A stretch of DNA of 64,000 nucleotides from Thermorudis peleae (GTDB taxonomy: Bacteria > Chloroflexota > Chloroflexia > Thermomicrobiales > Thermomicrobiaceae), in assembly GCF_000744775.1 (NCBI RefSeq), contig NZ_JQMP01000003.1, positions 930,001-994,000 on the forward strand. Reading direction: 5' to 3'. How positions within the stretch are numbered: position 1 is the stretch's first letter; every line of letters begins with the position of its first letter. The position numbers and the translations under genes were made by a program. Below are positions 1-64,000 of this stretch, piece after piece. Below the pieces are notes generated by a model. That model was not told where the DNA came from. It worked only from the letters and a program-made list of their open reading frames with translations, and did no database searches.

Positions 1-1811
1 AGCTGGCAGATGGCGCCCCGCAGCCGCAGCGCCCGGTAGAACTGGATCGATTCGCTGACGGCCACGCGCGGGTCGTCCTCGCCGTGCAGGATCAGCAGCG
101 GCGTGGTCACTTGATTGACGTAACGGATCGGCGAGCGCTGCCAGTAGGCGTCGGGGATATCGGCCGCTGAGGCGGGGAAGTAGGAGAGATTCGCGCGGGG
201 GATATCGCCCAGGTAGTTATCGCTGATGAGGTTGCTCAGCCCTGCGCCCATCACCGCTGCCTTGAACTGGTCGGTCTGGGTGACAGCCCAGGCGGTCAGG
301 TAGCCGCCCCAGCTCCAGCCAGCGACCCCAAGCCGCTCTGGATCAGCAATGCCACGCTCAACCAGCGCCCGTACGCCTGTCAGCACATCGCGGAGTTCCC
401 CGCCGCCGACGTCGTCGAAAATGGCGTTCGTCCAGGCACTGCCGCGGCCGGTGCTCCCGCGCGGGTTCGGCAGCAGCACCGCGTAGCCCTGGGCGACGAG
501 CGCTTGTGCCCAGTCGTGCCAGCTCGCGGCGCACTCATCGCCCCAAAAGCTCGTCGGGCCACCGTGAATCTGCACGACCAGCGGCAGCCGTTGCCCAGGC
601 TGGGCCGATGGTGGACGAAACAGGAGGCCCTCGACGGTGACGCCAGGGTCGCTCTCCCAGGTGATCCGCTCGCCCTTCATCATCCCAGCCTCGATCTCGG
701 GGTGGAACACGGTCAGCCGCTGCCCGGGAGTTCCTGGCTCAGCCAGCGACCAGCACCAGACGCCCGGCAGGTGCGCGCTGTCAGAGCAGATGGCGGCGAG
801 CCGTCCGGCGGCCGTGCTGACGACGCCGTGCACGACCCCGTGCGGCTCGGCGAGCAGCGTGCGTTCGCCCGTCCAGGTGAGCTGTTCGATACGCGCGGTC
901 AATCCGTTGACCACCGTCAGCGCCAGGGCCTCCCCACCGGCGAGTGGCGCAAGCCCCTCAGCTGTGCCGTCCTGGGCTGGGTAGAGGCAGACGGTCTCGC
1001 CGGTTGCGAGTTCGTAGCGATAGACGGCCTCGCCGCACACCACGCGTCCTGCTCGGGCGCGATAGGCGAGGAAGCGGCCGTCGGCCGACCAGGTCAAGTC
1101 CTCGGCCAGCCCGACGAGTGTGAAGAGCTGGCGAGCTTCACCGTCGACGGTGATGAGCCAGACGCTTGTCTCGCCGAAGAGGTCGTCGACCTTTGGCGAG
1201 GGCGTCGTCGCCAAGGCGAGGCGCTGGCCGTCAGGTGCCCAGGCATAGCTCCAGACGTGCACGTGCTCGGGCGAGCGCACCTGTCCCTGCTTTGTCTGTG
1301 GGTCGACCAGCCAGAGCCGCTGGAACTTCTCTTCGGTGTCCCAGACGTGCCAATCCTCACGTCGCTCGCGGCGCTGCCGTTCCTCGTCCGTTTCGGGCTC
1401 GACCATGAGCACGCTCAGCCAGTGTCCATCAGGCGACCAGTCCAGGAGGTCCAGCTCGCCCTGCTGGTCGAAGGCGCGGATCGCTTCGCCGCCGTCTCGT
1501 GGCATCACGTAGATGCTGCTCTTGCCCCGCTCGGCCCGGTCAGAGAGGAAGGCCAGGCGTTGGCCGTCGGGTGACCAGCGTGGACAGCGGTCATGCCACA
1601 TGCCGCTCGTGAACGGCCGAGGAGCTTCGCCGGACGTCGGAGCGATCCAGATTGCTGTTTCCCAGTGCTCGCCACTGCGGCTGACCGGCCGTCGCACAAA
1701 GGCGACCAGCGCGCCATCGGGCGAAAGGTGTGGCTCCGTCGGCCGGTCATGCGTCACACACTGCTCGACGGTCACCCCGGTCGCGGTAGCCTGTGCCGTT
1801 GCTTCGCTCAT
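1..1811 (-). CDS. S9-family serine peptidase (acylaminoacyl-/prolyl oligopeptidase type), 3' end outside window
   Basis: About 603 residues are visible, from the ATG at 1811 to the left edge; the C-terminal end lies outside. The protein is cytoplasmic by sequence, with no signal peptide. The N-terminal two-thirds carries beta-propeller repeats of the WSPDG type (for example PRWSPDGQRLAF and LDWSPDGHWLSV). The C-terminal alpha/beta-hydrolase domain starts near residue 380 and contains the nucleophile elbow GWSWGGY and the segment LILHGEDDPRV that carries the catalytic Asp; the catalytic His should lie beyond the edge. Family members cleave short or N-acylated peptides. The start is supported by an AAGGGG Shine-Dalgarno stretch directly upstream. 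It is divergent from the amidohydrolase at 1968. The strand and frame are certain; substrate specificity is not. Confidence 0.9.
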   Translation of the reverse strand, partial: MSEATAQATATGVTVEQCVTHDRPTEPHLSPDGALVAFVRRPVSRSGEHWETAIWIAPTSGEAPRPFTSGMWHDRCPRWSPDGQRLAFLSDRAERGKSSIYVMPRDGGEAIRAFDQQGELDLLDWSPDGHWLSVLMVEPETDEERQRRERREDWHVWDTEEKFQRLWLVDPQTKQGQVRSPEHVHVWSYAWAPDGQRLALATTPSPKVDDLFGETSVWLITVDGEARQLFTLVGLAEDLTWSADGRFLAYRARAGRVVCGEAVYRYELATGETVCLYPAQDGTAEGLAPLAGGEALALTVVNGLTARIEQLTWTGERTLLAEPHGVVHGVVSTAAGRLAAICSDSAHLPGVWCWSLAEPGTPGQRLTVFHPEIEAGMMKGERITWESDPGVTVEGLLFRPPSAQPGQRLPLVVQIHGGPTSFWGDECAASWHDWAQALVAQGYAVLLPNPRGSTGRGSAWTNAIFDDVGGGELRDVLTGVRALVERGIADPERLGVAGWSWGGYLTAWAVTQTDQFKAAVMGAGLSNLISDNYLGDIPRANLSYFPASAADIPDAYWQRSPIRYVNQVTTPLLILHGEDDPRVAVSESIQFYRALRLRGAICQ

Positions 1812-1967
1812 GCACCCCTTCCGTTCCATCCTGCATGCTTTGCTACGGAGAGTATCGACCGTCAGCGATGACCTGGCAAGCGGCCCCCTTTTCGCTCACG
1901 ACGTTCTCAGGTAGGCTCTTGACAGTCGGGCTGGCGAGCCGATCGGGAGCGATGAAAGGATAGGCGC

Positions 1968-3152
1968 ATGGACACTGCTGCCGTCTTACGCGAGCACCTC
2001 GCTGAATTCGTCCTGCTTGACCACCATTGCCATGCCCCGCGACGCCTTCGCCAGCGGCTGCAGCCTGAGCATTTGCGTCGCCCCTTCACTGAGAGCGGCG
2101 ATCCGGCCATGCTGGAACACGTGCCGCACACGGTTGTCTATCGCCTGCTGCTGCGTTGGCTCAGTGCCCTGCTGGGTGCTGACCCGACCGAGCAGGCTGT
2201 GCTCGAGGCCCGTGCGCAGTACGACGAGGCAGCGTACCACCGCCTGCTGGCCGACGACGCCCGACTTGGCCCCTGCTACGACGATTACCTTTTCGATACC
2301 GAGCGGTGTTACTCTCCCAGTGAATGGGCTGCGCTGCTCGGTCGGCCTGTTGTGCCGGTGATCCGCATCGAGACGGTCGCTGAGCAGCTGTTGCCCGAGG
2401 CTGAGTCCTGGGCTGACTTTCGTCAACGCTTCAGCCAGGAGCTTGCTGCGCGGGGCATCGAAGCGGCCGGGTTCAAGAGCATCGCCGCCTACCGGGGCGG
2501 ACTGGCCATTGAGCCGGTTGACCTGGTAACGGCGGAGCAGGCGTTCCGTGACGTGCGCGCTGAACTCGACGCCCTCAGGGTGTCATCGGGTGAAGCGGAA
2601 CGGTTGGTGCGTCCAGCGTTTCGTCTGACGCATCGGCCGTTCATCGATGCCCTACTCTGGGAGGCGCTTGAAGTTGCTGCTGAGCTGAGCCGGCCGGTGC
2701 AGGTTCACGTCGGCCTTGGTGATGACGACGTTGTCCTGCCGCAGAGCGATCCGACCCTCCTGCGGCCGATCTTCCGAGAGGCTCGCTATCGCCACGTGCC
2801 GATTGTCCTCCTGCACTGCTATCCCTTTGTCCGTCAGGCAGCCTATCTGGCCAGCATCTATCCGAACGTCTACGTTGATCTTGGGCTGACGCTGCCCTTA
2901 GCCGCGGGCGAAGGGGCGCATCTTGTTCGGACAGCGCTGGGGCTTGCGCCGGCGAGCAAGCTTCTGGCCTCGACCGATGGGCATGAGCTACCGGAGTTCC
3001 AGTGGCTGGCGGCACGACTGTGGCGGGAAGCGCTTGCGCAAGCGCTGGGTGGCCTGGTCGACGACGGCCTGCTCACGCTTGCTGACGCGCTTGAAGTGGC
3101 GGGGATGGTGCTCGCTGCCAACGCGCAGCGCATCTACCCGCCCTTGCGTTAA
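1968..3152 (+). CDS. Amidohydrolase family protein (amidohydrolase-2 type metal-dependent hydrolase)
   Basis: 394 residues. An N-terminal metal-binding HxH is visible in LLDHHCHAP, followed by VQVHVGLGDDD near residue 245, VLLHCYPF near residue 280 and a late Asp in STDGHELPEF near residue 335. These are the four ligand positions of the amidohydrolase TIM-barrel fold. The overall pattern resembles the stand-alone FluG-N-like amidohydrolases sometimes found beside glutamine synthetase-like genes, but no such partner is visible here, so the substrate is unknown. An AAGGA ribosome site lies 8 bases before the ATG. A TTGACA at 1919-1924 upstream lacks a convincing -10 partner. The stop codon lies only 23 bp before the degenerate end of the CRISPR array. 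Confidence 0.85.
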   Translation: MDTAAVLREHLAEFVLLDHHCHAPRRLRQRLQPEHLRRPFTESGDPAMLEHVPHTVVYRLLLRWLSALLGADPTEQAVLEARAQYDEAAYHRLLADDARLGPCYDDYLFDTERCYSPSEWAALLGRPVVPVIRIETVAEQLLPEAESWADFRQRFSQELAARGIEAAGFKSIAAYRGGLAIEPVDLVTAEQAFRDVRAELDALRVSSGEAERLVRPAFRLTHRPFIDALLWEALEVAAELSRPVQVHVGLGDDDVVLPQSDPTLLRPIFREARYRHVPIVLLHCYPFVRQAAYLASIYPNVYVDLGLTLPLAAGEGAHLVRTALGLAPASKLLASTDGHELPEFQWLAARLWREALAQALGGLVDDGLLTLADALEVAGMVLAANAQRIYPPLR

Positions 3153-3175
3153 CGCTCCGCGCTGGAGGGCGGCCG

Positions 3176-3341
3176 TTTTCAATCCCTCCTCGGTACGGGC
3201 AAAACCTGTCCGCGCTGCGGGAAGGAGCCCTGATCGTGCGGAGTTTCAATCCCTCATAGGTACGGGCAAAACGATGGCGACGCGTGGTTCCCCGCTCTCC
3301 GCGCGTGGACGGTTTCAATCCCTCATAGATACGGGCAAAAC
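3176..3341 (-). repeat. Degenerate leader-distal end of the CRISPR array
   Basis: The first repeat copy departs from the consensus at three positions (its first base as drawn on the plus strand, and positions 14 and 16). The third copy has one G-to-A change at position 18. Decay of terminal repeats is the usual sign of the old, leader-distal end and fixes the polarity of the array. Confidence 0.9.
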
Positions 3342-5370
3342 CCGGCACCGGCAGCTGAAGACGGGGAAGGAACTCCCCGTTTCAATCCCTCATAGGTACG
3401 GGCAAAACTGGAATATCGCCACTGACCTCGAGATCAACGACGACGTCGTTTCAATCCCTCATAGGTACGGGCAAAACCGCACATCTCGATGCCGTGATCG
3501 ACCACCTCCAGCAAGTTTCAATCCCTCATAGGTACGGGCAAAACATGGTGACCGCCGTCACGTTCACCGCGTCGTCAATGTTTCAATCCCTCATAGGTAC
3601 GGGCAAAACGTTGTTGCAGGAATTTCCTATGTCATTGAGGATATCGCGTTTCAATCCCTCATAGGTACGGGCAAAACACTTCGTCATTTCCTTGGAAGAC
3701 CAGGCGACTGGGTGTTTCAATCCCTCATAGGTACGGGCAAAACATCAAGCCTGGATAGACAACGTCCGTGCTGGGAACAGTTTCAATCCCTCATAGGTAC
3801 GGGCAAAACAAGTGGCGCCGGGAGTGTACGCTGACGCGCAAGGACGCGTTTCAATCCCTCATAGGTACGGGCAAAACTGGAATGGCAAGCGTCTGCTGCC
3901 CAACGGCGTCAAAGGTTTCAATCCCTCATAGGTACGGGCAAAACTTTCGGCATCGTATCCCCCCAACGTCCTAGTACTCATGTTTCAATCCCTCATAGGT
4001 ACGGGCAAAACCTGGGTCTCCGTTGTGCGCCAGCAGTCGATTCAAGATGTTTCAATCCCTCATAGGTACGGGCAAAACCCCTCGGCCAAAGTCGTCGACG
4101 ACGACAAGCAGGCGAGTTTCAATCCCTCATAGGTACGGGCAAAACGAACGTTGTTCCTCACGAAATCAGGCGTGCGGCCCTGTTTCAATCCCTCATAGGT
4201 ACGGGCAAAACGCGGCAGGCTGAACAAGGCTGCCGCAGAACTCCTGTGTTTCAATCCCTCATAGGTACGGGCAAAACCTCGCTCTTCATCCGGGTCGATG
4301 GGGTGCTCGCCGTCAGTTTCAATCCCTCATAGGTACGGGCAAAACCCGTCCGCTGCTTCCGCGGGTCGATGTAGACGAGGACCCCGGGTTTCAATCCCTC
4401 ATAGGTACGGGCAAAACCGTGGAGGCTGGCGCAGTCGGGGTGCTGACGCTCACCGGTTTCAATCCCTCATAGGTACGGGCAAAACCGGATGGATGCCTGG
4501 ACGGCAGGGTCACGCAGCCAGCGGGTTTCAATCCCTCATAGGTACGGGCAAAACATGGCAGCCCGGCCTGCTTCAGCATCTCGACGAGTGGTTTCAATCC
4601 CTCATAGGTACGGGCAAAACTCAACGGTGTTCCGGCGGAGGAGATGCGGCGGATGCACGTTTCAATCCCTCATAGGTACGGGCAAAACGATCTTCTGGCG
4701 GCCCAGCCGAACGGGCTGCCAGAAGTGTTTCAATCCCTCATAGGTACGGGCAAAACTCTGGCTGAGTCGCACGAATGGGGGGGTTGTCGTGTCTCTTGTT
4801 TCAATCCCTCATAGGTACGGGCAAAACTGTACAGCGGGGGCAGGGCGGTGAAGGAACGACAGGAGCACGTTTCAATCCCTCATAGGTACGGGCAAAACTG
4901 ATTGTTAGAACATCTTCGAGCGGGAAGTCTTCTTCAATGAGTTTCAATCCCTCATAGGTACGGGCAAAACGCCCGGCGACGACACCTCCTACGACACCGC
5001 GATGGGGTTTCAATCCCTCATAGGTACGGGCAAAACACGGGTGGCCGTCCTGGCTCATTGTCGCTGGCATGATCGTTTCAATCCCTCATAGGTACGGGCA
5101 AAACCCTCGAGCGAGCCTGGAGCCAGGCGGCTGCGAGGTCAGTTTCAATCCCTCATAGGTACGGGCAAAACAGAAGCGTGTCCTACCGATAGATATCCGG
5201 CGAGCGTGTTTCAATCCCTCATAGGTACGGGCAAAACGAACCACTGGACGACGTGTGGCTTCCCGTCATCGCGGGTTTCAATCCCTCATAGGTACGGGCA
5301 AAACATACGCCCATAGTCGTCGCACACGACGAGGAGGCGAGTTTCAATCCCTCATAGGTACGGGCAAAAC

Positions 5371-5492
5371 CTGAAGCCGGCGTCGTGGGTTGCCGATCTC
5401 AAGGCGGCGCTTGCGCAGATCGACCAGGACGCCGTCTTCCGTGCGCACCGGGCGCGGGTCGTGGAGCAGGTGTGGGATGGGACCACGCCGAT
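5371..5492 (-). other. Oversized 122-nt CRISPR spacer
   Basis: Between perfect repeats at 5341-5370 and 5493-5522 lies 122 nt where 34-42 nt is normal. No internal repeat remnant is visible. On the plus strand, the frame beginning at 5371 is open throughout and reads like real protein (segment DLKAALAQIDQDAVF), so it may be captured coding DNA. Fusion of two spacers with loss of the repeat between them is an alternative. Confidence 0.9.
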
Positions 5493-8400
5493 GTTTCAAT
5501 CCCTCATAGGTACGGGCAAAACGCAAGTTCAGGGCGCACGCAGTCTCTGCGTCGCCCAGGTTTCAATCCCTCATAGGTACGGGCAAAACTCCAGATATTT
5601 TCCCAGGTATTCTTGAGGTCCTGGAGTTTCAATCCCTCATAGGTACGGGCAAAACGAATAGCGGGCAAGAAACAGATCAATCGCCTCTCGAAGTTTCAAT
5701 CCCTCATAGGTACGGGCAAAACGTGCCGCGCGGATCTTGCTCGGACGCGAAGCAGAGGTTTCAATCCCTCATAGGTACGGGCAAAACCGTATTCTTGACC
5801 GTACTTGCGATCTCTTGTGCCTTGCGCTGGTTTCAATCCCTCATAGGTACGGGCAAAACGGCCGTCCTCAAGTCTCCGAGGACGGCCACATTGAAGTTTC
5901 AATCCCTCATAGGTACGGGCAAAACGACATTGAGGACGCGCTGGCGCAGATGCTGTTGGGCGTTTCAATCCCTCATAGGTACGGGCAAAACAACCACCTC
6001 TCCACCAACGAGGCTTTCGCCCTGGGCGTCGTTTCAATCCCTCATAGGTACGGGCAAAACGGAGAGGTAGTTCGTCCCGTTATACCCACCGACGGCGTAG
6101 TTTCAATCCCTCATAGGTACGGGCAAAACTGACCCACGTCGCTGGTTTCACGGCCTTGACAGCCTCGTTTCAATCCCTCATAGGTACGGGCAAAACGGAG
6201 ACTGCCCCCGAGCATTGGGAGTGAGGACGGTGGTGGGTTTCAATCCCTCATAGGTACGGGCAAAACGTGCAACCACAGTGTCAAGCCCCAGTCGGGGGGA
6301 TAAGTTTCAATCCCTCATAGGTACGGGCAAAACCGGGGCACAGTCGTGCTACAGTGTCCCTGGCGGAAAAAGTTTCAATCCCTCATAGGTACGGGCAAAA
6401 CTTTTGCAGGTCTGGTACGCACACGAATGGTACCAGAGTTTCAATCCCTCATAGGTACGGGCAAAACAACCGTAGCGGTCAACGTTCCCAATCTCGGTAA
6501 TCTGTTTCAATCCCTCATAGGTACGGGCAAAACCAGCTCGCCCGGCTCCTCGCAGCCATAGAGGCCGGGAAGTTTCAATCCCTCATAGGTACGGGCAAAA
6601 CCGAGAATCCGGTCGAGAAGACTCTTGGCGTCGCCAAGTTTCAATCCCTCATAGGTACGGGCAAAACTCATTCTCTCCCACGAACGCGCCGAGCGGATCG
6701 CGAGTTTCAATCCCTCATAGGTACGGGCAAAACGCCACACCTGCATTGCCGTCCCCCTTTCCTTCACTCGTTTCAATCCCTCATAGGTACGGGCAAAACT
6801 GCCGACACGCCCAAACTGGCTCTCATGCCAGAAGATGGCGTTTCAATCCCTCATAGGTACGGGCAAAACATGAGCCCGAGCGCGGCGATGGCAATCGGCA
6901 AGCCAGTTTCAATCCCTCATAGGTACGGGCAAAACAAATGCCGACGACTGGTGTGACTGTGGCGGATTCGGTGTTTCAATCCCTCATAGGTACGGGCAAA
7001 ACGAAGATAGCCGTACCCTGGATGCCGCCGTGCTTCCTGTTTCAATCCCTCATAGGTACGGGCAAAACCGCGAGCGCCCAGTCCAGAAGAACACGGGCGA
7101 GGGCCCGTTTCAATCCCTCATAGGTACGGGCAAAACTCGGGCCCGAACAAAGAGCCCTATCGGTTGCTCGAGTTTCAATCCCTCATAGGTACGGGCAAAA
7201 CCGAGCTTCTTGGTACCCGAGTAGAGGCCGCTCGCCATGTTTCAATCCCTCATAGGTACGGGCAAAACCCGCGCAGGCCGGGCACATTGGCCGCCCGGCG
7301 ACCGTTTCAATCCCTCATAGGTACGGGCAAAACTTTGCCACGCTCACGCCGACTGACACGGGGAATATGTTTCAATCCCTCATAGGTACGGGCAAAACTC
7401 CAGCCACCGTGAGGGTTACCGTTGCTGGCGAGCCGCGTTTCAATCCCTCATAGGTACGGGCAAAACCGAGAACATCGTATCGAGCTGCGTCTCCATGCGG
7501 GGTTTCAATCCCTCATAGGTACGGGCAAAACGGATTGTGACGGAGTGCTGGTGGTTCGGGATCGACAGTTTCAATCCCTCATAGGTACGGGCAAAACATG
7601 AGCCCGAGCGTGGTGATGGCAATCGGCAAGCCAGTTTCAATCCCTCATAGGTACGGGCAAAACCCGCGCTCGGCGTCGAGCCGAACGCGATCGCCTGGCC
7701 GAGTTTCAATCCCTCATAGGTACGGGCAAAACCCGCCCACTTCCTGGTCGGCCGCGACGGACGCGTCGCCGTTTCAATCCCTCATAGGTACGGGCAAAAC
7801 TCTGGTACTCGAGCCGATCCGCCCCCTTCGGAGTGTCGTTTCAATCCCTCATAGGTACGGGCAAAACCTGGCCAAGTATCGGTCATGAATTTCCCTGACC
7901 AGTCATGGTTTCAATCCCTCATAGGTACGGGCAAAACGGAAGTACCTATACGTGGAGGCTTGCCATCAGACCAGTTTCAATCCCTCATAGGTACGGGCAA
8001 AACAGGGAGAAGAACGGCCATGACTGACGTGGAAATCGCGTTTCAATCCCTCATAGGTACGGGCAAAACGGCAATGGGGCGCACAGATGTTGTCTGCCCC
8101 GGCGACTGTTTCAATCCCTCATAGGTACGGGCAAAACCGATACGCCGGGTATCCCACGGGCGCGTTCTGAGCATGGGGTTTCAATCCCTCATAGGTACGG
8201 GCAAAACTCTCCCCAGCGGCGGTGCCAGCGCCGCTGGGGGTCATCGTTTCAATCCCTCATAGGTACGGGCAAAACCCCGGGGGCGTCGTGTCTGGTGTCG
8301 CCGGAGGGAAGTTTCAATCCCTCATAGGTACGGGCAAAACGGGGAGGTGTTCGATCGCCCCGAACCGCTTGGCCACGTTTCAATCCCTCATAGGTACGGG

Positions 8401-11400
8401 CAAAACGATCGCCGCAGCACTCGACCTCCCCCAGGCAACGGTGTTTCAATCCCTCATAGGTACGGGCAAAACGCGCGTCCAGCTGAACAACGCGGCGACG
8501 GCCCTGACGCGGGTTTCAATCCCTCATAGGTACGGGCAAAACTCGCGCCGCTCGTCCCGGCGAACACCCCGGCCTGCATCAGGTGTTTCAATCCCTCATA
8601 GGTACGGGCAAAACACGAGGGACGGGCTCTTGCATATCGCCCACGCGTCTGGCGTTTCAATCCCTCATAGGTACGGGCAAAACCGAGGGGCAGTTACAGC
8701 GCGTGATGTACTTCTGGGTGGTTTCAATCCCTCATAGGTACGGGCAAAACACGTATGCTGGGTCACTGTCCATCGTCGGCCTCCTTCGTTTCAATCCCTC
8801 ATAGGTACGGGCAAAACGACCGGGGCGAAGAGCGTCTCGCTGTCGTAGTCGTGTTTCAATCCCTCATAGGTACGGGCAAAACCCTGACGCTCACCAGCTT
8901 GCTCTCCGACGCCGAGGACCTCGTTTCAATCCCTCATAGGTACGGGCAAAACTTGGAGGCGAGCCACTGGCGGCCGCTCCTCTGCCGTGTTTCAATCCCT
9001 CATAGGTACGGGCAAAACGGCCGCCATTCCCGAACGACCGCGCGCGGACGAAGGTTTCAATCCCTCATAGGTACGGGCAAAACGTGCCACTCACCTGGAG
9101 TTCCACGGTGAAGGTGAGGTTTCAATCCCTCATAGGTACGGGCAAAACTGGAGGTCTGGACACCATGAAGAAGGATGTCGAAAAGTTTCAATCCCTCATA
9201 GGTACGGGCAAAACGCGGAAGGTGCCGTCTGGCGCCGTGTAGGCAAGTGGCGTTTCAATCCCTCATAGGTACGGGCAAAACCCAGGAAATGTCGTCCCCG
9301 CCAATCGCCGCTTGCTGGGTTTCAATCCCTCATAGGTACGGGCAAAACGAGCACCCACTCGGCGACGTCGCCGAGTGGCACGAGTTTCAATCCCTCATAG
9401 GTACGGGCAAAACGATGACAGCGCACGCGGCGTGGTCGGCGGAATTGCGCTGTTTCAATCCCTCATAGGTACGGGCAAAACGATGCGCCGCCCACGGCGT
9501 ACCCACGCTGTGCCGAGTTTCAATCCCTCATAGGTACGGGCAAAACGCCGGGGGGTATTGACAATGGAATATGGCGGGTGCTAGTTTCAATCCCTCATAG
9601 GTACGGGCAAAACTGGGCCGACCTGGGTGAGTTGCTCGACTGTCTGGTTAGTTTCAATCCCTCATAGGTACGGGCAAAACTCAAGCCCCCTGGCGATCGA
9701 ATCTGACCGCCAGGGGTCGTTTCAATCCCTCATAGGTACGGGCAAAACTCCTCGAGCACCTGCAGACCGTCATCACCGACCTCGAGGTTTCAATCCCTCA
9801 TAGGTACGGGCAAAACACAGCCTCACACGTCACTCCGTACCGCGCCAAACGGCGGTTTCAATCCCTCATAGGTACGGGCAAAACGTTCATGCTCATGACG
9901 GGACTGCGGCCGGGAGAAGGTTTCAATCCCTCATAGGTACGGGCAAAACGTCCTGCGCATCTGTGAACGGTACGGCCTTGACCCGCTCCTGTTTCAATCC
10001 CTCATAGGTACGGGCAAAACAAAGGATCGGTCTCCCATGATGACAGATGACGGTGGTCGTTTCAATCCCTCATAGGTACGGGCAAAACCGCCAAGCGCAT
10101 CGAGATCGCCGATACGCCAGGCGCCAGTTTCAATCCCTCATAGGTACGGGCAAAACGATGCCGACGGGAAGTGGATCGCGACGGCGAAGGTCGTTTCAAT
10201 CCCTCATAGGTACGGGCAAAACGCATGACCACGGCGAGCGGCACGATCGCCCGTCTCTGCGTTTCAATCCCTCATAGGTACGGGCAAAACTCCTGGACGT
10301 GTACGGTGCGACGCGCTGGCTTGGCAGTTTCAATCCCTCATAGGTACGGGCAAAACGCACTCCCCATTGGCGTTGGTACGGTCACCGTTGATGGGTTTCA
10401 ATCCCTCATAGGTACGGGCAAAACGGGAGCGCGGCGAGTTCCTCGTTCTTGAAAAAGCTTGGCTGTTTCAATCCCTCATAGGTACGGGCAAAACCCTCGC
10501 CGCCCTCATTGATGAGGCGCGCCAGCTCGCTGTTTCAATCCCTCATAGGTACGGGCAAAACATCAATGCCGCCGTCAAGCAACTCCGCGCCATCGGCGGT
10601 TTCAATCCCTCATAGGTACGGGCAAAACCATTCTCTCCCACGAACGCGCGGATCGGATCGCGAGTTTCAATCCCTCATAGGTACGGGCAAAACCGTGGCC
10701 AGTCATGTATCGGCCAGGAATTTCCAGGACGTTTCAATCCCTCATAGGTACGGGCAAAACTCGGGCCCGAACAAAGAGCCCTATCGGTTGCTCGAGTTTC
10801 AATCCCTCATAGGTACGGGCAAAACCGGGTGCACGATGCCAAGCCTGCACCCGAAGCACTTCGTTTCAATCCCTCATAGGTACGGGCAAAACCATGAATC
10901 GTGGCTCGGACTACAATCGGGTATGGCGTTTCAATCCCTCATAGGTACGGGCAAAACTGAGTCGGCGCTTCCAAGGTTGGCTTGGGTTGCCGAGTTTCAA
11001 TCCCTCATAGGTACGGGCAAAACCCATTGTCGTTCTCCCTTCGTGTTGCTGCATGAAACGGAGTTTCAATCCCTCATAGGTACGGGCAAAACTGACCGCC
11101 AAACTGGGTTATGGCCGTGATGACGGCCGTGTTTCAATCCCTCATAGGTACGGGCAAAACTCTGCCCGAATCGCCGTCACGACCTCGATAACATCCTGTT
11201 TCAATCCCTCATAGGTACGGGCAAAACGCCCTCGTGCTGATCGACGTCGATCGCGCGATTGCTGTTTCAATCCCTCATAGGTACGGGCAAAACTGTACGG
11301 ACACAGTGTCCGGACGCTGTGCACGAACACTAGTTTCAATCCCTCATAGGTACGGGCAAAACTGAAGGTCAATCCAGAACGGTTCTGGCAGTATCTTGAA

Positions 11401-14400
11401 GTTTCAATCCCTCATAGGTACGGGCAAAACGTCGCGAAGCTCGATGCGGACACCGTCCCAGTCGATCACGGTTTCAATCCCTCATAGGTACGGGCAAAAC
11501 TCGGTGGAGGATTTCTCGAGTACTGGCGGTACCTTGTCCGGTTTCAATCCCTCATAGGTACGGGCAAAACGACGCATCGAAAACGCCCTCCACGGCGCAA
11601 CCTTCGAAGTTTCAATCCCTCATAGGTACGGGCAAAACTATCGGAATCCAGTTGATGCACGTGGTGATTGCCGCAGTTTCAATCCCTCATAGGTACGGGC
11701 AAAACTACCCCACTGCTCGATTTCGTTTCCCTGACCAATGCGGTTTCAATCCCTCATAGGTACGGGCAAAACTCGAACCATTCCCCCTGATCATGGTTAT
11801 GGGGATGGTGTTTCAATCCCTCATAGGTACGGGCAAAACCGAGAAGTATCGTCTTCTCGATGATTCTTATCGCTAGTTTCAATCCCTCATAGGTACGGGC
11901 AAAACCGGGAGGAACGGCTGCCACGCCGTGCCGGTGTCGAGGTTTCAATCCCTCATAGGTACGGGCAAAACATTGGGCGTCCCGGAGGATTCGGCAAAAG
12001 GTATCGCGATGTTTCAATCCCTCATAGGTACGGGCAAAACAATGCCCGGAGGCGTGGAGGAAGAGCAGCGTCACGCTGGTTTCAATCCCTCATAGGTACG
12101 GGCAAAACCGGGAACCAGGGTTGCTACCGCCACGAACGATTTCAGCAGTTTCAATCCCTCATAGGTACGGGCAAAACTGCCACGCGATGAAGGCGACCGC
12201 CACAACAGCGGCAAGTTTCAATCCCTCATAGGTACGGGCAAAACCCGCGACGGCCTGCTCCACATCGCGCACGCCTCCGGCGTTTCAATCCCTCATAGGT
12301 ACGGGCAAAACCAAAGGCGTGGCAGAAGGCGCCGCGTGCGATGACCGTGGTTTCAATCCCTCATAGGTACGGGCAAAACGGTTGTCCCGATATTGACGAC
12401 TTTCTGATTACTCTGTTTCAATCCCTCATAGGTACGGGCAAAACGCCTGGAAGCTCGCCGAGGACTTGTTGTTTTCCTATCTCGAGTTTCAATCCCTCAT
12501 AGGTACGGGCAAAACGCAGGACGCTCGTGAGGCCCTGTCGCTCACGCCGGAGTTTCAATCCCTCATAGGTACGGGCAAAACATGTCCGGTATGTCACCGA
12601 GGAACAACCGGGAGAACGTTTCAATCCCTCATAGGTACGGGCAAAACGGAATGCGTGCACGCTTGGTGAAGCCGAGCTTTTTGTTTCAATCCCTCATAGG
12701 TACGGGCAAAACGCTGCCTCCGCCCCGAGTCGCCTGAGGAGCACATCCGTTTCAATCCCTCATAGGTACGGGCAAAACCGCCGGGCAGTGGGATTCCGTA
12801 GTGAACGAATTCACGTTTCAATCCCTCATAGGTACGGGCAAAACTACGGGCCGATTGTGGCCCGCTTTCTCGAAATCGGTGTTTCAATCCCTCATAGGTA
12901 CGGGCAAAACGACAACCTGGGACAACGCCGAAACAAGAGGTCGTGTGTTTCAATCCCTCATAGGTACGGGCAAAACTTTTCAGATCAACTTGAAGGCGCA
13001 TCCGAACGTCTCAGAGGTTTCAATCCCTCATAGGTACGGGCAAAACCGAGACAGAGACCCGCGCCGTGGCCGTGCCCGCGGAGAGTTTCAATCCCTCATA
13101 GGTACGGGCAAAACCTTGCCCACGAGCGTGACGCGCTCGTTCTGCTTGAAGGGTTTCAATCCCTCATAGGTACGGGCAAAACTCACCGAGATAGCGTCGC
13201 GCGATCCGCACCAACATGGACGTTTCAATCCCTCATAGGTACGGGCAAAACTTGAATATCACTGGTTCAATCACAGGTACATTGTCAAGCCCGTTTCAAT
13301 CCCTCATAGGTACGGGCAAAACCGTTTCTGGTGAAGCGAACGAGGATTGTTCGGCATCGGTTTCAATCCCTCATAGGTACGGGCAAAACTCCGTCCAGGT
13401 CGTCCACGTCCCATCGGATCGGACAGTTTCAATCCCTCATAGGTACGGGCAAAACACGGACGACCGCCGCCACATAGCCCTCGGGATCATGTTTCAATCC
13501 CTCATAGGTACGGGCAAAACGCTCGCGTGCCGTGGAGAAGCCTTCGAGCTCGATGAGTTTCAATCCCTCATAGGTACGGGCAAAACTGCTGGGGGCGCCC
13601 CTATCAGGATGTCCCGCTGACGTTTCAATCCCTCATAGGTACGGGCAAAACTCTTCTGAGGCTGACGGCCCGGCCCCGGCATCAGCTGTTTCAATCCCTC
13701 ATAGGTACGGGCAAAACCCCGCTCTGCCAAGTGTGTGCCGCCCGTCGTGCAATAGTTTCAATCCCTCATAGGTACGGGCAAAACTCGTCGATCTCGCCGA
13801 CCCATCGCCGCACCTCAGCCTCGTTTCAATCCCTCATAGGTACGGGCAAAACTGCCTCGCCAGCCCTGCCATGCCAGCCCTGCCACGCCCAGTTTCAATC
13901 CCTCATAGGTACGGGCAAAACCCAAGAGCCGCCTGAAGGGGGATATACCGATCTAGGGTTTCAATCCCTCATAGGTACGGGCAAAACGCGTCCTCGGCAC
14001 CGCCAGGCCTTCCGCCTCAAGCAGTTTCAATCCCTCATAGGTACGGGCAAAACCTTGCCATCGACGGTGCCCCGTACAAACAGGGCACCGGTTTCAATCC
14101 CTCATAGGTACGGGCAAAACTCTTGGTATAGAAGAGGATGACGTCGTGAATACGGCCAGTTTCAATCCCTCATAGGTACGGGCAAAACGAGGGTTGTCGT
14201 GGTCGTGTCGGCGGCCGGCAGGAGTTTCAATCCCTCATAGGTACGGGCAAAACGCCGCTGATGACCGTCGTAGACCTCGCCGTCAGGCCCAAGTTTCAAT
14301 CCCTCATAGGTACGGGCAAAACCCAAGCCCGGCTGGGAGTATCGGGAGGTCCATCCCTAGTTTCAATCCCTCATAGGTACGGGCAAAACGAACCCGCAGC

Positions 14401-15668
14401 ATCTGCCGCACGACCCGGCGTATGTGTTTCAATCCCTCATAGGTACGGGCAAAACAGCGAACGGCGCACCGAAGAACGCCCGCAGGATCGAGGTTTCAAT
14501 CCCTCATAGGTACGGGCAAAACTTGGGCTCGTGGTAACGAGGTCCTGGAAGGTGCGCTGTTTCAATCCCTCATAGGTACGGGCAAAACCGCCAGGTTCGG
14601 TCATGCACCGCCGTCCAGGGGTGCAGTTTCAATCCCTCATAGGTACGGGCAAAACTTTGGTCCGAAGACCGCATCGAGCACGAGTTTGATGGGTTTCAAT
14701 CCCTCATAGGTACGGGCAAAACTTCGACGCGCTGGGCAATGGTATCGCCACGATAGAGCAGTTTCAATCCCTCATAGGTACGGGCAAAACGCACGTCAGT
14801 GCCAGCCGCCTCATTTGCGCGCTTTTGCGCGGTTTCAATCCCTCATAGGTACGGGCAAAACGCGGTCAAGGGCGGTGGCAAGGGCACGATCAAAGGTTTC
14901 AATCCCTCATAGGTACGGGCAAAACGATCAGCTCGCTTCCACTCTCCGCATCTCCCGTTCAGCTGGTTTCAATCCCTCATAGGTACGGGCAAAACCCTCG
15001 CCAGCCCTGCCATGCCAGCCCTGCCACGCCCAGTTTCAATCCCTCATAGGTACGGGCAAAACGCTGGCGCTTTCTATTCCGGAGGAATTCAACGAAATCA
15101 GTTTCAATCCCTCATAGGTACGGGCAAAACGGCGGAGAATCCGTGAATTCCGTGAGCAGCGAGGATGTTTCAATCCCTCATAGGTACGGGCAAAACCCGC
15201 TGACCAAGAACGAACGTGGACGGCTCAACGAGGGTTTCAATCCCTCATAGGTACGGGCAAAACAAGCGGCCGTACTGCGCCGACCTGAAGGTGCTGGCGT
15301 TGTTTCAATCCCTCATAGGTACGGGCAAAACCGCTCGCTGAGCGTGGCTTCATTCTCCGATACACCGTGTTTCAATCCCTCATAGGTACGGGCAAAACGC
15401 CATGTTCCCAGTGTCGGCCGCGTCCATCACAAGATGTTTCAATCCCTCATAGGTACGGGCAAAACAAGCAACGTGTCGACGTCAAGGTCATCGTAGGGGA
15501 AGTTTCAATCCCTCATAGGTACGGGCAAAACTTTGCGGATCCGCTTGAGCACGTCGCGGTGGAGCACCGTTTCAATCCCTCATAGGTACGGGCAAAACGG
15601 GTCCAGGTAGGCCAGGAGACCAGCGGCAATCACCGGTCGTTTCAATCCCTCATAGGTACGGGCAAAAC

Positions 15669-15770
15669 CCACCACATTTCTAGTCTACCACAGCGAACGC
15701 CTGACCGCTACTCCCTCCGCTGCCCGCCTCGGCACCTGCCCACCACCGCCGCTCACCGCATCCCGCCGCT
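15669..15770 (-). promoter_or_regulatory. Putative CRISPR leader, array-proximal part
   Basis: This stretch directly abuts the last perfect repeat, on the side opposite the degenerate end, and so should contain the leader and the promoter for pre-crRNA. On the minus strand the 40 bases next to the repeat are the least GC-rich part and include TAGACT, a possible -10 element about 15 bases before the first repeat. I see no good -35. Further upstream the minus strand becomes very G-rich. The assignment rests on array polarity, not on a recognised leader motif. Confidence 0.5.
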
Positions 15771-16635
15771 CATCCCGCCCCCGCACCCCGCTCCGTCGAC
15801 CCCCCAGCCGCTGCGCACGATCTGAGGTCGACGGACGTGCCGCGCCAGATCTCCCCTGCGCTCCCCGCCCTGTTCGTGCTGCCTGTTGCGGACAGGCCAG
15901 CGGAGGCGGCCAGCTGTTCGCGGTGCCTCACGCTGGGCCTGGCTGGGTGCACCACCGGATACTGCCCGGTTGGATGCGCACTGTGCGGTGTTGGGCGAGC
16001 ATGGCCGGCGGTGCCCCTGGGCACTGCGCCCAGCGGTGGGACAGGAGCTCTCCTGTCGGAACCAACTGGATGGTCGACGAATGGAGCACTCCGCGTGTTC
16101 GGCAGCGAACAGGTGAGCCAGGCCCGTCACTCCCTTCTCGGCACCGCATCGGGTGCAACGAGCTCACAACTGCGAGGCCGCGGAACGGGAAGATGCCGTA
16201 CGGTGCACGAGTGAATCCCTGGAAGTGTGGCAGCAGGGTGAGCAGAGGCGGCGGCAGATGCCGTATGGTGCACGGGCGAATCTCAGCGAGCAGGCCGGTG
16301 CCCAGCGTGGCGTGCGGGCAGTCAGCATCCCGGCCACGGGCGTTTAAGCACGGACGTTCAAGGCGGGCAAGTCCGGTTCCCAGCGTGTTGCAAGAGCTGT
16401 GCCAGCGCGTTTCGGCAGCTGTCGTGGTCCAGGCGCGGCCGGCTGCCCCTCGCGTTTCTTCCACGCTAACCCATAGAATACCGAAAATCGAGCATGGGCG
16501 AAGCCGCTGGTGCGGGCGAGGCGGGTGGACTGGTATGCTGCGCTGCAGCGCCGGTGGTGAAAGTCCCGGCTTTTCCCGCTGGGCGCTGCAACCACAACGG
16601 TACCCAGGACGCCGCGATGAGAAAGGAGAGGGATC
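15771..16635. other. Gene-free region between CRISPR leader and M24 peptidase
   Basis: No convincing gene is present. Long open frames exist only because the DNA is GC-rich and stop-poor. Visible structure: minus-strand G runs at 15762-15805; a perfect 8-bp hairpin at 16040-16057 (GACAGGAG/CTCCTGTC); nested hairpins around 16006-16033 (GTGCCC/GGGCAC and CTGGGC/GCCCAG); and a 27-nt direct repeat at 16191 and 16257. A second degenerate pair, with core CCCAGCGTG, lies near 16300 and 16379. The last 150 bp holds the leader of the downstream peptidase gene. Confidence 0.6.
16191..16283. repeat. Pair of 27-nt direct repeats, 66 bp apart
   Basis: Copies at 16191-16217 and 16257-16283 share AGATGCCGTA, then one variable base, GGTGCACG, and a degenerate GAATC end, with three mismatches in 27. 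The GTGCAC core is palindromic. The 66-bp period resembles the CRISPR unit length, but the sequence is unrelated to that repeat. Confidence 0.7.
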
Positions 16636-17742
16636 ATGGCTTCCGGACGCCCGCTGGAACGGATCGCGAAGGCGCAGGCGCAGTTGGATGCGCTCGGGGC
16701 TGATGCGTTGCTCGTCGCCCCTTCGGCCGACTTCCGCTACTTCACCGGCTTGCCCGGCCACGTCAGCGAGCGGCTGACGGCCCTCGTGATTCCCCGGGAG
16801 GGGCCGGCAACGCTGCTTGTGCCCCAGCTCGAAGCCCCGCTCTACGCCGCACTGCCGAACACCCTCCAGCGCCGCACCTGGGCCGACGGCGATGACCCGA
16901 TCGCTGCGCTGTGCCAGGTGCTCGATGCTGCCCAGGCCCGCGTCGTCGCCGTGAACGACCAGCTCTGGAGTGGCTTCTTGCTCCAGTTGCAGGAGGCCGC
17001 GCCTGACCGCCGCTTCGTCCGTGGTCAGCCGCTCCTCCGCCGGCTGCGCATGGTGAAGGACGCCGATGAGCTGGCAACGCTCCGCGAGGCTGCCCGGCGT
17101 ACCGACGTCGCCTGGGAAGCGTTCTGTGCCAGCGCGCGCCTGGTCGGCCAAACCGAACGTGCGTTGGCTGCGCAGCTGCGCGCGGCACTCGAGGCGGAGG
17201 GGCTGGAGACAGTCGCGTTCTGCATCGTCGCCAGCGGGCCCAACGCGGCCTCGCCCCACCACGAGCCCGGTGACCGGGTTGTCCAGCCTGGCGACCCAGT
17301 CATCTTCGACTTCGGCGGCACGCTCGACGGCTACTACTCCGACTGCACACGCACGGTCATGGCCGGCCACGATGCCCCGCCGGAGATCGCCGACGCCTAT
17401 GACGCCGTGCTTGAGGCCAATCAGGCTGCCTTCGCTGCGATTCGCCCCGGCGTACCGTGCGAGGAGGTCGACCGAGCTGCCCGGCAGGTGCTCGAGGATC
17501 GCGGCTATGGCCCCTTCTTCATCCACCGCACGGGGCATGGCCTCGGGCTCAGCGGCCACGAAGATCCTTACCTTGTCGCCGGCAATCGTGAGCCGCTCCA
17601 GCCGGGCATGGTCGTCTCCGACGAGCCCGGTGTCTACCTGGCCGGACGCTGGGGAATCCGCATCGAGGACATCGTTGTGGTGACGGAGGACGGGGCTGAG
17701 CGGCTGAACACGACCAGCCACGAGTTGCGCGTCTTGCCCTAG
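16636..17742 (+). CDS. M24 metallopeptidase, Xaa-Pro aminopeptidase/dipeptidase family
   Basis: 368 residues: an N-terminal creatinase-like domain (about 1-130) and a C-terminal pita-bread catalytic domain. All five dimetal ligands of the family are visible: Asp in IFDFGGTLDG, Asp in YSDCTRTVMAG, His in HRTGHGLGLSGHE, Glu in SDEPGVYLAG and Glu in GIRIEDIVVV. Such enzymes release N-terminal residues before proline or split X-Pro dipeptides in the cytoplasm. A strong AAAGGAGAG ribosome site precedes the ATG. The stop overlaps the stop of the convergent GGDEF gene by 3 bp. A second, more diverged M24 gene is present at 42533. Confidence 0.93.
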   Translation: MASGRPLERIAKAQAQLDALGADALLVAPSADFRYFTGLPGHVSERLTALVIPREGPATLLVPQLEAPLYAALPNTLQRRTWADGDDPIAALCQVLDAAQARVVAVNDQLWSGFLLQLQEAAPDRRFVRGQPLLRRLRMVKDADELATLREAARRTDVAWEAFCASARLVGQTERALAAQLRAALEAEGLETVAFCIVASGPNAASPHHEPGDRVVQPGDPVIFDFGGTLDGYYSDCTRTVMAGHDAPPEIADAYDAVLEANQAAFAAIRPGVPCEEVDRAARQVLEDRGYGPFFIHRTGHGLGLSGHEDPYLVAGNREPLQPGMVVSDEPGVYLAGRWGIRIEDIVVVTEDGAERLNTTSHELRVLP

Positions 17743-19976
17743 CCCTCGGCGATGTCGGCCATGACGACGCGATTGCGTCCGCCAGCTTTGGCCCGGTAGA
17801 GCGCGGTGTCGGCTGCGTGGAGCAGCGCGTCGGGCGTCTGCCCGTGCTCGGGGAAGCGCGCGATACCGAGCGAGATAGTCAGAGTCACCGGGGTATCGTC
17901 GGCAGTGAACGGCTGCGCGGCGATGGCCCGGCGGAGGCGCTCGGCGACTTCCCGCGCGTCACCCTCGCTCACGTCTTCGAGCAGCACGGCAAGCTCGTCG
18001 CCACCATAGCGGGCAAGCAGGTCGTGCGGGCGGAGCGAGCGGGTCAGGCGTTCAGCGGCTTGCTGCAAGATGGCGTCGGCGACGAGATGGCCGTACTGGT
18101 CGTTGAGTTGTTTGAAGCCGTCGAAGTCGATGAGCAGGAGCGCTGCGCGCTTGCCCGGCACCCGGCTGAGGCGCTCGAGGTGGTAGAGCAGGGCCCGGCG
18201 GTTGGCGAGCCCAGTGAGCGGGTCGGTCATCGCCTGCCGGGCGAGCCGCTCGGTGAGCTCAAGCTGGCCCATGAGCAGTTCCAGGTGCGCGGCCACCTGT
18301 TCGGCCAGGCGCAGGTCGCTCTCGTCGAGCTGGTGACCGAGCGCGCTCTCGATGTTGAGCACGCCGATGGGGACGCCGTCCCGCCGGAGGACAGCCACGA
18401 CTTCGCTCTGCATGACCATCTCCGGGCTCGGCGGAAAGTAGTCCGGGTCATGCCAGACGTCGGGGATCAGGAGCGAGCGGTTCTCGCGGATGGCCCGGCC
18501 GGTGACGCCACGGCTCACCTGCCACTCGTTGAAGGCGATTTCGCCGTCGGCGTAGAACGTCTGGCCGATGAGGCGCTGGCCGTCCGGACTCAGCACGCCG
18601 AGGCCGACGTAGGCGTAGCCGAACGTGTCATGGAGTCGCTGGGCCACGAGCCGGAATGCCGCTTCAAGGTCGCGCCGCTCGGCGACCATCTGCGTCAGCT
18701 CGTGCAGGAGCTCCAGCTCGAGCACGTAGCGCTCGGTTTGGGTGACGTCGTTGAGGCTGAGGAGGAAATGTGGCGCCCAGGTTCGCCCCCAGCGGTCGGG
18801 CAGCTCAACGACACGCACCGCGCCCTCGAGCGCTTGCCACCGTCCGCCAGCGCCACGCACCCGCGCGCGTAGCGGCTGCGGCGAGCTGCCGGCCGGACGC
18901 TTCGCCAGTTCGCCCCAGTCCAGGTCGAGCAGCATACGCCAGCGGGGCGGGAATGGCTGCCCCGGCACGATCCCCGGCTCGCCGAGCAGCAGTTGCGCCT
19001 GGTGGTTGCAGAAGGTGACGATGCCGTTGGTCGTGCAGACGATAATCCCGATCGAGAGCTGGTCGGCAACGTCCGTGAAGAGCCGCTGGCTGGTCAGCGT
19101 CTCGTGCCGCAGCCGCGCGAGCGCCAACGCCGACCGCACGAGCGCGCTGGCGGCATCATAGAGCGGCAGGTCGTCGGGATGGTAGGGGCGGTCGCGGACG
19201 AAGGAGAAGGTGATGCAGCCCTGCAGGCGGGTGCTCTCGCGGAAGGGGAAGGCGATGGTCTGGAACACGGGCTGGCCGTCATCCAGCGCCAACCTGGCGA
19301 GCACGTGCGATGCCTCCTGCGCGATCATGGTCGGCTGGACGCTGGCGGTGGTGAACTCAGTCAACACCAGCTGCCCGCGGCGGCGCGAGGCGAGCTCGGC
19401 GGCGGTGATCGCTGCTGGCGAGAGCCCGACCTGTTCGATACAACGCAGGCTGTCAGACTCGGCCTGCCACTCCCAGACGGCGATGGCCGGCACGGCGAGC
19501 AGGCGCTGCAGGCGGGCAAGGCCGTGTGGCAGCCAGCTCGGCGAGAGCTCGACGAGCAAGAGTAGCTCGGTGTCGAGCATGCGTAAGGCCTGGAGCCGCT
19601 CCTGCCGCTCCTGCGCGGCGTCAGTGGTGCTCTGCTTCAAGGCGCGTGCAAGCGCCAGGGCTCGGGCGACCTCGATCGACGTGACGGGCTCGTAGAGCAG
19701 ACCGTGGAAGCCGGCCGCCAGGAACTCAGGGGTGTGACCGTGCCCCTCAGGCAGTAGCGCCAACCGCACGACCGACTCCGGCAGCGGCAGCGGAATCCCC
19801 GGCGGTGCCGGATGCTGCGCGGCGAGGTCGGCTGCGACGATTACGACGTCCGGCGGCGGCTCAAGCGCGACAGCGTCCCAGTCTGACGCGACCGTAGCCG
19901 TCACCCCCAGCCCCTCCAATACCCCCCGTACCCGCTCGGCCCGCTCTGGCTGCGGGTCGACGAGAACTGCCCGCAT
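17739..19976 (-). CDS. Diguanylate cyclase with receiver-like, GAF, PAS and GAF sensor domains
   Basis: 745 residues from the ATG at 19976, chosen because GGGAGGGGAG sits directly upstream; an in-frame ATG 18 codons earlier lacks such a site. Order of domains: receiver-like (about 1-120), GAF-like (about 145-290), PAS-like (about 300-400, with IGIIVCTTNGIVTFCNHQA), GAF (about 420-575, ending near GVLNIESALG), GGDEF (about 585-740). The active site reads RYGGDEL, and RPHD five residues before it is the inhibitory c-di-GMP site, so feedback control is likely. The receiver-like domain has EP where the conserved KP normally lies and no clear phospho-Asp at the usual strand end, so it may not be phosphorylated. 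No transmembrane segments are seen. It should make c-di-GMP in response to a small-molecule or redox signal. Confidence 0.92.
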   Translation of the reverse strand: MRAVLVDPQPERAERVRGVLEGLGVTATVASDWDAVALEPPPDVVIVAADLAAQHPAPPGIPLPLPESVVRLALLPEGHGHTPEFLAAGFHGLLYEPVTSIEVARALALARALKQSTTDAAQERQERLQALRMLDTELLLLVELSPSWLPHGLARLQRLLAVPAIAVWEWQAESDSLRCIEQVGLSPAAITAAELASRRRGQLVLTEFTTASVQPTMIAQEASHVLARLALDDGQPVFQTIAFPFRESTRLQGCITFSFVRDRPYHPDDLPLYDAASALVRSALALARLRHETLTSQRLFTDVADQLSIGIIVCTTNGIVTFCNHQAQLLLGEPGIVPGQPFPPRWRMLLDLDWGELAKRPAGSSPQPLRARVRGAGGRWQALEGAVRVVELPDRWGRTWAPHFLLSLNDVTQTERYVLELELLHELTQMVAERRDLEAAFRLVAQRLHDTFGYAYVGLGVLSPDGQRLIGQTFYADGEIAFNEWQVSRGVTGRAIRENRSLLIPDVWHDPDYFPPSPEMVMQSEVVAVLRRDGVPIGVLNIESALGHQLDESDLRLAEQVAAHLELLMGQLELTERLARQAMTDPLTGLANRRALLYHLERLSRVPGKRAALLLIDFDGFKQLNDQYGHLVADAILQQAAERLTRSLRPHDLLARYGGDELAVLLEDVSEGDAREVAERLRRAIAAQPFTADDTPVTLTISLGIARFPEHGQTPDALLHAADTALYRAKAGGRNRVVMADIAEG

Positions 19977-20152
19977 ACTCCCCTCCCGCTCTAGTTGCCG
20001 GTCAACCAGGGCAACCGCGGCTGAGTCCACACTGGCCGTGCTGTCCTTACGCTATAGCAGATTAGTCTGGAAGAAAATAGGAATTTTGGGGGAGTACTTT
20101 TTTCCTAGGTACGGACGGCCCGGTGTGCCGCTGGCGTGGCGCCGGTGGCAGC

Positions 20153-20193
20153 CGCTGCATGGGTGCGCAACGCCGGCTTCACGGCATGCAGCG
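20153..20193. other. Inverted repeat between MFS and GGDEF genes
   Basis: CGCTGCATG (20153-20161) and CATGCAGCG (20185-20193) form a 9-bp stem around a 23-nt loop that contains a smaller GCCG/CGGC stem. It lies just past the 3' end of the MFS gene and could stop its transcript, although no T tract follows. The adjoining 20041-20110 is a markedly AT-rich stretch upstream of the GGDEF gene and probably holds its promoter, but I could not assign boxes. Confidence 0.4.
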
Positions 20194-20206
20194 CGGGGGA
20201 ACGGGC

Positions 20207-21472
20207 TCAGTCGTCGCTTGCGGCAGCGTGCGCGGGCTGTGGCGGCGCGGGCTCGCCGAGCGCGTAATCGTCCGCCCACAGGCCCGGCGCCCACCAGCGA
20301 CTCAGCACGGCCACGAGGACACAGGCCGTGCCGCCGAGTGCCATCGCTAGCCGCGCGCCGAACACACTGGCAAGCAGCCCGGCCTGGAACTGCCCCAGGC
20401 GCGGGCCGGTCAGCGCGAACAGCGAGGCCAGCGCGCCGACGCGGCCGCGGTAGTCGTCGGGCGTCACCAGCTGGCGCACGGTGTGGCGCATGACCATGCT
20501 AATCGCGTCCAGCCCGCCAGCGAGCGCCAGCAGCACCAGTGCGAGCGGCAGCCACGGTGCCAGGCCAAAGAGCCCCAGCGCTAGCCCATAGCCGATGACA
20601 ACCGTTACCATGACGCGGCCAGGGTGCTGGGGCGTGCGCAGGAAGGCGACGAGCAGCTCGCCGCTGACCGCGCCAACGCTCAGCGCCGTGTAGAGCCAGC
20701 CGAGCCCCTCCGGGCCGATCCGGAAGATGTCGCGCGCGAACACCGGCAAGAGGCCGACCGAGGAGACGAGCGCGGTCGCCAGAAAGTCGAGTAGCATCAA
20801 CTGCCACAGGATCGGCCGTTGGCGGACGAAGCGCAGTCCCTCGACCAGTGCTGCCAGGCTGCGGCGGTCGCGCGCGACGACCTGCTTTGGCGGGTGCATC
20901 AGCGTCAGGGCGACGACGACGAGCAGGTAGGTGAGCGCGTTGAGCCAGAAGCAGGCGGCGGTGCCAAACGTGCTGATGAGCACGCCGCCGAGCGCCGGGC
21001 CGAGGATCGAGGCGCTGTCGGAGGCGAGGACGTTGAGCGTGAGGGCGTTGGTCAGCCGCTCGCGTGGCACAAGGGCGGGGATCAACGCCTGGCGCGCGGG
21101 ACTGTCGAACGCCATCGCGCCGGAGATGGCCATGGCAAAGAGGTAGAGGGTGAGGGTGGTGGCGCGGCCGGTGCTCACCAGCAGGGCGAGGGCAAGGAGG
21201 AGGGTGGCGGCGGTGCTCTGGGTGACGAGCAGCAGCTTGCGCCGGTCGACCTGGTCGGCGAGCGTGCCGCCAAAGAGCGAGAGCAGGACGGTCGGCACGG
21301 CGCGGGCGATGGCGATGCCGCCGAGCTGCGCGGTCGAGCCGGTGAGCACGTAGATCAGCCAGCTGAGCGCGACCGTCTGCAGCTGCACGCCGAACATCGA
21401 GATGAACTGGCCGATCCAGAGCAAGCGGAAGTCACGATAGCGCAAGGCCGCAAAGGCCTGCGGCATACGCAT
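20207..21472 (-). CDS. Major facilitator superfamily exporter (EntS/MFS_3-like)
   Basis: 421 residues with about twelve predicted hydrophobic helices. The N-terminus (FAALRYRDFRLLWIGQFIS) and the cytoplasmic loop after helix 2 (GGTLADQVDRRKLLL, the MFS motif A region) are characteristic of the MFS_3/enterobactin-exporter-like group of drug and siderophore efflux proteins. A second loop, TPDDYRGRVGAL, is the equivalent in the C-terminal half. The tail is hydrophilic and Ala/Pro-rich. GAGGAG lies 9 bases upstream of the chosen ATG. The substrate is unknown and no siderophore genes are nearby. Its upstream side faces the large tandem-repeat region, so any promoter must lie in or before that region. 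Confidence 0.88.
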   Translation of the reverse strand: MRMPQAFAALRYRDFRLLWIGQFISMFGVQLQTVALSWLIYVLTGSTAQLGGIAIARAVPTVLLSLFGGTLADQVDRRKLLLVTQSTAATLLLALALLVSTGRATTLTLYLFAMAISGAMAFDSPARQALIPALVPRERLTNALTLNVLASDSASILGPALGGVLISTFGTAACFWLNALTYLLVVVALTLMHPPKQVVARDRRSLAALVEGLRFVRQRPILWQLMLLDFLATALVSSVGLLPVFARDIFRIGPEGLGWLYTALSVGAVSGELLVAFLRTPQHPGRVMVTVVIGYGLALGLFGLAPWLPLALVLLALAGGLDAISMVMRHTVRQLVTPDDYRGRVGALASLFALTGPRLGQFQAGLLASVFGARLAMALGGTACVLVAVLSRWWAPGLWADDYALGEPAPPQPAHAAASDD

Positions 21473-21650
21473 ACGCCGTTGCTCCTCGTCCCTGTGGCGG
21501 AGCTCCCGCCTTCATGTTGCGCAAGCCTACCATCCCATTGCCCCGCTGTCGAGACCGGTGCCGGGTATTCCGGCGGTCGTGCATTGCGTGATACGTCCGC
21601 GGAGGCGGCCCGCGCTGGGTGCGCCGGTGCCGGGGAGACCCGGGTGCACG

Positions 21651-22030
21651 TGGTTGACATGGTTGACAGGGTTGACAGTGGTTGAGCGGGAGCGGTTGAG
21701 TGTGGTTGAGTGGTTGAGTGCGGTTGAGTGCGGTTGACGGGGGTAACGGTGGTTGAACCGGTTGAACGTGGTTGAAGGTGGTTGAAACGGTTGAAAGCGG
21801 CCAAAAACCGCGTGACGACGCGGAAGTTCTTTCAACCACCGCGACCACACACCGGTTGAAAGGGTTGAATGCGGGGAATGCCGGTGATGGTGGTTGACAG
21901 TGGTTGACACGGTTGACAGTGGTTGACGGGTTGACAGTGGTTGACGGGTTGACAGTGGTTGACAGGGGTAACGGTGGTTGACGGAATTGATGTCGGTGAG
22001 AGTGGTTGACAGTGGTTGACGTGGTTGACA
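21651..22030 (+). repeat. Left arm of GGTTGA tandem-repeat block
   Basis: Short units built on GGTTGA plus a variable next base, at mostly 8-11-bp spacing. They come in runs by type: GTTGAC units (21651-21682), GTTGAG units (21680-21732), GTTGAA units (21750-21800) ending in cassette 1, then GTTGAC units (21891-22029) ending in cassette 2. Non-unit inserts are short, for example 21868-21890. I recognise no described repeat family. Confidence 0.9.
21789..21862 (+). other. Hairpin cassette, copy 1 (A type)
   Basis: A 74-bp element. It opens with GGTTGAAAG, then a small hairpin GCGG-ccaaaaa-CCGC (21797-21811), a conserved stretch TGACGACGCGGAA, and a 9-bp hairpin CTTTCAACC (21829-21837) / GGTTGAAAG (21854-21862) with a 16-nt loop. 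It is flanked by units of the matching GGTTGAA type. It could be a structured RNA or a DNA site; no known family is recognised. Confidence 0.75.
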
Positions 22031-22097
22031 AGGGTCAAAAAATCCCATGAAGACGCGGAAACGCTGTCAACCACCCCGACCACGCACTGGTTGACAG
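22023..22097 (+). other. Hairpin cassette, copy 2 (C type)
   Basis: A 75-bp element with the same layout: GGTTGACA start, GGG-tcaaaaaat-CCC hairpin (22032-22046), conserved TGAAGACGCGGAA, and a 9-bp hairpin CTGTCAACC (22064-22072) / GGTTGACAG (22089-22097) with a 16-nt loop. Both sides of the stem changed relative to copy 1, so pairing is kept. Upstream units are of the GGTTGAC type. Confidence 0.75.
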
Positions 22098-22167
22098 CCG
22101 TGCCTGCCCCGTCCACGACCACCACCCACCCCTGTGCTCCTCACCGCTCACGTGCCACCGGCCTACC

Positions 22168-22553
22168 CGTTTCAACCGTTTCAACCACTTCAACCGCTTC
22201 AACCGTTTCAACCACTTCAACCGTTTCAACCACTTCAACCACTTCAACCGCTTCAACCACCTTCAACCGCTTCAACCGTTTCAACCACTTCAACCACCTT
22301 CAACCGCTTCAACCACTTCAACCGTTTCAACCACCTTCAACCGCTTCAACCGCGTTCAACCACGGTACCACTGCAACCAGCGCACCTGCTGTCAACCCTG
22401 TCAACCACGTCAACCGCGTCAACCACGTCAACCGCGTCAACCGCGTCAACCATGTCAACCGCGTCAACCACGTCAACCGTGTCAACCACGTCAACCACGT
22501 CAACCACTGTCAACCGTGTCAACCACTGTCAACCGCACTCAACCGACTCAACC
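22168..22553 (-). repeat. Right arm of GGTTGA tandem-repeat block, inverted
   Basis: The same units on the opposite strand, mostly with a strict 9-bp period: TTCAACC units (22168-22362), then GTCAACC units (22391-22541), then ACTCAACC units (22538-22553) leading into cassette 3. The left and right arms therefore form a large imperfect inverted repeat around a unit-free centre at 22099-22167. Confidence 0.92.
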
Positions 22554-22618
22554 GGTGCTGGGTCAGGGTGGTTGAGTGGATTTCCGCGTTGTCATGGGGT
22601 TTTTGCCCGTACTCAACC
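22546..22618 (-). other. Hairpin cassette, copy 3 (G type)
   Basis: A 73-bp element on the minus strand: GGTTGAGTA start (22618 downward), hairpin of GGG and CCC around CAAAAA (22596-22608), conserved TGACAACGCGGAA, then an 8-bp hairpin ACTCAACC / GGTTGAGT (22546-22553 with 22570-22577) and a 16-nt loop. Adjacent units are of the GGTTGAG type. Confidence 0.75.
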
Positions 22619-22671
22619 GACTCAACCACTGGTGCACGGTTGACGGGTGGTGGAGTTGCGTGGGGGCTGGG

Positions 22672-22759
22672 TGGTGTCATATCCCAGGGTGCAGCCGGTG
22701 CGGGCTGAGACGGTCGGAGCAGGGACACGGCGTCGAGCAGTCTGGTGTCATATCCCAGG
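22672..22759. repeat. 17-nt exact direct repeat pair, 71 bp apart
   Basis: TGGTGTCATATCCCAGG occurs at 22672-22688 and 22743-22759. The flanking bases differ. No function is recognised. Confidence 0.8.
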
Positions 22760-22913
22760 TCTCAGCACGCGCGGGCGCCGCAGGCGAAGGGGTCACACGC
22801 GCGGTGCCACAGGCGCGGGCGCCGCGAGCTGGCAGCGGGCTCACGCTCCGTTTCCCGGCAGATTGCCGGCCTCCCGGTTGGCGCGGGAGTATGCACACAG
22901 CCTGGTATGGCCG

Positions 22914-23013
22914 GCCGGGCCGTGCTCGCTCCACGGCGCTGGGCGCACCTGCGTGGCGTAAGGCAGCCAAGACACGCCCTGCCGGGCCGTGTTCGCTCCA
23001 TGGCGATGGGCGC
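22914..23013. repeat. 33-nt direct repeat pair, 67 bp apart
   Basis: Copies at 22914-22946 and 22981-23013 share the core GCCGGGCCGTG, then TTCGCTCCA or CTCGCTCCA, and end GGGCGC, with three mismatches in 33. They lie just past the 3' end of the acyl-CoA ligase gene. The period is close to the CRISPR unit length but the sequence is unrelated. Confidence 0.75.
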
Positions 23014-23023
23014 GGGAGGTGGG

Positions 23024-24649
23024 CTAGCTGGTGCGCAGCAGGAAGCGCTGGATTTTGCCGCTCGGCGTCTTCGGCAGCTCGGGCACGAAGGCGAAGGCAC
23101 GCGGGTAGGCGTGGGCGCCGACGTGCTGCCGGACGACTGCCTGCAGCGCCTGCTCCAGTTCCGGCGTCGGCTGAAATCCCGGCCGCAACACCAGATAGGC
23201 CTTGATGATCTGCCCGCGCAACTCGTCGGGGACGCCGACCACCGCACACTCGGCGACTGCTGGGTGGGTGAGCAGGGCGCTTTCGACTTCGAAGGGGCCG
23301 ATCCGGTAGCCGGCGCTGAGGATGATGTCGTCGGAGCGGCCGCTGAAGAAGAAGGCGCCCTCGGCGTCGCAGCTGGCGTCGTCGCCAGTGAGGTAGTACC
23401 GGCCGTCGGGCGAGAAGCGCGCTGCCGTTGCCTCAGGATCGCCGACGTAGCCGGCAAACCAGAAGAGCGGCGACTGCGCTGTGTCGATGGCCAGGTGGCC
23501 TTCCTGGCCTGGCCCGCACTCCTGTCCCTGCGCATCGAGGATGACCGGGCGAAACCCCGGCATGGCGTAGCCCATCGAGCCGGGCTTCAGCGGGCGCTGC
23601 CACGCCGGATGATGATGGTTGTTGATGACCATGCCCAGCTCGGTCTGGCCGTAGTGGTCGTGGATCGGGACGCCAAACGTCTGCGTGGCCCAGGTGATCA
23701 CCTCCGGGTTGAGCGGCTCCCCGGCGCTGGAGATCACCCGCAGGCGCGTCTGCGTGCCGGGCTGGAGGCCGGCTGCCCGCAGTGCCCGGAATGCCGTCGG
23801 CGCCGCCGCCCAGTTCGTGACGCCGTAGGCGTCGAGCAGCCAGAACGTGATCTTCGGATCAAATGGCCCGCGATACCAGAGCGTTGCCTTGCCGAGCAGC
23901 AGCGGCCCGATCAGCCCGTAGTACAGGCCGTAGGCCCAGCCGGGGTCGGCCATGTTCCAGAACATGTCATCGTCGCGTAGGTCGAGGCCGATACGCATGT
24001 ACATCTCAACGGAGGCCAGGGCTTTGAGCGGCACGGGCACACCCTTTGGGTGCCCGGTCGTGCCCGAGGTATAGATGAGCACCATCGGGTCGTCAGGGCG
24101 GATGAGCACGGGATCGGTGACTGGATCAGCGCGCTCGATTTCGTGGTAGAAGCTGAGGTCGCCGCGCTCGATGCCGCGTCCGCCGCCCTCGCCGACGGTC
24201 ACGATGGTGCGGCCATCGGCGACGAGGTCGGCTGGGATTTTCGCCCGCTGGTTCGCTGCCGTGACGATCACCTGTGCGTTGCTGCCGCGCACGCGGTAGG
24301 CCACGGCTTCGGGGCCGAAGGCGGTGAAGAGGGGGACGTAGACCGCGCCGAGCCGCCACGTGGCGAGCGCGGTGATGAGCAGCTCTGGCCCGCGGGGCAA
24401 GAAGCCAGCGACGCAGCTCCCCGCCTGCACGCCGAGGGCGCGGAGGACGCCAGCAAATGCCGCCGACTGGGCGTGCAGGTCGCGAAAGGTGATGCGGGCC
24501 GTCGTGCCGCTCTCGTCCTCGAAGAAGAGGGCAATCCGCTCGGGAACGCGGGCGTGGCGGTCGCAGAGCAACACAGCAGCGTTGCCCGGCGCGCTCGTGT
24601 ACTGCTGCAGCAGCTGAGGCACGTCAACCGATGCGGTCGCCATAGGCAT
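23024..24649 (-). CDS. AMP-dependent acyl-CoA synthetase (acetyl/medium-chain acyl-CoA ligase-like)
   Basis: 541 residues of the ANL adenylating family. The P-loop motif YTSGTTGHPKG is at about residue 195, the A5-type motif HDHYGQTELG at about 335, the Asp of YLTGDDA at about 410, the hinge region GRSDDIILSAGYRIGPFEVE after that, and the catalytic Lys in PKTPSGKIQR near the C-terminus. It activates a carboxylic acid to acyl-AMP and then acyl-CoA. Size and motifs are closest to acetyl-CoA synthetase-like and medium-chain ligases, but the chain length is not readable. The start is uncertain between ATG at 24649 and 24643; a GGAG site fits the second better. The following minus-strand direction and the neighbouring dehydrogenase upstream suggest acyl-CoA metabolism. 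Confidence 0.9.
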   Translation of the reverse strand: MPMATASVDVPQLLQQYTSAPGNAAVLLCDRHARVPERIALFFEDESGTTARITFRDLHAQSAAFAGVLRALGVQAGSCVAGFLPRGPELLITALATWRLGAVYVPLFTAFGPEAVAYRVRGSNAQVIVTAANQRAKIPADLVADGRTIVTVGEGGGRGIERGDLSFYHEIERADPVTDPVLIRPDDPMVLIYTSGTTGHPKGVPVPLKALASVEMYMRIGLDLRDDDMFWNMADPGWAYGLYYGLIGPLLLGKATLWYRGPFDPKITFWLLDAYGVTNWAAAPTAFRALRAAGLQPGTQTRLRVISSAGEPLNPEVITWATQTFGVPIHDHYGQTELGMVINNHHHPAWQRPLKPGSMGYAMPGFRPVILDAQGQECGPGQEGHLAIDTAQSPLFWFAGYVGDPEATAARFSPDGRYYLTGDDASCDAEGAFFFSGRSDDIILSAGYRIGPFEVESALLTHPAVAECAVVGVPDELRGQIIKAYLVLRPGFQPTPELEQALQAVVRQHVGAHAYPRAFAFVPELPKTPSGKIQRFLLRTS

Positions 24650-24721
24650 GTGCTCCGTTCGTGCTTGACACCGTGCTTTGCCACAGTCTAGCCGAATGTG
24701 GAGCCGACAGCAACGCTGGTG

Positions 24722-25465
24722 TTAGCGTGGCGGCATGCGCAGGCCACCGTCGAGCCGGATGACGGTGCCGTTGAGCATCGGGTTGCGGATGATGTGCATG
24801 GCCAGGGCGGCAAACTCGTCGGGATGGCCGAGGCGCTTGGGAAACGGCGTCTGCTCGCTGAGCGTGCGGCGGATCTCGTCGGGGATCTGCTGGCCCATGG
24901 GGGTGGCGAACACGCCCGGGGCGATGCCGACGACGCGGATGCCGAACGCCGCCAGTTCGCGCGCTGCCGGCAAGACGAGGCTGGCGACGCCGCCCTTCGA
25001 GGCTGCGTAGGCCGCCTGGCCGATCTGCCCCTCGAACGCGGCAATGCTCGACGTGACCACGATGACGCCGCGCTCCCCCTCGGCGTTCGGGGCGTTCTGC
25101 TGCATCGCGGCCGCGGTGAGACGCAGCACGTTGAAGGTGCCGATGAGGTTGACCTCGATCACGCGGCGAAACTGCTCAAGGCTGTGCGGCCCGTTCCGCC
25201 CGACGATGCGCCCGGCCCAGACGATGCCGGCGCAGTGGACGACGATGCCGAGCGGCCCGCGTTCGACTGCGACCGCGACGGCGCGCTCAAACGCGGCCTC
25301 GTCGGTAACGTCAGCGACGACGGGCACGATGCCCGGCGCAGCGGACGCCTCGGCGAGGTCGACGGCGACGACGTGGGCTCCGGCGGCTGCGAGCGCGTGC
25401 GCCGTTGCCTGGCCGAGCCCGCTCGCCCCGCCCGTGACGATTGCGCTCACGCCTTGCATCTCCAT
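24722..25465 (-). CDS. Short-chain dehydrogenase, type II 3-hydroxyacyl-CoA dehydrogenase-like
   Basis: 247 residues from the ATG at 25465, which has AAGGAG seven bases upstream; the frame is open 46 codons further but without support. The Rossmann signature TGGASGLGQATA begins near residue 9, the NAG-like motif HCAGIV is at about 85, the catalytic Ser lies in VTSSIAAFEGQ and the catalytic pair in YAASKGG. The tail LDGGLRMPPR is typical of the family. The IAAFEGQIGQAAYAASKGG stretch matches type II 3-hydroxyacyl-CoA dehydrogenases, which oxidise 3-hydroxyacyl-CoA with NAD in fatty-acid or branched-chain breakdown. Its place just upstream of an acyl-CoA ligase on the same strand (72-bp gap) fits that role. 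Specificity is inferred. Confidence 0.9.
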   Translation of the reverse strand: MEMQGVSAIVTGGASGLGQATAHALAAAGAHVVAVDLAEASAAPGIVPVVADVTDEAAFERAVAVAVERGPLGIVVHCAGIVWAGRIVGRNGPHSLEQFRRVIEVNLIGTFNVLRLTAAAMQQNAPNAEGERGVIVVTSSIAAFEGQIGQAAYAASKGGVASLVLPAARELAAFGIRVVGIAPGVFATPMGQQIPDEIRRTLSEQTPFPKRLGHPDEFAALAMHIIRNPMLNGTVIRLDGGLRMPPR

Positions 25466-25659
25466 GGTGCGCTCCTTACGTCCTGTCCCGACGCGACCGC
25501 ATGCATCTTGCCAGCCAGGCAGGCTTGGCGGCAAGGGGTGACCTTGCGCGGCGGTCGCTGATCGTCGACAATACAGCCGGTTTGCCGGCACAGCGACGTG
25601 CACGGCGGCGGACGCTGCTGTCCACGGTCGTGTGGGCGGTCAGCTGTGGAGGCATGCGC

Positions 25660-26802
25660 ATGATTATCGGGGTACCGAAAGAAGTCAAGGTTCAGGAAGA
25701 GCGCGTTGCCGTGACGCCGCATGGCGTTCGCGAGTTCGTGCGGCATGGGCACCAGGTGCTGGTCGAGCAGGGCGCTGGTGTCGGCAGCGGGTTTCCTGAC
25801 CGCGAGTACGTTGCCGCTGGCGCGACCATCGTGCCCACGGCGGCCGACGTGTGGGCGCAGGCGGAGATGATCATGAAGGTCAAGGAGCCGATTCCCGCCG
25901 AGTATCCCTACCTGCGCCCCGGCCTCGTGCTCTTCACCTACCTGCACCTTGCGGCCGACGAGGCATTGACCCGCACGCTCCTCGACCGGCAAGTGACGGC
26001 GATTGCCTATGAGACGGTCCAGCTTGCCGATGGCTCCCTGCCGTTACTGGCGCCGATGAGCGAGGTTGCTGGGCGGCTCGCGGTACAAGTCGCGGCGTAC
26101 TACCTCATGCGCCCGCACGGCGGACGGGGCGTGCTGCTTGGTGGCGTCGCGGGGGTTTCGGCGGCCAACGTCGTCATCCTGGGTGGCGGCATCGTTGGGA
26201 CGAACGCCGCGCAAATGGCGCTTGGGCTTGGGGCGAACGTCACGTTGCTCGACATCAACGTTGACCGGCTCCGCTTCCTCGAACAGATTCTCCACGGGCG
26301 GTTCCACACCCTCATGTCGAACCAGCAGCACATCGCTGACGCCGTCGAGCAGGCCGATGTCGTCATCAGCGGCGTCTTGATTCCCGGGGCACGTGCTCCG
26401 CGGCTCGTCACCCGCGAGATGGTCGCCAGCATGCGCCGTGGCTCCGTGATCGTCGATGTGTCGATTGACCAGGGCGGCTCAATCGAGACCTCGCGCCCAA
26501 CGACCCATGCCGACCCGGTGTACGAAGAGTACGGCGTCGTGCATTACTGTGTCACGAACATGCCTGGGTCGGTTCCCAGGACTAGTACGTTCGCGCTCAG
26601 TAACGTAACATTGTCGTACGGGCTCAAGCTCGCTGACCTGGGGGTGGTCGAAGCAGTTCGTCGCGATCCAGCGCTTGCGCGGGGCGTCAATACCTATCAG
26701 GGGAAGGTGACACATCCATCTGTCGCGTCGGCATTTGGTTTGCCCTACACGCCGCTCGAGACGTTGCTTGCGCCGTCACCCGAGCAGGTCTCAGCGTCCT
26801 AG
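25660..26802 (+). CDS. ald: Alanine dehydrogenase
   Basis: 380 residues beginning MIIGVPKEVKVQEERVAVTP, the canonical start of the family. The ATG at 25660 has GGAGG seven bases upstream; an ATG two codons earlier lies too close to that site. The substrate-binding Arg and Lys sit in EERVAVTP and MIMKVKEP, the catalytic His in FTYLHLAAD, and the NAD Rossmann motif VILGGGIVGTNAAQ near residue 170. The enzyme interconverts L-alanine with pyruvate and ammonia. It is divergent from the dehydrogenase at 25465 and precedes the recombinase gene by 54 bp. Confidence 0.95.
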   Translation: MIIGVPKEVKVQEERVAVTPHGVREFVRHGHQVLVEQGAGVGSGFPDREYVAAGATIVPTAADVWAQAEMIMKVKEPIPAEYPYLRPGLVLFTYLHLAADEALTRTLLDRQVTAIAYETVQLADGSLPLLAPMSEVAGRLAVQVAAYYLMRPHGGRGVLLGGVAGVSAANVVILGGGIVGTNAAQMALGLGANVTLLDINVDRLRFLEQILHGRFHTLMSNQQHIADAVEQADVVISGVLIPGARAPRLVTREMVASMRRGSVIVDVSIDQGGSIETSRPTTHADPVYEEYGVVHYCVTNMPGSVPRTSTFALSNVTLSYGLKLADLGVVEAVRRDPALARGVNTYQGKVTHPSVASAFGLPYTPLETLLAPSPEQVSAS

Positions 26803-26856
26803 CGCATGACGCGAGCAGTGCGCACGCGGCAGGTGGAAGGATGGAGGGGACGAGTT

Positions 26857-27939
26857 ATGCAGGATGAGGTCGCACGCTTTCTCGAGATGCTGGACGAGCG
26901 CCGCGCCCTCTCCGGGAACACCGTTGCTGCGTATCGCAATGACCTTGCCCAGTTCACGCAGTTTCTGGCTGATGGCCATGGGGTACAGTCCTGGCAGATG
27001 CTGACATCACATCACCTCGAGCACTTCCTCTCCTATCTCTACAGCCGCAAGTACGCCGACACGACGGTTGCGCGCAAGATCTCGGCTGTCAAGAGCTTCT
27101 GCCGCTATCTCTATACCCGGGGAGTGCTGCACGAAAACCTGGCCGCCCAGCTCCCGACACCCCGTACCACCTACTTCAAGCCCCGGGCCATTACCCCAAG
27201 CGAAGTCGCGGCCTTGCTCAACACCGTTGCCATCGACGACTCGCCGGAGGGCCTCCGCGACTATGCCATGTTCCTCACGCTCTACTCGACCGGCATGCGG
27301 GTGAGCGAACTGACCGCCCTGAACGTCAGCGACGTGAGCCTGCACGAGGCGCGGATTCGCATCGGGCGCCAGACGCCGCGCGAGCGGGAAGTCCCCGTAA
27401 ACGAGGAGACGGTCGGGGCGCTTGAACGCTATCTCGAGGAGGGCCGCCCGCAGCTCGTGTGCAATAACCGCGGCGAGCTGGCGCTGTTCATTAACCATCG
27501 CGGCAAGCGGCTGACCCGCCAGGGCTTCTGGCTGATCCTCAAACGCTATGCTGATCTTGCGGGCATCCCGGACATTACGCCACACATCCTGCGCCATTCC
27601 TTCGCGTTCCATGCCCTGGAGCAGGGCTGGCACCCAGCGGAGTTACAACGCGTCCTCGGCCATCTGAGCCTTTCGACGACGTTGGCCTATCAGCACCTGC
27701 TGCGCCAGGGCGACCATCGCCAGCACCGAGTGACGGCGCAGACGGCAGCGTCGTGGGACGACGCCGCGGCATACTTCGAGCAGGCGAGCCATGACGCGGC
27801 GGTGGCACGTGGCCCGTCGACGACACCGGCGGCAACGAGGCCGTCGCCCGAGCACACTGCTGACCCGCTCGCCACCGACGAACACGATGGTACGGGAGGG
27901 GACAATGAGCGCACCACACCCGGTGACGGTCTCGCTTGA
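26857..27939 (+). CDS. XerC/XerD-type tyrosine recombinase
   Basis: 360 residues from the ATG at 26857, preceded by GGAGGGG; the frame opens 17 codons earlier without a ribosome site. The N-terminal SAM-like core-binding domain (about 1-90) has the typical [12 protein letters not shown]. The catalytic domain shows Arg in [10 protein letters not shown], HxxR in HILRHSF, His in [10 protein letters not shown] and the nucleophile Tyr in LAYQHLL. About 60 extra residues follow the Tyr, which is longer than classical Xer proteins and of low complexity. It could resolve chromosome dimers or act in an element; no dif or att site was identified. Its last 35 bp overlap the start of the glycyl-tRNA synthetase gene. 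Confidence 0.9.
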
Positions 27940-29314
27940 CACGCTTGCCTCATTGGCGAAGCGCCGTGGCTTCGTCTACCCGGGCAGCGAGATCTACGGC
28001 GGCCTGGCCAATACCTGGGATTTTGGCCCACTTGGCGCCGAACTCAAGCGCAACATCAAGCAAGCCTGGTGGGAGTTCTTCATCCAGCGGCGCGAGGACA
28101 TGGTCGGCCTGGACGGCGGGATCCTGCTCCACCCCCGCGTCTGGGAAGCCTCAGGCCATGTCGCCGAGTTCAACGACCCCTTAATCGACTGCCGCAACTG
28201 CAAGAGCCGCTTCCGGGCCGATACCTTCGTCGAGGAGCGGCTCGGCATCTCGGCCGAAGGCTTGAGCGTCGAGGAGTTAACGCGGCTGATCGAGGAGTAC
28301 CAGCCAGCGTGCCCCGTCTGTGGCCAGCGCAACTGGACGCCGGTTCGCCGCTTTAACTTGATGTTCAAGACGTTCATCGGCCCGGTCGAGGAGCAGAGCG
28401 CGCAAGTCTACCTCCGGCCGGAGACGGCGCAAGCGATCTTCGTCAACTTCAAGCAGGTGCTGCAGAGCAGCCGGCAGAAGATCCCCTTCGGCATCGGCCA
28501 AATCGGCAAAGCCTTTCGGAACGAGATTACCCCGGGCAACTTCATCTTCCGCCTGCTCGAGTTCGAGCAGATGGAGATCGAGTACTTCATTCGGCCAGAA
28601 TCCTGGGAGGCTGCTTTCGAGCACTGGCTTGCCGAAATGGGGCAGTTCTTCGCCCGCATCGGCCTGCGCGCTGAGCGGCTCCGCCTGCGTGAGCACAGCC
28701 CGCACGAGTTGTCGCACTATTCCAAGCGAACCGTCGATTACGAGTACCTTTTCCCCTTCGGCTGGAAAGAGCTTGCGGGGCTCGCCTACCGCACCGACTA
28801 CGACTTGCGTCGCCACCAGGAGTACAGCGGCGAAGATCTGAGCTACTTCGACCAGGAACGCAACGAGCGCTTCATCCCTCACGTCATCGAGCCCACGATG
28901 GGCGTGGAGCGGCTCTTCCTGGCCCTGCTCGTCGATGCCTACGATGAAGAGCCAGCGGTTGACGTGAACGGCAAGCCCTACACGCGCGTCGTCTTGCGCT
29001 TCCACCCACGGATCGCGCCCTACAAGGCGGCAGTGCTGCCGCTGATGCGCAAGCCCGAACTGGTGGAGAAGGCCCGGGCCGTGGCTGCGCTCCTCCGCAA
29101 CCATTTCATGATCGAGTACGACGAGACGCAGAGCATCGGCCGGCGCTACCGCCGCCAGGACGAAATCGGCACGCCCTACTGCATCACAATCGACTACCAG
29201 ACGCTGGATGACGACACCGTGACCATTCGTGACCGCGACACGATGGCGCAGGATCGCGTCGCCATCAGCGCGCTGCCGCACGTGCTCGCCGAGCGGCTCG
29301 GGTACGGCGCATAA
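27905..29314 (+). CDS. glyS: Glycyl-tRNA synthetase, alpha2 class II type
   Basis: 469 residues starting at the ATG at 27905, preceded by GGGAGGGG. The start [21 protein letters not shown] with [11 protein letters not shown] is the eukaryote/thermophile-like homodimeric GlyRS, not the alpha2beta2 form. A Zn-binding knuckle pair is visible (DCRNC near residue 97 and CPVC near 137). Class II motif 2 lies around [14 protein letters not shown] and motif 3 around [11 protein letters not shown]. The C-terminal anticodon-binding domain follows. It charges tRNA-Gly. The start codon sits inside the 3' end of the recombinase gene, suggesting translational coupling or at least co-transcription. Confidence 0.96.
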
Positions 29315-29373
29315 CGCGCGTCGCTGCCTCCGCTGTGCGGGCTGGTGGCGCAGGCGACAGGCGCGTTCAGGGG

Positions 29374-30240
29374 CTAGAGCGTCTGGTCGGGGTGGGCAAG
29401 ACGCTGGTAGATGGCTGAGAGCTCGTCATCTGAGTAGTAGTGGATGACAATCTGGCCGCCTTTCCGGCCGGGGCGGAGTTCGACTTTCGTGCCGAGCGCA
29501 CGCCGGAACCCTTCCTCCACGTGCTGCAGTGCTGGCGGGAGCGAGCGGGGTGCTGTGGCGCGCGACGTCCGCTGCGCCCAGCGCTGCACCAGCGCTTCCG
29601 TCTGTCGGACCGTCAGCCCTCGCTCGATGACGATGGCCAGCGCCGCGACCTGGTCGAGGGCGTTCGGCAGGCCGAGCAGGGCTCGCGCGTGCCCCTCGGT
29701 GATCTGACCGTCAGCCAGCGCGGCTTGAATGGCAGGCGGCGCGTGTAGCAGGCGGAGCGTGTTGGCGATCGCCGCGCGGCTGCGGCCGACGCGCGCAGCC
29801 AGCTCTTGCTGCGTGAGTCCAAATTCGGTGATCAGCGCCTGGTAGGCGGCTGCTTCTTCCAGTGGCGTCAGGTCCGCCCGTTGCAGGTTCTCGATCAGGG
29901 CGATTTCGAGTGTCTCGCGCGGCGTTACGTCGCGGATGATTGCCGGGATCGTCGCGAGCCCGGCCAAGCGGGCTGCCCGCCAGCGACGCTCGCCCGCGAC
30001 AAGCTGAAACGTGGTACCGTCGTCAGCGCGCGTGACGATGATCGGCTGGACCACACCGTGGGCGCGAATGGACTCGGCCAGCGCCGCGAGCGCATCCTCA
30101 TCGATGCGCTGCCGGGGTTGGTGGGGGTTGGGCTGGATCGCGTCGAGCGGCAGTTCGACAATCTCGCTCTGCACCTGCCCGGTATCGTGCTGGATCAGCG
30201 CGTCCAGTCCGCGCCCAAGGCCGCCACGTCGCTGTCGCAT
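29374..30240 (-). CDS. parB: ParB/Spo0J-family chromosome partition protein
   Basis: 288 residues from the ATG at 30240 (MRQRRGGLGRGLDALI, the standard ParB start). The CTPase/ParB-nuclease-like domain shows NPHQPR, then the signature GERRWRAA near residue 95 and IENLQRADLTPLEEA. A helix-turn-helix follows (LTQQELAARVGRSRAAI). The C-terminal part is the dimerisation region. ParB binds parS sites and spreads by CTP-driven clamping to organise the origin. No parA is in the window, no gidA/rnpA-type origin genes are near, and I found no canonical 16-bp parS. It converges on glyS with a 59-bp gap. Confidence 0.92.
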   Translation of the reverse strand: MRQRRGGLGRGLDALIQHDTGQVQSEIVELPLDAIQPNPHQPRQRIDEDALAALAESIRAHGVVQPIIVTRADDGTTFQLVAGERRWRAARLAGLATIPAIIRDVTPRETLEIALIENLQRADLTPLEEAAAYQALITEFGLTQQELAARVGRSRAAIANTLRLLHAPPAIQAALADGQITEGHARALLGLPNALDQVAALAIVIERGLTVRQTEALVQRWAQRTSRATAPRSLPPALQHVEEGFRRALGTKVELRPGRKGGQIVIHYYSDDELSAIYQRLAHPDQTL

Positions 30241-30507
30241 GCCACACCTCATCCACTTCTCTTCGGAGTCTAGCGTAGGCGCGCGCACTTGGCCAAGCCG
30301 CTTGCACGGCAGCTGCCGTGGCAGGCCAGCCCGGCCAGTGCGAGCACGACTGCCGCGTGTTGTCGAGCCTGGCAGCGCTGGCCGCTGGGCGGAGCACATC
30401 CCCAGCCGGCACGGCGTCGCGCGCTGGTGGGCAGCGTTCGGTTATGCGGGCGATTCCGGAGTAGACTCAAGCGGGGCAGACGGCCCTGAGGTTGATTGCG
30501 AGGGACT

Positions 30508-31449
30508 ATGCAGTGGGTCATGAGCCTTGTCGCGTTGGTTGTCGGCGCTGCCGTAGTACGCGTCTGGGCGCATCTTGGGCAACGCCGGCCGCTTTTCCGC
30601 CGGCTCCTGTTCGGGGCGATTGCGCTGCTTGGGCTGCTCGCCTGCGTGGCCGGGGTGGCGCTGTGGGCCGGCCTCGGCAGCCAGTTCATCCAGAACCAGC
30701 GCAGCGTCGCACTCGCGTTCGCTGGTGTCGGGCTTGGACTTCTCCTGCCTCTCATGCCGTGGGTGCGGCGCGCGCTTGCCTGGGTGACGCCGATTGATCC
30801 TGCTTCCGTGCTCGATACGGTCGGCCTTTCGGCCGCGTTTGCTTTCATTGGCCTGAGCGTGGGGATCACCACGGCGCTGTCGCCCGATACCACGCTGCAA
30901 CCGGTCACCCTCAGTGAACTCGTGGCACAGTCAGCGGCCTTCGTCGTGGTCGCGTTCGTGCTGGTTGGACTAGGGATCGAGCGCGGGTGGCATGAGACGA
31001 TTGAGCGCCTTGGGTTTCGGCCCCTGTCCCTTCGCGGCGTTGGCAACGCACTGGCATTGATTGCCCTGCTGTTCGTTGCGTCTGGCTTGGCTGGCGCGCT
31101 GACGCAAGCGCTGCAGCCGGAGTTGACGCAGCAAGTCGGTCAGCGGATGGTTGAGCTGACGGGGCCGGTCTCGTCGCTGCCCGGCGCGGTCGTGCTTGGC
31201 ATCTCCGCTGGCGTTGGTGAGGAGATCCTGTTTCGCGGGGCAATCCAGCCGCGGTTCGGCATCTGGCTCACCTCCCTGCTGTTCACTATGGCACATGTGC
31301 AGTATGCCTTCTCGTTCTTGCTGCTTGGCGTCTTTGCGCTGAGCCTGATCCTCGGCTGGGAACGGAAGCGCTATGGCACCCTCGCCTGCATCCTGACACA
31401 CGCTGGCTATGACCTCATCGCGGTCTTGCTCCAGAGCGTTGTGCGCTAG
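30508..31449 (+). CDS. CPBP-family intramembrane glutamic endopeptidase (Abi-like)
   Basis: 313 residues with about eight hydrophobic segments. The three family motifs are in the C-terminal half: EEILFRG (about residue 235), FTMAHVQY (about 262) and THAGYDL (about 300), with Glu and His forming the active site in the membrane. Members process prenylated proteins or act in bacteriocin immunity and other roles; the target is unknown. GAGGG lies 4 bases before the ATG at 30508; an in-frame TTG at 30496 with its own GAGG is a possible alternative. It converges on the anti-sigma gene. Confidence 0.88.
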   Translation: MQWVMSLVALVVGAAVVRVWAHLGQRRPLFRRLLFGAIALLGLLACVAGVALWAGLGSQFIQNQRSVALAFAGVGLGLLLPLMPWVRRALAWVTPIDPASVLDTVGLSAAFAFIGLSVGITTALSPDTTLQPVTLSELVAQSAAFVVVAFVLVGLGIERGWHETIERLGFRPLSLRGVGNALALIALLFVASGLAGALTQALQPELTQQVGQRMVELTGPVSSLPGAVVLGISAGVGEEILFRGAIQPRFGIWLTSLLFTMAHVQYAFSFLLLGVFALSLILGWERKRYGTLACILTHAGYDLIAVLLQSVVR

Positions 31450-31489
31450 CCAGCGGTCGGGATGCGTCGGCCGAGCGTTCGCCGCGCCG

Positions 31490-33133
31490 TTAGCTGCTAG
31501 CAACCGGGAACTGCGCCCAGCTGCCACTCTCGAGCAGCATGTAGACGAACCCGCGGTCGCTCAGGATCAGGATACCGTGCTCGAAGGGTTGCACGCGTGC
31601 GCCTTGCGCCATCACGTGCGGTGTCGCTTCCGTGGCATAGCCGATGCTATCGAGCAGTTGTTGCTGTTTCCAGACCAGGCCATACTTCCCGCCTGGAATC
31701 CAGAGGTTCGGCTGCGCTTGGCTCGCTGGATCGCCCTGCTCGGTCGGTGCCGGAAGGCTGACCCACGAGCCATCGTCCTTGAGGATGTAGAAGGTGTTGG
31801 TGTCGATGCGCTCGAGCATGACGCCGCGCTGGAAGGCGAGTTCGCTCGCCGCGACGGTATAGGCCAGGCCAGTTGGGGAGCCGAGCAGCTTCTGGACTTG
31901 CTGATCTCCCCAATAGACCTGAGCGAAGGCACCAGTCACTGGCGTTGGCTGTGGCGTGGGCGTTGGTGACGCTGCCGGCGTTGACGTCGCTGCCGGTGCT
32001 GGCGTCTCTTGTGGCGTCGGCGTCGTTGCCGGTGTTGCCGCCGCTGGTGCTGTCGGGCTTGGCACGACGCTCGGCGTTGCCGTTGGCTGGCTCAGCGGAG
32101 TCGGCGTTGGGCTTGCTGGGGGCGTTGCTGCGGCCGGTGCTGGAGCAGTCGTTCCAGACCCAGCAGAGCTTGTGGGCACGCTGTTGCCCGCCGTACCTGT
32201 GCCGCCTGCCGACGAACTGCGGGGTGGTTGTGCTGTCGTCGCTGGTGATGGTGCAGCAGCCGACCCAGCACTCTGCCCATGGCCTTGCTGCGGCGCTGGC
32301 GTGGGGTTCGCAGGCGCCGGCGATGATGCCGCGGCAACCGCCGTTGGTGGCACGGCGGTCGCTGTGCTGGCAGCTGGCGGCGGTGTTGCCGTGGTGTTGG
32401 CCGTTGCGGATGGCTGTGGCGTAGTCGCAGCGGGCGTTTCCGTGGGTGCTGGCGTGCTCGTCGCGGTTGGCGCTGAGGCGATCGCCGAAGTTGTGCGGAA
32501 GGTCAGTGTCCAGTCTTGCTGCAGCTCGTGTCCCCACCGGTCTCGTGCGCCATGGAGGATCGCAATCGTGTAAATCGTATCGGGCAGGAGTGACGCTTGT
32601 TGCTCGCTACTCGCGCCGATGACGAGCGTAGTTCCACGCCAGCTGATGGGCAGGCGCTCGCGCTCGCCAGCGGGGGAGATGCGCAGGTGGCTCGCGACCG
32701 AGGCCTCATCCATTGGCTTGGTGAAGGTAATCGTCACCGGGCGGTAGAACGGCCAGGTCGCGTTGGCCGCCGGTTCCGAGCTGACAATGCTCGGGGGTAG
32801 TGCTTGGGCGTAGAGCAGCGTGCCGAGGAGCATGAGAATCAGCCCGAGGGCAAACGCGAACGCGACTGGGCTGACAGAGAGGCGAAGCCAGCGTGGCCGG
32901 CGCTGTTCCCGTTCGATGGCGGCGCGGATCTCGTGGTGCAGTGTTGGCGGCACTGGTGCTGTGGGGAGTTGATGCAGTTGCTCACGCATGCGCTCGTAGG
33001 ACGCGAGGAGCGCGCGGCAGTCCGCGCATTCGGCAAGGTGTGCCTGCAGCCGAGCCACATCATCGGGGCTCAGCTCTCCATCCATGTAGGCTGAGAGCAG
33101 TGGCCGGATGGACTTACAGGCGCGAGAGGTCAT
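31490..33133 (-). CDS. Membrane anti-sigma factor with zinc finger, Ig-like domain and long Pro/Thr/Ala linker
   Basis: 547 residues. The N-terminal zf-HC2 anti-sigma domain (about 1-60) has the HxxxCxxC pattern in AHLAECADC. A single membrane helix follows at about 90-112 (AFALGLILMLLGTLLYA). Outside, an SbsA-type Ig-like domain (about 115-215) is followed by about 190 residues of Thr/Pro/Ala-rich linker and a C-terminal domain of about 140 residues (from VYWGDQQVQKLLG to the end) rich in aromatic residues, which I cannot assign. It should hold the ECF sigma factor at the membrane and release it on an envelope signal. Its start overlaps the sigma stop by 4 bp. Convergent with the CPBP gene. 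Confidence 0.9.
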   Translation of the reverse strand: MTSRACKSIRPLLSAYMDGELSPDDVARLQAHLAECADCRALLASYERMREQLHQLPTAPVPPTLHHEIRAAIEREQRRPRWLRLSVSPVAFAFALGLILMLLGTLLYAQALPPSIVSSEPAANATWPFYRPVTITFTKPMDEASVASHLRISPAGERERLPISWRGTTLVIGASSEQQASLLPDTIYTIAILHGARDRWGHELQQDWTLTFRTTSAIASAPTATSTPAPTETPAATTPQPSATANTTATPPPAASTATAVPPTAVAAASSPAPANPTPAPQQGHGQSAGSAAAPSPATTAQPPRSSSAGGTGTAGNSVPTSSAGSGTTAPAPAAATPPASPTPTPLSQPTATPSVVPSPTAPAAATPATTPTPQETPAPAATSTPAASPTPTPQPTPVTGAFAQVYWGDQQVQKLLGSPTGLAYTVAASELAFQRGVMLERIDTNTFYILKDDGSWVSLPAPTEQGDPASQAQPNLWIPGGKYGLVWKQQQLLDSIGYATEATPHVMAQGARVQPFEHGILILSDRGFVYMLLESGSWAQFPVASS

Positions 33134-33714
33134 GATGCTTTTGCCTGCTCCTTCTGGCTGTAGATCGTCCGAAATTCCTCACGGGCCCGGAAGAGCAGCG
33201 ACTTGACCGCGCCCTGTGAGATCCCCAGGATTTCGGCGATCTCCGTGGTTGACAGCCCTTCATGTTCGCGGAGGAGCAGGACGAGCCGGTGTCGCGGGTG
33301 CATCTCGTTCAGCACTTGCTGGATCAGTTCCCGCAGTTCAATCCGCAGCATCGCATGTTCTGGGTTGTCCAGATCAGCAGAGCGTTCATGCACGCTGCGG
33401 TGCTCCCACGGGAGCCAGCGGAAGCGGTTGCGGCGCCGGAGCGTGTCCAAACACAAGTTCGCAGCGATGCGCCGCAACCAGCCGCCAAGGTTCAATTCAC
33501 CGCGTTGCGATGGCAGAGCTCGATAGGCCCGGACAAAACATTCTTGCGTAAGATCAAGCGCTTCTTCGGGATTGCCGACCATCCGATAAATGAACTGGAA
33601 GATTGGCCGTTCATACTGCTGGTAAATCGCCTCGAACGCGGCGTGATCACCCTCCTTGGCGCGACTGATCCACTGCGCTTCTTCTGCAGCGGACAAGGTG
33701 ACCGAGCCGTCCAT
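33130..33714 (-). CDS. RNA polymerase ECF sigma factor
   Basis: 194 residues from the ATG at 33714, which has GGAGG seven bases upstream; an ATG two codons earlier is too close. Sigma region 2 is visible around FEAIYQQYERPIFQFIYRM and ALDLTQECFVRAYRAL, and region 4 around LSTTEIAEILGISQGAVKSLL. It is the partner of the anti-sigma factor encoded directly downstream (4-bp overlap) and very likely drives its own operon from the promoter at 33737-33761. The regulon is unknown. Confidence 0.95.
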   Translation of the reverse strand: MDGSVTLSAAEEAQWISRAKEGDHAAFEAIYQQYERPIFQFIYRMVGNPEEALDLTQECFVRAYRALPSQRGELNLGGWLRRIAANLCLDTLRRRNRFRWLPWEHRSVHERSADLDNPEHAMLRIELRELIQQVLNEMHPRHRLVLLLREHEGLSTTEIAEILGISQGAVKSLLFRAREEFRTIYSQKEQAKAS

Positions 33715-33736
33715 CAGCATTCCTCCATAGTGGTTT

Positions 33737-33761
33737 AACGAACAACGTGCGGAAAGGTTAC
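33737..33761 (-). promoter_or_regulatory. ECF-type promoter, likely autoregulatory
   Basis: On the minus strand GTAACC (33761-33756) and CGTT (33740-33737) are separated by 15 bases, matching the AAC...CGTT layout of ECF promoters, just upstream of the sigma gene. Confidence 0.65.
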
Positions 33762-33887
33762 GACAACGCCCTCTGATCCATCTTGAGCCTAGCGTAGAGT
33801 CAAGGCCGTGTCAATGGTGCGTGGGGCGCATCTGCTACAATAGCGGCTGCTTCGCCGCAACTGGCGGCTCGCGATGGGAGTGCTGCC

Positions 33888-35771
33888 ATGGTCCATCCTT
33901 TCCTGGCACGGATGCAGCAAGGACCGGTGTTGTGTGACGGCGCGATGGGGACGCAGCTCTATGAGCGGGGTGTCCGCCTCGACGCCTGTTTTGACGCTGT
34001 CACGCTGACGAATCCGTCGCTGGTGCTCGAGATTCACCGTGATTACATTCTCGCCGGCGCTGAAATCATCGAGACGAACACGTTTGGCGCCAACCGCTAT
34101 AAGCTGGAAGCGCACGGGCTCGCCGATCGCGTGCGCGAGGTGAACTTCCGGGCCGTGAAAGTGGCGCGTGAGGCACGGGAGATTACTGGTCAGCCGGTCT
34201 TCATTGCTGGTTCCATTGGGCCGACCGGGCGAACCCTTGCTCCCCTTGGGCGGACGCCGCCGGAGCAAGTTCGCGCTGCGTACCGCGAGCAGGTCGAGGC
34301 GTTGCTTGAAGGCGGCGTTGACCTGCTGATCATCGAAACCATGAGCCAGCTCGAAGAAGTGCGACAGGCGGTGCTCGCAGCTCGTGAGGTCAGCGACCTG
34401 CCGATCGTCGTCCAGATGACGTTCGCGTCGGACGGGCGGACGCTCGTTGGCCACACGCCTGAAGAAGTCGTCCACGCCGTACGCGAGCTTGGTGTGACCG
34501 CCATCGGCGTCAATTGCAGCGTCGGGCCGCGGCACGTGCTCGACGTCTTGCGGCGCATGGCTGGGGTTACCCAAGGCCAGGTGCCGCTGGCTGGCCAGCC
34601 CAACGCAGGCTGGCCAACCCAGGTCGGTGAGCGGGTGATCTACACCGCTTCGCCGAGCTACTTCGCCCAGTATGCGCGCGAAGCGGCAGCGTTGGGCGTC
34701 GTGATCATCGGTGGCTGTTGCGGCACAACGCCCCAGCATATCCAGGCGATGCGTCAGGCCCTCGATGCGCTGCGCGAGACAGCGCAGCGGCCTGACACCG
34801 TGGTCGAAATTCGTCCGCGTGCTGCTCAACCAGTGCTCGCGCCCGAAGGGCCGACGCGGCTTGCGCAAAAACTGGGCAAAGAGTTTGTCGTGAGCGTCGA
34901 AATCGACCCGCCGAAGGGGCTCAATCCCCGCAAAGCCCTCGACGGTGCTCGGCTGCTCAAGCAGGCCGGCGTCGAGTTCATCAACGTCGCTGATAGCCCG
35001 ATGGCACGGGTCCGCATGAGTGCGCTCGCGCTCTGCTACCTCATTCAGCACGAGGTCGGCCTCGAGACGATCCTGCATTTCACGACGCGCGACCGCAACC
35101 TCATGGGCTTACAGTCTGACTTGATCGGCGCCCATGCCGTTGGAGTGCGCAACATCATTGCCCTCACGGGCGACCCCCCAACGCTCGGCGACTATCCGCA
35201 CGCGACACCGGTGTACGATGTCGATTCCATCGGCTTAGTCAGCATTATCAAGGCGTTTAACCGCGGCGTCGACGCTGGCGGGGCATCGATCGGCCAGATG
35301 GCGAGCTTCACTGTCGCTGTCGCCTGCGATCCAACCAAGCCCGATCTTGAGCAGGAAATCGAGCGCCTTCATCGCAAGATCGAGGCTGGGGCTGACCTGA
35401 TTATGACCCAGCCGATCTTTGCCATTGAGACCTGGCAGCATTTCGTTGCTCGCTATGAAGCGCAGTATGGGCCGATCCCAATCCCTGTCCTTTTAGGTAT
35501 CTTGCCGCTCCAAAGCTATCGCCATGCGCTGTTTTTGCATAACGAGGTGCCGGGCATCACGCTCACGGAAGAAGCGCTTGAGCGCATGCGACGGGCAGGG
35601 CCGGAAGGACGGAGCGAGGGGATCAAGCTTGCCCAGGCGTTGCTCTTGCAAGTGCGCGAGATTGCTCACGGCACCTATCTCATGCCCTCATTTGGGCGCT
35701 ATGAAGTGGCAGCCGAGGTTGTAGCCGTCCTGCCAAACCGCCAGCTCGTTGTGCCAGCGCCGCAGCGCTAG
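33888..35771 (+). CDS. Bifunctional homocysteine S-methyltransferase / methylenetetrahydrofolate reductase
   Basis: 627 residues, a fusion. The N-terminal half (about 1-300) is a Pfam S-methyl-transferase domain with the three Zn cysteines in GVNCSVGP and GGCCGTTP. The C-terminal half (about 325-610) is a MetF-like flavin TIM barrel ([21 protein letters not shown]-like region at [20 protein letters not shown]). It resembles the YitJ-type proteins of Bacilli. It should make 5-methyl-THF and transfer a methyl group to homocysteine, giving methionine without the large MetH. The ATG lies 47 bases after a strong TACAAT -10 at 33836-33841 with no clear -35; no riboswitch fits in so short a leader. 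Confidence 0.93.
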
Positions 35772-35778
35772 CGCCGTG

Positions 35779-35808
35779 TTGCTGACAGATTCTACGCTCT
35801 GGTACACT
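35779..35808 (+). promoter_or_regulatory. Sigma-70-type promoter for rplS
   Basis: TTGCTG (35779-35784) and TACACT (35803-35808) are 18 bases apart, directly after the stop of the previous gene and about 58 bases before the rplS start. Confidence 0.6.
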
Positions 35809-35865
35809 ACCGCGATGGCGAGCGTTGGCGTGGGCGAGGCGCGATGCAGAGGGAGCAGGACAACA

Positions 35866-36237
35866 ATGATGGAAATCATCCAAAGCCTCCAGCGGGAATA
35901 CATGCGGGACGATATCCCACCATTCAGTCCCGGCGACACCGTGCGCGTACACTATCGCGTTGTCGAAGGCAACAATGTCCGTATCCAGCCGTTTGAGGGC
36001 GTCGTGATTCGCAAGCGTGGTGGTGGCACGGACGCAACCTTCACCGTCCGCCGTATTGCCGCCCACGGCATCGGGGTTGAGCGAACGTTCCCCTTGCACA
36101 GTCCCTTTATCGAAAAGATCGAAGTCCTGCGGCACGGGCGTGTTCGGCGAGCCCGCCTCTACTACCTCCGCGGGCGTTCTGGCAAGGCGGCGCGCATCAA
36201 GGAGCGTCGTCGCCCCGAAGGCAGCTACCTGCGCTAG
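35866..36237 (+). CDS. rplS: 50S ribosomal protein L19
   Basis: 123 residues from the first of two adjacent ATGs, preceded by GGGAGCAGGA. Family landmarks are [54 protein letters not shown] and the basic end [19 protein letters not shown]19 sits at the 30S-50S interface. It is followed by a strong terminator and then rnhB, the common rplS-rnhB-yraN order. Confidence 0.97.
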
Positions 36238-36262
36238 CACGACGTATCACACGCATGCACTG

Positions 36263-36298
36263 ACGCGGTGGCAACAGCACGCCACCGCGTTCGTTTTT
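36263..36298 (+). terminator. Intrinsic terminator after rplS
   Basis: A perfect 10-bp stem ACGCGGTGGC / GCCACCGCGT (36263-36272 with 36281-36290), 8-nt loop, followed by TCGTTTTT. Confidence 0.9.
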
Positions 36299-36325
36299 CG
36301 GTACCATACCCGGTGAGGGGGGCGT

Positions 36326-36976
36326 GTGGCACGGGTTCGGCCATCGTTCCATCACGAAGCACCGCTGTGGGCGGCAGGGCAGCTCGTAGTAGGCGTTGAC
36401 GAAGTTGGCCGGGGAGCGCTGGCCGGTCCTGTCGTTGCAGCAGCGTGCCTGCTTCCCCCGTGGGTTACCCTGCCCGTTGATGTCTTTGACTCCAAGCAGA
36501 TGACGCGCCCGCAGCGTGAGCGCGCCTTTCACGTCATTCGCCAGTATGGGATCGTGGCCGTGGGGGCAGCGTCGCATCGGGAGATCGACCGGTACGACAT
36601 TCGTCGGGCAACGGCTATTGCCATGTGGCGTGCGCTGCAGCGACTGCCTCACTGGGACGTGCTCTTGTACGATGGCCTGCCCATGCACGAGTTTTCCCAA
36701 CCAGGCATGCACGCGCTTGTCGATGGCGACCAGCACTGCCTGTCAATTGCCTGCGCCGCCATCGTTGCCAAGGTCATCCGTGATGATCTCATGGCGCGAC
36801 TGGCCCGACGGTATCCGGTCTATGGCTGGGACGAGAATGCTGGCTATGGCACGGCGCGTCATCGCCAGGCCCTCGAGCAGTATGGCCCCTCGCCGTTTCA
36901 CCGGCGCTCCTTCGCGCCGATCGCGACACTTGTCGCGCAGGTTTCGTCCCTGACAGTTGGCGAGAGGAGGCGGTGA
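36326..36976 (+). CDS. rnhB: Ribonuclease HII
   Basis: 216 residues from a GTG start with GAGGGG just upstream. The first catalytic Asp-Glu pair is in VGVDEVGRGALAGPVVAAA, DSKQ follows (VFDSKQMTRPQRE), then the Asp in VDGDQHCLSIACAAIVAKV and the typical YGWDENAGYGTARHRQAL. It cleaves RNA in RNA-DNA hybrids, including single ribonucleotides in DNA. Its stop overlaps the next start by 1 base. Confidence 0.96.
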   Translation: MARVRPSFHHEAPLWAAGQLVVGVDEVGRGALAGPVVAAACLLPPWVTLPVDVFDSKQMTRPQRERAFHVIRQYGIVAVGAASHREIDRYDIRRATAIAMWRALQRLPHWDVLLYDGLPMHEFSQPGMHALVDGDQHCLSIACAAIVAKVIRDDLMARLARRYPVYGWDENAGYGTARHRQALEQYGPSPFHRRSFAPIATLVAQVSSLTVGERRR

Positions 36977-37341
36977 TGCCTTCCGCCTATCGTCGCGGTC
37001 GCCAGGGAGAAGCGATTGCCGCGGCGTGGGCCCGGCAACGGGGCTGGCAGGTGCTGGCAACGAATTGGCGGTGCGAAGCGGGAGAGTTGGACCTCGTCGC
37101 GTTGGATGGCGATGTCCTCGTCGCGCTCGAAGTCAAACTCCGTACCGGTGACCGCCATGGCCTCGCTGAGGAGGGGCTGCGTCCCGGACAACTTGACCGT
37201 CTGCTGCAGTCGCTCAGCATGTTTGCGGCAATCCATCCTGAACATGCCGAGCGCCTGTGGCGTGTCGATCTCCTCGCACTCACGCTCGACCGTGGCCAGC
37301 TGCAGCGCGTGACTCATGTTCCGAATCTGACGCTTACCTGA
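36976..37341 (+). CDS. YraN/UPF0102 family protein, predicted endonuclease-like
   Basis: 121 residues. The start at 36976 has GAGAGGAGG six bases upstream. The family pattern is clear: RRGRQGEAIAAAWARQRGWQ, then NWRCEAGELDLVALDGD and ALEVKLRT, with Glu, Asp and Glu-x-Lys forming a PD-(D/E)xK-like nuclease core. The cellular role of YraN proteins is not established; they are often next to rnhB as here. It overlaps rnhB by 1 base. Confidence 0.92.
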   Translation: MPSAYRRGRQGEAIAAAWARQRGWQVLATNWRCEAGELDLVALDGDVLVALEVKLRTGDRHGLAEEGLRPGQLDRLLQSLSMFAAIHPEHAERLWRVDLLALTLDRGQLQRVTHVPNLTLT

Positions 37342-37372
37342 GGCTACCTGACGAGAGAAGGAGAGCAGAGCA

Positions 37373-38608
37373 GTGATCGATCAGATAGATGAGAATGTCC
37401 GCACGCGTCTCCAGGCAGCGGTTGCGCAACACGCTGATGCCATGATTGCCTTTGCGCAACGCGCGATCCAGACACGCAGCTTGCCAGGCGAGGAGCAGGA
37501 ACTGGCCACCCTTGTCAAGCAGGAGATGGAGCGCCTTGGTTACGATGAGGTCTGGATTGACCGTGTTGGCAACGTCATCGGTGTGCTGAAGGGGCAGGGC
37601 CAGGGACGGAGTGTGCAGTTCAACGCCCATCTTGACCATGTCCACGAAGGTGATCCCGCGCTCTGGCCGTATCCGCCCTACGCTGGCGTCATTCACGACG
37701 GCGTGCTCTATGGACGCGGCGCGTGCGACGTCAAAGGCGCCTTAGCCGCACAGGTCTACCTGGTGCCCGTGCTCCGTGCCGCCGAACTCCTCCCGCGCGG
37801 TGACATCGTTGTCGCAGCCGTCGTACTTGAGGAACTCGGTGGGCTCGGCACGCAGACGCTGTGCCAGGAGGTGCGCACCGACGTTGCCGTGCTCGGTGAG
37901 CCGACGCGCCTTGAGCTTCGCCACGGACATCGTGGCCGTCTCTTGATCGAGGTTGACTTTGTTGGCCGTTCGGCCCACGCGAGCATGCCAGAGGAAGGGG
38001 CCAACCCCTTGTTCTCGCTCGCGCGGTTCCTGCTTGCCCTCGAGCATCTTCCCATGGTGACTGACTCGGTCCTTGGCCCATCGTCCGTTGCACCAACGCT
38101 GCTCCGCGTGGACCAAACGAGCAGCAATGTCACGCCTGCGGTCGTCACCCTGTCGCTCGACTGGCGGAATGTGCCCGCTGATACACCTGAGGCGGCGGTT
38201 GAACGCGTCCAGCACCTCGCCCGCGAGTGTTGCCAGGCAGGGATTACTGCCCAGGTGCGTCTGGTGCAGCGAAGCGTGCGGACCTATACCGGCATCGAGG
38301 CAACCGTGCCGCCGACTCGGGGGTTCCTGCTGCCTGCCGACCACCTGCTCGTCCGTGGTGCGCAGCAGGTGCTCCAGCATGTCTTGGGCCGGGCAGTTCC
38401 GCTCGGTGTCTGGCGCTTTGCGACTGACGGCGGTCATCTCATGCATGCTGGTATCCCAACGATCGGCTTTGCTCCCGGTGACGATCGCCTCGCCCATACC
38501 GTGCACGACCAGGTATCGCTTGCTGAACTCCGGGCGGGGCTCCTTGGCTATGCTGCGCTTGCCCTTCATCTCTCAGCGCTTGAGGAGAACGAGGAGGCTC
38601 GCCCATGA
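37373..38608 (+). CDS. M20-family metallopeptidase / deacylase
   Basis: 411 residues from a GTG start with AAGGAG ten bases upstream. Dimetal ligands are visible: His and Asp in FNAHLDHV, Asp in [13 protein letters not shown], the Glu pair in [11 protein letters not shown], Asp/Glu near AVLGEPT, and a late His in [10 protein letters not shown]. The family includes DapE, ArgE, carboxypeptidases and YgeY-type hydrolases; a YgeY-like selenium-independent hydrolase is a plausible match, but the substrate cannot be read. It ends in an ATGA overlap with moaB. Confidence 0.9.
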
Positions 38609-39114
38609 GTCGTTCCGTCGCCGCTCACCGTGCGGCTGCCCCGGAAACAGTGCGGTGCGCTGTCGTCACCGTCAGCGATAGCCGCACACCCGAAACTGAC
38701 GAAAGCGGCCAGTGGATCAAAGAGCAACTTCAGGCCGCGGGCCATGCAGTCGTGTACTACACCGTGATTCCCGACGAACCCAGCCGCGTCGTTGCCGTCC
38801 TCGACGAAATGGCGGGACGCGATGACTGCGACGCGGTACTGTTCAACGGCGGAACGGGCATTGCTCGTCGTGACACGACATATGAAGCGGTGAGCCAGCG
38901 CTTGGAGAAGCGCCTCGACGGCTATGGCGAACTCTTCCGCATGCTCAGCTATCAGGAAATCGGCCCGGCTGCCATGCTCTCGCGCGCTGTCGCTGGCGTC
39001 TACCGTGGTAAGTTTGTCGCGCTCATGCCGGGATCGCCGCACGCCGTCAAACTCGCGATGGAGAAGCTTCTCCTTCCTGAATTGGCGCACATCATCTTTG
39101 AACTCCGACGATAA
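38605..39114 (+). CDS. moaB: Molybdenum cofactor biosynthesis protein of the MoaB/MogA family
   Basis: 169 residues. The MPT-binding fold is recognised by [16 protein letters not shown] at the N-terminus, [17 protein letters not shown] in the middle (the GGTG motif) and the end segment [21 protein letters not shown]. These proteins adenylate molybdopterin during cofactor synthesis. ATGA overlap with the upstream M20 gene implies coupling. It belongs to the same pathway as moaA at 41401, although hisS and a deacetylase gene lie between. Confidence 0.94.
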
Positions 39115-39126
39115 CCGAGGGAGTGT

Positions 39127-40494
39127 GTGAAGATGGAGCAACAGCCGATCGCGCCGGCGCGCGTCAGCCCACACGTGCTCAGTGGGATGCGCGACTTTTT
39201 ACCCCAGACCATGATCCTTCGCCAGCAGATCATTGACACCTTTCGTTCGGTCTTTGAGCGCTACGGATTTGAGCCGATCGATACACCACTGATCGAGCGC
39301 TATGAAGTCCTTGCTGGCAAATACGGCGAAGAAGGTGAACGCTTGATGTATCGCTTTCAGGATCACGGCGGGCGTGAGGTTGGACTGCGCTACGACTTAA
39401 CGGTTCCGCTCGCTCGCTTCGTCGCCGCGCACCGCAGCGAGCTGACGTTTCCCTTCAAGCGCTACCATATCGGCCCGGTCTTCCGTGCTGAGCGGCCGCA
39501 ACGTGGGCGCTATCGCCAATTCTGGCAGTGTGATATCGACACTGTCGGTACACGCTCGATGCTTGCGGACGCGGAAATCGTCCAGGTGTGGCTGGAAGCG
39601 TTGCGGGCTGTCGGATTGCACCAAGTCGTCGTCCATGTCAATCACCGCGGTCTGCTGCAGGGACTCGTGGAAGAAGCGGAGGTTGCGCCGGAGCAGAGTT
39701 TGACCGTCTTTCGCGCACTTGACAAGCTGGCGAAGATTGGGCCAGATGGCGTGCTAGCCGAAATGGAAGCACACAATGTCCCGCGCCAGGCTGCCCAGCG
39801 TCTACTCGCGCTCGCACAGTTGCAGGGTGAGCCAGCAGCGGTGCTTGATGAACTGGATGCGCGGTTGCAGCGCTATCCACATGCCCAGCAGGCGATCGCT
39901 GAACTCCGCGAACTCTTCCGTTACCTCAACTGGCTTGGCGTGGCGTCAACAGCGTATGTCCTTGATCTCACGCTCGCTCGCGGCCTGGACTATTACACCG
40001 GTCCAGTGTTTGAGGCCATGGTGACTGAGCCGGCGATCGGTTCGCTCGGCGGTGCCGGTCGCTATGATCGGCTCATTGGCATGTTCCTCGGCGAAGAAAT
40101 CCCGGCAACCGGTGGGTCACTGGGCCTGGAGCGCGTCGTCGAAGTGGTGCAGGAATTGCACCTGCTCACCGCGCCATCGACCGTGAGTGACGCCATGGTC
40201 GTCCTCTTCGATCCGGCGTCCGATGCCGCGGTGCTTGGCTTGTTGCGGGAGTTGCGCGAAGCTGGCCTCAACGCTGAGGCATATCTTGGCGAGCGGCGCG
40301 ATCTGCGGCGGCAACTCCAGTACGCTGATCGCAAGGGCATCCCGTTTGCGCTCTTCTACGGCACTGATGAAGTGGCAGCGGGGGTCGTGACCGTGCGCGA
40401 CTTGCGTACCGGGGAGCAGCAGCGTGTTCCGCGCGATCACTGTGCGGACTACCTGCGACAGCGTGTGCACGCGCGCCGTTCTCCCACGACCTAA
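39127..40494 (+). CDS. hisS: Histidyl-tRNA synthetase
   Basis: 455 residues if the GTG at 39127 is used; an ATG two codons later also fits the GAGGGAG ribosome site. Motif 1 region LSGMRDFLPQ, motif 2 FRAERPQRGRYRQFWQCD, the histidine-binding stretches ARGLDYYTGPVFE and GSLGGAGRYD, and motif 3 ATGGSLGLER are present. A C-terminal anticodon-binding domain follows (about 365-440). It charges tRNA-His. Only 12 bp separate it from moaB. Confidence 0.97.
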   Translation: MKMEQQPIAPARVSPHVLSGMRDFLPQTMILRQQIIDTFRSVFERYGFEPIDTPLIERYEVLAGKYGEEGERLMYRFQDHGGREVGLRYDLTVPLARFVAAHRSELTFPFKRYHIGPVFRAERPQRGRYRQFWQCDIDTVGTRSMLADAEIVQVWLEALRAVGLHQVVVHVNHRGLLQGLVEEAEVAPEQSLTVFRALDKLAKIGPDGVLAEMEAHNVPRQAAQRLLALAQLQGEPAAVLDELDARLQRYPHAQQAIAELRELFRYLNWLGVASTAYVLDLTLARGLDYYTGPVFEAMVTEPAIGSLGGAGRYDRLIGMFLGEEIPATGGSLGLERVVEVVQELHLLTAPSTVSDAMVVLFDPASDAAVLGLLRELREAGLNAEAYLGERRDLRRQLQYADRKGIPFALFYGTDEVAAGVVTVRDLRTGEQQRVPRDHCADYLRQRVHARRSPTT

Positions 40495-40591
40495 GCTGTG
40501 CGAGCGGGAAGAATTGCTTCGTCACTGGCGTTTGAGATAGTGGGTGTGTGCGTGGCGAGCAAACTCGCTGGCCACAGAAGGGTAAGGAGTA

Positions 40592-41293
40592 ATGGCAGAG
40601 CAGGCGCAGGTTCCTCCGCGGGTAATGGTGGTTGTTGCCCATCCCGATGATATGGAGTTCAGTAGCGCCGGAACCGTTGCAAAGTTTGTCCGCGATGGCA
40701 GCGAAGTCATGCTCGTGCAATGTACGTCAGGCGATAAGGGAACGAGCCGGCGCGATCTCTCGCCGCAGCAACTTGCTGAGATGCGTGAGGCGGAAGAGCG
40801 TGAGGCGTGCCGGCGGCTGGGTGTCCAGCACATCGTGTTTTTACGACTTCCCGACGGAGAACTCGTGCCTGACCTGGCCTTCCGCGAGAAGATTGTCCGG
40901 CAAATTCGCGCATTTCGCCCTGACATCGTGATTACCCATGATCCATTCCGCCCCTATGCCCTCCATCCGGACCATCGGGCTGTCGGCATCACCACCATTG
41001 ACGCTGTCTACCCAACGGCGCGCGACCCGCTCTACTTCCCCCAGCACTTGCAAGAGGGGCTTGAACCACATAAGGTTGCCGAACTGTGGCTTTTCGGCGC
41101 AGAGTATCCCGATGTCTACATTGACATCTCGGAGACGATTGATCAGAAGATCGAAGCCTTGCGCGCACACGTGAGCCAGGTGGGGGACGCTGCTGACCTT
41201 GCCGAGCGCATCCGCGAGCGCGCCCGGGAGCTTGGGGCGGCGCAGCAGCTGCCCTATGCTGAAGCGTTCAAGGTCATCAAATTGCGGCGCTAA
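40592..41293 (+). CDS. PIG-L/LmbE family deacetylase
   Basis: 233 residues. The Zn motif AHPDDMEF is near residue 17, the central Asp in LPDGEL, and the downstream HPDHRAVG at about 127. Relatives deacetylate N-acetylglucosamine units in lipid anchors, mycothiol or bacillithiol precursors. With an inositol-phosphate synthase in the same window, an inositol-containing thiol or lipid is one possible context, but no mshA or bshA homologue is visible here. The start has AAGGAG upstream. Confidence 0.9.
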   Translation: MAEQAQVPPRVMVVVAHPDDMEFSSAGTVAKFVRDGSEVMLVQCTSGDKGTSRRDLSPQQLAEMREAEEREACRRLGVQHIVFLRLPDGELVPDLAFREKIVRQIRAFRPDIVITHDPFRPYALHPDHRAVGITTIDAVYPTARDPLYFPQHLQEGLEPHKVAELWLFGAEYPDVYIDISETIDQKIEALRAHVSQVGDAADLAERIRERARELGAAQQLPYAEAFKVIKLRR

Positions 41294-41303
41294 ATCGAGT
41301 TGT

Positions 41304-41325
41304 GCAACCTTCCCGTTGCGTTTTT
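41304..41325 (+). terminator. Weak intrinsic terminator after the PIG-L gene
   Basis: A 5-bp GCAAC / GTTGC stem with a 6-nt loop, followed by GTTTTT. It overlaps the -35 of the next promoter. Confidence 0.35.
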
Positions 41326-41344
41326 CTGCGTAGCGTGTTATCTT
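41316..41344 (+). promoter_or_regulatory. Sigma-70-type promoter for moaA
   Basis: TTGCGT (41316-41321) and TATCTT (41339-41344) with 17-base spacing, about 56 bases before the moaA start. Confidence 0.6.
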
Positions 41345-41400
41345 CAAACCAGCGGAACATGACGGCCGTATGCGTGGCGGCCAGAACGAAAGAGGGCAAG

Positions 41401-42450
41401 ATGAGCACGGTTCATGAAGCACCAGCCCGGCTGCTTGACGATCGGGCTATCCCGCGCGCTGGTGAGCGGGTGACCCGTGATGCCTATGGCCGCCCCATTA
41501 CCTATTTGCGCGTTTCTTTAACCGATCGGTGCAATCTTCGCTGCGTCTACTGCATGCCGGCGCATGGGGTGAAGTTCGCCCCGCGCGATGAATTGTTGAC
41601 CGATGACGAACTCATTCGCGTTGTGCGTGTCGCAGCACGCCTTGGGTTCAACCGCATCCGGCTGACTGGCGGCGAGCCGACGGTCCGCCCGCATCTGGTT
41701 GAGATTGTCCGCGCCATTGCGCAAACACCGGGCATCGATGACATCTCGATGACGACCAACGGGCTGTTGCTCGAGCGCCTCGCTCCTGATCTCAAAGCTG
41801 CGGGCCTGACGCGGATTAACATCAGTATCGATACCCTCGATCCAGCCCGCTATACGATCATGACGCGCGGCGGCAAGCTCGAGCGCGTCTGGGCGGGTAT
41901 TCTCGCGGCCGAAGCGGTTGGCCTTACGCCGATTAAACTCAACGCGGTGGTAGTGCGTGGCCTCAACGACCACGAAGTCCCCGACCTGGCGGCGTTGACG
42001 CTGGACCATCCGTGGCAAGTCCGCTTCATCGAGGTCATGCCACTCGAAGGCGTCGGCCACGTTCATGATAGTGGCTTGGTCACCACCGCGGAGATGATTG
42101 CACGTCTCCAGGAGCGGTTTGGGCCGCTCGAGCAACTCCCAGCTCCGCTCAGCGATCCCGCTCGGGTCTATCGCATTGCTGGAGCGCAGGGCACGATCGG
42201 GTTTATCAGCCCGGTGAGCGAGCCGTTCTGTGCCTTCTGCAACCGTGTCCGGCTCACGGCTGATGGGAAGCTCCGTCTCTGCTTGTTGCGGAACGACGAG
42301 GTCGACCTTCGCGATTTCATGCGGCGCGGCTGCAGCGATGACGAGCTTGCCGAGCGGATTCGGTTCGCCATCTGGCGGAAGCCATGGGGACATGGGCTGC
42401 GCGAAGGTGACCGGAACGTCGGCCGCGGCATGAGTCAGATCGGCGGCTAG
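41401..42450 (+). CDS. moaA: GTP 3',8-cyclase MoaA
   Basis: 349 residues from the ATG at 41401 with AAAGAGGGC upstream. Radical-SAM cluster Cys in DRCNLRCVYCMP, SAM motif RLTGGEPTVRP, and the second [4Fe-4S] cluster Cys in FCAFCNRVRLTADGKLRLC. The C-terminal Gly-Gly (SQIGG) needed for activity is intact. It converts GTP to 3',8-cyclo-GTP, the first step of molybdopterin synthesis. It has its own promoter and completes a pathway pair with moaB. Confidence 0.97.
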   Translation: MSTVHEAPARLLDDRAIPRAGERVTRDAYGRPITYLRVSLTDRCNLRCVYCMPAHGVKFAPRDELLTDDELIRVVRVAARLGFNRIRLTGGEPTVRPHLVEIVRAIAQTPGIDDISMTTNGLLLERLAPDLKAAGLTRINISIDTLDPARYTIMTRGGKLERVWAGILAAEAVGLTPIKLNAVVVRGLNDHEVPDLAALTLDHPWQVRFIEVMPLEGVGHVHDSGLVTTAEMIARLQERFGPLEQLPAPLSDPARVYRIAGAQGTIGFISPVSEPFCAFCNRVRLTADGKLRLCLLRNDEVDLRDFMRRGCSDDELAERIRFAIWRKPWGHGLREGDRNVGRGMSQIGG

Positions 42451-42532
42451 CTTCGCTGCCGCTCTCCTTACCAGGGGATAGCAATCACCGCGCATTGGCC
42501 GTACACTCCCGCACGAGGAAAGGAAGTGTGCG

Positions 42533-43747
42533 GTGATTGCCGAGCATGAGCGTCAACTCCTCGAGGAAAAGCTTGTCCAAGCCCAGCACATTCTCAACGA
42601 GTGCGATCTTGACCTCTGGATGCTCGTTGCCAGCGAAAGTGATGTGATGGGTGACCCAACATTCCCGCTGGTCGTGGGCACAAGCGTGACATGGCCCTCA
42701 GCGTTTTTGCTCACCCGGCACGGGGATCGCATCGCCCTCGTTGGCACCGGCGACGTCGAGAATGTCCGCCAGCTTGGCACCTGGCATCGCGTTATCGGCT
42801 ACGTTGAGCGTTTCGGACAGCCCTTGCGCGACCTGCTGGATGAACTGCATCCCCAGACAATCGGCGTGAACTACTCCAAAGACAACCCGTTGGCCGATGG
42901 CATCCCCCATGGTTTCTTCCTCTACCTTCAGGACATCCTCGCGGACACGCCGTATTGGGAGCGTGTGATCAGCGCTGAGCCGGTCGTGATGCGACTCCGC
43001 AGCCGCAAATCTCCCGAAGAGCTACGGCGCATGCGGCAGGCCGTCGCGACAACCTGTGAGATTTGGCAAACTCTGCATGCGTGGCTGCGTCCAGGCCTCA
43101 GCGAGTGCGACATCGCAGCGTTTCTCCACGCTGAAGTGCAACGCCGTGGCCTGACGACCGCGTGGGACGCGCGCTATTGTCCGACCGTCACCGCTGGACC
43201 AAACTCGCCAATAGGTCATACTGGGCCAACCGATATCGTCCTCGAACCTGGGCAGTTGTTGGCGATCGATTTTGGTGTCCGTCAAGATGGCTATTGCTCG
43301 GACATGCAGCGCACGTTTTACGTCCTTGCACCCGGAGAGAGCGCGCCACCGCAGCCGGTTCAGGAGGCGTTCGAGCTCGTTGCGCAGACAATTGCACAGG
43401 CGGCTGCAGCCCTCCGTCCAGGTGTCGCTGGCTGGGAAGTCGATCAGGTCGCGCGGGAATGCTTTGCCCGCGCAGGTGTCGAGCCCTGGGCGTTTGCGCT
43501 TGGCCACCAGGTTGGCCGGGCGGTACACGACGGTGGCTGCCTCCTCGGTCCGCGGTGGGAGCGGTATGGGCAGCAGCCGTTCTATACGGTAGAGCCGGGC
43601 CATGTCTACACCCTCGAACTCGGCCTTTCTGTCCCAGGCTACGGCAGGGTGAGCCTGGAAGAAGAAGTGCTGGTAACAGAGACCGGCTGCGAGTTTCTCG
43701 CGCCGCCACAGCGCGAACTCCTGCTTGTGCCCTCGGCTCATGCGTGA
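42533..43747 (+). CDS. M24 metallopeptidase, Xaa-Pro dipeptidase-like
   Basis: 404 residues from a GTG start with AAAGGAAG upstream. The N-terminal creatinase-like domain covers about 1-175. In the catalytic domain the metal ligands are Asp in LLAIDFGVRQDG, Asp in YCSDMQRTFYV, His in ALGHQVGRAVHDGG, Glu in YTLELGLSVPG and Glu in SLEEEVLV. The substrate His is in SPIGHTGPT. This copy is clearly diverged from the M24 enzyme at 16636, so the two probably differ in substrate. Confidence 0.92.
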   Translation: MIAEHERQLLEEKLVQAQHILNECDLDLWMLVASESDVMGDPTFPLVVGTSVTWPSAFLLTRHGDRIALVGTGDVENVRQLGTWHRVIGYVERFGQPLRDLLDELHPQTIGVNYSKDNPLADGIPHGFFLYLQDILADTPYWERVISAEPVVMRLRSRKSPEELRRMRQAVATTCEIWQTLHAWLRPGLSECDIAAFLHAEVQRRGLTTAWDARYCPTVTAGPNSPIGHTGPTDIVLEPGQLLAIDFGVRQDGYCSDMQRTFYVLAPGESAPPQPVQEAFELVAQTIAQAAAALRPGVAGWEVDQVARECFARAGVEPWAFALGHQVGRAVHDGGCLLGPRWERYGQQPFYTVEPGHVYTLELGLSVPGYGRVSLEEEVLVTETGCEFLAPPQRELLLVPSAHA

Positions 43748-43841
43748 TCTTCGGAGCACGTGCGACGCTGGTGAGACGTGCGCGATACTGGAAGCACGGA
43801 TGCGTCGGCGAGCAACGGTCATGATGAGCGGGTAGGCGACG

Positions 43842-45311
43842 ATGACGAGCAGCCAGCACGTTGAGCATCACTCCCCAGGCCTGCTCTTGCCCAGATGGCC
43901 GCATGCGCGTTACTCCATTGACCGGAGGCTGCAGTGGCCACTGGCGATAGGGCTTGCGCTGCTTGGCGGCGGAATCATCGGCGCGTTAGCCGTTGCCCAC
44001 CTTCTTCTCGCCGTGGCCGTGCTCCTTGCTGTCCCGGTTGCGTTGCTCATCCTCGTCGATGTACGGTCGGGGCTCTGGTGCGTCCTGGGCATCGCTGCGC
44101 TGCTGCCGTTTGCCGTTTTCCCGGTCAAGGTTGGGTTTACTCCGACGTTGTTCGAGTTCACTGCCAGCGCGGTCTTGGCGGTGTGGGTGGTGCACAGTGC
44201 GTTGCAGCGCAACCGACGTTGGCCAGTGCACCGTGCCGGCCTCTTCGTCGTGACCTATCTCATTGTGACGCTTTTTGCCTTCGTGCTCGGCCTCAACCGG
44301 GGCTACACGCAGCAAACGTATCACGACTATGCCAAGTTTCTCCTGGCAAGCCTGCTCTTCTTTCCTGTCTGGACACACCTCGTCTCACGTGATGATGTGC
44401 GCCGGCTGCTGCTCGTCTGGTTTGGCGCGTATGGCGCCGCGGCGTTCCTCGGCCTCGCGCTGTATGCTGGCGGACCGTCGGTGACGCAGGCGATCCTCGC
44501 ACGGCTCATTCCCTTCGGCTACCCGAGTGAGCGGATTGTCCGCTACATTGAAGATGACCCCGCAAAGCCGATGCGTCTGATCAGCACCAGTGTCGATCCG
44601 AACGCCTTCGGCGGGGCGCTCGCGGTCGTGCTTGTCCTGGCGATCGTGCAATGCATTGCGAAACATCCGCTGGTGCCGCGCTGGGTGTGTCTTGGCGTCA
44701 TCCTTCTCACAGCGCCTGCGGTGCTCTTGACATATTCACGAGCGGCTTGGGTCGGGGTCGTGGTTGGGGTTGGGATCGTCGCGCTGGTGCGCTATCGCTG
44801 GATTATCCTGCCAGGATCGCTCGGCCTTGTCGTTGTGGCCGCGCTTGGGATTGGTTCAGGCTTTCTCCAGCGGTTGCTTCTTGGTCTGCGCCTCCAGGAT
44901 CCAGCAACGCAAATGCGCCTCGTCGAATACCGCACGGCTCTTGAGGTCATTCGCCGCTATCCGCTTTTTGGCGTGGGATTTGGCGCTGCGCCGACCGTGG
45001 AACTCTGGACCGGCGTTTCAAGCATCTATCTCACTGTTGCTGAACGGATGGGGCTCTTCGGGCTTGGGATGTTTCTCATCGTTGTGGCATCGATCGGCAC
45101 GCTTGGCTGGCGTGCGTGGCGCCGGGTTCAATCAACACCTGATGGTGATCTCCTGCTCGCGCTCCTTGCGGCGCAGGTCACCGTGCTGATCATCGGCTTC
45201 TTCGACCACTACTTTGTCAACATTACATTCCCGCACATGGTCTGGCTCTTCTGGCTCCTTCACGCCCTCATCCTGGGCCAGAGTTTGCGTGTCCTGACTG
45301 ATCCCTCTTGA
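43842..45311 (+). CDS. O-antigen ligase-like polytopic membrane protein (Wzy_C family)
   Basis: 489 residues with about twelve hydrophobic helices. A large hydrophilic loop around residues 225-255 (YPSERIVRYIEDDPAKPMRL) and the following STSVDPNAFGG are typical of the O-antigen ligase/polymerase family, as is the late RRYPLFGVGFGAAPT with a conserved Gly-rich turn. Family members join or polymerise lipid-linked glycans at the outer face of the inner membrane. No glycosyltransferase cluster is around it, so its glycan is unknown. Ribosome site is weak. Confidence 0.85.
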   Translation: MTSSQHVEHHSPGLLLPRWPHARYSIDRRLQWPLAIGLALLGGGIIGALAVAHLLLAVAVLLAVPVALLILVDVRSGLWCVLGIAALLPFAVFPVKVGFTPTLFEFTASAVLAVWVVHSALQRNRRWPVHRAGLFVVTYLIVTLFAFVLGLNRGYTQQTYHDYAKFLLASLLFFPVWTHLVSRDDVRRLLLVWFGAYGAAAFLGLALYAGGPSVTQAILARLIPFGYPSERIVRYIEDDPAKPMRLISTSVDPNAFGGALAVVLVLAIVQCIAKHPLVPRWVCLGVILLTAPAVLLTYSRAAWVGVVVGVGIVALVRYRWIILPGSLGLVVVAALGIGSGFLQRLLLGLRLQDPATQMRLVEYRTALEVIRRYPLFGVGFGAAPTVELWTGVSSIYLTVAERMGLFGLGMFLIVVASIGTLGWRAWRRVQSTPDGDLLLALLAAQVTVLIIGFFDHYFVNITFPHMVWLFWLLHALILGQSLRVLTDPS

Positions 45312-45335
45312 CAACCATCACGCTCGGTCTACCAT
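45308..45335 (+). promoter_or_regulatory. Sigma-70-type promoter for the CocE-like gene
   Basis: TTGACA (45308-45313) and TACCAT (45330-45335), 16-base spacing, overlapping the stop of the previous gene. Confidence 0.6.
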
Positions 45336-45364
45336 GAGACCATGTCCCGGTCAGGAGGTGCGTG

Positions 45365-47104
45365 ATGGCGCTCCAATCAGTGTATGAACGGTATAGTGAT
45401 ATTACGGTTGAGTATGATGTCATCGCCCAGATGCGCGATGGGACGCTCCTCTATGCTGATCTCTATCGTCCAACCCGTGGCGGACCGTTTCCGGTGTTGC
45501 TGATGCGGTTGCCCTATAACAAAGCGCAAGCGGAAGACCTCACGTACCATCATCCCGCGTGGTATGCCCGCCAGGGATTTCTCGTCGTGGTGCAAGATAC
45601 ACGCGGGTGTTTTCGCTCCGAGGGGGACTTCTATCCCTTTGCTCACGAGGCGTCCGACGGATTTGATACGGTCGAGTGGGCGGCAAGCCTCCCCCATGCG
45701 AATGGCCGTGTTGCCATGTACGGGTTCTCCTACGTTGGGGCAACGCAACTCCTAGCGGCGACTCAGCGGCCACCGAGCTTGCGCACCATATGCCCTGGTT
45801 TGACAGCGTCGCAGTACTACGATGGCTGGACCTACAACCAGGGGGCATTTGCGCTCGCATTTGCTGCCTCCTGGGCGACGAATTTGGCGATGAACACGGC
45901 GCGGAAAATTGGCGATGAAGCGAAACTGGCGCAGTTGGCCGCGGCCTTTGCGCAAGCCCCTGCGTGGTATGGTTCACTGCCGCTCAAAACCTATCCCCCG
46001 CTGGCGTCGTCTGGCTTAGCGCCCTACTTCTTCGATTGGCTGTCTCATCCGTCCTACGACGACTACTGGAAGCAGTGGAGCATTGATGCGGACTACAGCC
46101 GGATTACTGTTCCTGCGCTGCATATCGGCGGGTGGTATGACGTTTTTATCAGCGGGACGGTGCGCAACTTTGTCGGCCTGCGTCACGGGGCGGGAACCGA
46201 GAGCGCACGGGCGCAGCAGAAGTTACTCGTTGGGCCCTGGTATCACTTGCCCTGGGGACAGGTTACTGGGTGCGTTGATTTTGGCCCGGAAGCCCGCAAT
46301 ATTGTTGACTTGTGGCAACTTCGTTGGCTTCGCCAGTTCCTTTTCGATGAGGACACCGGCGTGCTTGAGAAACCGGTGACGGTCTTCGTTATGGGCCTCA
46401 ATGAGTGGCAGGAGTTCGATGCCTGGCCACCTTCTGGCGCAGAGATGCGCGCGTTCTATCTCCATAGCGCTGGCGCAGCGAACTCCGTCAACGGCAATGG
46501 TCGCTTAAGCCTTGATCCGCCTGGCGCAGAGCCGCCTGATGTTTACACGTACGATCCGCTCTCCCCAGTGCCGAGCGCGGGTGGACGCTCGTGCTGCTTC
46601 CCGGCGATCGCGCCAATGGGGCCAGCTGATCAAGGAGCAGTCGAGGTATTGAATGGCGTGCTTGTGTACACGTCAGCTCCACTTGAGCGCGATCTGCTCG
46701 TTGTCGGTCCCGTCCAGCTGGAGCTTTATGCCGCATCGTCTGCGCCAGATACGGACTTTACTGCCAAACTCTGTGATGTTTCGCCAACAGGCCAGTCAAT
46801 CAATATTGCGCAAGGCATTGTCCGGGCGCGGTACCGTGAGTCCCTCAGTGATCCGCACCTTCTTACCCCGGGAGAGGTCGTCCGGTATCACATCGATCTT
46901 GGCCCAACTGCCCACGCCTTTCGGCGCGGTCACTGCATTCGGTTACAGGTTTCCAGCAGTGATTTCCCGCACTGGGATCGCAACCTGAATACAGGCGGTC
47001 CCTTTGCCGAAGAGGGCCTCTCGGCTGCCCGCGTTGCGACACAGCTCGTTTTGCATCAGGATGGATTCGCCTCACGCCTTCTTCTCTCGGTCCTCCCGGT
47101 CTAG
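45365..47104 (+). CDS. CocE/NonD family alpha/beta hydrolase (X-Pro dipeptidyl-peptidase S15 fold)
   Basis: 579 residues from the ATG at 45365 with AGGAGGTG six bases upstream. The catalytic Ser lies in VAMYGFSYVGATQ, the Asp near GGWYDVF and the His in LLVGPWYHLPWG. A C-terminal jelly-roll domain (about 340-575) ends with SSSDFPHWDRNLNTGG, characteristic of the family. Relatives hydrolyse cocaine-type esters, beta-lactam esters or X-Pro peptides; the natural substrate is unknown. The 3' end overlaps the convergent gpmI stop by 33 bp. Confidence 0.92.
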   Translation: MALQSVYERYSDITVEYDVIAQMRDGTLLYADLYRPTRGGPFPVLLMRLPYNKAQAEDLTYHHPAWYARQGFLVVVQDTRGCFRSEGDFYPFAHEASDGFDTVEWAASLPHANGRVAMYGFSYVGATQLLAATQRPPSLRTICPGLTASQYYDGWTYNQGAFALAFAASWATNLAMNTARKIGDEAKLAQLAAAFAQAPAWYGSLPLKTYPPLASSGLAPYFFDWLSHPSYDDYWKQWSIDADYSRITVPALHIGGWYDVFISGTVRNFVGLRHGAGTESARAQQKLLVGPWYHLPWGQVTGCVDFGPEARNIVDLWQLRWLRQFLFDEDTGVLEKPVTVFVMGLNEWQEFDAWPPSGAEMRAFYLHSAGAANSVNGNGRLSLDPPGAEPPDVYTYDPLSPVPSAGGRSCCFPAIAPMGPADQGAVEVLNGVLVYTSAPLERDLLVVGPVQLELYAASSAPDTDFTAKLCDVSPTGQSINIAQGIVRARYRESLSDPHLLTPGEVVRYHIDLGPTAHAFRRGHCIRLQVSSSDFPHWDRNLNTGGPFAEEGLSAARVATQLVLHQDGFASRLLLSVLPV

Positions 47105-48688
47105 AGCCTGATGCACCGTGTGCGTCCGCGTTTCGCTGTGCGCGATGAGGCTTTGACCTGTCATCACCTCGGGTTTGGGAAGACCGAGCAGTTCAAGAAT
47201 GGTTGGAGCAACGTCGCCAAGCCGGCCACCGGTTCTGAGTGGTACGCTGCGGAATGGTGAGTCCTCAGGCGCGACGATGATGAAGGGCACGGGGTTTTTC
47301 GTGTGGGCGGTCCACACCTCGGTGGTTCCGGGGACAAGCATTTCGTCGGCATTGCCGTGATCGGCTGTCACAACCAGGATGCCGTGTTGCGCGCGGATAG
47401 CCTCTTCGAGTTTCCCCAGGCAGGAGTCGACGCACTCGACCGCGCGAACCGCCGCCTCGAAGACGCCGGTATGCCCGACCATGTCGGGGTTGGCGTAGTT
47501 GATCAGGATGAACGCATACTGGCCGCTCTGGATCGCTGCCAGGGCAGCGTCGGTGACTTCTGGCGCGCTCATTTCGGGTTTGAGGTCATAGGTGGCAACT
47601 TTGGGCGATGGGATAAGCTTGCGGTCTTCGCCCGGAAACGGCTCTTCGCGTCCACCGTTGAAGAAGTACGTCACATGCGCGTATTTTTCGGTCTCCGCAG
47701 TATGGAACTGGCGAAGGCCGGCATCTGCGAGCACCTCAGCGAGCGGCTGGTGGATGTTTTCCGTTGGGAATGCGACGCGAACGGGGAAGTCCGGCTCATA
47801 CTCGGCCATGGTAACGATCATCACGTCTTTGGGAACACGACAGCGATCGAATTCATGGAAGTCTGGTGCAGTGAGCGCACGTGTGAGTTGCCGTGCACGG
47901 TCGGCCCGGAAGTTGATGAAGATCACGGCGTCGCCGTCTTGGACCGGCGCGATCGGCTGGCCGTGCTCATCCACGATGACGGTTGGCTCGATGAACTCGT
48001 CGGTGACATTGTGCTCGTACGACTGCTGGATTGCAGCAAGGGGGTCTGATGCTGTAGCGCCCTGCCCACAGACGATCGCATCATAGGCCCGCTTCGTCCG
48101 GTCCCAGCGCTTATCGCGGTCCATGGCGTAGTAACGGCCCGAGATGCTTGCGATACGGCCAACGCCGAGCCGTTCAGTCGTAGCGAGGATTTCGCGCATA
48201 AACTCGATTCCCGACGTTGGTGCAGTATCGCGCCCGTCGGTGAAGGCATGAATGGCGACGTGAGGAACCTGGTGCCGTGCGGCAAGTTCGAGTGTCGCCA
48301 GCAAGTGACGCTGGTGGCTGTGCACACCGCCGTCGCCGATCAGCCCAAGAATATGCAAGGTTCGCCCCGTCGTGCGCGCATGTTCGACTGCTGCGACCAG
48401 TGCGGGATTGGTGAAAAAACTTCCATCCTCAATGTCGAGATCGATCCGCGTGATGAGCTGATACACAATCCGGCCAGCGCCAAGATTGAGGTGCCCAACT
48501 TCGGAATTGCCCATCTGGTCGTCTGGCAAGCCAACGTCACGGCCGCTACAGCGCAGCGTGGTGAATGGGTAGGCCTGCTGCAGCCGATCCATCGTTGGCG
48601 TCCGCGCAGCACGAATCGCATTGCCTTCGTACTCTGGCCCGATGCCCCATCCGTCGAGAATCACCAGCACGACCTGTGGCCTATCCAT
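47072..48688 (-). CDS. gpmI: 2,3-bisphosphoglycerate-independent phosphoglycerate mutase
   Basis: 538 residues from the ATG at 48688, preceded by GAGAGG; a GTG six codons earlier is in frame but overlaps that site. Metal and catalytic residues: Asp in VLVILDGWG, Ser in GNSEVGHLNLGAGR, GDGGVHSH, TDGRDT, the arginines in FINFRADRARQL, and the late NYANPDMVGHTG and VTADHGNADEM. It interconverts 3- and 2-phosphoglycerate using two Mn ions. Divergent from ilvD. Confidence 0.97.
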   Translation of the reverse strand: MDRPQVVLVILDGWGIGPEYEGNAIRAARTPTMDRLQQAYPFTTLRCSGRDVGLPDDQMGNSEVGHLNLGAGRIVYQLITRIDLDIEDGSFFTNPALVAAVEHARTTGRTLHILGLIGDGGVHSHQRHLLATLELAARHQVPHVAIHAFTDGRDTAPTSGIEFMREILATTERLGVGRIASISGRYYAMDRDKRWDRTKRAYDAIVCGQGATASDPLAAIQQSYEHNVTDEFIEPTVIVDEHGQPIAPVQDGDAVIFINFRADRARQLTRALTAPDFHEFDRCRVPKDVMIVTMAEYEPDFPVRVAFPTENIHQPLAEVLADAGLRQFHTAETEKYAHVTYFFNGGREEPFPGEDRKLIPSPKVATYDLKPEMSAPEVTDAALAAIQSGQYAFILINYANPDMVGHTGVFEAAVRAVECVDSCLGKLEEAIRAQHGILVVTADHGNADEMLVPGTTEVWTAHTKNPVPFIIVAPEDSPFRSVPLRTGGRLGDVAPTILELLGLPKPEVMTGQSLIAHSETRTHTVHQALDREDREKKA

Positions 48689-48870
48689 CCGTGTTTCCTC
48701 TCTCACCGTCAGCGTTGAACATGATGGGGGGCGATGCTCGCGAGGAGGCAGTGCCCTCTGATCCTATCGCCCTACTCGGCTGCTACGCAAGGTTGGTGTG
48801 TGCACTTGGTGGGAGACGCGGTAGAATGCCGGAACGAAGGCATGGCGCATGGGTGTAGGAGGAAATGCCA

Positions 48871-50538
48871 ATGCGATTGCGAAGTCATATGATCACTCAC
48901 GGTGTGGAACGTGCCGGGGCTCGCGCGATGATGCGGGCAGTCGGGTTTACTGACGAGGATTTTGAGAAGCCCATCGTCGCTATCGCAAACACTTGGACCG
49001 ATGCGATGCCCTGCAACTGTCACCTGCGTGACCTTGCGCAGCTTGTGCGCGAAGGGATCCGCGAAGCTGGTGGGGTTCCCGTCGAGTTCAACACCATTGC
49101 CATCAACGATGGCATGAGCATGGGAACCCAAGCGATGAAGGCATCGCTGATTAGCCGCGAAGTCATTGCCGACTCCATTGAGCTCACCGCGTTTGGCTAC
49201 CAGTTTGATGCTCTTGTCGCCCTGGTCGCCTGTGACAAGACGATCCCCGGTGGCGCCATGGGTGTCATTCGCGCAGGTGTCCCGGCAATGGTGCTCTACG
49301 GCGGATCGATTGCGCCGGGACAATGGGCTGGGCGCGAACTCAACATCGTCGATGTCTACGAGGCTATTGGTGCCCATGCTGCCGGCAAGATTTCGTACGA
49401 GGAGTTGCAGCAGATTGAACGCCATGCGATTCCGGGGCCAGGCGCCTGCGGTGGGCAATATACGGCCAACACGATGGCAATGGCGCTCGAGGTGCTTGGC
49501 CTTTCCCCAATGGGCTATAACGCGATTCCCGCAATCCTTCCTGAGAAGTCAGAGGCGACACGCGAGGCCGGCCGACGATTTATGGAGGTCGTACGTGCTG
49601 GACGAACCCCTCGAGACTTCTTGACGAAGACCTCGTTCCACAATGCAATCGCCGCGGTTGTTGCAACGGGTGGGTCAACGAATGCTGTGCTCCACCTCAT
49701 CGCCATCGCGAAGGAAGTCGGCATCGACATCTCAATCGATGATTTTGATGCGATCAGTCGGCGTACGCCGATCATTGCTGACCTCAAGCCTTGGGGCAAG
49801 TACCTGGCCTGGAGTTTGTACAAGGCCGGCGGCACCAAGTTAGTTGTCAAGAAGCTCATTGATGCAGGCTTAATTGATGGCAGTGCGCTGACCGTGACAG
49901 GCGAAACGCTCGCTGAAGCCGTGGCCGATGCTACTGAAGCACCAGGGCAGCCCGTCGTCTATGACCCCGCAAAGCCCTTGAAGCCCCATGGCGGGCTGGT
50001 CATTTTACGTGGCTCGCTCGCTCCCGACGGTGCAGTCCTGAAGATCGCTGGTACAGAGCAGCTTTACTTCCGTGGACGTGCCCGTGTGTTTGATAACGAG
50101 GAGGCAGCCATCCAGGCTGTGCTTGGCAAGGAGATTCAGCCTGGGGACGTCGTCGTCATCCGCTACGAAGGGCCGAAGGGCGGCCCAGGTATGCGCGAGA
50201 TGTTGCAGGTAACAGCAGCGATTGTCGGCGAAGGTCTGGGCCAAGACGTTGCGCTAGTGACCGATGGCCGCTTCTCTGGCGGTACACGTGGGTTGATGAT
50301 TGGCCACGTTGCGCCCGAGGCCGCAGTCGGCGGGCCAATCGCGCTTTTGCGTGACGGCGACATGATTACGATTGATGTTGAAGGGCGTCGGCTGGACGTC
50401 GAAGTGCCGGCTGAGGAACTCGAAGCGCGTCGGGCACAGTGGACGCCGCCAGCGCCACGCTTCACCCACGGCGTCTTTGCACGCTATGCCGCGCTGGTGA
50501 CCTCAGCGTCCGAAGGGGCAGTGTTGCGCGATCGATAG
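48871..50538 (+). CDS. ilvD: Dihydroxy-acid dehydratase
   Basis: 555 residues from the ATG at 48871, seven bases after AGGAGG; an ATG two codons earlier abuts that site. Fe-S cluster Cys are in [20 protein letters not shown] and [37 protein letters not shown] and [21 protein letters not shown] are diagnostic. It dehydrates 2,3-dihydroxy-isovalerate and its homologue in branched-chain amino-acid synthesis. TAGAAT at about 48831 may be the -10. A strong terminator follows. Confidence 0.97.
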
Positions 50539-50567
50539 TTCCACGCTTGTCCTGCGTGAGGAAGAAC

Positions 50568-50606
50568 GCTGGAGCAGCGAGGGTAAAGGCTGCTCCAGCG
50601 TCTTTC
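50568..50606 (+). terminator. Intrinsic terminator after ilvD
   Basis: A perfect 11-bp stem GCTGGAGCAGC / GCTGCTCCAGC (50568-50578 with 50589-50599), 10-nt loop, then GTCTTTCT. It may also serve purK from the other strand. Confidence 0.85.
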
Positions 50607-50617
50607 TCTGTCGGGAA

Positions 50618-51721
50618 TTACGGCTCAAGGATCTTGAGCACAGCCTCGACGGCTGCTTCCCGCTCGTCGACCGAGTCTGCACGCACGGTCACATGGCCGA
50701 GCTTTCGGCCGGAGCGAGGTGCTTTTCGGTAGAGGTGGACATGGGTGCCGGGAAGTGCGAGAAGCTGTTCGATTGCAGGAATCGTTCCCAGGATGTTGAT
50801 CATCGCCACATGACCGCGCGCACGCGTTGAGCCCAGGGGAAGGCCGAGAACAGCGCGCAAGTGCTGAGCGAATTGACTTGTCTCAGCACCTTCGATGGTC
50901 CAGTGCCCGGAGTTGTGGACCCGTGGGGCCATCTCGTTTGCGAGCAACTGGTTGTCAACGACGAAAAACTCAATGGCGAGCAGCCCCACGTAATCAAGCG
51001 CTTCCAAGACTCGTTGGGCATAGGCCGCAGCCTGTTCCTGGAGGTGCTGCGCGTTGGGTGCTGGCGCGCGTGAGATGAACAGAATGCCATTGCGATGAAT
51101 GTTTTCGACGAGCGGATAGATGGCAATCTCACCAGTGCGGCTGCGCGCTGCGAGCACCGAGACTTCTCGCTCGAATGCGACGCGCTGCTCATAAAGACAG
51201 GGAACGTTCTGCACCTGTTGCCATGCAGCCTCAGCCTCAGCCGGGTGGTTGACGGGTACTTGCCCTTTCCCGTCGTAGCCAAACCGGCGGGTCTTGAGCA
51301 GGGCTGGCGTGCCAATGCGGTTGACGGCCTGCTGCAGTTCTTCGGCTGTGCTGACTGCAGCATATGGCGGCACAGGGATATCGCAGGCCTGAAATAGTTG
51401 CTTTTCAAAGAGCCGATCTTGCGCTGTCTCAAGGGCGCGTGGCGGCGGGAAGACGGGGAGTTGCGGCGCGAGTTGCGCAACTGCGGCAGCCGGCACATTT
51501 TCAAACTCGTAGGTGACGAGGTCGAGCCCCTCACCAAAGGTGGCCAGGGCCGCGGGATCGTCGTAGGCTGCGCAAATCAGCTCGCCGACGTCGCTCGCTG
51601 GAGCGTCAGGCGCTGGATCGAGGAAGCGAAACCGCAGCGCGAGCGGAATGCCCGCAAGCGCAAGCATCCGGCCAAGTTGGCCACCGCCGAGAATGCCGAT
51701 ATGACCCCGATAGATGCTCAT
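50618..51721 (-). CDS. purK: N5-carboxyaminoimidazole ribonucleotide synthase
   Basis: 367 residues of the ATP-grasp fold. The N-terminal GILGGGQLGRMLALAG is diagnostic. ATP-grasp landmarks are LLKTRRFGYDGKGQ near residue 150, EREVSVLAARS near 190, and the metal site AIEFFVVDNQLLANEMAPRV followed by HNSGHWTIEG. It makes N5-CAIR from AIR, ATP and bicarbonate in purine synthesis. It follows purE by 6 bp, as the last gene of the icd-purE-purK unit. Confidence 0.97.
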   Translation of the reverse strand: MSIYRGHIGILGGGQLGRMLALAGIPLALRFRFLDPAPDAPASDVGELICAAYDDPAALATFGEGLDLVTYEFENVPAAAVAQLAPQLPVFPPPRALETAQDRLFEKQLFQACDIPVPPYAAVSTAEELQQAVNRIGTPALLKTRRFGYDGKGQVPVNHPAEAEAAWQQVQNVPCLYEQRVAFEREVSVLAARSRTGEIAIYPLVENIHRNGILFISRAPAPNAQHLQEQAAAYAQRVLEALDYVGLLAIEFFVVDNQLLANEMAPRVHNSGHWTIEGAETSQFAQHLRAVLGLPLGSTRARGHVAMINILGTIPAIEQLLALPGTHVHLYRKAPRSGRKLGHVTVRADSVDEREAAVEAVLKILEP

Positions 51722-51727
51722 GGCACT

Positions 51728-52249
51728 CTACCCCGTTTGTTCTCGTGGATCAGGATGCGCTAACACGGCTGCTGTTTGCTCAGCGCGGTAGCGCCGCACG
51801 GCTTCGCGGATAGCCGGGTATTTGATCCCGAGAATCGCTGCGGCAAGAAGGGCAGCATTGACTGCGCCACTCCGTCCAATGGCCAGCGTTCCAACGGGAA
51901 TACCGGCTGGCATCTGCACAATTGACAAGAGCGAGTCGAGGCCGTGCAGCGCGTGCGATTGCACGGGAACCCCAAGGACCGGCAGCACGGTTTTCGATGC
52001 GGTCATGCCGGGAAGGTGTGCTGCTCCTCCGGCTCCGGCAATAATCACTTCAATCCCACGCGCTTCCGCTGAAGCTGCATACTCGAACATCGCATCGGGC
52101 GTGCGATGGGCAGAGACGACCCGTACCTCATACGGAACGTTGAGCGCCTCGAGGGTCGCCGCCGCATGTTGCATGGTTTCCCAGTCAGAGCGAGAGCCCA
52201 TGATAATGCCGACAAGTGGCGTTGACCGTGTCTGCTCTTCGGTTTCCAT
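51728..52249 (-). CDS. purE: N5-CAIR mutase
   Basis: 173 residues. Class I PurE motifs: [12 protein letters not shown] at the N-terminus, [15 protein letters not shown] with the active-site His, [14 protein letters not shown] and the nucleotide loop around [15 protein letters not shown]. It rearranges the PurK product to CAIR. The gaps are 2 bp after icd and 6 bp before purK. Confidence 0.97.
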
Positions 52250-52251
52250 CG

Positions 52252-53718
52252 CTACTCTTCGCCCTGTGCCTTTGAGAATCCTTGCTCACCGTCGAACTCG
52301 CGAAGACGAAGCACGCTTGTCCAGGTAAAGTGCTGCCCGATTTTGGTCAGCAAATCGAGAATAGCCGCATCGTTGACTTCACCCTCGCTTGCGCGAGCGA
52401 GGAAGCGGCAGCGCCAGTGATCGACATAATCAATCGATGCGCCGACGTCGGGATAGACCTGCAAGCCACGGCTGGAGACGTGATAGAGGGCAAGCGGTGA
52501 GTCAGCTGTGAGCTGCTCAAGCGCCCTGCCCAAATCGGTGGGATTGGTGTCCGCCTCGATAAACACATCAACGCCAACAACGCGCTCCTGCTTGACTCGC
52601 ACCGCGACCGGATCAGGATGCAGTTCCGGGATCTGGATTGGCGAGTAGGCGCGCGGTTGCCAGTGTGTTGAGCGGCGTCCCAAATTGCTGATAATCGCAT
52701 CAGTGAAGGCTGTCGTTGTCGCAGCTTCAGCGTCGCCGACAACGTCACGGGTGAGGGCTTTACCTTCCTCCAGGGTGACAAGAAGCGCGTGCTCGATCGT
52801 CTCGGCTGCGGCGAATTCATCTAGGTAACGAAGCATGAGGATTGCCGTGAGGATCATCGCGGTCGGATTAATAACGTTCTTGCCTGCGTACTTTGGAGCA
52901 GAGCCATGGACTGGCTCAAAGATTGCAACATCGTGACCGTAGTTGGCCGAAGGCGCAAAACCAAGCCCGCCAACCAGGCCTGAGGCAAGGTCGCTGATGA
53001 TATCGCCGTTCATATTGGTCGTCACGATAACGTCGAACTGCTCTGGCTGCTTCACCAGCTGGTGAGCGCAGTTGTCGATAATGATGTGCTCAGCGCGAAT
53101 ATCAGGAAACTCGCGCGCAATCGTCTCGAAGAGCCGCTTGAACAGTCCCTCGGTCACTTTCAAGATATTCGCTTTGGTAGCGCCATGAACGACCTGCCGG
53201 CCTTCAGCGCGAGCCAGTGCGAACGCGAAGCGGATAATCTTTTCGCTGCCCTTGACACTGATGACCTTGAAGGCGCTCGTCACTCCTGGTGTGTCAACGT
53301 ACTCGATCCCGGCGTAGAGGTCTTCGACGTTTTCACGAACGATGACGAGATCGATGCCGCGACCGCGATAGGGCGTTGGTACTGAGGGTAACTCGCGGAC
53401 TGGCCGCACATTGGCGAATGCCTCAAAAAGCTTGCGCAACGTGACGTTCGCGCTCTTCTCACCGTACCCAACCGGTGTCTCGAGTGGTCCTTTGAGCACA
53501 ACGCGGGAACGGCGAATCGAAGCCACGGTCTCTTCTGGTACGCCGCTTGCAATTCCTTCACGGAACACACTTGCGCCGGCTCGTTGCTCGTCCCATTCAA
53601 TCGGCACGCCGACCGCTTCGATAATGCGGCGTGCGCTGGCAACAACCTCTGGTCCGATACCGTCTCCAGGGATAAGTGTGACAAGCTTCTTACCCTGCGG
53701 AGTTACCACATACTTCAT
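52252..53718 (-). CDS. icd: Isocitrate dehydrogenase, Thermus-type with C-terminal extension
   Basis: 488 residues. The catalytic core (about 1-345) shows the isocitrate-binding [21 protein letters not shown] with Arg and Tyr, [24 protein letters not shown] with the metal Asp, and the adenosine site [21 protein letters not shown]. About 140 further residues follow (from [13 protein letters not shown] on), as in Thermus thermophilus IDH, where the extension helps dimer packing; most bacterial enzymes lack it. It oxidises isocitrate to 2-oxoglutarate; NADP is likely but not certain from sequence alone. First gene of an operon with purE and purK. Confidence 0.92.
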
Positions 53719-53791
53719 TCCCTACCGGCACTCCCTTGTGTCATCACGCTTCGCATGCTGCCGCAACGTCCGGCAGCCTAACCAGCTGCTC

Positions 53792-53820
53792 ACCATACGA
53801 GACCAGGACCGCAACGTCAA
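53792..53820 (-). promoter_or_regulatory. Sigma-70 promoter for icd-purE-purK
   Basis: On the minus strand TTGACG (53820-53815) and TATGGT (53797-53792) are 17 bases apart, about 74 bases before the icd start. The best canonical promoter in the window. Confidence 0.75.
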
Positions 53821-53856
53821 GGGTTTCTACTTGTTCAATAACAATGTCGTTATGGA

Positions 53857-55236
53857 TCACCGAGCAAGTGCTGGCTCAGGAATCCTGAGCCGTCCCTGTT
53901 TGAGGTCGTCAAGGATGATGCGGACGATCGTATTGCCGAGGCGGACACTGTAGTTGGTCCCACGGTCTTCCGGATAGATCTGGGTCGTGTTCGCAAGGTA
54001 TGCTGCTGGTAACGGCATGCGGTGCTCAGGAATCTGTTGGGAGTAGTGCAGGGGAATGATTGGCTGGGCGGCTCGTTCCCGGAAGACCCAGTACCGTTCT
54101 ACCCAGTCAGCCGAAAACTGGGGGTTGATCTTCGGTAGCTGCTCAAGTGCAATCTGGAAGATGCCCTCGTCGTCAAGTTGGATATAGGGATCGTCTTGTT
54201 CGACGTACTTGCTTACGTAGACGAAGTGCCATCCCTGGTAGTGTTCGGGGCCTATCAAGTTGGTATGCTCGATGATCCCCGTGTAGGGAAGATTGAGGTC
54301 GCCAATGTTGAGCCAATAGGTCGAGGAGAGTTGATGCCGTGTTTGCAAGAGTAGCGTTGCAGCAGCTTGATAGACTGTTCCAGTCAACTTGCGGACGTAG
54401 TCGGCTGGGAGATTCGGGAAGAGGCGCACGACAAGTGGCGACGGCGCCGTGACAACCAGGACGTCAACGGCAGTTGCCTGGCCGGTGCTATCACGAATGA
54501 TCCACCGATCGGCTTCTCTACTGATTTGTTCAACACCGATTCCGGCAAAAATCTGCCCACCGCGCTGCCGGATTGCTTCAGCCAAGCGATCGATCAGGAC
54601 GTTAAAACTGCCGCGGAAATATCCGAGTTTTTCGGGCTCAAAGAGCGACGTTCTCGACTGCGTGCGCAGGTAGATCTTATTCCAGAACCAGACCATGGCC
54701 ACATCACGGGCTCGCGGCCCGAACTTCGCACGGAGCTGTGCGCCCCAGACCCGTTCGAAAGCGCGTCGCCCAACAGCTCGCTGCAGCCAATCCCACGCTG
54801 TGACCGCTTCAAACCGCCGCCAGTTGTGGACATGCTGAAGGTAGTATGTGACGAGCCCGATGCGCAGGCGATCATGGAATGGCACGACCCCAAGGCGGAG
54901 AACATCGAGCGCACTTGCCAACGGATAAATTTTGCCGTTGGCGTAGAAGCCAACCCGTGACGGAAGCCAGACGAGCCGGTCGCCGATGCCCAGTTCCTCT
55001 GCCAGCGCCACGATATCGCGATCACTCATAAAGAGGTGGTGATAGAAGTATTCCAGTGCTGAGCCAGCGACAGGGAAGGCAGCAGCTTGTCCACCCAACT
55101 GCGTATTGCGTTCCCAGAGGGCGACGCGAAATCCAGCTTGGAGCAACCGGTACGCTGCTGTCAGTCCAGCGACGCCACCGCCGATAACGCCAGCTGTGAA
55201 TCCTGCAGTTTGGTACTCGTTCATTGCGCTCTTCAT
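53857..55236 (-). CDS. FAD-dependent amine oxidase / protoporphyrinogen-oxidase-like protein
   Basis: 459 residues. The ADP-binding motif GVIGGGVAGLTAAYRLLQAG near residue 15 and the following ERNTQLGGQAAAF are standard for the monoamine-oxidase/PPO/desaturase superfamily. The C-terminal FAD motif is weaker, around GTNYSVRLGNTIVR. It could act on a carotenoid, a porphyrin or a UDP-sugar; nothing decides this. An ATG four codons downstream is an alternative start. It begins 8 bp after the secF stop and may be read with secD-secF by position only. Confidence 0.85.
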   Translation of the reverse strand: MKSAMNEYQTAGFTAGVIGGGVAGLTAAYRLLQAGFRVALWERNTQLGGQAAAFPVAGSALEYFYHHLFMSDRDIVALAEELGIGDRLVWLPSRVGFYANGKIYPLASALDVLRLGVVPFHDRLRIGLVTYYLQHVHNWRRFEAVTAWDWLQRAVGRRAFERVWGAQLRAKFGPRARDVAMVWFWNKIYLRTQSRTSLFEPEKLGYFRGSFNVLIDRLAEAIRQRGGQIFAGIGVEQISREADRWIIRDSTGQATAVDVLVVTAPSPLVVRLFPNLPADYVRKLTGTVYQAAATLLLQTRHQLSSTYWLNIGDLNLPYTGIIEHTNLIGPEHYQGWHFVYVSKYVEQDDPYIQLDDEGIFQIALEQLPKINPQFSADWVERYWVFRERAAQPIIPLHYSQQIPEHRMPLPAAYLANTTQIYPEDRGTNYSVRLGNTIVRIILDDLKQGRLRIPEPALAR

Positions 55237-55244
55237 CCCGGATC

Positions 55245-56174
55245 TTATGCAGGAACGTGTTGTCGCTGACCACGCAGGCGAGCAACGAAGCGCTGGAGTT
55301 CGCGGTTCTCCCAGACCACGAGGATTTGGCTTGCGTTGAAGATTGATGAATACGTGCCGCTGATGATGCCAATCAGCAACGCCAGGACGAAGTAGCGTGT
55401 TGTTTCTCCACCAAAGAGGTAGAGCGCGAGCAGGGTGATGACCACTGTGAGTGACGTGTTGAGGGAGCGAACGAGAGTCTGAACCAGGCTATAGTTCACC
55501 ACCTGTTCAAACGTTGGTGCAGCGCGGCGCGCGAGGTTCTCACGGATACGGTCAAAGACCACGATCGTGTCATGGACGGAGAAGCCGATGATTGTCAGGA
55601 GCGCAGTAATGAACAAGGAATCGACTTCAACGCCGCGAAGCCAACCGAGGATTGAGAAGATACCAACCACGACTGCAACGTCATGCAACATCGCAATAAT
55701 GGCGGCGATGCCATAAAGGAATGGATTGTTGGTGTTGCGGAATGCCCAGGCAATGTAGCCGAGAATGCCAAGCGTTGCGAGTCCAACAGCAGCAATCGCA
55801 CGGTTACGGATTGACGTCCCGAGCGTGGGGCCGACTGATTCAAGGCGCTGTTCCGTGAAATTGCCAAAGCGTTCTCGCAAGGCGTTGGCGAGTTCTGTCT
55901 TTTGCGGCGACCCCTCTTTGAGTTCCTTCATCCGGATAAGCACGACGTTGTTATCGGCTGTTTGAACGATTGCATCCGGAAAGCCATGTTGTGCCAGGAC
56001 ATCGCGAACCTCGCCAGGTTGCACCGGGTGACTCATCTGCAGCTCCCAGAGAGTGCCTCCGGTGAAATCGATGCTCAAGCGGAGGCCGTGCGTAACGAGC
56101 GAGATCATCCCTGGAATAATGATGATTAGGGAAAGGAGGAACCAGTAATAGCGTTTGCCGACAAGATCAAACAT
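55245..56174 (-). CDS. secF: Protein-export membrane protein SecF
   Basis: 309 residues from the ATG at 56174 with AAGGAG upstream; upstream in-frame codons read through the secD end and are not used. TM1 is followed by SIDFTGGTLWEL (the SecF D1 motif), then a periplasmic domain to about residue 125 and five more TMs. TIIGFSVHDTIVVFDRIREN and NTSLTVVITLLAL are typical. With SecD it uses proton flow to pull secreted proteins through SecYEG. Confidence 0.96.
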   Translation of the reverse strand: MFDLVGKRYYWFLLSLIIIIPGMISLVTHGLRLSIDFTGGTLWELQMSHPVQPGEVRDVLAQHGFPDAIVQTADNNVVLIRMKELKEGSPQKTELANALRERFGNFTEQRLESVGPTLGTSIRNRAIAAVGLATLGILGYIAWAFRNTNNPFLYGIAAIIAMLHDVAVVVGIFSILGWLRGVEVDSLFITALLTIIGFSVHDTIVVFDRIRENLARRAAPTFEQVVNYSLVQTLVRSLNTSLTVVITLLALYLFGGETTRYFVLALLIGIISGTYSSIFNASQILVVWENRELQRFVARLRGQRQHVPA

Positions 56175-56202
56175 TGACACGTACTCCTTCACCCCGCGTT
56201 GG

Positions 56203-57585
56203 TTAGTCTCCTGTCGCTGGAGCAGTTTGTGCTCGTGCCCGTTCGATCCCGTACCACCAGGGGTTGTGGATGATCCGGAGTGGCAACAGGACACGAAGGA
56301 GCGTGCGACTCACGACGATTGCCGTAAACATGCTCACCGCGACACCGATGAAGAGCGTAAGCGCGAATCCTTGGATGATTGTCGCGCCAACGTATCGGCC
56401 AAACCAGAAAAGAATGGCGCAGGTAATCATCGTCGAGACATTGGAGTCGCGGATTGACGGCCACGCGTGGTCAAACCCTGCTTCAATTGCTCGAGCGACT
56501 GTATGCCCTAAGCGAAGTTCTTCTTTGAGGCGGGCAAAGATAAGCACGTTTGCGTCAACCGCCATGCCGATGGAGAGGATGAATCCTGCAATCCCTGGAA
56601 GCGTCAACACAACGGGGATGGCCTTAAACAGCGCGAAGACGAACGCCGTATAGAGCAAGAGGGCGATCACCGAAATCACGCCGGGAAGGCGGTAGTAGGC
56701 AATCATGAAGAAAGCGACGAGTCCAAGGCCGACCAGACCAGCGATAATGCTCTTGTGAATGGAGTCTTGCCCAAGTGTTGGGCCAACCGTGCGGCTCTGC
56801 ACAACCTCAAGCGGGACAGCCAGCGCACCGGACTTGAGTTGCAGCACTAGGTCGTTGACGCCCTGGGCACTGAGGCCGGTAATGATGCCTTGATCACGGA
56901 TTGCATTCTGGATCGTGGCGGTCTCAATGACCCGCTTGTCGACGACAATCGACATCGGCTGGCCGATGTGCGTGCTGGTGTACTGGTAGAACTTGTCCGC
57001 TGCATCGGACTTGAGCTGGAACCCGACGACAAGGGCTCCGACGTTGTCCGTGGTCGGGAATGCGTCTTTGAGGTCAGCGCCCGTCACGATGGTCTGATAC
57101 GTGGGGCGCTGGTTTGCTGTTTCTGCTTCGGGCGTGTCACCGAGAACATCCTTGGCAGGGCCAAGTGAGGTGTTGACCACCGTCCCGACGGGGAGATACT
57201 GCCCTTGCGGATCAATAATCTCCAGCAGTGCTGTGCGCTGCAGCACCTGCACTGCGTGTTCGGGATCCTTATACCCCGGTAGCTCGACGAGAATCTGATT
57301 GTTGCCGCGTGTCTGGACGACTGGTTCACTCACCCCCAGGCCGTTGACACGGCGCTCAATGGTGTCACGGGTACCTTGCAACACCTCATTGGTAACTTGG
57401 ACGCCTGCTGGGGGGCGTGCTTGGAGCACGATTTGAATTCCCCCCTGGAGGTCAAGTCCCTGGTGAACGGTAATGTTTTTCTTCCAGCCGAAGGGATCCA
57501 GGCGATCGCCTGGAAGGTCGATCCAGACCGCGACAAGTGCCAGCACCAAAATGACGATCAAAGTATGCCAGGGTTTGATCCGCAT
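56203..57585 (-). CDS. secD: Protein-export membrane protein SecD
   Basis: 460 residues. TM1 (about 8-22), then GLDLQGGIQIVL, the large periplasmic domain (about 40-265), and five TMs with SIGMAVDANVLIFARLKEELR and SNVSTMITCAILFWFG, which carry the conserved proton-path residues. A 28-bp gap separates it from secF. Confidence 0.96.
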   Translation of the reverse strand: MRIKPWHTLIVILVLALVAVWIDLPGDRLDPFGWKKNITVHQGLDLQGGIQIVLQARPPAGVQVTNEVLQGTRDTIERRVNGLGVSEPVVQTRGNNQILVELPGYKDPEHAVQVLQRTALLEIIDPQGQYLPVGTVVNTSLGPAKDVLGDTPEAETANQRPTYQTIVTGADLKDAFPTTDNVGALVVGFQLKSDAADKFYQYTSTHIGQPMSIVVDKRVIETATIQNAIRDQGIITGLSAQGVNDLVLQLKSGALAVPLEVVQSRTVGPTLGQDSIHKSIIAGLVGLGLVAFFMIAYYRLPGVISVIALLLYTAFVFALFKAIPVVLTLPGIAGFILSIGMAVDANVLIFARLKEELRLGHTVARAIEAGFDHAWPSIRDSNVSTMITCAILFWFGRYVGATIIQGFALTLFIGVAVSMFTAIVVSRTLLRVLLPLRIIHNPWWYGIERARAQTAPATGD

Positions 57586-57636
57586 GGGCTTCCCTCGTCT
57601 CCTGTGAGTATCACGGCCACCCTTGGCCAGCGGCGA

Positions 57637-58293
57637 TTATACATGGGGCAGCGAGACAACATCGGGATGCGCCACGCTCTGCTGTTCGTTTGCAGCTGTC
57701 CGGTAGAGGCCGTGGTGGACGATATACGCTTCGACCGCTGGTGGGACGAAGTACCGGATGCTGCGCCCTTCGGCAACGCGTTGCCGGATATCGCTTGACG
57801 CGATTTGAATGAGGGGCACAGAAACGAGGATGACACGTCCGCGTGCTGCTGGCACCGCTTGGTAGAGCGCGTCGAGATCGACGGAAACGCCAGGTCGCAT
57901 GGCTACTGCAAGAAACGCCTGCTCGGCAACGCGCTGAGGTTCGTGCCAGGTGGGTAGCCCAGCTAGGGAATCCTGTCCCATCAGGAAGTAGAGCTCATCT
58001 TCTGGATATTGCTGACGCAGCAGGGCCAAACTATCGGCGGTATAGGAAGGGCCGGCTCGCTGGGCATCGACATAGGAAATCGCAAAGGCTGGCTCATCAA
58101 GCAGCGCAAGCTGGAGCATTGCAAGCCGGTGCTGAAGTGGTGTAATCGGCCGTCCCTGTTTATGTGGTGGCGTATGGGCAGGCAAGAAGAGCACAGCGCT
58201 AAGCTGCAAGTGCTCGCGAAATGCCTCAGCGATAATTAAGTGTCCGTGGTGTACTGGGTCAAATGTCCCACCAAAGATACCCAGCCGCCCCAC
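57637..58293 (-). CDS. nadD: Nicotinate-nucleotide adenylyltransferase
   Basis: 218 residues. The nucleotidyltransferase motif GIFGGTFDPVHHGHL is at the N-terminus, FLMGQDSLAGLPTWHEP in the middle and the ISSxxIR-type motif IASSDIRQRV near residue 165. It makes deamido-NAD from nicotinate mononucleotide and ATP. It is followed by secD on the same strand with a 51-bp gap. Confidence 0.96.
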   Translation of the reverse strand: MGRLGIFGGTFDPVHHGHLIIAEAFREHLQLSAVLFLPAHTPPHKQGRPITPLQHRLAMLQLALLDEPAFAISYVDAQRAGPSYTADSLALLRQQYPEDELYFLMGQDSLAGLPTWHEPQRVAEQAFLAVAMRPGVSVDLDALYQAVPAARGRVILVSVPLIQIASSDIRQRVAEGRSIRYFVPPAVEAYIVHHGLYRTAANEQQSVAHPDVVSLPHV

Positions 58294-58399
58294 ATGCTCC
58301 CCCTCGTACAGCGTTCATGCTTGCGCTTATGGCAATCCTACTCGCATCATCAACGACTGTGCACGCCGTGTGCACGGATGCTGAGGAAAAAGGACGCCT

Positions 58400-59206
58400 A
58401 TGGAAGAAGATCGTTGGGAACCGCCACGCTCTACGGTTACTCCCGTTTCATCACCTTCGCCTCTGCGTCTCGAACGTGGAGACCTTCCCCTCTGGCTCCT
58501 TGCCGTGCTCCGGATCGTGCTTGCTGGCGTGTGGCTCAGCGCTGGTCTTGTGCCGCGGCTGGAACTCGCCCTTTGGCTGTTGCTGCCCCTTGCGGTCGTC
58601 TTGCTGGCTGGCGGTCTGCTCCCACGGTCTCCAATCCCATTGGCCCAGCGCCCGCTCTGGCTCGTTGATGCTGCGATGCTGATGCTCGTGTTACCAGTTG
58701 CCGCGATCAGTTTTGCGGTGGTGACGTCAGCTCGTCACTCATTCCTTCCATCACTCTGGCTTGCACTCCTGCCGGGCTTCGGGATGACGGTCTTGGTTAC
58801 TGCAGGCTTGGGCGTTCTTGTACGAATCGTCGACGATCCGTTGGAACGGTTCCAGTATGCGCTGCCGGTTCTCACGACCATCCCGCTGCTCTTGCTTGGC
58901 GAGCCTGGCCGTGTGAGCCAATTTGGTGTGCTCGCAGGCATTGGGACAGTCGTTGCGGGAGGACTTGGCCTCATCCTGCCGTTGTTTTGGAGTCCTCTCA
59001 TCGCGAGCATAGGCAGTATTGGCCTGCTTGCGCTGTACTGCCTCAGCGCATTTGTCCTTGGAAGTGCGCCGTGGCGAGGGATACCGCCCCTGCTCGCTTT
59101 CTTTCAGCTTGCCCCCATTGTCGCGTGTGTGCTCTTTATCCTTGTAACGTTCTGGAACGAGCCACTGCTCTTGCCAAGGCGCTTGGCAAAGCGACGACGT
59201 CACTGA
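58400..59206 (+). CDS. Hypothetical polytopic membrane protein
   Basis: 268 residues with about eight hydrophobic segments and no domain I recognise. The N-terminal 25 residues are hydrophilic and the C-terminus is strongly basic (LPRRLAKRRRH), which would place it on the cytoplasmic side. AAGGA is upstream of the ATG. It stands alone, divergent from nadD and convergent with gyrA (18-bp gap). Confidence 0.75.
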   Translation: MEEDRWEPPRSTVTPVSSPSPLRLERGDLPLWLLAVLRIVLAGVWLSAGLVPRLELALWLLLPLAVVLLAGGLLPRSPIPLAQRPLWLVDAAMLMLVLPVAAISFAVVTSARHSFLPSLWLALLPGFGMTVLVTAGLGVLVRIVDDPLERFQYALPVLTTIPLLLLGEPGRVSQFGVLAGIGTVVAGGLGLILPLFWSPLIASIGSIGLLALYCLSAFVLGSAPWRGIPPLLAFFQLAPIVACVLFILVTFWNEPLLLPRRLAKRRRH

Positions 59207-59224
59207 AACAGCCAGTGTGTGAGG

Positions 59225-61699
59225 CTACTCACTGTGGCCGTTACCGGTCCATGCGGCCTCGACGTGGCCATCGTTTGCAGGATCGGCGAGTGCGAGTGCT
59301 GCCACGGTATCGCCCTCTTCAAGGCGCATCAAGCTGACCCCCTGGGCGGCGCGGCCGAGTTGGGGAACCTGCGCGGCCTGAATGACAATGACCTTCCCCC
59401 GAGCGCTCATAATGATGATGCTTTCAGTGCCAACGATGACGCGAGCGCTGGCAAGTGCGCCGGTTTTCGCTGTGACCTTTGCTGCCATAATCCCGCTGCC
59501 GCCACGTCCTTGACGCCGGAACTCACTCAGCGGCGTTCGCTTGCCGTAGCCGTGCTGGGAGACGACGAGCAGGTCAGCGTTTGGGCGGCTCAAATCTGAC
59601 GCAATCACAGCGTCGCCGTCCTCAAGCCGGATGCCGATGACGCCAGCAGCTTGGCGACCCATTGGGCGGACGTCGCTTTCTGGGAAACAGATGGCTTGTC
59701 CGTGAGCCGTCACAAGGACAATGTCGTTATAGCCGGTGGTGAGGAGCACCCAGGCCAGTTCGTCACCGTTTTCGAGGGTAATAGCCAGAATGCCGCTCGA
59801 GCGAACGGAGGCGAATTCCGACAGTGCCGTCCGCTTCACACGACCTTGCCGTGTTACCATGAACAAATAGCGCACCTCTTCTAATGAGGAAATCGGTACG
59901 AGAGCGGTTACCTCTTCATCCTGCTGAATGTTGATGAAATTGACAATCGGCATGCCGCGCCCAGTGCGGCTCGCTTCCGGAAGGTCGCGAACTGGCAGCT
60001 GATAGGCACGACCGCGGTTGGTGAAGACGAGCAAGGTATCGTGTGTCGTCGCGGTAAGAACATGCCGGATCCGATCTTCCTCGCGAACTTGCATGCCATT
60101 AACGCCTTTGCCACCGCGGTGTTGTGTGCGGTACGAGCCGTTGGGATGGCGCTTGATGTACCCGCGTTCAGTCAGCGTCACGAGGACGGGGATCCGCGGG
60201 ACAAGTTCGTCGTCCGTCAAATCCTCCACGGTTTCTTGGATAATGGTGCGTCGTGGATCGCCATACTGCTCTTTCAGTTGTGTAAGCTCGGTCTTGATCA
60301 GGGCAAGCACCCGCGACGGATCAGCGAGAAGCGCTTCCAGCTCTGCAATGCGCGCAAGAATCTGTTGATACTCTTCTTCGATTTTCTGTCGCTCGAGTGC
60401 AGCAAGCCGGCGAAGCTGCATCTCAAGGATGGCGTTCGCTTGGATTTCGGTCAGCTGGAAACGTGCCATCAAATTCGTGCGTGCATCTTCCGCTGATCGT
60501 GATTCGCGGATCGTGCGGATGACATTGTCGAGTTGATCGAGGGCGCGCTTCAACCCTTCGAGAATGTGGGCGCGGCGACGGGCTTGCTCAAGCTCAAACG
60601 TCGTGCGGCGGCGAATGACGGTCTGCCGGTGCTCGATGTAAAGCTGCAGCAAGCGCTTGAGGGTGAGAACCCGCGGTTGGGTGCCATCAACCAAAGCGAG
60701 CATGTTCACGCCAAACGTCGTTTGAAGCTGCGTGTGCTTAAAGAGGTTGTTGAGGACGACGCGCGGCTGGGCGTCGCGCTTGAGCTCAATGACGATGCGC
60801 ATGCCGTTGCGATCGGATTCGTCACGGAGATCGTGAATACCTTCAAGTTTGCCGGCCTTGACAAGCTCCGCGATACGCTCGATGAGCACGGCCTTGTTCA
60901 CTTGATACGGGAGTTCGCTGACGATGATCGCCTGGCGCCCTCGACTTAATTCCTCGATGTGTGTCTTGGCCCGGACAACAATGCGCCCACGACCAGTAGC
61001 GTAGGCAGCGAGAATGCCTTCGCGCCCAAGGATGATGCCGCCGGTCGGGAAGTCTGGACCAGGCAGATACTGTAACAGTTCTTCGACGCTCGCCTCAGGA
61101 TGATCGATGAGGTAGATAATGGCATCACAGGCTTCGGCAAGGTTATGGGGTGGAATGTTGGTTGCCATGCCCACAGCGATGCCCGAAGCACCGTTCACGA
61201 GCAGATTCGGCAGCCGTGCTGGCAGGACTGTTGGTTCGCGCGCGCTGTCGTCGTAGTTTGGGATGAAGTCGACCGTTTGCTTTTCAATATCGGCGAGCAA
61301 TTCTTCAGCGATTGGTGCTAGCCGTGCCTCGGTATACCGCATGGCGGCGGCACTATCGCCATCGATTGAGCCGAAGTTGCCTTGTCCGTCAATGAGGGGA
61401 TAGCGGAGCGTAAACGGCTGCACCATTCGTACGAGTGCGTCGTAGACGGCGCTATCGCCGTGAGGGTGATATGACTTCAGTACCTCACCAACGATGCCAG
61501 CGCTCTTGCGGTACTTCGCTGTTGGGCGCAGGCCCATTTCATGCATGCCATAGAGGATGCGCCGCTGCACTGGCTTGAGCCCATCACGGACGTCCGGGAG
61601 AGCACGCTGCACAATGACGCTCATGGCGTAATCAAGGTAGGAGCGGCGCATTTCTTCTTCGATGCTTACGTGCTCGACCCGACCGATTTCTGCACTCAT
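59225..61699 (-). CDS. gyrA: DNA gyrase subunit A
   Basis: 824 residues from the ATG at 61699 ([20 protein letters not shown]); the frame opens 50 codons earlier without support. The N-terminal region [21 protein letters not shown] and the catalytic Tyr in [11 protein letters not shown] are present. The quinolone-region sequence is [15 protein letters not shown]. The GyrA box is QHRGGKG, one residue off the usual QRRGGKG. Six beta-pinwheel blades follow. It cuts and rejoins DNA in negative supercoiling together with GyrB, which is not in the window. Confidence 0.97.
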
Positions 61700-61751
61700 T
61701 GCTCTATGCGAACCTTTGCTCTGATTCGATGCCTCTGCCTCAACCCGGGCA

Positions 61752-61780
61752 AGTATAGCATAACCTTGTCGACTTTGCCC
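61752..61780 (-). promoter_or_regulatory. Probable promoter of gyrA
   Basis: A consensus TATACT at 61757-61752 on the minus strand; the best -35, GGGCAA at 61780-61775, is weak. It lies about 53 bases before the gyrA start. Confidence 0.45.
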
Positions 61781-61861
61781 GAAAAATCTAACGCTTGGCC
61801 CGAAGACCCTCGACCATTGGGCAAGACACGCTTCGACCGGGGTGATCAACTCCGATCGCGA

Positions 61862-62854
61862 TCATCGTTCACCTGTTCGCTTTGCCGGAGATTCCGGGTG
61901 AAGCACGGGTGCCACTTCATGCTGCATGTCCGAGCTGACCAGTTCCGCTGGGATAGCCCCCCAGCTTTCAGGTTGTGAGACGAAGGCTCGTTCGGGGTGG
62001 GGCCACACGCGCTGGAGCATCGTCCATTGTCCTGGATCGGTGCGGATCATACTCTCCAGGACCCGGGCGATTTGGTGCATCGCGTTTGTCAAATCGATGT
62101 CTGGATTGCCAGTCCGCGTGAGGATGATCTCCGGCAAGATGTAGACCACTGACTTCCTTGTCCCGCGGCGTACGGTGAACGCTGGAACCAGAGCTGCGCC
62201 AGTGCGCAGCGCAAGCACCGCGGGTCCAACCGGCAATGGCGCGGGCGCGTCGAAAAACGGGACAAGTTTGGCATGTCCGGTAACGTCCCGGTCACCGGTC
62301 ACCAACAGGATGCCGTTCTGCCGCAACAATCGAAGAATCGGCAAAACTGATGATGCGCCGGGGGGAAGGACGGTGATCCCCAAGGCGGAACGGAGGGTTG
62401 TGAGATAGCGGAAAAGTGCCGGAGGGTGCACTTGTTCGGCAATGATTGCGCCCTGATAGCCGAGCATGGCCGGGTACTGGGCAACGACGTTGAAGTTTCC
62501 AATATGTGCCGAAAGCACAATAATGCCTTTCCCACGGGCACAGGCGCGCTCGAGATGCTCTTGACCGTGTAATTCGATGAGGGTAGGAAGGCGTGTGCGA
62601 TCAAGAAGGCGAAGGCGTTGCAGGTCATAGTAGTTCATTGTGGCGGAAATAAAAACGCGGGCGGCTTGGTACTCGCGCCAGAACCAGGAACGCTCTGGCG
62701 CGACGTGGCGTAGATTGTCAAGCACTGCGCGTCTCGTCCGGAATTTAACACAGAAGAGGACAACGCCGATTGCACGGCAGATCCAATACGCAAGTGGTGT
62801 TGGCACAATTGGCGTCAGGATTGCTCCAATGCGCATGCCGATGAGCAATCCCAT
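61862..62854 (-). CDS. Lysophospholipid acyltransferase, LpxL/HtrB or PatA family
   Basis: 330 residues. An N-terminal membrane anchor is followed by the acyltransferase motif VLSAHIGNFNVVAQ (H-x4-N/D type) near residue 115, GILLVTGDRDVTGHAKLVPFF near 185 and GAALVPAFTVRRG. The end holds ESMIRTDPGQWTMLQRVW, typical of the family. Close analogues are PatA proteins that acylate mannosyl-phosphatidylinositol in Actinobacteria; LpxL is less likely in a bacterium without lipid A genes in view. The upstream inositol-phosphate synthase favours PatA. AAGGGTAAGG precedes the start; it is 8 bp after the unknown gene upstream. Confidence 0.88.
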   Translation of the reverse strand: MGLLIGMRIGAILTPIVPTPLAYWICRAIGVVLFCVKFRTRRAVLDNLRHVAPERSWFWREYQAARVFISATMNYYDLQRLRLLDRTRLPTLIELHGQEHLERACARGKGIIVLSAHIGNFNVVAQYPAMLGYQGAIIAEQVHPPALFRYLTTLRSALGITVLPPGASSVLPILRLLRQNGILLVTGDRDVTGHAKLVPFFDAPAPLPVGPAVLALRTGAALVPAFTVRRGTRKSVVYILPEIILTRTGNPDIDLTNAMHQIARVLESMIRTDPGQWTMLQRVWPHPERAFVSQPESWGAIPAELVSSDMQHEVAPVLHPESPAKRTGER

Positions 62855-62862
62855 ATGCTGCC

Positions 62863-63564
62863 TTACCCTTCATCTCGGAATTCAGGCAATACCACTTCAG
62901 CTGGAGCTGGCCAAAGCGCTCGTTCGGGATACCACTGAGGCCAAAAGTTACGAAGCACCTCTTCGATGCTCTGGCCAAGCATTGTGAGTCGTTCAGTCGG
63001 TTGTTCCGGAAGTGGACAGAGGTGGAGCAACACGCTCTGCCATCCGGGGCGGAAAGCTGCTGTAGCGAACCATACCGGCACAGCATTGTCAAGCAATGCT
63101 TCAGGAAGGGCGAGACGCGTCGGAGCGCGAAAGAGAAGGAAGGGCCGGTCACGAGCTGGCCCAACCATCGGCAAGCGCTCGAGGACCCAGACCGTTGGCT
63201 TGCTCTGGTAGGTATGGAGCGCAATCAGGCGAGGGAGAAGCTGCCATGCTCCCAGGGTGAGCGTAAGGAGATGTATTGAATGGGGAGCTGTCGACTGGAG
63301 GAGCTGAAGCGCATGCTCATGGTGTGGCACGACATACGGGATTACGGCTTCATCCGAGCGGGAAGCCAGTTGCTGCGTTGCCCGCTGCACGCGTCTGTGT
63401 GTCGTCTGGAGCGTGCGCACCGCAGCGTGGATTTCGGGTGACGTTGATGGCTCATGCAGGACGTAGGAGAGATTGAGGGCAAGAGCCTGCTTGATGGGAT
63501 CGAGAACGGAAAGCGTGCGCCGCTGACAGGTGCTGAAGCATGGCAAGAGTCTGCTCCAGCTCAT
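62863..63564 (-). CDS. Hypothetical protein between ino1 and the acyltransferase gene
   Basis: 233 residues that I cannot assign. The middle part reads like a Rossmann-like or acyltransferase-like alpha/beta protein (IHLLTLTLGAWQLLPRL, then PVWFATAAFRPGWQSVLLHLCPLP) and the end, EEVLRNFWPQWYPERALW, resembles the tail of LpxL-type acyltransferases, but the usual HxxxxN/D motif is not visible. No signal peptide or clear TM. The start is weakly supported. Gaps of 21 and 8 bp to its neighbours make it part of the same operon. Confidence 0.7.
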   Translation of the reverse strand: MSWSRLLPCFSTCQRRTLSVLDPIKQALALNLSYVLHEPSTSPEIHAAVRTLQTTHRRVQRATQQLASRSDEAVIPYVVPHHEHALQLLQSTAPHSIHLLTLTLGAWQLLPRLIALHTYQSKPTVWVLERLPMVGPARDRPFLLFRAPTRLALPEALLDNAVPVWFATAAFRPGWQSVLLHLCPLPEQPTERLTMLGQSIEEVLRNFWPQWYPERALWPAPAEVVLPEFRDEG

Positions 63565-63585
63565 CGCTGCCAGCGGCGCAATGCC

Positions 63586-64000
63586 TTAGCTTTCCGCGAG
63601 CAACCGCCGTGCTCGCTGTGCTGTCGTCTCGCGGATGAATGCCTCGACCATCTCACGTGCCTCTTCATCGCGGTACTGGACTGGTGGGGACTTCATGAAA
63701 TAGGCACTTGGTCCGATCAGTGGCCCAGCAATACCAGCATCCAGCGCGAGCTTCGCACAGCGGATTGCGTCAATGACCACGCCGGCTGAGTTGGGAGAAT
63801 CCCAAACCTCGAGTTTCAACTCAATGTTCAGCGGCACTTCGCCAAAGGTTGTCCCTTCGATTCGGATGTGGCACCACTTCCGGTCTTGGAGCCAGGGCAC
63901 GTAGTCACTTGGGCCGACATGGATGTTTTCTTCTGACAATGGCTGATCGAGGATGCTCTGGACGGCTTGCGTCTTCGAAATCTTCTTTGACTCAAGCCGT
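63586..64000 (-). CDS. ino1: Myo-inositol-1-phosphate synthase, C-terminal part (5' end outside window)
   Basis: The last 137 residues are visible and run off the right edge. [55 protein letters not shown] and [13 protein letters not shown] are diagnostic of the family, which turns glucose-6-phosphate into inositol-1-phosphate with NAD. This supports synthesis of inositol lipids or inositol thiols. It heads a compact minus-strand cluster with an unknown protein and a PatA-like acyltransferase. Confidence 0.94.

Follow-up and report, generated by a model that had tools for sequence, protein, structure and literature searches.

The intergenic repeat block at positions 21641-22650 of the window (the whole 64,000-nt stretch of DNA that was analysed) is most likely an array of initiator-binding sites (iterons) that has expanded and become orphaned; its source would be the replication origin of integrative or plasmid-like elements encoding a Rep protein that combines a primase-helicase with a winged helix. 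This reading is built on sequence comparison, and four features were seen directly: the anatomy of the block, a second copy within a rep gene on contig C1 of the same genome, homologous arrays in which the unit has been swapped, and a core common to them. The repeat word looks as if it varies between elements, with a short central motif kept constant in this bacterial family.

Anatomy of the repeat block

A total of 74 units (31 GGTTGA and 43 TCAACC) were counted within 1.1 kb of the window (21601-22720), compared with 0.4 units per 986 bp expected under a first-order Markov model of the window (maximum of 4 in 200 simulations). The initial annotation had described tens of copies in two opposing arms (GGTTGA at 21651-22030, TCAACC at 22168-22553), and the counts bear this out, with 28 of the 31 GGTTGA copies falling in 21652-22028 and 39 of the 43 TCAACC copies in 22172-22553. 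The unit-free centre, placed there at 22099-22167, was found at 22095-22171, and the array's right end lies at ~22643, a few bases past the end given there. A strict 9-bp period had been reported for the second arm; 9 bp is indeed the prevailing same-strand spacing (31 of 38 steps), but the other 7 steps are of 10 bp and the period is not strict. Spacing in the GGTTGA arm is mostly 8-10 bp. The base following TTGA is A in 29, C in 35 and G in 10 of the units, and the reported sorting of runs by this letter was confirmed: only 8 letter changes occur along the 74 units, as against at least 30 in permuted order (0 of 10,000 permutations were as low as 8). The features of the block and its neighbours are as follows.

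20207-21472, minus strand: MFS transporter gene, its start facing the block (name judged by eye from the translation)
21641..22650, no strand assigned: whole orphan array, between the MFS transporter and acyl-CoA synthetase genes
21652..21795, plus strand: GGTTGA run, letters ordered C, G, (C), A
21789..21868, plus strand: core A, consisting of unit, CCGCGTGACGACGCGG palindrome, inverted unit TTTCAACC, spacer and unit
21892..22028, plus strand: GGTTGAC run (C type)
about 22023..22095, plus strand: core C, whose central palindrome has an altered left half (TCCCAT..ACGCGG)
22095..22171, no strand assigned: unit-free centre
22172..22361, minus strand: 21 TTCAACC units (A type), period mostly 9 bp
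22392..22534, minus strand: 16 GTCAACC units (C type)
22536..22638 (core about 22548-22618), minus strand: core G with flanking G units, central stem altered (CCCC..GCGG)
23024-24649, minus strand: acyl-CoA synthetase gene, its end facing the block (name judged by eye from the translation)

Three cores of ~70 nt, overlooked by the initial annotation, lie within the block, one for each letter class, and the letter of each core is that of its own runs. All follow one plan: a unit, a palindromic motif with a CGCGGAA end, an inverted unit, a spacer and a further unit. Because the block contains these structured cores, isolated opposite-strand units appear inside both arms (at 21832, 22067 and 22570). 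Unit and inverted unit match at 8 of 8 positions in each of cores A, C and G, so that the surrounding units are still matched in all three, while the palindrome or stem is damaged in two of the three, with the left half altered.

Two direct repeats beginning TGGTGTCATATCCCAGG lie just beyond the block (22672-22705 and 22743-22776), and 4 kb off it is an ORF read by eye from its translation as a XerC/D-like tyrosine recombinase (26806-27939), which is probably a host gene. The consensus of the parS partition site is TGTTNCACGTGNAACA; it had no match in the window with up to 2 mismatches. The window also carries a very large CRISPR array (3176-15668; 185 repeats of GTTTCAATCCCTCATAGGTACGGGCAAAAC type and 183 spacers).

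Arrays within replication genes

When the block was used as a query against its own genome (G000; 2.93 Mb, four contigs), a single other place was returned, C1:286539-286851, on another contig than the block itself; core G and the copy at G000:C1:286539-286641 share 93% identity over 103 bp. This copy lies within a 1177-aa ORF whose product has a winged helix (HTH_24) and matches AAA_25 (Pfam, E 4e-34) and, weakly, Toprim. The array follows directly after the winged helix, and the reading frame stays open throughout it. Tandem short units with near-helical spacing, located at or in a rep gene, characterise iterons, and the C1 copy and its homologues show all of these; the window block has no rep gene beside it. 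Nor was a rep remnant found there, the full C1 Rep matching the window at E<=1e-5 solely within the array.

In elements of this type, the array forms an in-frame part of the rep gene, immediately past the winged-helix region, or else adjoins the 3' end of the gene. Judging from this anatomy, the C1 Rep is predicted to bind GGTTGA-type units through its winged helix; with the 9-bp units occupied, Rep would assemble and its ATPase would open the DNA, the palindromic core acting as a putative start or assembly site for priming or helicase loading. We infer that the in-gene arrays elsewhere function as origins. In the window, the array would stand alone in the chromosome as letter variants A, C and G, each with its own core. 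Of the initial guesses, a putative protein-binding array is the one favoured by the in-gene copy, the homologues and the core. No A-type or C-type array paired with its own Rep was found.

Homologous Reps carry arrays of the same plan in the same place as the C1 array, built from different units: GGTAGACG in G019 (same family; Rep 61% identical), AGCTCCACC in G002 and G007 (same family), and GCTAAYGGT in a Bacillota MAG. The latter was the sole find of a Rep-domain search in genome contigs, and the same search of viral contigs gave no related loci. In the Caldicellulosiruptor bescii plasmid pATHE01, of which pBAS2 is the sister plasmid (PMC3643907), an AAA family ATPase gene bears six ATTCACTCT units and then units around a core-like stretch, at the same position within the gene as in C1-type Reps; a literature search returned no published origin mapping for pATHE01. 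Plasmid homologues of the C1-type Rep include proteins annotated as RepA family helicases.

Across the phylum, a Rep homologue at E<=1e-20 was present in 21 of 400 genomes. Scoring covered 35 of the 37 loci with a homologue, including 12 phage and plasmid matches picked from 505 and 50 records. The 450 bp after the homologue match were repeat-rich (p<=0.01) in 14 of 35 loci versus 7 of 163 control windows placed in and upstream of the gene, the loci being non-independent since they include near-duplicates (L071/L076, L086/L087, L055/L056). Twenty of the 35 miss p<=0.05; among these, some (L072, L088 and L090) show a two-plus-two inverted set and others nothing.

The initial annotation had also proposed searching the block against the phylum. 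In the 400 genomes, with the genus of the window organism represented by one genome, the block DNA had a match adjoining such a Rep in only one of the 399 others, G228, where seven GGTTGA units follow a Rep 49% identical to that of C1. DNA matches in G445, G436, G214, G196, G423, G160, G362, G412 and G252 were dropped, as their loci had no Rep match.

An ordinary minisatellite or coding repeat with no tie to replication would account for the tandem growth of the block, as the earlier guess of a selfish minisatellite had it, and GGTTGA tandem repeats do arise elsewhere: four-fold GGTTGAVNN repeats occur in 69 viral contigs, and G039 has an 11-bp array. None of the viral repeats adjoins an AAA_25 relative (tblastn) and nearly all are without opposite-strand units, while the G039 array has no core and adjoins other genes; neither set was retained as related. 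The minisatellite reading does not explain cores that the block has in common with replication genes, nor the recurrence of arrays in homologous rep genes, and we consider it very improbable.

The core motif and a second array system

The pattern CCGCRTNNNRAYGCGGAAA (up to one mismatch) matched the window organism's own genome eight times, each time in such arrays, compared with one match for the reversed pattern. With a similar core pattern, 21 matches were obtained in 14 of 21 family genomes (reversed control, 3), of which 10 lie in iteron-like arrays (p = 0.005; G001, G011, G013, G016, G002, G007, G019 and three in G000), one (G007 C78:63476) is in sequence rich in repeats of a different sort and 10 are outside any array. 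At the G007 locus the core-like motif sits in a GAAGCC-rich repeat, with a related copy ~330 bp further on (L202/L206; C78:63476 and 63808). Three of the 11 matches outside iteron arrays lie on the 3' side of tRNA genes (Lys, Leu, Lys), at a distance of ~9 nt and in tRNA sense, in G010 and G001 (L191 1501-1520, L201 1501-1520 and L205 1501-1520).

Within this one family, the core CCGCRTNNNGACGCGGAAA recurs in the company of seven different units, and the replication genes concerned are of three kinds. The first kind encodes AAA_25 plus a winged helix (C1, G002, G007 and G019); the second is C4-like, named after a paralogue on contig C4 of the window genome, and has no useful Pfam match (C4, G001 and G011, 47-57% identical); in the third, the G013 array occupies the beginning of a DNA polymerase A gene that immediately follows a gene for Prim-Pol, and G016 has the same polymerase gene. 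A tyrosine integrase gene occurs within 5 kb in G001 and G013, the only relatives in which an integrase accompanies the replication genes; none was seen among the ORFs of the 16-18 kb around each of the C1 and C4 rep genes (C1 by eye).

The seven distinct units agree with their inverted partners at 55 of 56 positions in total; of 5040 possible pairings only the true one reaches this figure. Such a match is expected for sites read by one protein and is alone no proof of a hairpin. The suggestion that the block is a source of structured RNA was not upheld: Rfam families gave no match at E<=1 in 21400-22900, and single cores fold as DNA hairpins, unevenly (z from +0.56 to -6.73 for nine cores; G001, G019 and G002 fold best and window core G poorly). 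In the MAFFT alignments A1 and A2 the units are out of register.

The core may be a peptide motif under protein constraint, given that 8 of 9 in-gene sense-strand matches share one frame, encoding P-(H/R)-x-D-(A/G)-E. This reading is opposed by the other frame used in G019, by an antisense core in C4 and by the existence of non-coding copies, as well as by the use of CAT and GAA in the core though CAC and GAG mostly prevail. It is also conceivable, if improbable, that mobile elements of the family with unrelated Rep modules share a core hairpin read by the host (CCGCRTNNNGACGCGGAAA, possibly serving to load a primosome or primase) while each swaps in its own 9-bp iteron word, and that the block acts as a Rep trap of the chromosome with several specificities, one section for each letter variant, protecting the host from these elements.

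The C4 paralogue shares its first part with the C1 protein (84% over 381 residues) and does not share the ATPase part. The two N-terminal parts (L012 4996-6600 for C1, L061 7469-8600 for C4) each adjoin a different ATPase part, a pattern suggestive of domain exchange in the recent past. The C4 gene carries in-gene arrays of TCTGACGC units, and intergenic multi-core arrays of GCGTCAGAA begin ~1.2 kb past the two genes that follow it; GCGTCAGAA arrays are found again at C3:1327.8-1331.3 kb, around another gene. Orphan multi-core arrays therefore recur in this genome. Inverted GCGTCAG arrays (minus-strand array, genes, plus-strand array) bracket one or two putative secreted-protein genes at L178 9780-13252 and L061 10220-15280, with a rep-like gene present in one locus and absent from the other; the arrangement resembles an element bounded by arrays.

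Present role of the block and comparison with known systems

Given the lack of a rep gene and an altered palindrome in two of the three cores, while the units stay matched, we judge the block to be inactive as an origin today, and infer a decaying relic or a Rep-binding sink; the damage to the two palindromes may leave it unable to work as an origin. The three accounts of its present role that follow are alternatives within the iteron reading.

A second cis site of the C1 replicon, or an active origin, is suggested by cores and units that are the same as those in the C1 rep gene, and phage P4 offers a parallel in its second repeat site, crr. The block lies on a different contig from the C1 gene and two of its cores are altered; this role seems quite unlikely. 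The P4 ori/crr arrangement has an alpha-type gene near two repeat sites; no rep gene and no P4-like genes were seen around the block.

The best placed of the three, although we would stop a little short of calling it probable, is a relic: an element's origin left in the chromosome, its units spread by slippage and unequal exchange, and functionless today. The lack of a rep remnant, the damaged palindromes and the absence of the block from all 399 further genomes sampled in the phylum (where the array at the G228 rep gene comes nearest) agree with decay; units and inverted units matched at 8 of 8 positions in all three cores, the strict sorting of letters and the intergenic multi-core arrays of the second unit family do not.

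A sink or immunity array, titrating the Rep of resident or incoming related elements with its three letter classes corresponding to three Rep specificities, is a possibility that we hold to be rather doubtful. Units far outnumber cores and each letter class is internally consistent, as a sink would have it, and iteron-directed conflict between PLE and ICP1 (PMC8263062) provides a conceptual precedent. Against this, no element of A-type or C-type specificity was found, and none of the 183 CRISPR spacers of the window matches the block (a few weak 16-22-nt matches fall elsewhere).

Several described systems resemble the iteron reading of the block. Phage lambda ori has its iterons inside the initiator gene O, a likeness to the in-gene arrays, with an initiator unrelated to the present Rep. 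In SaPI/PICI Rep and SCCmec Cch2, the helicase uses its C-terminal domain to bind short repeats located immediately 3' of the gene that encodes it (PMC7581432), and the Rep/array logic proposed here is close to theirs. The present system differs in its RecA-type AAA_25 ATPase, in an array often located within the ORF, in a conserved palindromic core and in having an orphan block with several cores and no rep gene; integrase, Rep and ori sit together in one SaPI/PICI island, and the window block has no rep gene. P4 alpha, which binds repeats of the origin, is a single protein with Toprim-type primase, helicase and winged-helix parts (PMC4234260). The C1 Rep is likewise multi-domain (AAA_25, winged helix and the weak Toprim match), but its helicase is of another class, its array is in the gene and the orphan array is on another contig. 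In pRN1, the rep gene encodes a protein with a winged helix at its end and is immediately followed on its 3' side by structured DNA, the structure is kept as the sequence changes, and a Rep/core logic like the present proposal was put forward (PMC4234260); the same source describes pRN1 as lacking iterons, whereas tandem 9-bp units dominate the present arrays. RSF1010 oriV (RepA, RepB', RepC and ssi hairpins) pairs iterons with short stem-loops for priming (PMC4234260), in contrast to the present system, which has helicase, primase-like and DNA-binding parts in one protein and a core for which a priming role is proposed. Comparable logic was shown in part for PLE RepA (PMC7145576).

The initial statement that no described repeat family is like this one was too strong for the class, since iterons beside or inside rep genes have been described (PMC7581432, PMC4234260); for this particular Rep-array family, or for orphan arrays, a literature search with subscription journals largely outside its coverage returned no description.

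The finding ties the repeat block to an origin-like architecture that recurs at or in AAA_25/winged-helix rep genes of plasmids, phage records and chromosomes. A fast-changing binding word combined with a family-constant core would provide a sequence rule for finding the origins of integrative elements, and the series of units would form a natural set for learning how a winged helix reads a 9-bp word. The orphan block itself offers a way to test the idea that displaced origins are retained in chromosomes as initiator sinks.

Follow-up and report, generated by a model that had tools for sequence, protein, structure and literature searches.

An iteron array with three origin-like cassettes, probably the orphan origin of an element with a primase-helicase initiator

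In phage P4 a primase-helicase initiator, alpha, binds short iterons at ori, and a second iteron region, crr, acts in cis. In phage lambda the coding region of gene O, which encodes the initiator, contains the iterons; they are four in number, longer, and accompanied by an AT-rich region. Short repeats also serve in other roles on replicons: plasmid inc iterons and datA titrate or handcuff initiators, and plasmid centromeres, too, can consist of arrayed repeats of 7-11 bp, both direct and inverted. In phage-inducible chromosomal islands (PICIs) the origin is located 3' of the initiator gene, with an AT-rich region flanked on either side by a set of iterons (PMC6092414). In the pRN1 family a stem-loop origin located 3' of the replication gene keeps its structure while its sequence changes (PMC4234260).

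Here we describe an array at ~952 kb of contig C3, in the window (the whole stretch of 64,000 nucleotides that was analysed). What is observed is the array with its geometry, a second copy inside a rep gene and, in many relatives, the same arrangement on the 3' side of the helicase domain. Because arrays sit 3' of the helicase in those relatives, matching the published origins of phage-inducible islands, we regard the block 21652-22643 as probably an orphan iteron origin array of a phage-, plasmid- or island-like element with a primase-helicase Rep.

The array, its cassettes and the copy in a rep gene

The block contains ~74 copies of the unit GGTTGA(A/C/G) in both orientations, mostly 9-10 bp apart, with three cassettes embedded among them (Table 1). 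Exact GGTTGA/TCAACC words number 74 in the ~1 kb of the array, whereas their density in the remainder of the window is 0.41 per kb, and a triple-unit search pattern has 24 matches in the window and 0 in 100 shuffles. The units form two sets, one per side, with forward units at 21652-22094 and inverted units at 22172-22627; no AT-rich (melting) region lies between these sets, the spacer at 22098-22171 being G+C-rich. The base after GGTTGA, N7, is arranged in blocks of A, C and G, its identity between adjacent units being 0.89 as compared to 0.39 in shuffles. GTGCAC stands beside the outermost unit at both ends of the array, and again at the left edge of the second copy on contig C1 (L023, just before 6551). 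Among the genes adjoining the window array, none was recognised as a rep, an integrase or another mobile-element gene.

Re-reading the sequence recovered all three cassettes of the first-pass annotation, A, C and G, in place and on the same strands, together with their stems: CTTTCAACC/GGTTGAAAG, CTGTCAACC/GGTTGACAG and (C)ACTCAACC/GGTTGAGT. Both arms are altered at two of the pair positions. Equally, ACGCGGAA and the 16-nt loop are conserved across the cassettes. All of them show a common frame: a forward unit, 43-44 bp on an inverted unit, and 22 bp further another forward unit, with a core near GACGCGGAA in every case. The annotation did not mention the surrounding array, of whose unit, GGTTGA(A/C/G), the stem arms are themselves copies; the base after GGTTGA in each cassette is that of the array block surrounding it.

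Table 1. Features of the array in window coordinates; > and < denote forward and inverted units
Feature	Position	Strand	Description
GTGCAC	21644-21649	.	left edge of array; read directly
Left forward iteron block	21652-21788	+	13 units GGTTGA(C/G/A)NN, ahead of cassette A
Cassette A	21789-21862	+	unit > 43 bp < 22 bp >; A-type unit GGTTGAA
Cassette A core	21808-21826	+	conserved core CCGCGTGACGACGCGGAAG; imperfect hairpin CCGCGT/ACGCGG
Forward iteron block between cassettes A and C	21863-22022	+	mainly C-type GGTTGAC, with a few degenerate units
Cassette C	22023-22097	+	unit > 44 bp < 22 bp >; C-type unit GGTTGAC
Cassette C core	22046-22061	+	conserved core CATGAAGACGCGGAAA
Central spacer	22098-22171	.	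no units, G+C-rich
Inverted iteron block	22172-22361	-	21 A-type units (TTCAACC on + strand)
Inverted iteron block	22392-22553	-	16 C-type, then 2 G-type units
Cassette G	22546-22618	-	unit > 43 bp < 22 bp >; G-type unit GGTTGAG
Cassette G core	22581-22596	-	conserved core CATGACAACGCGGAAA
Last units at right edge	22613-22643	.	two inverted, one forward
GTGCAC	22632-22637	.	right edge of array; read directly

Genome-wide, the triple-unit pattern is found in only one other place, C1:286.7 kb, where a fourth cassette with the same spacing as those of the window is 79% identical to cassette A over 71 nt. This second array lies within the 3' part of an AAA_25/wHTH primase-helicase gene (C1:284-287.5 kb) and hence in coding DNA. 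The Rep frame displays an N-terminal CHC2-like zinc finger and a TOPRIM-like segment (by eye), followed by AAA_25 and a winged helix; Toprim is weakly visible in its relatives, and the protein matches phage DNA primase/helicase families. Its helicase part has only one match in this genome at E 1e-10, and those flanking genes that were scanned are metabolic.

Several other identities were considered for the window array and set aside. A chromosomal oriC was rejected on position, with dnaA at C3:288857 and the array at ~C3:952 kb. A coding array was rejected on composition: the frames are open, but GC3 is 0.58-0.62 in them versus 0.87-0.91 in the flanking genes. For integron attC or TIGR-type guide arrays, no integrase or effector gene was recognised adjoining the array. 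As for an empty site, the MFS gene beside the array is kept in the family, and ten relative loci align only over that gene; their fetched flanks hold <=3 single copies of the array word per strand. The other neighbour of the array has no homologue at the strict cut-off of 1e-150.

Elsewhere in the window, a very large CRISPR array (3176-15668) comprises 185 repeats of GTTTCAATCCCTCATAGGTACGGGCAAAAC and 183 spacers, which show no match to the fetched loci beyond short chance ones. To the right of the iteron array there are two copies of TGGTGTCATATCCCAGG (22672-22705 and 22743-22776), which recurs in one further place in the genome at one mismatch (C3:759542).

Iteron clusters at related helicase loci

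AAA_25 relatives drawn from genomes and viral contigs were surveyed for clusters, defined as one 6-mer in >=5 copies, in both orientations, with two neighbours 8-11 bp apart. Such two-way clusters are present within 400 bp downstream of the helicase match in 50 of 141 loci and in none of 705 shuffles; the bin before the match has them in 7 of 145 and every other bin in <=4, while 91 of the 141 relatives lack a cluster by this definition. The clustered word varies among lineages. In the 39 loci listed, units occur within the ORF, downstream of it, or in both places. With ~74 units the window array has far more of them than most of the surveyed loci. In some other relatives (e.g. L064, L066 and L068) TATATA cores were seen by eye. 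An Ardenticatenia contig (L095, 5909-6300) carries ~23 direct copies of TTACACA after the helicase gene. In Thermalbibacter longus (L059) the gene after the iteron-bearing rep gene (7262-7774) has a Pox_D5 domain, which we take to be the origin-binding fold of P4, and shows no sequence match to solved structures; a terminase-small-subunit-like gene follows (9185-9664), and the two together suggest a prophage or satellite.

The core was further searched for in 400 genomes of the phylum with one mismatch allowed. As the 26 matches compare with roughly 21 for a reversed-pattern control, most one-mismatch matches are due to chance, so that weight can be given only to the exact ones and to those that lie among iterons. 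Exact matches are found in the C1 copy and in genomes G002, G007, G013, G016 and G225, the last of which belongs to another family and has no evident array. In viral contigs the pattern has 15 matches, none within an iteron array, and these were taken as chance.

Relatives of the helicase gene within the same family show a similar three-unit frame and the core, with a different unit: GGTAGA in G019 and GGTGGA in G002 and G007. The spacing of the frame also differs, being 46-11-12 in G019 and 51-28 in G002 and G007. Two further locus types occur in Thermomicrobia. In G013 and G016 TGTAAC units surround the exact core where a DNA polymerase A-family frame starts, and that frame is preceded by a long one without a Pfam match. 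G001 has two cores, one of them a one-mismatch match, surrounded by GTGACG units; these lie at the 3' end of another long frame, again without a Pfam match. No AAA_25 helicase was recognised in these TGTAAC and GTGACG types, and judged by eye their long Pfam-less frames read as helicases. A separate locus of G007 (L265, G007:C78, 1211-1670) has GGTATATATTAGAGGGGTC repeats ~110-170 bp apart, among several hairpins resembling CCGCGT-NNNN-ACGCGG, upstream of frames that by eye resemble an HTH protein and a phage protein; these repeats are perhaps tandem phage promoters.

The proposed origin and competing explanations

Under the orphan origin reading, GGTTGA(N), a word of 6-7 bp, would be the binding site of Rep, with the sites about one helical turn apart and oppositely oriented on the two sides of the array. 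Each cassette is predicted to be an origin module, in which three units at fixed spacing (> 43-44 < 22 >) frame a conserved core, and the core GACGCGGAA with its imperfect hairpin could be a site of melting, priming or host-factor binding. The window copy would be an orphan, in that a gene for a Rep of this family, with the same unit and core within it, lies not beside it but on another contig, C1. Such a module presumably fires or once fired. The window copy is now likely to be mainly a relic or a Rep-binding site, and it may alternatively serve as a second site acting in cis or as a Rep sponge. The analysis also points to a type of origin, situated behind AAA_25 primase-helicase genes or within them, that has a lineage-specific binding word and, in Thermomicrobia, a core common to origins with different units, whereby initiator-iteron specificity becomes open to computational matching and simple binding tests.

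The first-pass annotation had argued that both arms of the stem changed together and that pairing was accordingly under selection. Helix 2 is indeed paired in 97% of cells across the four copies, with two pairs altered on both sides and covariation above slid controls, and three of the four copies fold better than shuffles, all of which would suit a structured RNA or single-stranded DNA element with a 9-bp stem kept by compensatory change. We nevertheless hold such an element to be quite improbable: the arms are themselves units of the array, and ~68 further units beyond the stems vary in the same manner. Moreover, the arms match each other beyond GGTTGA not significantly better than two random units of the same type (P = 0.07, with three cassettes only; P = 0.004 if type is ignored), copy G folds no better than shuffles (z -0.5), the first hairpin is paired in only 69% of cells, and Rfam gives no match at gathering score over the 64 kb window. 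Unit type would thus account for the covariation with at most a weak extra contribution, and the paired changes most likely reflect concerted change of the iteron rather than selection on RNA structure. The argument for selected pairing is thus not sustained, the arms being iteron units in a local array that changes alike as a whole; nor is that for a functional RNA, given the fourth copy in coding DNA and the lack of an Rfam match. More generally, a covariation-like signal can arise without RNA where protein-binding units form the arms of a stem and the unit changes array-wide.

The annotation had also favoured a functional structure over a neutral repeat, and here the functional part stands while that on selected pairing does not: between diverged cassette copies, identity is 100% in the iteron 6-mers and 89-100% in the ACGCGGAA core, as opposed to 53-68% at other positions. 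Cassette G and the C1 rep-gene copy are 91% identical outside the iterons and core. An inert minisatellite, derived from an old origin fragment by slippage, would account for an array much longer than typical origins, for G+C-rich 9-bp units, which are prone to expansion, and for the clustering of the N7 type noted above, which is expected from local duplication. Yet the cassette cores are kept between otherwise diverged copies, and the 6-mers are kept while diversity is high at the spacer bases N8 and N9, with a pairwise identity of 0.34-0.35. As the units were located through their exact 6-mer, this contrast is somewhat biased and the array-wide conservation overstated; a few degenerate units can be seen in the gaps of the array. 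On balance, neutral expansion appears unlikely. Still less probable is a chromosomal sponge kept by the host, in which ~74 candidate Rep-binding units and three origin cores titrate or handcuff the Rep of a resident or incoming element in the manner of inc iterons and datA; if true, it would block replication of the element or keep the chromosomal rep-origin gene silent. A partition centromere with ParR/omega-type iterons, which the resemblance to plasmid centromere arrays and a ParB-like gene at 29374-30399 (by eye) might suggest, is very improbable: that gene does not adjoin the array, and in 50 relatives the clusters lie directly 3' of a replicative helicase domain, inside or just after its gene.

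Comparison with described origins

As a probable orphan origin, the array can be placed beside several described systems. With phage lambda it shares, in the C1 copy, iterons within the coding region of the initiator gene; lambda differs in its four longer iterons, its AT-rich region and an unrelated initiator. The pRN1 family likewise has its origin 3' of the replication gene, but there it is one 100-nt stem-loop served by an archaeo-eukaryotic primase with an SF3 helicase, as against the many iterons seen here. The likeness to the alpha/ori/crr system of phage P4 lies in the primase-helicase type of initiator (with a wHTH in the C1 Rep and putative binding) and in a second cis-acting iteron region, although the two sites of P4 reside in one element and those described here on different contigs. 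The Pri-Rep-ori arrangement of SaPIs and PICIs is comparable in that the origin is immediately 3' of the primase/initiator gene and flanked by two sets of short iterons: the C1 copy, in the 3' part of rep, has such a position, as do the clusters of 50 of the 141 relatives, and the window array has its forward and inverted sets on both sides, with no rep gene adjoining it. In contrast to the SaPI/PICI origins, the window copy thus stands without a rep gene and there is no AT-rich middle, while in the C1 copy the units are inside the coding sequence and the helicase is of the AAA_25 type, and an extra core is common to origins with different units.
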